Shown here: in pieces, positions 1 through 64,000 of the stretch
Numbering within the stretch: position 1 is the first letter of the stretch
Layout: each line of letters starts with the position of its first letter
Source: Henricia sp. BOLD:AAB3569
Taxonomy: Eukaryota > Echinodermata > Asteroidea > Spinulosida > Echinasteridae
Direction of reading: 5' to 3'
Length of the DNA: 64,000 nucleotides
NCBI GenBank assembly: GCA_037783545.1
Contig: JBBELK010000003.1
Coordinates: forward strand, 682,001 to 746,000
Notes under the pieces: generated by a model
Told to the model about the DNA's origin: nothing
Databases searched by the model: none
Seen by the model: only the letters and a program-made list of their open reading frames with translations
Program-made: the position numbers and the translations under genes

Positions 1-80
1 GCGTTTTAGGTAAGAAGCTATAGGTCGAACTAACGCGCGTCTCCGGGAAAAGTATGGCATTATGAAAGTATGGCATTATT

Positions 81-440
81 AGGTGATCGGGCCAACAGCC
101 CGATCACCTATTACTCTCGTACGATTTCTTTGTCTTTTTTAGGTGATCGGAACTCATTCCGATCACCTATTACTATTGTACGATTTCTTTGTCTTTTTTT
201 TTTTTTTTAGGTGATCGGAACTCATTCCGATCACCTATTACTATTGTACGATTTCTTTGTCTTTTTTAGGTGATCGGAACTCATTCCGATCACCTATTGA
301 TATTGTACGATTTCTTTGTCTTTTTTTAGGTGATCGGAACTCATTCCGATCACCTATTACTATTGTACGATTTCTTTGTCTTTTTTTAGGTGATCGGAAC
401 TTTTTCCGATCACCTATTACTATTGTACGATTTCTTTGTC
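81..440. repeat. 60-bp tandem repeat of a hairpin
   Basis: Six units begin near 81, 141, 209, 268, 328 and 388. Each has the inverted repeat AGGTGATCGG / CCGATCACCT with a loop of about 8-10 bases, then TATTACTATTGTACGATTTC and a T-run. The small ORFs across it are repeat translations. Confidence 0.85.
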
Positions 441-442
441 TT

Positions 443-3067
443 TTTTTCTTTCTTTTTTTTTCTTCTTTTTCCACTCAAACGTTTCCAGAGCTTTTCTTCA
501 AAACGGTTCAAGCTATCAACTTGAAACTTGGTAGGAACATCAATCCCAATGTGAAGGTGTGCACTGAAGTGTGACGTCATTGTGACGTCATCGGGTATCA
601 AATTACAACCCAAAAATGACTAAAATATGCATATTTTAAAATGCTTCCGCCTAGAAAACCACGTGACCCATGATCTTCGTATTTGACAGGCTTATATATC
701 AGATCATGGCCTACAATTTTATTCGTGTGGGCATTTTCATCTGACCCTTCCTTCTGGGGTCAATCTGAGGTCAAAGTTCAACGAAAACGAAAATCTAAAT
801 TTTTGCACTTATTGAGCAACAATGCCCATCAAACCAAGCTGAATCTTTAAGTAACTAGGTACAGGCATAGGTCCTATGGCAGACTTTCACCAGCGTGTAT
901 AATATTATGATGGCATCAAGCGTGACGTCATCGTGACGTCATCAAGTCTCAAATTACACCCCCCAAAAACCCAAAATATGCATATTTTAAAATGCTTCCG
1001 TCTTGAAAACCACGTGACCCATGATCTTCGTATTTGGCAGGTTTATAGATGACATTCTGTTCTACAATTTTCTTTGTGTGGGCATTGTCATCTGACCCTT
1101 CCTTCTGGGGTCAATTGGAGGTCAAAGTTCAACGAAACTGAGAATCTCAGTTTGTACACTTACCAGCAACAATGCCTATCAAACTAAGCTGAATCGTTAG
1201 TAAATTAGATACAGACATAGGCCCTACGGCAGACTTTCACCAGAGTGCATAGTATCTTGATGGCATCAAGTGTGACGTAATCATGACGTCATCAGGTGTC
1301 AAATTACAAAAATTCAAAGGTTATTATTTCCAAAATTCATATCTCAAGAACCGTAATAGATACTTGAACAATTCTTTCACAACATGATAAGTCTAAATGA
1401 ACTGAACAAATCATACAATGTCATGACCCCTGTGTGACGCCTACTTCCGGTCCAAACCGGAAGTTGTTCGAAAATGTGCATTTTTTTAAGCGTTTTGAAT
1501 GCAAATAGATTCAAAGTGGTAGTGAATTTGACCATATTTCTACGGAACGAAATGTTTCCTCACATGTGGACTTTTTGACTATATCATTGGTGACGTCATC
1601 ACATGGACGGTAGTTACGTAATGTGGTGTCAAACTACGCAAATTTGGAGCTGAATTGTTTAAAAATGCTGTATATTGAGAACTACAGCAGATATTTGCAT
1701 GATTCTTTCGCCACATTTAAGAACTTGATGTTTATCAAATTGTTGAACAATTTGTGCACAACATTGTGACGTCATGATATCGTCACAGGTGTCAAATTAC
1801 AAAAATTAAATGGTTATTATTTCAAAAATTCATATCTCAAGAATCGTAATAGATACTTGAACAATTCTTTCACAGCATGATAGGTCGCAATGAACTGAAC
1901 AAATCATACAATGGCATGACCCCTGTGTGACCCAAACCTCCGGTCCAAACCGGAAGAGGTTCGAAAATGTACACTTTTTTAGCATTTTGAATGCAAATAG
2001 AGCCAAAGTGGTAGGGATTTTGACCATAGTTCTACGGAACCAAATGTTCCCTCACATGTGGACTTTATGACTACATATATACCACTGATGACGTCATCAC
2101 GTGCACGGTGGTTACGTAATGTGGAGAAATTATTTGTTGGGTCCCTTGATAATTAAGCTAACTCAGTCGTTTGAGGGCGCTATGCCAAGCCTCCACTAAT
2201 CTGAAGATTTGCGCCCATATATAGTGCTCGACTTCTAATAATATAACTTGTATCTAGGCAGCCTGTCTCGGGTCAGAGGTCATAATGTATCTTTTTAGGG
2301 AGGATGTCTGGGCCACACGGCCAATGATATACACGTACGTGCGCGAGTAGTGAATAAGTCAGACAGACGAGACATAATAAGCAGGGATTGATTTACAACC
2401 GAGAAATTTGACTTTTGAAGATGTAAACTGGTAGTTTCCGTGGCATCATCGCAGGAAAGTTGAATGAACACTTGATAGCACAAGGACATTTACTTTTGGT
2501 GACTTAGCTGTTGTATCTTGGGTGTAATTATGTACGGCTAGCCTTAGTCGGCGGACCAGAGTAAATATGTCTTCTCCCCGAAAACTGTGAATGTGACATG
2601 CTGGAAATCGTTGCTGTGTTGGAAATAAAATGGACATGGTGGACCGCAACTCAAGTTGACTGGAGCGTCAGTTTATTATAGATGCAATTGAACCCCAACT
2701 TCCCACACGGCGATATACTACAGTAATATGATCTCAAATGACAAAATCTTTAGAACTGTATTAATAGATATTGAAAAGATTCTTTCACACATATAGGCCT
2801 ACATGTTAAAACTTGTTCTTCAGTAGATACTTGAACAATCTGTGCACACAATAGTAACGTTATGATGAGATTGACAATGATGACGTCATCAGATACACAA
2901 TTTTAGCGTTGAATAGTCAGAGTCATGTCTTGAGAATTCCAATACTTTTTCAACATCAAACAACTCAAGTTTTCAAACAATCTCAAAACTGTGTCGCCAT
3001 CATCATTTCAATGTTGATGTCACCCGATCACCTTGCGTTTGTAAAAAACACAAACGCGAAGCTCTAG
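443..3067 (+). mobile_element. Helitron-like element A (non-autonomous)
   Basis: The right end has the hairpin GCGTTTGT...ACAAACGC followed after a few bases by CTAG at 3064-3067 and then T, the signature of a Helitron 3' terminus. The left end is taken at the pyrimidine-rich stretch before CCACTCAAACGTTTCC, shared with element B. No Rep/helicase coding is present. The interior has many TGACGTCA octamers and internally repeated blocks (near 560-1330 and 1330-2110). 2130-2990 is not shared with B and may be a further insertion. The exact left boundary is uncertain. Confidence 0.55.
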
Positions 3068-4756
3068 TTTTTTTTTTTCCACTCAAACGTTTCCAGAGCT
3101 TTTCTTCAAAACAGTTCAAGCTATCAATTTGAAACTTGGTAGGAACATCAACCCCAATGTGAAGGTGTGCATACAAGTGTGACGTCACTGTGACGTCATC
3201 GGGTATCAAATTACAACCCAAAAATGACCAAAATATGCATGTTTTAAAATGCTTCCGTCTGGAAAACCACGTGACCCATGATCTTCGTATTTGACAGGCT
3301 TATATATCAGATCATGGCCTACAATTTTGTTCGTGTGGGCATTTTCATCTGACCCTTCCTTCTGGGGTCAATCCGAGGTCAAAGTTCAACGAAAACAAAA
3401 ATCTCAATTTTTGCACTTATTGAGCAACAATGCCCATCAAACCAAGCTGAATCTTTAAGAAACTAAGTACAGGCATAGGTCCTATAGCAGACTTTCACCA
3501 GCGTGTTTAATATTATGATGGCATCAAGCGTGACGTCATCGTGACGTCATCAAGTATCAAATTACACCTCCCAAAAAACCAAAATATGCATATTTTAAAA
3601 TGCTTCCGTCTCGAAAACCACGTGACCCAGGATCTTCGTATTTGGCAGGTTTATAGATGACATTCTGTTCTACAATTTTCTTTGTGTGGGCATTGTCATC
3701 TGACCCTTCCTTCTTGGGTCAATTGGAGGTTAAAGTTCAACGAAAACGAAAATCTCAGTTTTTACACTTACCAGTAACAATGCCCATCAAACCAAGCTGA
3801 ATCGTTAGTAAATTAGATACAGACATAGGCCCTATGACAGACTTTCACCAGCATGTATAGTATCATGATGGCATCAAGTGTGACGTAATCATGACGTCAT
3901 CAGGTGTCAAATTACAAAAATTCAAAGGTTATTATTTTCAAAATTCATATCTCAAGAACCGTAATAGATACTTGAACAATTCTTTCACAACATGATAAGT
4001 CTAAATGAACTGAACAAATCATACGATGTCATGACCCCTGTGTGACGCCTACTTCCGGTCCAAACCGGAAGTTGTTCGAAAATGTGCAATTTGTTTAGCA
4101 TTTTGAATGCAAATATATTCAAAGTGGTAGTGAATTTGACCATATTTCTACGGAACGAAATGTTTCCACACATGTGGACCTTTTGACTATACCATTGGTG
4201 ACGTCATCACATGGACGGTGGTTACGTAATGTGGTGTCAAATTACGCAAATTTGGAGCTGAATTGTTTAAAAATGCTGTATCTTGAAAACTACAACAGAT
4301 ATTGGTATGATTCCTTCGCCACATTTAAGAACTTGATGTTCAACATATTGTTCAACAATTTGTGCACAAAATTGTGACGTCATGATGTCGTCACAGGTGT
4401 CACATTACAAGATTTCAAAGGTTATTATTTCAACAATTCATATCTCAAAACGGTGCAAGCTATCAATCCCCCAGCTATGGCGGATATGCAGGGAGGAGAT
4501 ATTATTTACCGGATTAGTGTATACAGCAGCCGATTTCACGAAACTTTACGCAATTGCGCAAGTCCACTTATGCCATAAGTTATTGCGCAAGTAATGGCGT
4601 AAGTGGACCTGCGCAATTGCGTAAAGTTTCGTGAAATCGGCTGCTGAACTTCCATTTTTGCCATTCCACAGGTGATAACAACGTCTGAAATTCATCACAA
4701 AATGTTCATTTAGCCCGATCACCTGGCGTTTGTAACAACAAACGTCATACCTCTAG
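3068..4756 (+). mobile_element. Helitron-like element B, tandem to A
   Basis: Starts directly after the CTAG of A with a T-run and CCACTCAAACGTTTCC, and ends with hairpin GGCGTTTGT...CAAACGTC, then ATACCT and CTAG at 4753-4756 followed by T. Its 3079-4440 is a diverged copy of 472-1800 of A. A palindromic MITE at 4524-4646 is inserted near its 3' end. Confidence 0.55.
4524..4646. mobile_element. Near-perfect 123-bp palindromic MITE
   Basis: Arms of about 53 bp starting CAGCAGCCGATTTCACG differ at about two positions from the reverse complement at the other end; almost no loop. A diverged relative, with TTTCGCGAAATCGGCTG at its right end, lies at about 50250-50380. Confidence 0.8.
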
Positions 4757-5091
4757 TGTTGTATTCGAAATCGTACTCTAGTTTATTTTAAGGCAATTTG
4801 GCAACTAAGGCCCTTTATGCTATTTACCATTCGGTATTAGCTTGAACTTTACTTGATTATCAACTTGAGATAACGAAGATTTAAGGCGATGCAGTTGTGG
4901 GAGGAAAACCCCCAGAGAAATCCCCCCATAACCCCCCTCCCCCCCCCCCCCACCCCCACCCCCCCCCCCCCCCTCCCCCCAACCCCCCCACCCCCCCCAT
5001 CCCCCCCATCCCCCCCACCCCCCCATCCCCCCATCCCCCCCACCCCCCCATCCAGATACACGCCCAGTAAATTATTACGTATTATTTGTAC
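4757..5091. repeat. C-rich low-complexity tract beside the kinase exon
   Basis: 4921-5051 on the plus strand is almost pure C with spaced A and T (CCCCCCA-type units). It begins 42 bp downstream of the RTK exon 7 donor, in the intron. The Pro/Gly-rich ORFs here are artefacts. Confidence 0.85.
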
Positions 5092-5325
5092 CTTTGAGGG
5101 TTTTAATGGCGACTTTAGTTGTTTTTCCAACTTCTTCGATGCCAAGAGCAGTACCCAACAACACTCTGCCAAATGCTCCTCGACCGAGCTCTTTCTCAAT
5201 CGTCAGGAGATCTCGCGAGAAAGCCAGACTGGGGCCGATATTACCATAAGACGCGTTGGGGCCATCCGACGACTGTTGCATGACATCATTATTTCCAAGC
5301 GTTGTTGTGACGCTTAACAGAACAC
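5092..5325 (-). CDS. RTK exon 7: tyrosine kinase N-lobe
   Basis: Acceptor CACAAGCAG, donor TCAAAG|GTACAA. After about 35 variable residues comes RDLLTIEKELGRGAFGRVLL, the start of a protein kinase domain with the glycine-rich loop, and then KVAIKTLK containing the ATP-binding lysine. SYGNIG just before the domain holds a possible regulatory tyrosine (Tyr351). Translation past the donor stops after four codons, so the exon end is firm. No downstream kinase motif (HRDLAARN, DFG) is visible to the left; the next exon is at least 5 kb away. Confidence 0.9.
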
Positions 5326-8300
5326 CTGCTTGTGAATGTTACACAGAAACATCAATGTTTGAGACTTTAAAGATCGCCTTTTGTCTGTCGTACGCGTAGA
5401 GGTAGTGCAAGTGCAACTTTGCATTATTGCTGGCGCCCCGAGTTCTCCACATTCAAATGCAGGTGCGGTTTAGAAAGTCGCACAATATGCTGTTGTTGAT
5501 ACGTGGTGCATGTCACTGCCTATCAACGAACAATCCGGTTGCTTTATGCTATTCTCCCCTACGGTGATTCAATCCCTACGGTATTGATTTTATACTTCAC
5601 ACCTGCCACGTGCACCACGCAGCAACATAAATGTAGTCTGAAGTGGATACTGAGTGCGCAATGGGAAAGGAAGTACGCCTGACACCAGACGTTATTTATG
5701 TGAAACGTGCCAAAAAGCTAATTGGTCTCATGTACAGTAACATGTTTTACCATTGGTCTACATGCACACATTTACAGAAATATCACTGAGTTTGGCTTAA
5801 GTTTCGTTCCTCCTGCTCCAATCTCTTTGTAAAGTCTGTAAGATAAGTTGGTCAGATAGTGTATTAAACTGTACTGTTATTTAATGGTAGTTATACAGAA
5901 TATCAATACTGGGATAAATTATCAAGAAAAATAATGAATGCTTAACCCTCCGTTCCTTCATCTGGTGCTGTGGCATCAGTGTCCTCTGCCAAATGTCGCG
6001 ATCGGTTGCTCTCCTTGTTAGATCTGAAAAATTAACAGTAATATACTTTGTGTCCCAGAAAAAAAGGAAATCAAAATTAAATTGCTAAATTTCTCGGTAT
6101 TGATTAATATTTTTTGAAAACGGCAACTAATATCCATTTGATGACCGTGACCTCCTAAGAAGTTCTTTCTCGTTCAAAAGACGAGATCGGAAACTTTGTT
6201 TGAACGGGACAACATTTAACCCGATGTGGCGAACTCGGCTTTAGGGGGTGCGGGCTTTGCGCCCACGTTCCCTTGCTCAAATGCCAGGAGTTCCGTCTTC
6301 ACGAAAATTGCACCTGCCCCTCCTGCCCCCACCCCCTCTAACCTCCAACCGCCCCCACTCCACCTCTTCCCCCGCCTCCACTCCACCCCTTCCCCCGCCC
6401 CCGCCCCCACTCCACCCCTTCCTCTGCCCCCACTCCACCCCTTCCTCCGCCCCCACTCCACCCCTTCCCTGCCGAACAAGCCTGCACCCATGGACGTGTT
6501 GCCTAAATAATTATGGTATGTAGCCAACTGCTATTTTTCATACAGTATAACTGTGGTGTGTGCATTGTGGTGTACTTACCGTGCGTTTGTAATGGGCGTT
6601 AAGTAGCCTGTGACATACTGCTGCGAAGAGTTCCCAGCACGTTTCCTCTGGTATGCCTTCCAAGCGATTAAAAGACCAACAGAAACTGCTCCTAGAGCAA
6701 GAAGCGCCCCCAACGGCCCGACTATCTTAACAATTTGTACAGGGTCTACGAAAAAGGGAAACGTGGAGCTTGTTAGATATATAATTTTACTGAAGCCCCA
6801 GCCACACCGGACCTGCGACCAGACCGCGCTGTGCCGAAAAAAAATTGCAATCGTGGGCAGATCCTATAAAGAGCGCGCGACTGGTCGCAGAGGTCGTGGG
6901 TTATCGCCAGAGCAAAATCAGTCGCAGCAAGGTCGATGTTGAAAACGTCTGATGCGATTTCAAATCGCAGACAGGTGTTAAACCGCCCTCTGGTAGTGGT
7001 CGACCTTGCGACGACACAGAACAGTGGGCTCTGGCTTTTTAGGTTTTTACGACCAAGCTGCGCCCGAGCATGTTTAACTTTTGCGACGTGATCTCGATCG
7101 TCACGGCCAAGTTCTATGGAAGAAAACAAGATGCGCGCGAGACTAGCGCCTGGCACGCGAGACTAGCGCCTGGCACGCGAGACTAGCGCCTGGCACGCGA
7201 ATCTAGTTTTGTTTATTAATTAGGGTTTGTTTAGCCAATCAGCGTGCGGAAAAATCACGCCATCGTGCGTGACATGAGCATGGTTGCGATTATTTTGCGT
7301 CGAGTTGTCACTTGTTCAGCGATACTTACAGGATTTGTTTAGTTTTGTGACTTGAGCGTTACTTTTTTGCTTGATGCCGGGTGTTCTGTCGCAGCGCAAG
7401 AGAATCGCAGGTCGATCTGAGGGCGTTAAGCGGGCCTCCCACTATGCGATTTTTGCCACGAATTCCCCACGATTCGGTACGATTAGCTACGATTTGGTAC
7501 GATTGTGTGTACTAGAGTGTATAGGCAGTCTCCGATAATCGTATCAATTCGTAGGAAATTCGTGGCCAAAATCGCACAGTGGGAGGCCCGCTTTACATAT
7601 TGTCGTACCTCCAGTCGCGCACGGTCATACCACCAGTCGTTAACGGTCGTGGTTCAAGCAGTCTCGCGACTGGGCGTGCAATTGGTCGTGTCACTTGACA
7701 ATTGGTGCTGCCACCTGTAGTGTGCGCGGTCACACGTCAGCACGATTGGTCGTACGATCGGTCGCTGATCGCCACCACTCGTCGCACGAATACCTACGAT
7801 TGATCTTGCGATAGATCTTCTCTAATCGTTGATCGCACGTACGATCAATGTGGCTGCAAATGGAGATCGTATGGGGTGTTAAGGCCGAGCGGTCAAGTGC
7901 ATCGAACTCAGGTTCATGTACGAGCCAGTACTAGAATGTGGGTTCGATGCCGGGTTGTGGCACTTGTGCTCTTGAGCAAGGCACTTAATCACACTTGTTC
8001 CGTCCTTCGGAAGGGATGTAAAGCCGTTGGTCCAGTGTGTTAGGTTTCGGTGACGCACTTTAAAGATCCCAGAGCATTCTTTCGTGAAAAGCAAGGGGAG
8101 GGATTCCCCGGTGTCTCTGGCAGTTTCTAATTCAACTTAGAAGTTGATAGTTATTCGAATATCTACGTTAATTGATCCCATTCCTGTAATTGGCGGTCCT
8201 TCCGCTGTTGGATGTGGTGAATAAATAAATAAATAAATAAACATTGCCGATTGGTCGCCACCAATCGCTCGATCCAGAAATCGTATGATCCGGTGTGACT

Positions 8301-11300
8301 GAGGAACAAACAATCAGTAGTTCATGTGTGACACGTACACATGAACAATTTTCTTTTTTACTAGAAAAATGTGACTTCGTCGGCTCAGGAAAGGTATTTT
8401 TTTACATTTATCAATTCTCTTATTTTGGAATATATACCGACTTGAGTTTAAAAAACTACGGAAACAAAATAGGCTTAATCTAAGGGCGTGTTTGTTTCAT
8501 GACAGATCCGAATCCAGATCCCGATCTGTTTTACCGCGCAGAAACAAACAAAACCGCTCTCAACTCGGATCTCAAATCACGTGAATTGCAATTTATTTAC
8601 CAAATTTGTCAAATTTCTGTTCCAAATTTCTCCCACGACATTCGTCGTAAATAAACAAGCATTCTAAATTTGTTTGTATCGTGTGTTGCCTCTGAAAACT
8701 GAAACGACACGGTTTTACTCACACAAAATCTCCGCGATGTTTACGTCGCCATGTTGGATCTAGCGCTGAACCATCTCTTGAGAAGGATTCCACAGATCAC
8801 AGATCTCGATCGGGATGTGCGCGAAGAGAACGAGTTCACTTTGGATCTGCGCAGATCTGAATCTGGATCCGTCCGAAACAAACACGCCCCAAGAATTTCA
8901 TATCTAAAGCGCCCTCTATTGAAAATGTGTCGCGTTATGCGCGCACATCCTGTTTTGGTTTTTGGTTTGATAATTATGCCAAAGGTCATAAAATTATTCT
9001 TTAAAATGTAATGCTGCAGTTCCTGGTATTCGTAAAGTTGTTTCTCATGCAAATGACATAATGATATTTAATTATCCTACATTTTGTGAGGAAACGGTGA
9101 GAAAAAATAATAAAACTGAAATTGACGCCAAATTTATTCTGAAAGTCAAAATAATTTTGTTGTTCGTGTTTTGAACGTCTGCAAGGTGAGTGAACTTACC
9201 GTTCGTCATCGCGTCAGTTCTTACTGTCGTGTAAACTGATCCATCGGTCGAAATATCGTCAGCCACCGTGGAACTCGCACCCAAACTTGTCATTAATTCA
9301 GTTGATTGACTCCAAGCTTTTATATAGAAAAGCCGAAAATTATTACAAAATAAAAACTCATTGTATCAATTGTGATGGCCCAAAATCTTTACTTCATGAG
9401 TTGACATAAAAAAGCTTCACTCAGTGTTCATAACACTAACAAAAATCACATGATTTTTTTCTGTCCAAATTTGTCCTCGAGTAAAAGAAATTAACAGAGC
9501 TAATTTTGGTCATGTTTTTCATGCCCCGCAGGGAGAGGATTTTTAACCCATTGAAATAAAAATGTCCGTGTATCTGATAGCAAGACGCGCATGTTTAGCA
9601 CCCATGGGTGTGGATTTTTGTCAACTCAATTTTTGCCATAGGGTGGGAATAATTTTGTCAAGCGAAAAGTGACAATCCCTGTGGGGTAGCCCGGGGGAGG
9701 GAGGGGGCAGGGTGAAGGAAGGGGAAACAATTGATATGCGCATTACCTTTACACGTTGGCACCGTGCCATTCCACGTGACATTGTTAAATCCCGTGTCAA
9801 TGCATTGTATGGACGAGGCTCCATGGAGTGTATATCCATCGTGACAGGAGAAATCTACTCGAGTCCCGAAGAACTTGAAGTTGTTGAGATTGAAAGACAG
9901 AGAGCGTGGGTTGGTGATGCGGTGAGATCCGTTGGTTGGGGGGCCAATGTCGTTACTGCACACTCCCTCGGATACTGTAGAGTGCCAAGTTTGTTGGGAC
10001 AAAACACAAGCACATCACACACACACAAATGCAATTAACAGAATGTACATGTACACATTTTCAGCCAACTTGCGTGTAAATTACCGGCAGCCAACTAAAT
10101 TATCTCCACCCGTATAACCACTCATTGTTTATCGGCCAGCTTTGTTTTCAAGCGTTCTTCATCCACTCCTGCATGGCCCCGTTGAGTGGAAAGTTAAAAT
10201 CTCGTTCACAAATTAGGGGCCATCCATAAAGTACGTACGCACGGAGGGAGGGGGGGGGGGGGGTGGTGGGGGGGGGGGGGGGTGGGGGTGGGGGGGGGGG
10301 GGGTGGGGGGGGGGGGGGTGTGGGGGGGGGGGTGGGGGGGGGGGGGGTGGGGGGGGGGGGGGGTGGGGGGGGGGGGGGTGGGGGGGGGGGGGGGGGTGGG
10401 GGGGGGGGGGGGGGGTGGGGGGGGGGGAAAGGATGGGAAAGGATGGACAAGTTGACCATAGCTTCAGACCTTATGTACATAACATAGTAGACAGGCCACA
10501 CATTTTTCTCACACATCTCACATTTTTCTCACTCCTCAAATTAGGTTTTCTCATTAAATCACCAGTTGAATGATGCTTGATGTGTCATTTTAAGTAAATT
10601 AAACAAAACAAAATGTAAAAGAAATCTATACATTTTAACATTTATTTCAGACTTAGGTGGCGACATGCGAATCGTACTACACGTAGTAGTATATAGCACT
10701 ATACATGTAGTACTGAATCATTTTTTACCAATGCTGAGGTATATATGGAATGCGTATGCGTACAGGGGGAGGGGGGTGGGGGTTGGAGCCACTGCGTACG
10801 CCATGCGTACAGGGGGGAGGGAGGGTCTAAAAAGTCGGCATTTCATGCGTACGTACCGGTACTTTATGGACGACCCCAAAGGTGTTCGCATTTTGGTTCT
10901 CTGCATTCGAAAGGCGTTACTGTGTCCTGGCAACGCGCGAATTGGCGTTTCGTATACACATTGTGCTTTTAATGTATACTAACGTTTGAATTTGAGGCGT
11001 GTGCCCAAAGCAACAAACCACACCCAATCTCTACGTATTTATGGCGTGATTTAGAACAGATATCTTACTTCGATAAACGGACAACCTAAAATAGTCTCCA
11101 CACATCTGATTGCTGTTGCCCTGACACACGTCCTGGCATTCAGAGTCTTCCTTCTTCCCGTGTCGGCCATAATCTTCGTTATTCCCACAGAAACATTCAT
11201 ATCTGTTTTCGAGCCCAGCGTATGTGTAGTTGGATGATGTGGACTCTAAGCAGTATCTGAAGCACCACTCAACCGACTGATAGTACCTAAATATCGGTCC

Positions 11301-14300
11301 GATTGGTTGTAGGGCGCGGCGGTCACTACACATCTGTCGCGGACAATCTTTGAAGCACCCCAAGTACCCTGGACCTAAAACAGGAATGGAATTTATTGAA
11401 AATTTGTAACAAATCAACGGTCTTTTTATAGGTTTTGTGCGAAAAACTCAAATTGTCGTCATCATTATGGTTTTGTATACCTTGATCAGTCTTCTTGTTA
11501 TACATGAAACCGACTGATCGTTGCTAGGGCGTGGGGATCAATTAGACTGTTATATTCCCTAAAGTATCTCAAATAATCTGGCGCTTGAAAGAGCAGACCA
11601 ACTAAATGTATCAAGCATTTTGCATATATGCGTAGGCTGGTTTGGGCGCGGCATGGGGTGGATTTTCAGCGTGCGCGTAAAACCCGCACCCGGTGTCACG
11701 GTCTCAGATGTTCCGCGTGCTCAGATGTTCCGATGACGTCACGGAACAGTTCAGCACGTTGCGTGCACGATCTCAGATGTTCCGCGTGCTCACATGTCCC
11801 GGTGTAAAAGGTAAAACTGTCCCCTTGCGAATGTGTACCCGGCTTTCCATAGACGAGTGCATACAAGCATTGTAACTAGTGGCGAACGTTGGCAACGTTT
11901 GCGCATGATGTGGAACGCAGCCCTGTACACATCTGCGCGCCTACGTACATGGCGCGAATTCTGCTGATCAACTCAGCACTTCACCTAAACTGGTATAATT
12001 ACGTATGCTGTGCGCATGACGTTCCGTGACGTAAGCTACCATATTTGGTCATCGGAACATCTGAGCACGCGGAACATCTGAGATCGGGGCAACGGGAAGC
12101 TGATGTCGCCAATTTGGGTGATCGGTCTGCGGTTGGGGCTTAACACCAGTGGAGATTTTTTGGGGAACGAATTACATTTTGGGAGAACATTTTTCTTGCA
12201 AGACGGAACTCGTCTGCTGCTGGCGGGGAAGGGGGGGGGGAGGAGGTGTGTGTGCAGGCGCGGATCCAGGGGGGGGGGGGGGGGGGGCCTGGGGGCACGT
12301 GCCCCCCGGGCAAATTGAGTCCAAAAAGGAAAGGAAAGGAGAGGAAAAGAGGTAAAAAAAAAGGGGGGAGGGCAAGTAGTTGAGTCAAAAAAAAAGTGGG
12401 GGGAAGGAAAGGCAGTAAAAAAAAAAGAGAAATCGGAGGGCAATCTTCTTAAAAAAAATACCGATGCCGATATTTAACATCTAAAACCAAGAAAAAATCC
12501 GGAAAATAAGAAATGATGATGGGTAAAAACTGCATATTAAATGCCAAATTGGGGAGGGAGAAACTTTATAGATTTTTGTCAACTTAACCGGGCGAAAATA
12601 ATGGCTAACTAGAAATGTGTTCGTTGAAAACGAACACATGGCTGTTCCCCTCCTTTTTATAAACATATATGGTGTTCGGGATGACCTTTGTTAGTGATCG
12701 TATATGAATAAATCACGATCGTAGGTCAAACGGTTGAGTTTTTATCTATTTTTAAATATTGAATATTATTACATGCCCCTTTAATCTGACATGTAGGGAA
12801 AGTCAAAGGTGTTGCTATATGTTTGGATACCCCACCCTAGTCGAAGTGTAACACAGTTGACCCCATCGTGGTATATTGTACCCCTTTCAAATGGAAAGGC
12901 AAAATCTGTTTGACCAATAGGAAACGAGGTCAAAGGTCAAGCCATGTGCGCATCTTAAAGACATTTGTTAATGATCGTATATGCAGAAGGAATCAAATTC
13001 GTAGGTCAAACGGTAGATTTTATATTGATTTTTGAATATTTAATTACGTAATCATCTTGTCGCTAGAGGGCGCTATTTCGTACGATGACGTCATTACTTA
13101 TATTTTTGGAAAGCTTAAGGGCCTCTGATAATAACACCATTGACCCCATCTCAATACCTCCTACCACTTTCAAACTAAGGGCCACTTCCGGTTTCGACCG
13201 GAAGTGAGCAAGGTCAAAGGTCACAAAAATATTTTTTAGATACCCCACCCTAGTCGAAGTGTAACACAAGTGACTTTGTCCAAATATCTTGCACCACTTT
13301 CAAATGGCAAGGCAAAATCTGTTTGACCAATAGGAAACGAGGTCAAAGGTCAAGGGGTGTGCGCATCTCAAAGACCTTTGTTAGTCATCGTATATGCCGA
13401 AGGAATCAAGATCGTAGGTCAAACGGTTGATTTTTTATTGATTTTTGAATATTTAATTTATTAAACTTCATACCCCTTTAATCTGACACGTGATGACGTC
13501 ATCATGACGTCATTAGTACTGTGCACAACTTCACATAGTGACCAATGTCCATGTGAAGTTTGAAGTCAATCATCAATGTGCAAGTGCCCGAAATAGCGTC
13601 TGAAAAAAATGGAAGAAGGAAAAGAAAAAAGAAAAAAAATAAAAAAAACTAGACCTGTGTTCGTTCTTGACAACGAACACATGGCTGTTCCCCTCCTTTT
13701 TATAAACATATATGGTGTTCGGGATGACCTTTGTTAGTGATCGTATATGAAGAAATCACGATCGTAGGTCAAACGGTTGAGTTTTTATCGATTTTTAAAT
13801 ATTGAATATTATTATATCCCCTTTAATCTGACCTGTAGGGAAGGTCAAAGGTGTTGCTATATGTCTGGATACCCCACCCTAGTCGAAGTGTAACACAGTT
13901 GACCCCATCGTGATATATTGTACCCCTTTCAAATGGAAAGGCAAAATCTGTTTGACCAATAGGAAACGAGGTCAAAGGTCAAGCCATGTGCGCATCTTAA
14001 AAACATTTGTTAGTGATCGTATATGCAGAAGGAATCAAATTTGTAGGTCAAACGGTAGATTTTTTATTGATTTTTGAATATTTAATTACGTAATCATCTT
14101 GTCGCTAGAGGGCGCTATTTCGTACGATGACGTCATCACTTATATTTTTGGAAAGCTTAAGGGCCTCTGGTAATAACACCATTGACGCTATCTCAATACC
14201 TCCTTTCACTTTCAAACTAAGGGCCACTTCCGGTTTCGACCGGAAGTGAGCAAGGTCAAAGGTCACCAACATATTTTTTGGATACACCACCCTAGGTCCA

Positions 14301-17300
14301 AGTGTAATACAGTTGACCACATCCAGATATCTTGTACCACTTTCAAATGGAAAGGCAAAATCTGTTAGACCAATAGGAAACGAGGTCAAAGGTCAAGCCC
14401 TGTGCGCATCTTAAAGACATTTGTTAGTGATCGTATATGCCACAGGAATCAAGATCGTAGGTCAAACAGTTGATTTTTTATTGATTTTTGAATATTTAAT
14501 TACGTAATCATCTTGTCGGTAGAGGGCGCTATTTCGTACGATGACGTCATCACTTATATTTTTGGAAAGCTTAAGGGCCTCTGGTAATAACACCATTGAC
14601 CCCATCTCAATACCTCCTTTCACTTTCAAACTGAGGGCCACTTCCGGTTTCGACCGGAAGTGAGCAAGGTCAAAGGTCACAAAAATATTTTTTAGATACC
14701 CCACCCTAGTCGAAGTGTAACACAAGTGACTTTGTCCAAATATCTTGCACCACTTTCAAATGGCAAGGCAAAATCTGTTTGACCAATAGGAAACGAGGTC
14801 AAAGGTCAAGGGGTGAGCGCATCTCAAAGACCCTTGTTAGTCATCGTATATGGCGAAGGAATCAAGATCGTAGGTCAAACGGTTGATTTTTTAATGATTT
14901 TTGAATATTCAATTGATTAAACTTCATGCCCCTTTAATCTGACACGTGATGACGTCATCATGACGTCATTATTACTGTGCACAACTTCACATAGTGACCA
15001 ATGTCCATGTGAAGTTTGAAGTCAATCATGAATGTGCAAGTGCCCGAAATAGCGTGCGAAAAAAGTGGAAGAAGGAAAAGAAAAAAAAAAAAAAAAAAAT
15101 CGTAACGAAAACAAAGGCTGTTCCCAACCGTGTTGGAACAGCCAATAAAAATCTTAACGAAAACAAAGGCTGTTCCCAACCGTGTTGGAACAGCCAAAAA
15201 TAATGGCGAAAATAATTTTTCAACAATCTTCAAAACTTTTGCTTAAAAAAGTCAGTTAAAAGTGGCAAGGAATCGCCTTAGATTGCACCACAGAGCATCT
15301 AGAATCCAAAATTTCCCGGGCCCTTAAGCGGGCCCCGGACCCCACGCCGTAAGGGCTTCGCGATACGCGCTCGCATTTGTCCCTTTTTGTTGTGCCCCCC
15401 CTTCTACAAAATTCCTGGATCCGAAAATAATTCTTCATACACACAATTCTCAAAACACACAACAATCTTCAAAACTTTTGCTTAAAAAAGTCAGTTAAAA
15501 GTGGCAAGGAATCGCCTTAGATTGCACCACAGAGCATCTAGAATCCAAAATTTCCCGGGGCCCTTAAGCGGGCCCCGGACCCCACGCCGTAAGGGCTTCG
15601 CGATACGCGCTCGCATTTGTCCCTTTTTGTTGTGCCCCCCCTTCTACAAAATTCCTGGATCCGAAAATAATTCTTCATACACACAATTCTCAAAACACAC
15701 AACAATCTTCAAAACTTTTGCTTAAAAAAGTCAGTTAAAAGTGGCAAGGAATCGCCTTAGATTGCACCACAGAGCATCTAGAATCCAAAATTTCCCGGGG
15801 CCCTTAAGCGGGCCCCGGACCCCACGCCGTAAGGGCTTCGCGATACGCGCTCGCATTTGTCCCTTTTTGTTGTGCCCCCGCCTTCTACAAAATTCATGGA
15901 TCCGAAATTAATTCTTCATACACACAATTCTCAAAACACACAACAATCTTCAAAACTTTTGCTTAAAAAAGTCAGTTAAAAGTGGCAAGGAATCGCCTTA
16001 GATTGCACCACAGAGCATCCAGAATCCAAAATTTTCCGGGGCTCTTAAGCGGGCCCCGGACCCCAGGCAGTAAGGGCTTCGCGCTACGCGCTACGCGCTC
16101 GCATTTGTCCCTTTTTCTTGTGCCCCCCGTCTACAAAATTCCTGGATCCGCGCCTGGTGTGTGTGTTGCGTCCGCACCCTGAACCCCTTTACACCGCCTC
16201 CACCCCCACCCCCAATTTTAACCAAATTTATCATTTTCCCAATTTGTCAAGGTTATTCTTTTAAAGAAGCTTGTCCAGATTTTTCAAGAAAATGGAGAAC
16301 ATTTCAACTTGAATCGGCAAAAATTACTTCCGATCAACAACATATAACGATCAGAGTGTGTTGAGGTGTAGGGGCATTAGGGGGGAGTCCCTTTGCCACA
16401 TATCGTGCTGGGTTTACCTCATGGTGTGTTAAGGGTATTTGTAGCCATTTTGAGGATGAAAACTGTTGGGTTTGTTGGGCCAGGAATTAATGGAAGGTCC
16501 CAAATGGGCTTGCCCAAGTTTATCCCAAATGATTCCCATATGGGGCAACCCGTGTATAGATCCCCATAGACTTGCCCAGGTTTACCCCTTACGATTCCCA
16601 TATGGACCATCCCGGGTTTTCTCACGCTTGGGAGCGACACTGCATGTATGCAATGGGCTATTTTGAGGAATCCTAGGTTTCAGTACCAGAAAGAAATAAC
16701 AATAATAATAATTAACGAAAATTGGTGAATGTAGGGAGACATTTCCATAGAGTCGTGTGCACAAATTTAATGACGCCTAACTTAAATTTCAAGCGTAAAT
16801 GGTTTGTGCCCTAACCTAACCCCGACCTAATCATAATTCCAATTAATATTTTTAATTAATTTGAGAAAAAATAGGGAGACATGGCAAAACACACCGGCTT
16901 TGTTGGGCTATCTTGGGCTCGAAATAGACCCATACATTATTCTGATGCGCTTTCCAGAGTATTTTGCCGTTTTTTAGCATTTTTCAAAATTCAAGTCACG
17001 TGGTCTTGTGAGTTAGTTGTATTTCCAGCCGTAGAAACCAGCGCGAAGTGCGAGTTGCTTTTGTCATTCGCGGTAATAATAAATATATTTCTCTTCTTGG
17101 TGGAAAATAATGTCCTACGAACACTATTTACATACTGTATTTTCCAATGTGTAGACAAATCTGCCAGCAGGTTTAATTAGAAGGGTTTCTGGGTGTTTAT
17201 ATGGACGAGAGAATCTCTCAGATTTTCGCGGATTTGCGGCGATACAAATAATATCCGAAGAAAAAAACACCATTTATTGCGGACGTGCAAGAAACCACTG

Positions 17301-18371
17301 CGTTCGAGTACCTTCCGCGAGTCGGCGCTGACCTTGGAGGATCATGCAAGGTGTGATTAGTCATGGAAAACGAGGTTTAAACACGTGTCGGCCCGTATCG
17401 AACGCCACCTTTATTTACAAACACATGGAGTTATACAGCGACGGACGGCTGGTAAAGCGTATAGCCTAATACGGGCCTCTTTTGTCGTTTTTAAACATTT
17501 TCACTTACTTACGTGACATTTTGATAAATTATTTTCACAACGACCCTAAAAAAAATTTTGTCAAGGATGCTAGGTTGCTACATTATGTAAACAGTAAACC
17601 GGTGTGTCCCTTTAATTACAAAAGTCCCCCTTATACCCCGTTTTACCCCTAACGTGTCTTTCTAATAACATATTTGATGAAATATGGCCGGTTTGCCCAT
17701 GTCTATCCCATGTGATTCCCATATGGGGAAACCCGTGTAGATCCCATATGGGCTTGCCCCATATGATTTTTGATGTGGAAGCAAACAGTTTGGGGTAATT
17801 ACTACACTGCTTTATGTAACCGGATAAATTAGTTTACAAAACTTTTGTTAACCATATCCTTGTAAATTTACGGATTGAGAGCCAGAAATGGCAGTACGGT
17901 AATGAAAAAGTATTATAAATAATATGGTATTAAAATATCGACATACAAATTTGGGGGGGGGGGGGGGGATGGGGGGGGGGGGGGGGGGGGGAGGAGAGGA
18001 TGTTGGACCTTAACAAAATGTGATCTGAAATACGCAGCTCCATAGCAAAGGCATAGAGCGGCGTATTTCGTGGCACGAATTTTGCGCGCGCGCATTGCTG
18101 ACGACCTGAGCCTTTTAATGAAACGTTGATCGTAAAAAGAGACAAAGGATTTTTGAATTTTAGGGTTTTTTTTTTAAATACATGTAGGCCTACCACTAAC
18201 TTCGGCAATCTGAGAAAATGCTATAATTATTTTATTTAGCTTTGTTTTTCAAAATAGAAGGAACACCACGATATTTAGGATTTAATATTTACCGTTCTGT
18301 GGCTGAGAATAGACCAGTCCAAGTTGCATAAATATCATCAGTGTTGAAACCACACACCGAAGACCAAGCAT
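5092..18371 (-). CDS. Receptor tyrosine kinase with WSC and sushi ectodomain (5' seven exons, gene continues left)
   Basis: Seven exons join in one open frame of 402 codons: 18371-18293, 11374-11069, 9974-9747, 9316-9200, 6745-6580, 6023-5947, 5325-5092. The protein would be a type I plasma-membrane receptor: signal peptide (1 to about 24), WSC domain (27-128, ten Cys), one CCP/sushi domain (129-204, four Cys), Ser/Thr-rich stem (205-243), transmembrane helix about 251-272 followed by basic residues, acidic juxtamembrane region, then the kinase N-lobe with GRGAFGRV (372-379) and VAIK with catalytic Lys399. The long loop between the glycine loop and VAIK recalls FGFR/RET-type kinases. Intron phases are 1,1,1,1,2,1 and every junction restores the frame. 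The C-lobe exons are not in 1-5091, so the window cuts the gene. WSC and CCP modules suggest carbohydrate or protein binding; the ligand is unknown. I cannot assign it to a named vertebrate RTK family. Confidence 0.85.
5326..5946. other. RTK intron 6, no recognised feature
   Basis: Sequence between exons 6 and 7. I see no coding exon, tandem repeat or paired terminal repeats in it. Confidence 0.6.
5947..6023 (-). CDS. RTK exon 6: juxtamembrane segment
   Basis: Small 77-nt exon, acceptor TTAATTTTTCAG, donor GGAGG|GTTAAG. In the frame set by exon 5 it reads SNKESNRSRHLAEDTDATAP followed by an acidic end. Entry phase 2 and exit phase 1 match both neighbours, which is the main support because the sequence is not domain-like. 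The donor GTTAAG is less common than GTAAG. Confidence 0.7.
6024..6579. repeat. RTK intron 5 with CCCC-ACTCCA minisatellite
   Basis: About 6315-6470 repeats a C-rich unit of about 22 bp containing CCCCACTCCACCCCTTCC. The remainder shows nothing recognisable. Confidence 0.7.
6580..6745 (-). CDS. RTK exon 5: transmembrane segment
   Basis: Acceptor TTTTTCGTAG, donor CACG|GTAAGT. The only open frame encodes a helix of about 22 hydrophobic residues rich in Gly, Ala and Leu (251-272), closed by the stop-transfer sequence KAYQRKR. It then gives a short cytoplasmic piece with QYVTGYLTP, containing two tyrosines. The exon enters in phase 1 and leaves in phase 2, which is where the run of phase-1 introns ends. 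Confidence 0.85.
7137..7200. repeat. Three tandem copies of a 20-bp unit
   Basis: GCGAGACTAGCGCCTGGCAC is repeated three times without change, then continues as GCGAATCTAG. It is part of the surrounding DNA element. Confidence 0.9.
7876..8241 (+). mobile_element. tRNA-derived SINE, type 1
   Basis: The head GGCCGAGCGGTCAAGTGC matches a pol III A box and GGTTCGATGCC a B box, in tRNA-Leu/Ser style. The body has CTTGAGCAAGGCACTTAAT, a core motif shared by many SINEs, and the tail is (AAAT)n. It sits inside the DNA element at 6797-8301. Confidence 0.8.
8484..8889. mobile_element. MITE with GGGCGTGTTTGTTTC terminal repeats
   Basis: The left end GGGCGTGTTTGTTTC is mirrored by GAAACAAACACGCCC at the right. 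Inner sequences GATCCGAATCCAGATC and GATCTGAATCTGGATC extend the inverted repeat. It lies in RTK intron 4. Confidence 0.75.
8890..9199. other. Rest of RTK intron 4
   Basis: AT-rich, no repeat pairs or exons seen. The GTAAGT donor of the stem exon is at its right edge. Confidence 0.6.
9200..9316 (-). CDS. RTK exon 4: Ser/Thr-rich extracellular stem
   Basis: 39 codons starting WSQSTELMTSLGASS and ending RTDAMTN, rich in Ser, Thr and Asp, without Cys. Donor G|GTAAGT is strong. The acceptor TATATAAAAG has a weak pyrimidine tract, but frame and phase (1-1) fit both neighbours. It probably forms an O-glycosylated spacer between the sushi domain and the membrane. Confidence 0.75.
9317..9746. other. 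RTK intron 3, no recognised feature
   Basis: AT-rich unique-looking sequence between stem and sushi exons; a short G-rich stretch at 9685-9725 is the only irregularity. Confidence 0.6.
9747..9974 (-). CDS. RTK exon 3: CCP/sushi domain
   Basis: 76 codons between phase-1 introns (acceptor ACTCTACAG, donor AAAG|GTAATG). It encodes one complement control protein module: first Cys in EGVCSNDIG, second in VDFSCHDGY, third in SIQCID, and the conserved Trp followed by the last Cys in VTWNGTVPTC. NGSH, NVTW and NGTV are N-glycosylation sequons. Sushi modules usually mediate protein contacts. Part of the region also reads as a plus-strand ORF, which is only a shadow. Confidence 0.9.
9975..11068. repeat. 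RTK intron 2 with a 190-bp poly-G tract
   Basis: 10249-10428 is almost pure G on the plus strand with single T every 8-20 bases, a strong candidate for G-quadruplexes. A shorter relative, CGTACAGGGGGAGG, occurs twice at 10764-10820. The long Pro or Gly ORFs are artefacts. Confidence 0.85.
11069..11374 (-). CDS. RTK exon 2: WSC domain
   Basis: The 102-codon exon starts after acceptor CTGTTTTAG and ends at donor CGAA|GTAAGA; both flanking introns are phase 1. It begins PGYLGCFKD, has RALQP, then the YAGLENRYECFCGN core, DSECQDVC and finally GDYFRLSVYR. That order of motifs is characteristic of WSC domains, first known from yeast cell-wall sensors and also found in polycystin-1 and kremen. Ten cysteines are present. 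The whole domain sits in one symmetric exon, so it could have been moved as a module. Confidence 0.9.
11700..12087. mobile_element. Foldback element with TCAGATGTTCCGCGTG arms
   Basis: GATCTCAGATGTTCCGCGTG-type words on the left (11700-11800) are answered by CACGCGGAACATCTGAGATC at 12066-12085. The interior includes a piece (ACCCGGCTTTCCATAGACG and on) shared with the MITE at 32629-32768. RTK intron 1. Confidence 0.65.
12609..13648 (-). mobile_element. Helitron-like element C (minus strand)
   Basis: On the minus strand the left end reads hairpin TGTGTTCGTT...AACGAACACA, then TTT and CTAG (12612-12609) followed by T: a Helitron-type 3' terminus. The far end is pyrimidine-rich on that strand. 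The interior repeats AGGTCAAAGGTCA. It is non-coding; the recurring ORF starting MCYTSTRVGYLKN is a repeat translation. Confidence 0.55.
13649..15097 (-). mobile_element. Helitron-like element D, tandem to C
   Basis: Same terminus as C: minus-strand hairpin TGTGTTCGTT...AACGAACACA, GGT, CTAG (13652-13649), T. It carries an internal duplication (about 13990-14450 repeated at 14415-14890) and ends at the A-run near 15080-15097. C and D abut directly. Confidence 0.55.
15221..16157. repeat. 240-bp tandem repeat, about four copies
   Basis: Units start with AACAATCTTCAAAACTTTTG at 15221, 15461, 15701 and 15942, so the period is 240-241 bp. The first three are nearly identical; the last is diverged. 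The unit contains GATTGCACCACAGAGCATCT, shared with the MITE at 42778-43034, from which the array probably expanded. Confidence 0.9.
16158..16884. repeat. RTK intron 1: CCCATATGGG-rich stretch
   Basis: 16490-16620 repeats words such as GATTCCCATATGG and CTTGCCCA; a related stretch is at 17690-17770. Nothing coding is seen. Confidence 0.5.
16885..17615. mobile_element. Repeat family X, copy 1
   Basis: Shares long blocks with 59803-60652, such as TTGTTGGGCTAT, GGCTCGAAATAGACCCATAC and GTGGTCTTGTGAGTTAGTTG. The right end GGTGTGTCCCTTTAA is the inverse of the family's left end AAAGGAACACACC, so this is a DNA element with short terminal repeats. The left end is degraded here. Confidence 0.65.
17616..18292. 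repeat. RTK intron 1: foldback-family fragment and G tract
   Basis: 17780-17930 resembles 37550-37650 (GTAATTACTACA..., ATCCTTGTAAAT...). 17954-17993 is an almost pure G run. 18040-18110 carries CGTATTTCGTGGCACGAATT, also at 26290 and 39075. Confidence 0.6.
18293..18371 (-). CDS. RTK exon 1: start codon and signal peptide
   Basis: Reads M-L-G-L-R-C-V-V then a hydrophobic stretch ending LGLVYSQPQN, a typical cleavable signal peptide with likely cleavage near YS/Q. The ATG is at 18371-18369 with A at -3. The donor is AACG|GTAAAT, phase 1. The final G joins GT of the WSC exon to make Gly, giving NGPGYLGCF across the junction. The exon is too short to stand out as an ORF; I found it by looking for a signal peptide of matching phase upstream of the WSC exon. 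An untranslated exon or a promoter further right was not identified. Confidence 0.75.
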
Positions 18372-19240
18372 TCTGGAATTTCCTGACACACACTTCCCGT
18401 TCCGAACTAAATCGAAAACTAAATGAAAACACAGGAGCGTCGATCATAATGTACCTCAATAACCATTGCCCAATGCAGTATGTGTTTACTGGTAAGATAC
18501 ATTACAAAAGGGTACTTAACAATTTCATTATCAGACCAATGTTTGACTACAGCTTCAGACCGGGTATTGGCGTTATTTATAAAATTGTTGTGCTTAGCAG
18601 CGCCAAGAAATTGGACCCAATTGGCTAACAATAGTATGTGTGCATGGGAAAGTTGCACTCTTGACTCTCCCCGGCCTGGGCTTACAGCTCTTGTCCCGCC
18701 CCCACTCCTTAAGGCTGGGGCTAGGGTTACATAGCATGTACAAGTACTAGACCTCTAACTGCTCAGTAGCACAACTTTACTGACTTATTACATCTATTAA
18801 TCTACATGTACTTCACCATAAACAATATTCTATGGCATAGTACATGATAAAGTGGTAAGCACAATTCAACTATATCCTGGATGGCTGGGTTAAAACGAAT
18901 TCAGAATCTGGTTTATTGTCAATTGCCTTCGGTGTACCGGTACTTAAATTCAGCCAATTTGATATTGCACCAGACCGCTGTATCTGTATTTTGTCTATAC
19001 AAAAAAACAAGATTATCCTGTAGAAATCCGACGAATTTTCACTTTAGCTCATATACGCTTATATGTAATGTCCGTGACGCAATTTCTGGACAAAATATGC
19101 AAGTATTGCAAAAATGCTCAGGATGTGTTGTGTGATATCACATTCTAGCTTTGTTTATGAATTGTGAACAAAACGACGTATATCCGGGTTTCATTATCGC
19201 AATAACTAGCATTGGTTCCCGATTCTATCGCTTATTGCGA
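18372..19240. other. Upstream region of the RTK gene
   Basis: Would contain the 5' UTR and promoter on the minus strand. I see no convincing TATA box or CpG island, and no repeat with clear borders. Confidence 0.4.
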
Positions 19241-20300
19241 AAATATAGGGATCGGTAAAGGGCAGCCATGACGGGCAAAATTCTGCCCGGTCACGTGGTT
19301 ATTATTATTATTATTTTTTCAGTAAGTTCGTATATTTTGCATTGACATCTGTAACCGGGCCGTGCGTGTAGAACATTATCCAAATGTAAATAAAGTAACA
19401 TTGCCTAAAGCAAAGGGCTTCGCCAATTTTTAAATATAAAACACACAATGCGCGCGCGCAAAGACGACCAATCACAGATCAAGATGAAGCGCCCTTTACC
19501 TGTCCATATATTGTCCTATATGTGGAATATGTGGACGGGAACCAGACTAGATTTCATTTTGCGTCAGTTCAATAAGAATGCGCGTGACCAGATCACATTT
19601 TTTCGCATACTTTTCGCTAGTCTGGTACCCGGACCAAAAATTCTTTGACTAGACTGAATTTAAGGTCCGGCAGCCGCCAATTTCGCCATTTTGAAACAGG
19701 AGGAATTCCCCCTTTTTCCGAAGGTTCCCGAAGTTACCCGAATGCACGTCCGGTCGTCCGGACGTTACCGTAAATCGTCGGGTACAATTCGTCATTGTTT
19801 CGAGAATTTGAATTGACGTCGCGTGCACGTATGCGTGCCGCTGCGTGTGTATTTATGGTGATGCCACGGATTTAAAAATACGCAGTGGCTATCTTACAGA
19901 ATCAGTGGCTATAGTTACGGGATTGCAACAGCAGATTAAAAATAATGTACAATATGGAGTTCACTACTGGGTGATGCAGACAAGGTTTGAATTTTCTTTT
20001 TGATGCTAGCCTACATGTATAATTAAAATAGGCATATTTAATATTTTAAGGTTAATATATTAAATTTGTATTGGTCAAATATAGAATAACCCCTATCAAA
20101 TTGTTGTACACTCATGTCATATAGCGCGCAGCGCGCTTTGAAAATTAACGGTTATGTGCTTCTAAAAATAAATGCATGACGTAATGCTTAAAGTGCTATT
20201 TTAAACACGACAGTAGCCGGTCCTCATATTCAGTCGTTGTATGTGGAATATGTGGAGCGGGAACCAGTCTAACTTTTCGCGGGCTTACCTCATGAGTCCC
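19241..20300. repeat. Repeat region also found inverted at 63640-64000 and direct at 40260
   Basis: 19245-19560 is the reverse complement, with divergence, of 63640-63950 (ATATAGGGATCGGTAAAGGG, GCCTAAAGCAAAGGGCTT). 19625-19790 (GGTCCGGCAGCCGCC, GAACAGG AGGAATTCC-like) matches 40262-40440. 20130-20280 matches 39330-39450. Confidence 0.7.
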
Positions 20301-21600
20301 GCGATTTTTATATCATAACATCCATCATATTTTTCTCATTACGAATCTGGAACTCCTAAGCTAGGCCGCATATTTTCGACGATATCGTCGAAAAACCATC
20401 AAAGTTTTGTAAACTAATTTATCGAGAGCGGACAGCAGGGTGTTGAACACACCTCCACATATGCGTCGGCATCAAAAAAATTGGGGATTGCAAATACTTG
20501 ATTAGGCTTTCATTGTTTGCGTACATACGTTGCCAATAAAAAACCTGTTCAACAATGTAATAACAATGTGTGCATGCATGTCCTCAAAGAACAAGGAAAC
20601 TGCCCCACAAGATGGCGGCTATTCGATATGGTCTATACGTGCCTTAAGGGTTGCACACAAGTAAATAGGGCTCCCATAGGAACCTATGCTAAATGCCCCA
20701 TTTTTAAAAATCATTTAAAAATACTCCCAACTCTCTTAGCTTCTCAGGACAACAACCAAAATACTCATTGAAGTCTCATCTTTTCAATTCTGTTCAATTT
20801 TATAAGGGTAATCCTTATTCCCTAATTTTCACTTGAAACAAAACTATCCCTGCAACAGTGAAAACTGCTAAACAGACCAGCGTCCATTTTGGAACAAAGG
20901 CACATACGCTACTGGGCAAAATAGGGCCACTTTTAGGAGCTACAGTGTCTAAAATGTTTGTAGTTGGAAGAAAAAATACCCCACATCGCGGCGATAGTCA
21001 TATTCTACACAAGACCACTCGTTCAGCTCGCAATTCTGTCTAATATAAAAGAATTTGAGGGCATACAAAATATTCATGAGCTCGGCGCACAGATCTCTGC
21101 TATTTACTTGTGTGCACCTTTAGGTTCCCCCACAATTCCTTGCGCGCAGTACCGTGACATATGATGGAGCGGAATTCCAGTAGGCCTACACCACACAGGA
21201 TCAGGAGTGCTAAGTTTGATCATGTACAAACGAACGGGATTACTTTGATTGATTAATTATTAATGTATTGCAGACCTAACAAAGTTAAACTGAATCAAAA
21301 TGATCTTGTCAAGGGAGACATCACGTTGGTTCTTTGTTTTAAATTAAAGTATATTTATAAAAAGGAATACAGGATTGCGGATGTGCCTTCGATTTCGAGC
21401 TAAAATAAAATGTTAAAGATATAGGGCCTACTTTAATGTTTTTAGAAAAATATCAGTTGTAAACAAAACAAAAAATTTCGCGGTGCCACACCCAAAACGC
21501 ACTTACTGTATATCTTTAGGTTAAATTCACGCACATTCGGAAAATCATATGCTGGTTTTGAACAGAGATTTTGAACGTGTGGAGCATGCAGTGCTAGTGA
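20301..21600. other. Intergenic, partly repetitive
   Basis: 20575-20640 (CAAGATGGCGGCTATTCGAT) is related inversely to 49010-49160. 21100-21160 (CCTTTAGGTTCCCCCACAAT) is related to 47885-47950. No exon is supported. Confidence 0.5.
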
Positions 21601-21781
21601 TGCAGTCCTGTGTAGCTTAGGGCCTATAGCTTTCACTGCCCTCGCAGGTATACCCATTTCCTCCTGGGTGGAGTATCAATCTATGGCAAAGTGCCTTGCC
21701 CAAAGGGCAGACCCAGATTCGAACCCACGACCTGCAGAATTAACCAAGGTCTTGGGTTTGATTCACTAGACCGCTCGGCCG
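21601..21781 (-). mobile_element. tRNA-derived SINE, type 3, inverted fragment
   Basis: Reverse complement begins CGGCCGAGCGGTCTAGTG (A box), has GGTCGTGGGTTCGAATC (B box) and GGGCAAGGCACTTTGCCAT. It matches the element at 46493-46855 but lacks the 3' half. Confidence 0.8.
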
Positions 21782-21829
21782 TAAAAACCCATTTTCAAAA
21801 TTGTCCCGGAAAACCGGGCTTCAACACCA

Positions 21830-21908
21830 CCCCCCCCCCCCACCCCCCCCCCCCCCCCCCCACCCCCCCCACCCCCACCCCACCCCACCCCACCCCCCCC
21901 CCCCCCCT
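21830..21908. repeat. Poly-C / CCCCA tract
   Basis: 79 bases of almost only C with regularly spaced A. Confidence 0.95.
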
Positions 21909-23200
21909 TCGCGGTTGATCCTAGCGATTGTTTTGGACAGTCTGTTTATTATACGCATAATATGGCCTTCTTCGGTGAAAATACCAGTCTAATGGTCTGA
22001 AAATGTTAATTGGATCCCTTGTCCCGCGCGCCTACTCCAAATCATGCGTTGGCAAATGGTGACTGTTACCGGTACTCTGCGTAAATACGCTGGGGATTAT
22101 TTCCACTGGACTGAAAGGGATTTGTTGTGTACATAATACAGCTTATCTGCATGGGTCAGAGATTGGTTGGACACAGCTGTTGTTTGCATACAAGGCTGAG
22201 AAAGTACGGGTGGTTGATTGTGCGGCAAACCAAGTGTAGCATCTCTAGGGGATCAAGTTTTGTACACAGATTCCCCGGAGGCCCTGCTTCCTTCGGTTCG
22301 CTGTGGCCGAAGGGTGAACCCTGCATTAAAGGTGTCTGTACAGGCTCAAACTAGAAGGGTTGGTGGAGGAATACCTTTTGAGCATTATATCGGCCAAAAG
22401 GTTTTTTAGTTATTTAAAAAAAACCCGCAATTTTGTACTAAAACAGTACCATTGAAGCTCGGAAGGTTAAGGGATGGTTTCAACGGATTATGTATATTAT
22501 GGCTTCATCGGTGGTGACGTCATCACTCGCACGCTGATTACGTAATAAGGTGCCAAAATACCCACATATCTGGTTTTATAATCAAATCAAATCAAATCTC
22601 GAGAAATGCACCAGATAATGAAATAATTCTTGCGTCATCCAGGGAAATAAATTGCTAAACAAATGGTGCATGAAAGCGTGACGTCATAATGACGTCATGA
22701 GGTGCCAAAATACCGAAACCATACCGTACCAAGAAAAACAACATGCTCACAAGTTCTGCGTAAATTGCAAAAAAAAGGATGTTTGTTTTACTTACAAATA
22801 TTATCTGCGGTGCAGCTGACTTGCACAGGACAGTCTGAAATCTGTAACACTGTCGCTTTTAACAATGCCAAGTAGAATATTCCCCGCGCGCGTTGCTTTG
22901 TCATAATATACAACATTTTGTTTTGCAGGAAACGCTAGCCGTATATGTGGCAACAACGTCATCACCGTTTTACTACTTTGTTACTTTCGGTTCAGTAATT
23001 TCCAGAATTATACAAGGAAACGCAAACCACACAAATCAATGCAACTGTATAGATAGACATAACCGATTCGCAGGTCTTCAATATTTTGATTGAATTTGTT
23101 TAAATTTTCAATTCGGTGTATATACCATACACGTTCGTCGCTTTGAGACAAAATGGTGAGGAGGGAATTTGAAGTGAAATATAATATTTTATTGGTACAG
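21909..23200. other. Intergenic between SINE and LINE
   Basis: 22480-22720 has TGACGTCATCAC, TTACGTAAT and AAGCGTGACGTCATAATG, resembling the interior of Helitron-like family A/B. An ORF at 22218-22409 is not recognisable. Nothing else is seen. Confidence 0.45.
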
Positions 23201-26016
23201 ATTTTAAATTTAAGATCCTAACTTTTCATACAGATCACATGCTTCTAAATACAGATTACAAAATTGTTGACAAGCTGCTTGCAAACCGATTGAAACAATT
23301 TGTAGCTACCGTTGTTAAAGAAGATCAGTCATATTGCGTCCCCGGACGCACCATTTATGATAATCTAAATTTAATACGCGACGTTATTAGTTTTTCTAAC
23401 ATTAATGATTTACCCCTTGGCGTTTGACAGTGTTGACCACGCCTACCTCTTTAATACAATGAGAGCCATGGGGTTCGGGGATAAGTTTTTACAGTATCTT
23501 AATCTTCTGTACAACAGCGCCGAGAGCCTCCTTAAGGTGTGCGGTTCCTTGACTGCACCCTTTGCTTTTCAGAAAGGAATTCGCCAAGGTTGCCCGCTCT
23601 CGGGGCTGTACACCATTACAATTGAACCCTTTTTGAATTTATTAAGGAAATAATTATATGGGCAGAGTTGTTACCTGCCTAATACCCAGACATATTGCTC
23701 GGTCTCGGCCTACGCTGACGATATCACTATTTTCGTCACCTCCGATTCGGGGTTCCAAACCATTGAAAGGGTGTACAACTTTTTCAGCGGATCCTCTGCT
23801 GCGGTTTTGAACTACGAAAAATCCAAGGGACTATGGGTCGGCTCGTGGACCGGACGAAACGACAAGCCACTAAATGTCCAATGGAATAATCAGGGGCTTC
23901 CCTTTCTTGGGGTTCACCTTGGAAATAACAATAACTACACTAAAACAAACTGGGATAAATGCAAAGAAAAACTTACTAAAACCCTTTCTCGTTGGAAATT
24001 CCTCTCGCCCCTCCTGTCTTTTAAAGATAAAGTCCTGATTGCAAACTAAATCGCCGCCACCAAATTATTCCATTCTCTCGCCGTCCTTTCCTGCCCAGAC
24101 ACAATCCTCGGTGAACTCTAAAACATGCTTGTCGATTTCGTCTGGTCCAATAAACGCCACTTGCTTAAGAAAAAAATATTATACCAAACTTATGATAAAG
24201 GTGGGCTTAGTCTAGCTTGTCTCCAGCCACGCAACCCCGCTTTCAAATTCAAACTACTTCAACGTTATCTACAATTCAATACCTATCCCTGCTTTGCTCT
24301 CATGGATTAGTATCTTCGTAAATACAAAAATCTCCACCTTGGTTACCAAGTTTTCCTGTTCGATCTCGAACCAAAATTTGTCACTATAGTGTTCCTTTTT
24401 TTTTCTATAGTGAGGTTTTGCGTGCCCGCCTTTATCCGACCCTCTGCCGGGCGGTGCGGTCTTCGCTTCTCGACTCTGGTCTAGCAACGTCAAATTCATC
24501 AAGGATCTACTAAATATGGACACGGGCCAGTGGCTTCCGGCACAAGATATCCACCTTTCATCTTCATGCATTCGTCCTCCATCTGTTCGCCTCCTCAAAC
24601 AAGACCTCTCTCGCTTGCACCACTCCATTTCGTCAATATTCCCTTCGATCTTCAACTCCAACACCGGACTCATTCGCACCACATCTCTTTATAACGTTCC
24701 CTCCTGTCCTGCTTCTCCTGGTTTTGTCTTTGTCGGAAATGACACAGATGTCCTCACCTTATCTTCAAAGAAACTGTACATCTCCCTCAACAGGAACACC
24801 AACAACCTGCCGCAAACGACATTGACTCCGTGGCACGGACTTGGTTTTTTCCCGCCTTCCCAGTTAATACAATGGAAGGCGGTCTACTCGCCACCGTCCT
24901 CCAAGAAAGAGGGGGATGTACAGTATAAACTTCTTCACAACGTTTTACCTTCACTGCCTGTTCTACATCATCTGAACCCCAACATCTCCTCAAGCTGCGG
25001 ATGGTGTGGCGAGAGAGGTACGATTACACACCTCTTCATCACCTGCCCGTCTATCCAACCTGCCCTCTGTCTTCTTCATCGCCTCATCGCCCTTCTCTTC
25101 CCGAACCTCGACATCAACTTTGAAACATACTGGACTTTAATTCCTTTTGCCCAGGGTCGAGATAAGGGTGCCGTACGCCTGGCGAACTTCCTTATAATAA
25201 GTCTGGAAAATGTCATCTACTGGCTGTACCGTACCTCCAATTCTTCTGCTCTCCTTCTTATTTGGAAAAACCGCATGAAAAACAAAATAATCCTCGACCT
25301 GAATTACCACAAACTTAACAATTCCATTCCTACTTTTCTTGACAAATGGTCTATTCATAACGCTCTTTTCAGGTACTCCCCCGACAGAATGACATGGTTG
25401 ATATAATGTATCTCCCATCCCCTCCCTTCTCTGTGGGCCTCCAGGGCTGGTAGCCTGTCGCTTCATTGCGAGGCGTGGTGACGCTGTTCACCGCCAGCTC
25501 TGGTGGTCCCTTTAATTGGGAACCCTGGGGTGAGCAACGGGGCGCTCACACTTTTCCCAGGTTTCCCTAACACCCTTCCTTTTTCCCCTTCCCCTTCCTT
25601 TTTCCCCTTCCTTTGTCTACTCCATTTTCCCTCATGCATTAGTTCGACCTGTATTTATTTTCTCAATTTGACAAATCGACTTGTCTAAAACTGTATAATG
25701 TTATATCCAATATCTTTCTCGATTCATTGATCAATAATGTTCTATTTTCATATATCTTCAGGCCTTTTTCTCTTCAGAGTAGCTGCTCGGGTCTTCGAAA
25801 CATGGCTGTGCCTCTGCTCTGGAGAGAGAGGGCTTGATGTATACTGTTACCATTGTTATTTACTTATATTTACATGTTTTAATCTTGTTACGAGAAAAAT
25901 TTCGCATTATTGTTGTTTTTCTGTTATGACCATTCTTTTATTTTGTATATACTATGTATATAACGGCTTGAAGAGGATAGAAATAAAGTGATCCTTGGAA
26001 AAAGTAAAAAAAAAAT
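23201..26016 (+). pseudogene. Broken LINE, reverse transcriptase and C-terminal zinc-knuckle region
   Basis: Non-LTR retrotransposon remnant, truncated at the 5' end inside the RT domain. Visible: LANRLKQFVATVV, VPGRTIYDN, AFDSVDHAYLF, GIRQGCPLSGLY and the catalytic YADD as SAYADDITIF (about 23705-23740), then thumb motifs (FLGVHLGN), and in 24516-25406 a C-terminal region with WKAVYSPPS..KKEGD and the zinc-knuckle-like CGWCGE...HLFITC. Frameshifts or stops occur near 23425, 23652, 24047, 24310 and 24515, and the 'DQEK' before AFD is missing. It ends with an AATAAA-like signal and an A-run at about 26006. The C-terminal pattern recalls Tx1/L1-like elements; the clade assignment is tentative. 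It cannot be active. Confidence 0.85.
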
Positions 26017-27381
26017 TGGTTTTTTATTCTGTCTTGGTATTATAATTAAAACGTGTAAATCACGTTTTTGGAAACAAATACAATTGTTAAAAAATCAGCC
26101 CAAAATAAAATTGCGCACTCTCCTTTCGTTCCGCGAAATGTCTAAAAGGCTATAAAATATAGGTCTGGATTAAATAAATCTTAACTAATTTTTAAAAATT
26201 TACCAAAAGTGCAGTGGGAGACCTGGGTGCTTTACTTGGATTGTTAGATTGCATGCATACTATTTCGTTCTTAATATAGCAAAGGCATGGAGCTGCGTAT
26301 TTCGTGGCACGAATTTGGCCTCACGCGCGCATTGACCAGCCTGGGGCCAATTTTATAAAGCTGTTAAGAAAAACAATGTGCTTAATCAAAAATTTATTTG
26401 CTTTATAGAAATGGGTTAATAGGCAAAATTTCAAGTCAACTTGTGTTTTTAGCAAGAATAGCACATATTCTTATGAAAAACACAAGTTGACATGGGGGAG
26501 GGGGGGGGGGGGGGTGGGGGCGGGGGGGGGGGGGGGGGGGTGGGGGGTGGAGATATTAACAACATTCACCAGATTGAAGAGATATAAGCTCCGTAATTTT
26601 ACGACCAATATGGACAGTAACGGGGAATATACATGCGGACAAACCATATTGTCGGCGTCGTTTTTGGCAAAGTGAGGGCGGGTTCACACTGCACTATTTT
26701 CGTACAATTGACGTACATGTACGTCTCTCCGGTCCGTTTATGCGTTTTCAATGTAAACTCTCTCAAAGATCAGTTTCTTTTACGTACGTCGAGTACAAAA
26801 ATCAACGTATCTGAGGGTTTCGTATGTCAAATTGACTGGTGACGGAAAAATTAATCCGAGGTTTACTTGTCCGTCGATTTTTCATCCGTCACGTCCGTAC
26901 CAAGGCGCAAACAAAATACATGTACATGTACAAAATCATGGTACGGACGGCAAATGCATGGTGCTGTCGGCAAAAAAGGAAAAAATATATATATTCATAA
27001 AGGCACGGCTATATCGGCAACGCTATTACGGCGCTGGTAATATCTGTATTATATCGGCACTATAGTTGTTCCGCGAGGGCGCTCATCCGTATTTTAAATT
27101 CAGCAGAAAAAGAGCTTTCCAATGGTATAAAGCACAGAAGGTAAAACTATTCCCCTAATGCAACACAGCTTGGAGAAGCGTTAGTGTTAAAAAAATCTTC
27201 AAACAAAATTTCTTCTACGCATGGTCTGAAAATTGTTTTTAATTGTTGGATTACGCTAAAAATTTGAAATCAATTAGAATAACAGTTAATCTTTCCAAAT
27301 ATTACACAAAACAAATAAAATTGACCTCCCCTTAAATTTTTGACTTTGAACCGTCGTTATAGGAAATCGCGGATTGCGATT
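26017..27381. other. Intergenic downstream of P450
   Basis: 26284-26345 carries GGAGCTGCGTATTTCGTGGC, repeated elsewhere. 26494-26548 is a poly-G tract. 26690-26960 is rich in GTACGT/CGTACC words. No gene is supported. Confidence 0.5.
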
Positions 27382-27391
27382 TTACGCTCAT

Positions 27392-27830
27392 CCCAGCCTT
27401 TGTTCAAGGCCTCGCAGCTGGTGGTGTCGCGCGCCAGAACGAGAGCGCCACCATGCGACGAGCAGCGTCAGCTGTGAGGCCTTTGCCGTCCCGGAAATTT
27501 GCTACCTGAGAGGTAGCAAAGTGCTAATGATCGTATGACACAGTGTGCGTGTTGCGTTGAATAGCTAACAATGCAAGTCAATCAGGTTCGCGCGCAACAG
27601 TTTGTAAGCACGCGCGCGCGCTTCACATACAACGCGCGCGCGCGCGCCAACACAAACATACATTCGCAGCACATGGATGAATAATGTAAAAGGGGCTGTA
27701 ATACATTAATAAATAATTATTCCGGGACGGCAAAGGCGTCACAGCTGCGCTGCTCCTCCATCACGTCGCATGGGGGCGCTCTCGTCTTGGCGCGCGACAC
27801 ACCCACCCAGCTGCGACGCCTTAACAAAGG
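27392..27830. mobile_element. 439-bp inverted-repeat element with 10-bp target duplication
   Basis: Flanked by TTACGCTCAT at 27382-27391 and 27831-27840. The ends are inverted copies over about 100 bp (CCTTTGTT...AAGGC.TCGCAGCTG... to CTTTGCCGTCCCGGAA). A 9-11-bp duplication suggests a Mutator-like MITE. The centre has long CG alternation (27610-27645), prone to Z-DNA. It sits in the 3' UTR or immediate downstream of the P450. Confidence 0.85.
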
Positions 27831-27861
27831 TTACGCTCATTCCGACGTGACAGTTCACATA

Positions 27862-28043
27862 TTAGCTCCGTGGCTGAGCACAAATTTTAAACGGACAAGG
27901 AGCCAAGCTGACACCACCCCGCCCCTCGAAGGAGACTGGTGGGAGCCCTTCGGGTCTGCTGATGGTAAACCGATGGAGGAGGTGGGTGAAAAAGACGAAC
28001 AATTCCATCTTGGCCAGTTGTTCTCCTACGCATGCTCGGCGTC
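27862..28043 (-). CDS. P450 exon 4: haem-binding Cys and C-terminus
   Basis: Acceptor TTTTACTACAG. The split Gly codon is followed by RRACVGEQLAKMELFVFF, completing the FxxGxxxCxG haem signature with exon 3, then the C-terminal beta region ending CAQPRS and TAA at 27864-27862. A plus-strand ORF covers the same bases but is only the opposite reading. The target-site duplication of a mobile element begins 22 bp past the stop. Confidence 0.92.
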
Positions 28044-31000
28044 CTGTAGTAAAAATAAAACTGCATTGTACTAAGGGCTAGCCATTATGAACGGGGACCT
28101 CGAAATATATGTACATGTATACGTTGAGTAAAAAAAAACCGCTCTTTTTGTTTCTTAATAATCAATGATTCATTCACCAGACATTCTCAGTAACCATATC
28201 AACTTGAATACATAGTCAAATAGAAATTATCTGCTGAAGTGTTGGGGACAGACATTCTTGGGGGATAATATTTTGACTCGCCCTATATAGGCTATCCCCT
28301 TCAATCTCATGCATATGACAGTGCATGTTTCCTGAAGGAGATCTGTCTAAATACGTGTGACTGAAGGTGATATAGCAAAATGGGTTTATGCCGTAGAGTG
28401 AAAGATTTAATTTAGGTTAGATTCGAAACTTGTCTTAACGATCTTTATTTGGTCAATCACAGGGGGAAAGTGGTCCGACGATGTGACACTAGTCAAGTAA
28501 GACCTTTTGGATGACTAATAAACAAACCGTGCATGACTAATTAGAAATTAGTCAAATAAGACCTTGTGTATGACCTTTTTTGTTGTTGAGAGAATGAGTT
28601 TTCAGTGTATTAACATAATCTACCATCTAGCGAACTCTCACCTGTACAGAATGGTATCAACTCGTCTGGCTTAATCACCTCATTTCGGCTTCCATTTAAA
28701 AACCGCTCCGGCTTAAAAGATTGTGGCATCGGCCATAACGCCGGATCAGTTCCTAGTGCCCATAGGTTCGGTAAAACCAGTGTGCCCTTTGGAATTCGGT
28801 ACCCTCTAAATGTTACATCAGTGGACGCCTCGTGGGGCACACCAAGCGGTATTATGCTGCCCATACGCTGCACCTCTTGCAGGGTAGCGTTTGTGTAGGG
28901 AAGCTGGTTCCTGTCAGCGATTCTGGGCATGCGGTTGCGACCAACGACACAGTCAAGTTCATCTTGAACTAGACGCTGGATTTCTGGATATGCAACCATG
29001 TAGAGCAAAGCCCATTCCAATGTCGTGGATGATGTTTCTGTACCGGCAGCAAACAGATCAACCGTAGTGCCATACAGATCATTCAGTGTTACTTTCTGGT
29101 CAGGGTTTCGTGTCTCCTTTATGATGACGTCAATGAAATCCCTGAGGTTACTCGAATCAAAATCACTAAGATGTTCTTCGAGGACTGCCCGAGTGAAGTC
29201 ACAGATATACTGCATGTTGTCTAGACATTCCTTGACGAAAGGTATAACCCGGGCCAGTAGATACGAGTAAGGCATAAAGAGAACTGCGCCCCTTGTACCT
29301 CCCATTAGTTCCAAATTTCGATAGAGGCCACGGAGCAGTTCAACAAAAATGGGGTCCGAGTATTTAAACCGTGACCCGAAGACGACAGAACACATGACAT
29401 TTGAGACGGCTTTTGGTAAAATTGAGGATGGACTGAAGAGGCTACCTCTTTGAGACTCGATCTCCTCTAGCATAAAGTGCGCCTCGGTGGTTATCCTGTC
29501 TTCAAAGACTGGTTTTCCCAGCCCAAAATCTCGCACGAAGTTTAAGGTTATTCTTCGATGAATTTTCCACGACTCTCCGGATGCACCAACAATACCTGTC
29601 GAAAATAATATGATGTTGTTCAAAAACTCACAGGCAAGGGTGGTCGGGTTGGCGTACTAGTTCTTTCTCTGCCTTTCACCTCTAGCGTCCCGGATTGGGT
29701 TCCGGGCATGTCTGTTGGTTGGGTTTGCAGTCCCTAGTTGACCGCGTGGGTTTTCCCCCAGGAGATTTCTCTGGGGGTTTTCCCTCCACCCCCTTAATCG
29801 ACATCTCAAGTTGGTAATAAAATATAGTTAGAGCTAAAATCGTGTACATGTAGTTGATGGCATAAAGGGTTTTGGTTGACGAAAATGCCATAAAATTAAC
29901 AACCTCAACTCTGTTAATTAAGTTCCTATTTGAAATACTTGTTAATCCAAATACACTAAACCTCTCCCCTATATTGTGCTAGTCTTCCTAACCTATAAAA
30001 TGCCTTACGTTCAAACAGACATGTGACTAGATTCTTTAATAAAACAGTCATAAAGGTTGTTTGTAGTTACCTATTGGTAGATGTAACATTTTAAAACCTT
30101 TTTACACGCTGGCTCATACTTATCCCAGGTTTCCATGGCATGGAGTGACTAGGAGCATCGCAAACCCCCCCACCACCACCCCTTCCCCCCCCCCCCCCCT
30201 CCCCTCCCCCCCCCCCCTCCATCGAATCCCGATTTAAAAGCCCTGCTCTTACGATGTTTGGTTGTTTCCTTTCAATGGTGATCAGGCACTATACCTCGCG
30301 TTCGTTGTTTTGTACGTATACAAGGCCCGGACAACAAGCCACTTTTAGAATTTTTGAGCATCTGTGCCTTTTTTGGGGTAACTTTAAGAGGGGAAAATGA
30401 TGTCACTCACCAACGCCACCCTTCAGGACCTGCTTAAAGACCGACAACGAAGGTCGACCATCGAGACCAGGGTGATGGTGGAACGCCTCATGAATGACAT
30501 CGTACCCATGGAGTACCACCACGCGACGCCCCGCTACCAAATCAACTCTGACTATAGGCCCGTACTTCTGAGACAATCTGTTAAATTTCAAGAACCGGAA
30601 CAAAAAGATGAGCATCACTCAAGCAACCAAGCAGAGGGATACGTTCACGGATAATTTGCGATTTATACGTAGGCCTACATCCACGATGCAGTGAGAGTCG
30701 GGACCATCGTTCCAGGTTTGGTAAGAATAGGCCGTGTTACGCTACCGATTTTTCTGTCATCCCGTGGCACGTACCACCTCGGATCTACACAAAAGTCATT
30801 GAATATGTAGTTTGAAGCATGACAAATTTAATGGTAGATGTTGTTATTTCCACAACTAAAGGGTGATAAATCGGTCTAATCACTGGATCCGTGGTTAAAG
30901 GCAAAGTCATACATAGGGGTACTTATGGCTTTGGGGTTATTTTGTTTGGTAATTAAAATGTGAGACAATTGAGCGTCTTGAGCGGAGTATATATACCAAG

Positions 31001-33062
31001 GCTGTGCAAACGTTATGCCTTCTGTTTTTCCATAAGGCCTTTTCCGAACTGGCAACTGCTACATTATTCATTACATGCAAGCAGTTGACCCGAACGTGCA
31101 ATGTCACAACATTACGCACGCCCTACTCTACACGTAAAAATGTTGAAAACAGATCGAAAACAAACTGTCAACTGAGCCAATGAGCGCTGGGTACCGGTAT
31201 TGAGCGTGTATGTGGATTGGGTTTGCAGTCCCTACTTGACCGCGTGGGTTTCCGGCCCCCGCAGGTTTCCCTGTGGGTTTTTTTCTCCCACTTCTAAAAT
31301 TGCATCTCCTTATTGGTCATCTCAAGTTCATAATAAAGTATAGTTAAAGCTAAAACCGTATAGTTGATGGCAAAAACAATAAAGGCCCTTACTTGCCGAA
31401 TATGCAATAAAACCATTAACAGTTTTCTGCAAATGATCGGATCTGAACCCCAATGGAACGCCGTCAAATTCATAGCTCCCTGCAGATTGCCCAATACCCT
31501 ACCCATTCATTTATTGTTGCTACGCGTCACAAGCCATCGCAAAAATGGCGACACACAACGTAGCAACAATGAGCACTCGGCGCCTGGAGCATGAAAATTA
31601 ACAGATTCATTGGAGAAAACTCAAAGGTATTTATGTTTCAGGGTCGGCAGTTATAGACTACTAAAGTGAAAACGTCACCCTTTGTGTGTTGCCATGGTTT
31701 TTGGGTCTACACTAAAACCAGTGAACTGTTTCCCTGCGCTATACCAATGGGCGTTTCAGATTACCAGCTAATGTTTAGACCCAATTACCATGGCAACCGA
31801 CGTCACACTTTAGTAGTCTATTGTAGCACACATTAAGTAATATAAAGGACTACTAACACTTGGGAGCGCGTGTGGTCTAGTGGGTATGAAGTGGGACTCC
31901 CAATCAGAGGTTGTGGGTTCAAGCCCCACTATGACTAACGTGTCTGTGTCCCTGGGCAGGGCACTTAATCCCAGTTGCCTCGTCAACCCAAACGATATTT
32001 GGGAAGCTGTTAAGGGGAATTCCACAATCTAAGTGCCTGGCCAGCAGCCACCTAGTTGAAGCAAAATGGTTCTGGTGATTTCCTGATGGCAGCGCCAGGA
32101 ACACTCCGCAGGGTAGACATGTGCGGTATAAGAATCCACCATTATTATTATTAATACAAGGATGTCATATATTCATAAAATACGGGCTCTCTTGCCTCTG
32201 AACAGCGAAACACCTGACATATTGAAACCCAAATTTACTCGGGGCTGCTGCTCATGTATACAGTCAGTACTACAAACACAATGTTGTTACATTGGAATTT
32301 GTATATAGTGGCCACCTTCGGGACCGTAAAAAACTGGCCATTATAAACAGGTGGCCTCTTTATAGAGGTTTTAAAAGCATTATACAAATGGCATTTGGGA
32401 CAAAGGACGGGTGGCCATTATAAGCAGGTGGCCTGTTTATCAAGGTGGGCTTAGTAGCAGCTACCTCCATGGTAGCAGGTTTCACTGTACAACCATGTGG
32501 GTTTGATTGTGAGCAATTATTATGCTAATCATGTACTAGGTGGGCGCTGTCTGCGTAGCTCTGTTGTGATTGGTCATAAATGGTCACGCGGGTTCGTCTT
32601 GATTGACAGCGTCGCTGAACTACCGGGCTGCGTTCCAAACACGCGAACATTGCAAACGTTTTCATCGTTCGCCAACAACCGGTACCCGGCTTTCCATAGA
32701 CGAGTGCACAAAAGCATTGTAACCAGTGGCGAACGTTGGCAACGTTCGCGTGTTTGGAACGCAGCCCTGATGTTGTTTACGCACAAAAACCAAGGTCACA
32801 AACAAGTGGAAGAGTCCGTTCCACATAAATTCTGCGTGTACGTACGTGGTGGCATGGCGCCTATACACTGTACCTACCTGTGAAACATTTCATGCGGTGC
32901 TCCACGGTAGAAAACCAACGATGGAATTGACCCAAGCACCGGCCAAGAAAATGGGCCAGGCGGGAGATCGGCCGATCGCCGTCGGCTGTACATGTACCAA
33001 CGAACGGTTACGAACACCGCCACGCCGATGATCAGTGTTTCTATATCAATTGACGATAGCAT
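27862..33062 (-). CDS. Cytochrome P450, CYP2-type (complete, four exons)
   Basis: Exons 33062-32878, 30577-30411, 29595-28642 and 28043-27862 sum to 1488 nt, 495 codons plus TAA, the normal length of a microsomal P450. Haem-thiolate monooxygenase anchored in the ER membrane, using electrons from NADPH-P450 reductase. Visible in order: N-terminal hydrophobic anchor, basic RRRSAD, the PPGP hinge, I-helix AAGTETSSTT (300-309), ExxR as EVQR (348-351), PERF (393-396) and the haem loop PFCTGRRACVGE with ligand Cys440. All splice phases agree (2,1,1). Motifs place it in clan 2, closest in style to CYP2/CYP1-like xenobiotic or steroid/fatty-acid enzymes; the substrate cannot be read from sequence. 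The large third exon is a fusion of what are several exons in vertebrate CYP2 genes. No defect is visible, so it should be functional. Confidence 0.92.
28044..28641. other. P450 intron 3
   Basis: Unique-looking; only a small direct repeat, GTCAAGTAAGACCTT.TG / GTCAAATAAGACCTTGTG, at 28492-28572. Confidence 0.6.
28642..29595 (-). CDS. P450 exon 3: helices C to meander
   Basis: A 954-nt exon from acceptor TTTTCGACAG to donor TACAG|GTGAGA. Contains SGESWKIHRR (helix C, the W-x-x-x-R motif that contacts haem propionate), the I-helix with AAGTET, the K-helix EVQR and FKPERF. It ends inside the haem loop after IPFCT. Confidence 0.95.
29596..30410. repeat. P450 intron 2 with a retroelement-like tail and C tracts
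   Basis: 29690-29895 (GGGTTTGCAGTCCCTA, GACCGCGTGGGTTTTC, GATGGCATAAAGGG) is repeated in intron 1 at 31205-31410, and its end also at 39255-39325 and 40870-40945. This looks like a LINE or SINE 3' region. 30173-30222 is C-rich. Confidence 0.6.
30411..30577 (-). CDS. P450 exon 2: N-terminal beta region
   Basis: Begins after acceptor AATTTAACAG and reads LSQKYGPIVRVDLVAGRR then VVVLHGYDVIHEAF, matching the conserved YG.. region and helix B of clan-2 P450s. Donor GTTG|GTGAGT, phase 1. The 167-nt length keeps the frame from exon 1 (phase 2) to exon 3 (phase 1). Confidence 0.9.
30578..31204. other. P450 intron 1, proximal part
   Basis: Nothing recognised except scattered TAGGCCTAC words. Confidence 0.5.
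31653..31821. mobile_element. MITE family M1, copy 1
   Basis: 169 bp with inverted ends ATAGACTACTAAAGTG / CACTTTAGTAGTCTAT and inner inverse words GCCATGGT...GGGTCTA / TAGACCCAATTACCATGGC. A second copy is at 35058-35228. Confidence 0.8.
31862..32155 (+). mobile_element. tRNA-derived SINE, type 2, copy a
   Basis: The tRNA-like head has TGTGGTCTAGTGGGTATGAA (A box) and GTGGGTTCAAGCCCCAC (B box and T stem). The body includes CTGGGCAGGGCACTTAATC, and the 3' end is GTATAAGAATCC then (ATT)n. It lies in P450 intron 1. Confidence 0.85.
32301..32490. mobile_element. MITE family M2, copy 1
   Basis: Contains TATAGTGGCCACC, ATAAACAGGTGGCC and GGCATTTGGGAC, and ends GGTTTCACTGTA. Matches 41726-41912, whose left end TACAGTGAAACCTG is the inverse of this right end. 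Confidence 0.75.
32629..32768. mobile_element. 140-bp MITE with GGGCTGCGTTCCAAAC ends
   Basis: The left end GGGCTGCGTTCCAAACACGC is mirrored by GCGTGTTTGGAACGCAGCCC at the right. Part of the interior recurs in the foldback at 11700-12087. Confidence 0.85.
32878..33062 (-). CDS. P450 exon 1: membrane anchor and PPGP hinge
   Basis: ATG at 33062-33060 with A at -3. Encodes an N-terminal signal-anchor (IIGVAVFVTVRWYMY), an arginine cluster and LPPGPFSWPVLG, the proline hinge of microsomal P450s. Donor CACAG|GTAGGT, phase 2. Confidence 0.9.
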
Positions 33063-33520
33063 TATTCAGTGTTATTTGAGTGATGGGAAAAACAGAAGCG
33101 ACGGAAAACGTCATATGGCGGAATTCAGAAAAATCAGTCGACGGAAAGGGGTACTAGAGCGCCCTCCATCGGCAATGCAAAATCACGCTGTTTCCCTCGA
33201 AACCTGACCAGATACTGATTTATTGCCGGATTCGATATTGGCAAGATTGTTTTCGGCCACTTCTCAGAACATTAATGTAGACTTTTTTAATATTTCACTT
33301 TTGGTTTATCGTTTGATTGCTGCTTTGGAGTTTCAATAAAGGTTTAGGATTCCCGTGACGTTTCTGCTGTGACAGAAAAAGGCAGCAGTTGTTTTAGTGT
33401 GAACAGTTTATTTCGTTGCAGACTCGAGTAAATACCTAAACCAAAGTGACCAACGCAATATTGCATTCGTCAAACTGCCCAGCTGTGCCCCTACGCAATT
33501 GGTTCATTGGTAAAACCTGA
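33063..33520. promoter_or_regulatory. Divergent intergenic region, P450 side
   Basis: The 1.7-kb space between the P450 start (minus) and the EGF gene start (plus) must hold the P450 promoter. I see no clear TATA box or other site, so this is positional inference only. Confidence 0.3.
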
Positions 33521-33524
33521 GGTA

Positions 33525-34056
33525 GTATACCACTGTGCCTTATAGCTCAGCTGGTAGAGCATCTGCCTAGTGTGTCAGAGGTCCGTGGGGAAACCCTGAG
33601 GGAGTGTACAAATGTGCCTCATATAGCTCAGCTGGTAGAGCATCTGCCCAGTGTGTCAGAGGTCCATGGGGAAAACCCGAGGGAGTGTACCAATGTGCCT
33701 CATATATAGCTCAGCTGGTAAAGCATCTGCCTAGTGTGTCAGAGGTCTGTAGGGAAAACACGAGGAAGTGTACCAATGTGCCTCATAGCTCAGCTGGTAG
33801 AGCATCTGCATTGTGTGCCAGAGGTCTTGGAGAAAACCTGAGGGAGTGTACGTACCACTGTGCCTTGGGGGAAACCCAGGGATTGTATACCACTTTGCCT
33901 CCTCATATAGCTCAGCTGGTAGCTCATCTGCATTGTGTGCCAGAGGTCTTGGAGAAAACCTGAGGGAGTGTACGTACCACTGTGCCTCAAAGTTCAGCTG
34001 GTATAGAGCATCTTCCCGGTGAGTCGGAGGTCTTGGGTTCGAATCCCGATATGGCC
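33525..34056 (+). repeat. Tandem array of tRNA-like units
   Basis: TAGCTCAGCTGGTAGAGCA-type A-box/D-arm sequences begin at 33544, 33625, 33708, 33787, 33909 and (diverged) 33991, about 80 bp apart with one 122-bp step. Each is followed by TGTGTCAGAGGTC and GGGAAAACC.GAGGGAGTGTA. Only the last unit keeps a T arm, GGTTCGAATCCCGAT. They do not fold as complete tRNAs. Confidence 0.85.
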
Positions 34057-34772
34057 CTTACGATTTTTCTCTCATACCGAGCTTGTTCTAAATCAAAGTG
34101 CGCATTCCAATTGTACCATATACTTCAAACAGGTTTGTCGCACAACTTGACGGCGTAATCAAAACAATTACCCGTATTGTATTTCAAATTGTCATGACAA
34201 GATCAGCATAACGTGTGTGCTCCTAAATGATTTCTGGTTTACCGCGTAAATGCACCTATCGGTTGTTAACCCCACCCCTCCCCTTACCCCGGGCAAAATT
34301 TAGGTGACAAAAATTCCCACCCTCAAGTGTAAAACATGCACGCCTTGCTAGTTATGCACAGAAATTTGTATTTCAATGGGTCAAAATTCCCACCCTGGGG
34401 CACGAAAAACGTGACCAAACCCCCACCTAAGGCAGCGCCCGGGGTGTGTGGGGGTGATTTGATAGGTGCGTAAATGCATATACTTTCACATGCAAATCCA
34501 AAAGTGAGTCGGTTACTCAACGGTTCACCGGCGCGTCAATGACGGTCTATTCACCATACAACCATTGTACCTCGAACAAAAGCCGACCTCCCCAAATAAC
34601 CCGATTAAAAATGCCACCATGCATGCACTCACTAACGGAAAATGAGCGTTTTAAAATACACGTACGAGTAACTCTCAAAACTTTGTGTTATTATACCGGG
34701 ATATTACCAGGATTTGGATGATTAAATAGCCGAAATTTCATCGCAAAGGAATTTAGAGCCAACTCAGTTTTG
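34057..34772. promoter_or_regulatory. Upstream region of EGF gene
   Basis: 34280-34450 is an imperfect inverted arrangement of AAAATTCCCACCCT and CCCACCT words. The promoter and 5' UTR of the EGF gene should lie here, but no core element is recognisable. Confidence 0.3.
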
Positions 34773-58482
<23,710 letters not shown>

Positions 58483-58559
58483 GTAATGTATTTCATTCCT
58501 TCGTTTATTTTTTCCACTTAGCCAAATAAAATTATACACTATTTAAGATAAGGGTCCAT

Positions 58560-59210
58560 GGACCTTATTCACAAAGCGCTCTTAGGGCTTAAGAGCTCGT
58601 AAACCGCTCGCAAGTCCCTCTTAGTAATTTACGTGGTATTCACCATCCCTTCGTAAATGTTAAGAGCGTGCGTAGAGTCATCGTAACTTGCGGGAGGTCT
58701 GAGCTCCCTTAACGTCCACTTTAGTCTAAGATATTGTTCATCGCGTTTATTTTTCGCGTAATTTTAGCCCACGTGTCGTTTTTGCACTTCAAAGTTGCTG
58801 TGTCGCAGAATTTACTGACTAGTGTTTTGTAGTTAACCTCAACGAGGCCAACCAGCTTGTCCACTTCATCTCCGCTAAAGTTTGCTTTGCGTGCACGTTT
58901 CTGCTTTTTCTTGGACTCTGCCATCCTTTTAGTGCTCACGTCCCTTGATCTGTGGAGAATGTGTCCGTGCACGGCAGTCAGGCGCCGCCCTAAATAACTT
59001 TGCATTGCGTAACACCGTCAGCGTAAATAATGCCCCGGACCATCAGATCTTATTTAACGACCACACAAGTTAAGATCTCCGTAAGTGCATGTTTTGAAGG
59101 TTTCATGAATACCACTTAGTACGCTCTCAAAGCCCTCGCAAAGTCCTCGTAACTTCTTCGTAAGTCACTCTTAGTGAGCAAATTTAAGAGCGCTTCGTGA
59201 ATAAGGCCCC
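58560..59210 (-). mobile_element. Harbinger-like element with Myb/SANT-like ORF
   Basis: The ends GGACCTTATTCACAAAGCGC and GCGCTTCGTGAATAAGGCCC are inverted, with further CTCTTA/TAAGAG words inside. The minus-strand ORF 59005-58721 reads ARKANFSGDEVDKLVGLVE ... KFCDTATLKCKNDTWAKI, which resembles the Myb/SANT-like domain of Harbinger-associated and NAIF1-type proteins. No DDE transposase is present, so it is non-autonomous. Confidence 0.65.
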
Positions 59211-59802
59211 AGTTTGTTAATGGACCTACTGCTGGGCGACTAGTAGATTTTGCTACTCGTGAGTAGCTGCAGCAATTACTCGTGAGTAATCGAGTAGTTG
59301 GCAAAGTATCAAAAGGGAGGAAAAAACAAAATGCACGTTTGTGTGTATAAGTAACGAACTGTACAGCGGAAATTTGCCCAATCTGTGCCGCCCGATTCTG
59401 TTTCAAACAATGTATAGATGGTGAACTTCAGCAAGGATTATTTTGTATTTCTCTCCTAAAAAAATACCTCGATTACCTTTGAGTAATGAAAATCAAGCGG
59501 TCTTGCTCCACGATTAGATGGCATAAGTTTGCTATAATTCTCCTTCAACCCGTGCATGTAGCTACATGTACTGTCTCATATGTAACATAGCATGTATTAA
59601 TCGCGAATTTACGAGAAGCGCATTGAAACAGTTCATTGAACAGGGCGTACCCAACAGATGACACGTGGAGATCCGCAGTCGTTGTACTCGATCGTTGTGG
59701 TTCAAAACATGCTTGTCGGACTTTCGGCTAGCACAAAGGACACAATGAATTGAAATAGTCGGCATACACAACAAATAGGTCACCTGCACACAGGTCGCCT
59801 TT
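59211..59802. other. Downstream intron or intergenic
   Basis: 59229-59300 has CGTGAGTAG/CTACTCG words. No exon found. Confidence 0.45.
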
Positions 59803-60652
59803 AAAGGAACACACCTTCTTTGTTGGGCTATTTTGGGCTCGAAATAGACCCATACATTATTCTGAAGCGCATTCGAGAGTAAATTAGATATATCCTGAAA
59901 AGACGCCGTCAAATTTGGCCGTTTTTGAGCACTTTTGAAAAATCCAAGGTCACGTGACTTTTCGGAACCAAATTACGGTTCCGAAAAGTCACGTGGTCTT
60001 GTGAGTTAGTTGTATTTCCAGCCGTATAAAAGTTTGTTACTGCAGAACTGCACCAAATTCAACTCTGATTTCCCCCCAATATTTATAAGTAATTGACAAA
60101 AGAGAGACACTATTTATACAGGTATGAAACAAAGTTAAACATAAGTATGAAAATTCAAACATAATTGTTTGTTTCGAGAGTCCGGAGAATGGGAGCGAGC
60201 GCGTGCTACGGCAGGCTACCGTTGAGTGTAGAAATTTGCCCCGCGCAGCATGCACGGCAAAGTGCACACACACGTACATGTACGTAGGCGTGTTGCTCGC
60301 GGTGCACGTACGTTCGTGAAGAAAAAAACATGATGCCAACTCCTCAACAAAAAAACGGAAATTCCTATTCGGTCGTCCGGGCTGTCCAGTGAAATCGTGA
60401 GCAGAAAATTGGAGATATCCTGAGCAGGAAAAGAGCGAATCGTTTGTGACAAAGTCGTGAGGCTCTCGCGTAGTTGAAACGGCTGGTAAAGCGTATAACC
60501 CGTCTTTTGACCGTTTTTGTTATTTTTGCACTTCTTTAGTAAATTACGGGATATTTTGATGAAATTTTTTTTGCAACGACCATCAAAAAAGTATTGTCAA
60601 TGCTGCTACATCACTAAATCATGTAAACGGTAGGCAGGTGTGTACCTTTAAC
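59803..60652. mobile_element. Repeat family X, copy 2
   Basis: Left AAAGGAACACACCTTC, right GGTGTGTACCTTT; shares GGCTCGAAATAGACCCATAC and GCGTATAACC blocks with 16885-17615. It also contains a small palindrome, TCACGTGACTTTTCGGAACC and its inverse (59951-59995). Confidence 0.7.
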
Positions 60653-60973
60653 ATCCAGCAATTAATAATGGGAAACGGGCGTGTTACAGTGTAACGATAT
60701 AGCATATAATCGGGATTAATCGCGAGTATGTAACCGTACTCACGGCGCCGCGATTAATCAAGTAGTTTAAAAATGAGTACCATTTACTACTTGCGATTAA
60801 TCGATTATTCGAGCTATTCGCCCAGCGGTTATTGGACTGTTCCGGATTTGGCCACAACCCCTGTCCACCTTAGAAACGGTGCTCAGCAGCCATCACGATA
60901 GCGTGTGAGCCATAGCAACAATATCTAAGGGGGCGGGGCTAACTAGGCAAACTCGGAACTATGCATTATTATT

Positions 60974-61460
60974 GGTTCTCAAACCTATATAGGTTTGAGA
61001 ACCAATTATAATTGGTTATAATTAGTTCTCAATTATAACTGGTTATAATTGGTTCTCAAACCTATATAGGTTTGAGAACCAACTATAATTATAATTGGTT
61101 ATAATTAGTTCTCAATTATAATTGGTTATAATTAGTTCTCAAACCTATATAGGTTTGAGAAGTTGAGAACCAATTATAATTATAATTGAGAACAAAATTG
61201 AGAACAAAATTGGTTCTCAAACCTATAATAATAATTATGTAATAATATTATGTAATATTATGTAATAATAATAATTATAATTGGTTCTCAAACCTATATA
61301 GGTTTGAGAACCAATTATAACCAATTATAATTATAGTTGGTTCTCAAACCTATATAGGTTTGAGAACCAATTATAATTGAGAACAAAATTGGTTCTGAAA
61401 CCTACATAGGTTTGAGAACTAATTATAATTGGTTCTCAAACCTATATAGGTTTCAGAACC
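60974..61460. repeat. Cluster of 30-bp palindromes in AT-rich spacer
   Basis: The palindrome with half-site GGTTCTCAAACCTAT occurs at least seven times, separated by ATTATAATTGGTTATAATTA-type words that are themselves partly palindromic. It may form cruciforms. Confidence 0.9.
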
Positions 61461-61885
61461 ACAGTTTTACAACCGTGGACGGTCCACGTTTGTGGAGGGT
61501 CCACGGTTTGAATGGTATATTCCAATGAAGGTCCACGATTGCAGGCAAATACACACGCACACTTATGCGAGTCTATGATATGTCAAAGGCGGTAGATTTG
61601 AATTTGTTGTTGAGGAAAAGAATCGGTTAATGAGATAAAGTGACGGTCACTTTTATTTTCTAGAATGGATAGGCCTACTTAGACAATTTTGCATTTAAAG
61701 TTTTAAAGCATGTCTAACTGCCAGTGCAAGATAAATACTAGTTTGCTACACTGTCGATATTATCAGTTACAGAACTTAAGAATTCCTTATAGAGGTGTGC
61801 GTTTATGTACAAAAACATTCTGATATACAAAAGGGCGTCCACTATAGACCTTTATCACGTGTACGTGTCAGGCATGATCAGTGCG

Positions 61886-63173
61886 CAGGGCTTGCCCTTA
61901 ATTTTTTCTGAGAGTAGCCCACTGGGCTAGTAAATTGTGTTTTTTACTAGCCCGCAGACATTTTTACTAGCCCATGAAATGTTTGGAAAATTAAAAAAAC
62001 AAAGCATTAAAATATTGACTAGCACTGTCTACTGAGAAAGTTGATTTTTGTTCATCCGGCCCCTCCCCCACCCCCACGGCTAGAAATCACTGTCGCTGGT
62101 AGTGGGGAGTCGGGATGTTCTTCCTCCTATTCTTGATCTTGTTTTTCTACGTCATCACTGTCTTCTTTTTCTCCTTGTTCTTCTTCTACATGTATGTCAT
62201 CATCGTTTGACGAGCTGACTTGATCTCTCGGTACCCTGTGTGCCCTTAACCCCCCTTTATTCCACAGGTCAATGGCGGGTACAGGATCAAATTCCTCAAT
62301 GGAAGACAGTGAACGATTTCCCCTGTATCGCATCGCAAAATGCGACGCGATTTTGACAATCTGCGATGCCACTTTTCAAAGTGCATCGCAGTTTTTGACT
62401 TGATTTAGCGATGCAATTTGCGACACTTTTTTTCAACATCCAGTCCTTATTCTTGCACTTCCAGATTAGTTTAGTGAAAAATTTAAAAAACGAAAATGGA
62501 AAAATGACCAGAATAACGTACCGCGACGGCTTACTGCAAGTACAAGTGCACGTGGCCGGGTGCGATCATGGAGGAACTTCCTCCATGCGATGTATTCCAT
62601 AGAAAAAATTTTTCAGAGTTGTCCCGGTTTTCCTGGCCATAGGTGCAAAAAATTCAATCCCATTTCTCTGCAGCATAAGCAGCAGTATTCCTTTATATCC
62701 CCTAATTCGGTAGGCATTGCTAAAAACTTTTATTTCTGTTGAAATTTCTGCATTGTATTTGGTACATTTTCAGGGAAAAAACGCAACGCGAACCACTCTG
62801 TCCGGACAGCTAGTGGGAAAAAAAAAAAATTTGTGCAACTGGTAATCTGCCTATATTGCCTATGAAGATGGGTACCAGTTTATGCATATTTTTTCCCTTT
62901 CCTACTGTGCTTCCGGACCTACGTGCATTATACACCCATCACAAAATACGCACTGACCATGCGGTGTGCTGTTCGGTATTTTTACATTCATGACAGTGAC
63001 ACACAAAAGGCCAAGCTTTGAGTTCGTTTTATTTTCAATAATCACATCTTGAAAACAAGGAACGTGCACATGTTTTAAGTAGCCCGCCGGGCAAGTTGAA
63101 AAGTGGATTTTACTTGCCCACAGCAGTTTTTACTAGACAATGTACGCCGGGCTAGCGTTAAGGTCGAGCCCTG
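61886..63173 (-). mobile_element. hAT-like element with residual transposase end
   Basis: The ends CAGGGCTTGCCCTTAA and TTAAGGTCGAGCCCTG are inverted; GTGCG flanks both sides (61881-61885, 63174-63178), shorter than the 8 bp expected for hAT. ACTAGCCC/GGGCTAG words repeat near both ends. The minus-strand ORF 62372-62127 has EEFDPVPAIDLWNKGG, like the C-terminal end of hAT transposases, then an acidic tail. A relic. Confidence 0.5.
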
Positions 63174-63599
63174 GTGCGTGTGCGTATCTGCATGATAGCT
63201 CATGTAGTGTTTCGTTGTTGTTTTCTGAGAATCAATGTCCGCGCTGCGCGTTTTCTTGATCGCACCGCGCGCATGTCATTGTGATGCACACAATGAACAT
63301 TTTCAATTCGGGGCCAAACTATTTTATTTCGGCAAGCCTCGCTTTCGTTACGTTCATTTTAATAGGGGAAAAGAGAAGATGGCCGCACCGTGATAAAGGT
63401 CTATTCATTAACATTTCTCAACGTTTGGTTTCAGAAACAGAAAAAAATACTACTCTATATCAAGATACCTAGCATGGCTATTGTCTGATTATCATGGCAA
63501 CGTACTCATCGTTTATTTTGAGTTAAACATACGGTGCGAAAATTGAACCGGCCGTGTCTGGAGTAAATTCTTACAGCGCGCCATTGGTTTGTGTACATT

Positions 63600-64000
63600 T
63601 CTCTAGCTCCACATGCCGAAGTTTTAACAAACTCATTTCTAACAACGTCCTTAGTAGACTGGTTCCCGTCCACATATTCCACACAGGAGAATATAAGGAC
63701 AGGTAAAGGGCGCTTCATCTTGATCTGTAATTGGTCGTTTTTGCGCGTGCGCATTGTGTTTTTTATATTTAAAAATTGGCCAAGCCCTTTGCTTTAGGCA
63801 ATGTACTTTATTTACATAATTGGATATGTTCGACACGCACGGCCAAGTTACAAATGTCAATGCAAAATCTGCACACTTACTAAACAAATAATAATAATAA
63901 TAACCACGTGATGGGCAGAATTCTGCCCGTCATGGCTGCCCTTTACCGATCCCTATATCCACACAGGAGAATATAAGGACAGGTAAAGGGCGCTTCATCT
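63600..64000. repeat. Repeat shared inverted with 19241-19560
   Basis: GTAAAGGGCGCTTCATCT at 63702-63719 and again at the window end (63983-64000) shows a tandem copy of about 280 bp; the block is the inverse of 19245-19560. Confidence 0.75.

Follow-up and report, generated by a model that had tools for sequence, protein, structure and literature searches.

A WSC-sushi receptor tyrosine kinase predicted in a sea star, and kinase-free receptors with the same ectodomain

The predicted gene and its kinase

The window analysed here, a stretch of 64,000 nucleotides, carries seven exons of a 13-exon gene predicted from the genome sequence on the minus strand, and the other six exons lie to its left. 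By its gene order, the mitochondrial contig suggests that the genome is that of a sea star and not of a vertebrate. Exons 1-7 span 18371-5092 (-) with compatible phases and GT-AG splice sites, and in coordinates, phases and sites they agree with the seven phase-matched exons described in the earlier note. Joining C3:662001-682000 to the window, an extension that the note had proposed, added the six further exons and completed the kinase domain. The exons are as follows.

18293..18371, minus strand: exon 1, coding part, ATG and signal peptide (hydrophobic N-terminus; GT donor kept in copies)
11069..11374, minus strand: exon 2, WSC domain (Pfam WSC 4.1e-13; Kremen-1 chains 2.8e-12 over query 6-115)
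9747..9974, minus strand: exon 3, sushi/CCP domain (Pfam Sushi 2.8e-7; complement-regulator CCP chains matched)
9200..9316, minus strand: exon 4, Ser/Thr-rich stem (equivalent exon in copies)
6580..6745, minus strand: exon 5, transmembrane helix and start of the juxtamembrane region (hydropathy)
5947..6023, minus strand: exon 6, juxtamembrane (present in copies)
5092..5328, minus strand: exon 7, juxtamembrane and kinase N-lobe (GRGAFG, VAIK)
C3:681493-681383, minus strand: exon 8, left of the window
C3:680375-680188, minus strand: exon 9, left of the window
C3:679761-679639, minus strand: exon 10, left of the window
C3:678628-678517, minus strand: exon 11, left of the window
C3:677256-677157, minus strand: exon 12, left of the window
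C3:675986-675870, minus strand: exon 13, left of the window

Exons 1-13 joined encode a predicted protein of 653 residues with no internal stops. The Pfam search suggested earlier matched all three expected domains in this protein, WSC (4.1e-13, residues 30-119), Sushi (2.8e-7, residues 160-203) and tyrosine kinase (PK_Tyr_Ser-Thr, 2.6e-92, residues 366-640), and outside the kinase WSC and Sushi were the only Pfam matches. Hydropathy rose above 1.6 in just two stretches, the first ~20 residues and a segment at about 246-275. Pfam and hydropathy together bear out the earlier reading of a single-pass receptor tyrosine kinase (RTK) with a WSC and sushi ectodomain, and the protein has the signal peptide, single transmembrane helix and cytoplasmic tyrosine kinase domain by which RTKs are recognised. 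AlphaFold2, given the WSC exon and 18 related sequences, produced a poor model (mean pLDDT 56), with which Foldseek matched nothing in the PDB at E<=0.001; at the sequence level, Pfam and the Kremen-1 match give good evidence for the WSC. Among the 12 introns one, at exon 8, has a GC donor, and the same GC donor was found in eight of eight copies compared. The region around the gene is rich in repeats, which make up the 6.9 kb gap between exons 1 and 2.

This repeat-filled distance, in a gene model predicted from genome sequence, could mean that the WSC and CCP exons are part of a neighbouring gene, separate from the kinase. However, the exons agree in order, strand and phase across seven loci, and the gaps between exons 1 and 2 are just 1.4-2.6 kb at C141a, C141b and C192b; both observations argue against a separate gene, which we regard as very improbable. 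As the domain layout recurs in the same order at other loci, the exon set is not a chance string, and the earlier claim that the exons form one gene holds.

The Gly-loop, VAIK lysine, alpha-C glutamate, HRDLAARN and DFG are all present in the window gene, and HRD and DFG also occur in the six other loci compared; C192b has VANK in place of VAIK with the lysine retained, and the Gly-loop of C141b reads GEGAFG. From its intact catalytic motifs the kinase is predicted to be apparently active. Its C-lobe is 56% identical to RET, 54% to FGFR1 and 51% to TIE2. When the whole kinase was compared with the PDB, the best single-kinase chains among the 60 best matches were those of FGFR1-3; apart from a top-ranked EGFR chain with two kinases, all 60 were FGFRs, and the whole-domain scores of RET and TIE ranked below them. 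Because FGFRs fill the whole-kinase listing, yet RET is slightly ahead of FGFR1 on the C-lobe, the sequence appears nearest to an FGFR/RET/TIE-like kinase and we give no finer family. The ectodomains of FGFR, RET and TIE are Ig, cadherin-like, or Ig/EGF/fn3. The window gene resembles these receptors in its kinase, not in its WSC-CCP ectodomain, and membership was rejected for each family: Pfam shows WSC and Sushi only, and the Ig-type ectodomain of FGFR, the cadherin-like and Cys-rich ectodomain of RET and the Ig, EGF and fn3 ectodomain of TIE are absent.

Many other related tyrosine-kinase exons occur in the genome among the matches listed. Near the closest other kinases (contigs C161, C806, C585 and others) no WSC was found among the matches listed and no Sushi among 147 listed matches, with 150 of 225 candidates scored. 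An I-set profile search of the genome was dominated by titin-like repeats.

Copies of the gene, the tail class and their WSC exons

The WSC-sushi-kinase layout was found at seven loci, the window gene included, with the same exon order and splice contexts; this count does not distinguish alleles from paralogues. Four of the seven are damaged or odd, which may mean that some of the family is in decay. Between copies the kinase exons are similar (dS 0.03-0.10) and constrained (pooled dN/dS 0.30 over 21 pairs), the kinase of C192b being compared on 255-259 codons without exons 12-13. The WSC is likewise under overall constraint (pooled dN/dS 0.32). Two close pairs of the W1/C141a/C192b group had a WSC omega of 3.0-3.9, and the sole pair tested, W1-C192b, gave a Fisher p of 0.39; therefore, no positive selection is claimed for the WSC. 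C388, a probable allele of C192a, was used neither in the trees nor in the dN/dS table.

A second class of receptors has the same WSC-sushi front followed by a tail with tyrosine motifs, and no kinase was found in it. One cluster of this tail class lies 1.67 Mb from the window gene on the same contig. The transmembrane segment and tail were read in two copies, and tails were matched at 12 places in the genome. Each tail type has one ITIM-form motif in a tail of ~100 residues, VKYYQL and VVYNNV being the tyrosine motifs of tails A and B, and a single such motif in this length can be of chance origin. The two classes have in common with paired receptors a shared ectodomain on different cytoplasmic outputs.

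Four of the six other kinase-class copies have a WSC exon that has diverged much further from the window gene's, even synonymously (dS 0.74 to saturated), and WSC and kinase differ in synonymous change from the window gene in C141b (Fisher p 1.3e-11), C192a (p 3e-27), C192c (p 2.8e-11) and C192d (p 5e-15). Three of these four diverged exons group with tail-class WSC exons. The short WSC exon of C192a (67-69 codons compared) has a dS of 0.06 to the tail gene C826:65k and is saturated against the window gene, and that of C192d has a dS of 0.08 to C826:115k, 0.12 to C826:101k and 0.16 to C3:2396k, against 1.05 to the window gene. The WSC of the window gene itself had no close tail-class match (lowest measured dS 0.22). 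In the WSC tree, from which C141b was omitted because its WSC is partly duplicated, the kinase class requires four changes, at least three of them forced by starred branches. A single kinase-class clade was rejected by the AU test (p 4.5e-8), the grouping having been specified once resemblances had been noticed by eye in the alignment. The CCP tree was poorly resolved, with the row T_C3_2384k just 22% filled.

Since copies with similar kinases carry diverged WSC exons close to those of the tail class, and a single clade is rejected, the comparisons indicate that WSC exons have passed between the two classes. Sequence exchange between classes, seen here in dS, the WSC tree and the AU test, is a further feature of paired receptors. 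Low kinase dS with high WSC dS would also result if no exon had moved and old paralogues had been evened out by gene conversion in their kinase regions, while their WSC exons still showed their real age. Conversion alone, however, explains neither the closeness of WSC exons in kinase and tail genes (dS 0.06-0.16) nor the rejected clade, and conversion between the two classes would itself amount to the kind of exchange that we claim; we find this explanation improbable.

Proposed function

It is plausible, judging from the predicted domains, that the WSC receptor kinase has a glycan- or matrix-sensing role. The WSC-CCP head would bind a ligand on a surface, with a glycan or glycoprotein of microbial, self or matrix origin as the likeliest candidate, and ligand binding would cluster the receptor and start trans-phosphorylation. 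Tail receptors might see overlapping ligands, be phosphorylated by these RTKs or by Src-type kinases and recruit SH2 proteins through their phosphorylated tails, and the two classes could work against or with each other, much as the paired immune receptors of vertebrates do. We see an even chance that the RTK, with its WSC-CCP ectodomain and active-type kinase, and the tail receptors with exchanged WSC sensors make up a paired-receptor-like recognition system. The shared sensor hints at such a system rather than at a single odd growth-factor receptor. More tentative is the proposal that the sea star has a diversifying system for recognising microbes or self and non-self, that this system uses a single pool of exchangeable WSC lectin-like exons on both RTKs and ITIM-type tail receptors, and that the RTK is its activating arm. 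Ligand, expression and immune role are here what we infer.

In the usual textbook picture, RTKs are conserved receptors of development whose ectodomains are fixed. The gene could be an unremarkable developmental RTK of the FGFR/RET/TIE group, specific to its lineage, in which exon shuffling installed the WSC-CCP ectodomain; the copies and the exchange would then be side effects of a duplicated region full of repeats and would have no part in recognition. The kinase nearest to FGFR and RET, the many related tyrosine-kinase exons elsewhere among the matches listed, the repeat-filled region and the several damaged copies would fit this. On the other hand, the exchange links two functional classes in separate clusters with splice phase kept, and the kinase exons are alike, yet the WSC exons are old and varied; a purely developmental role is possible but seems rather doubtful. 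If the paired-receptor-like reading is true, a clustered RTK family exchanges its sensor exon with tyrosine-tail receptors that have no kinase, and RTKs would then count among the recognition receptors that reassort rapidly. It would also offer a testable candidate for the coupling of varied surface recognition to tyrosine-phosphorylation signalling in an invertebrate without antibodies or MHC.

Comparison with known receptors

Vertebrate paired receptors (KIR, LILR, SIRP, Siglec) have near-identical ectodomains, different cytoplasmic outputs and sequence exchange between classes. Their activating partner signals via adaptors, whereas here one class would itself be a receptor kinase. Kremen, a Kringle-WSC-CUB co-receptor without a kinase, has a WSC domain alignable with that of the window gene (2.8e-12) and differs from its WSC-CCP and kinase layout.

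A WSC-bearing RTK is not without precedent, given Drosophila Wsck (P83097), described in the parts of the source consulted as a WSC-fn3-TM-kinase homologue without the catalytic Asp and placed near Eph (PMC2754085); a related moth protein was given no class among the RTKs in the corresponding account (PMC11908783). According to these descriptions Wsck, a type I receptor, shares with the window gene the N-terminal WSC, the single pass and the cytoplasmic tyrosine-kinase homology (PMC2754085; PMC11908783), and the window gene could thus be the sea-star orthologue of Wsck, in an old WSC-RTK family whose layout is not new in origin. As far as they can be compared by description, however, Wsck has fn3 after the WSC, lacks the catalytic Asp and lies near Eph (PMC2754085), whereas the window gene has a CCP, no fn3 in Pfam, and HRD and DFG, and we consider orthology unlikely. 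Because its layout differs (fn3 instead of sushi, and a pseudokinase), Wsck as described is not a named RTK family with the same layout.

The earlier note was right about an RTK with WSC and sushi encoded by one gene, and within the portions of literature covered no named RTK with this layout was met, but the coupling of WSC to an RTK-like receptor, which it had called unusual, was already known from Wsck. The more unusual point, beyond the view of that first reading, is the WSC exon common to kinase and non-kinase receptors. The passages on insect Wsck that we consulted make no mention of a shared-sensor repertoire like that of the window gene's family, and a WSC-sushi RTK with an apparently active kinase and such a repertoire was not found in the portions of open-licence literature covered. 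'WSC' has 0 occurrences in the main texts of the oyster kinome (PMC4883820) and the holozoan tyrosine kinome (PMC8662651). The tail class has a parallel in amphioxus BbLcLRR, an invertebrate-deuterostome receptor which, in the parts of the report consulted, combines a WSC domain with cytoplasmic tyrosines of the ITIM type that Lck phosphorylates (PMC8211107). Unlike the sea-star classes, BbLcLRR as described there has an LRR ectodomain, and its kinase is a separate cytoplasmic protein (PMC8211107).

Gene structure and kinase affinity

Rereading of the sequence on the minus strand bore out the seven exons that the earlier note had claimed for the receptor gene of the window, and six further exons on the same strand were found in the 20 kb left of the window, on contig JBBELK010000003.1 (C3, of which the window covers 682001-746000) of the 740.7 Mb assembly (2104 contigs).

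Exons of the receptor gene left of the window
C3:681493-681383, minus strand, exon 8
C3:680375-680188, minus strand, exon 9
C3:679761-679639, minus strand, exon 10
C3:678628-678517, minus strand, exon 11
C3:677256-677157, minus strand, exon 12
C3:675986-675870, minus strand, exon 13

The spliced product is stop-free and has 653 residues, in which Pfam recognised WSC (4.1e-13), Sushi (2.8e-7) and a complete tyrosine kinase (2.6e-92), supporting the domain combination first read from the sequence alone. The kinase retains GRGAFG, VAIK, the alpha-C Glu, HRDLAARN and DFG. Eleven introns are GT-AG. The exception is the one following exon 8, whose GC donor is common to all copies compared (8/8). The stop codon, at the end of exon 13 (C3:675870 region), abuts a dispersed repeat whose string recurs near window 3069-3026. 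The C-terminal ends vary among the kinase copies, the others reading on or stopping differently at the repeat edge, and the C-terminus of the window gene may thus have been cut by an insertion. Taken alone, the gene structure can be held with great confidence.

In the PDB sequence search, the best rows after a two-kinase EGFR chain (158 bits each) were FGFR1-3, at about 282-291 bits. Identity over the C-lobe was highest to RET (56%), followed by FGFR1 (54%), TIE2 (51%), KIT and KDR (47%) and then INSR, MET and EGFR (43-44%); the RET and TIE2 reference sequences were confirmed.

Intron 1 carries long tandem arrays at window 13866-16150 (a 414-base unit x2.5 and a 240-base unit x3.8), and G/C homopolymer tracts lie at window 4922-5053 and 10246-10427. 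Elsewhere in the window are non-LTR-type retrotransposon remnants (23654-25403, plus strand; RVT_1 and zf-RVT, both under the curated cut-off) and an EGF-like domain in an open frame (45413-45745, plus strand; 1e-7). The mitochondrial cox1 was found on a 16,221-base repeat unit of contig C955 and once on C2104. It is open under the echinoderm code (TGA = Trp) and is followed by nd4l and cox2; upstream lie the tRNAs for Leu, Gly, Tyr, Leu and Asn (minus strand) and for Gln (plus strand). This is the starfish order around cox1 and makes a sea star the probable source.

Two receptor classes

The kinase family was defined by searching the genome with the first 404 residues of the protein and comparing DNA exon by exon. 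The layout of the window gene recurs at two loci on contig C141 (a, b) and four on C192 (a-d), and contig C388 holds a near-identical copy of C192a, probably an allele of it. Flanking DNA is common with C141 up to window 23 kb, the extent of C141 DNA compared. C192 and C388 share the stretch at window 27.1-29.1 kb, which overlaps the start region of a cytochrome P450 reading frame adjoining the receptor gene (28613-29656, minus strand; Pfam 2.6e-83). Since flanking DNA is common to the window, C141 and C192, alleles and paralogues are inseparable, and the seven are to be read as loci in the assembly. Three can be read exon by exon without a break (the window gene, C141a and C192d). Frame breaks occur in exon 1 of C192b and exon 2 of C192c, the WSC of C192a is shortened, and in C141b part of the WSC is duplicated and the end of exon 11 is changed; these defects can be decay or assembly error.

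Clusters of WSC and CCP exons lie at C3:2.36-2.41 Mb (seven WSC exons, 1.67 Mb from the window gene) and C826:29-116 kb (eight), with no kinase exons there among the matches listed in the genome searches. These kinase-free clusters (C3:2355001-2415000 and C826:20001-120000) bear two or more tail types. Complete reading of a single stretch, C3:2395-2405 kb, showed two genes with signal peptide, WSC, CCP, stem, TM and tyrosine-bearing tail; the tail-class label of the other 13 WSC exons goes by position, without a complete gene model. Tail type A has five matching places (two partial or weak) and one ITIM-form motif, VKYYQL, in 3/3 translated copies; type B has seven places and one such motif, VVYNNV or VVYSNV, in both copies translated (2/2). 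Neither tail had a Pfam match at E<=0.001. Another dense run of WSC and Sushi matches lies at C164:1085420-1185573, and C3:3578648-3594810 holds three WSC exons that match the window gene WSC less closely (36-43%), two of them adjoined by Sushi matches.

Exchange of the sensor exon

The WSC variety is an old repertoire mounted on a young chassis. In the kinase exons, dS from the window gene to the other six loci of its class is 0.026-0.095. WSC-exon dS is low for C141a (0.00) and C192b (0.03) and high for C141b (0.74), C192c (0.77), C192d (1.05) and C192a (saturated). Synonymous change against the window gene is greater in WSC than in the kinase at C141b, C192a, C192c and C192d (Fisher p 1.3e-11, 3e-27, 2.8e-11 and 5e-15), with no such excess for C141a (0.60) and C192b (0.37). 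The diverged WSC exons have close matches in the tail class, named here by contig and kb: C192a has dS 0.06 to C826:65k, and C192d has 0.08, 0.12 and 0.16 to C826:115k, C826:101k and C3:2396k, with which C192c groups in the WSC tree (99/96). This tree (21 rows, six of them kinase-class, C141b left out) requires four class changes, at least three on starred branches, and constraining the kinase rows to a single clade lowers the log-likelihood by 94 units (p-AU 4.5e-8). At C192a the switch comes between exon 2 and exon 3, the latter with dS 0.06 to the window gene; at C192c/d it comes further down (0.18-0.22 in exon 3, 0.06 in exons 4-6), and their signal-peptide exon is also similar to that of a tail gene. 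The CCP tree is only partly concordant, with a clade of the window gene, C141a, C192a and C192b (98/92) and the remainder without resolution. Pooled dN/dS over 21 pairs was 0.32 in WSC, 0.31 in CCP, 0.62 in exons 4-6 and 0.30 in the kinase: all four are under protein-level constraint, and positive selection is without proof.

Proposed working and precedents

Receptor tyrosine kinases signal through ligand-driven clustering and trans-phosphorylation. By inference, the WSC-CCP head would recognise surface glycans or glycoproteins, and the kinase and tail classes would read overlapping ligands and give different outputs. We regard the whole reading as evenly poised between right and wrong. Two papers call WSC a putative carbohydrate-binding domain (PMC8211107; PMC2754085). 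In amphioxus, Lck is reported to phosphorylate an LRR receptor that carries both a WSC domain and ITIMs, and this receptor inhibits T-cell signalling (PMC8211107). WSC-domain genes are among those listed at a Daphnia parasite-resistance locus (PMC9894429). For a sushi after the WSC, a kinase with catalytic motifs and a shared exchangeable sensor, no precedent was found among the open-licence papers listed; a WSC on an RTK-like receptor is itself already known in Drosophila Wsck, a WSC-fn3-TM-pseudokinase receptor (PMC2754085), and in its moth relative (PMC11908783).
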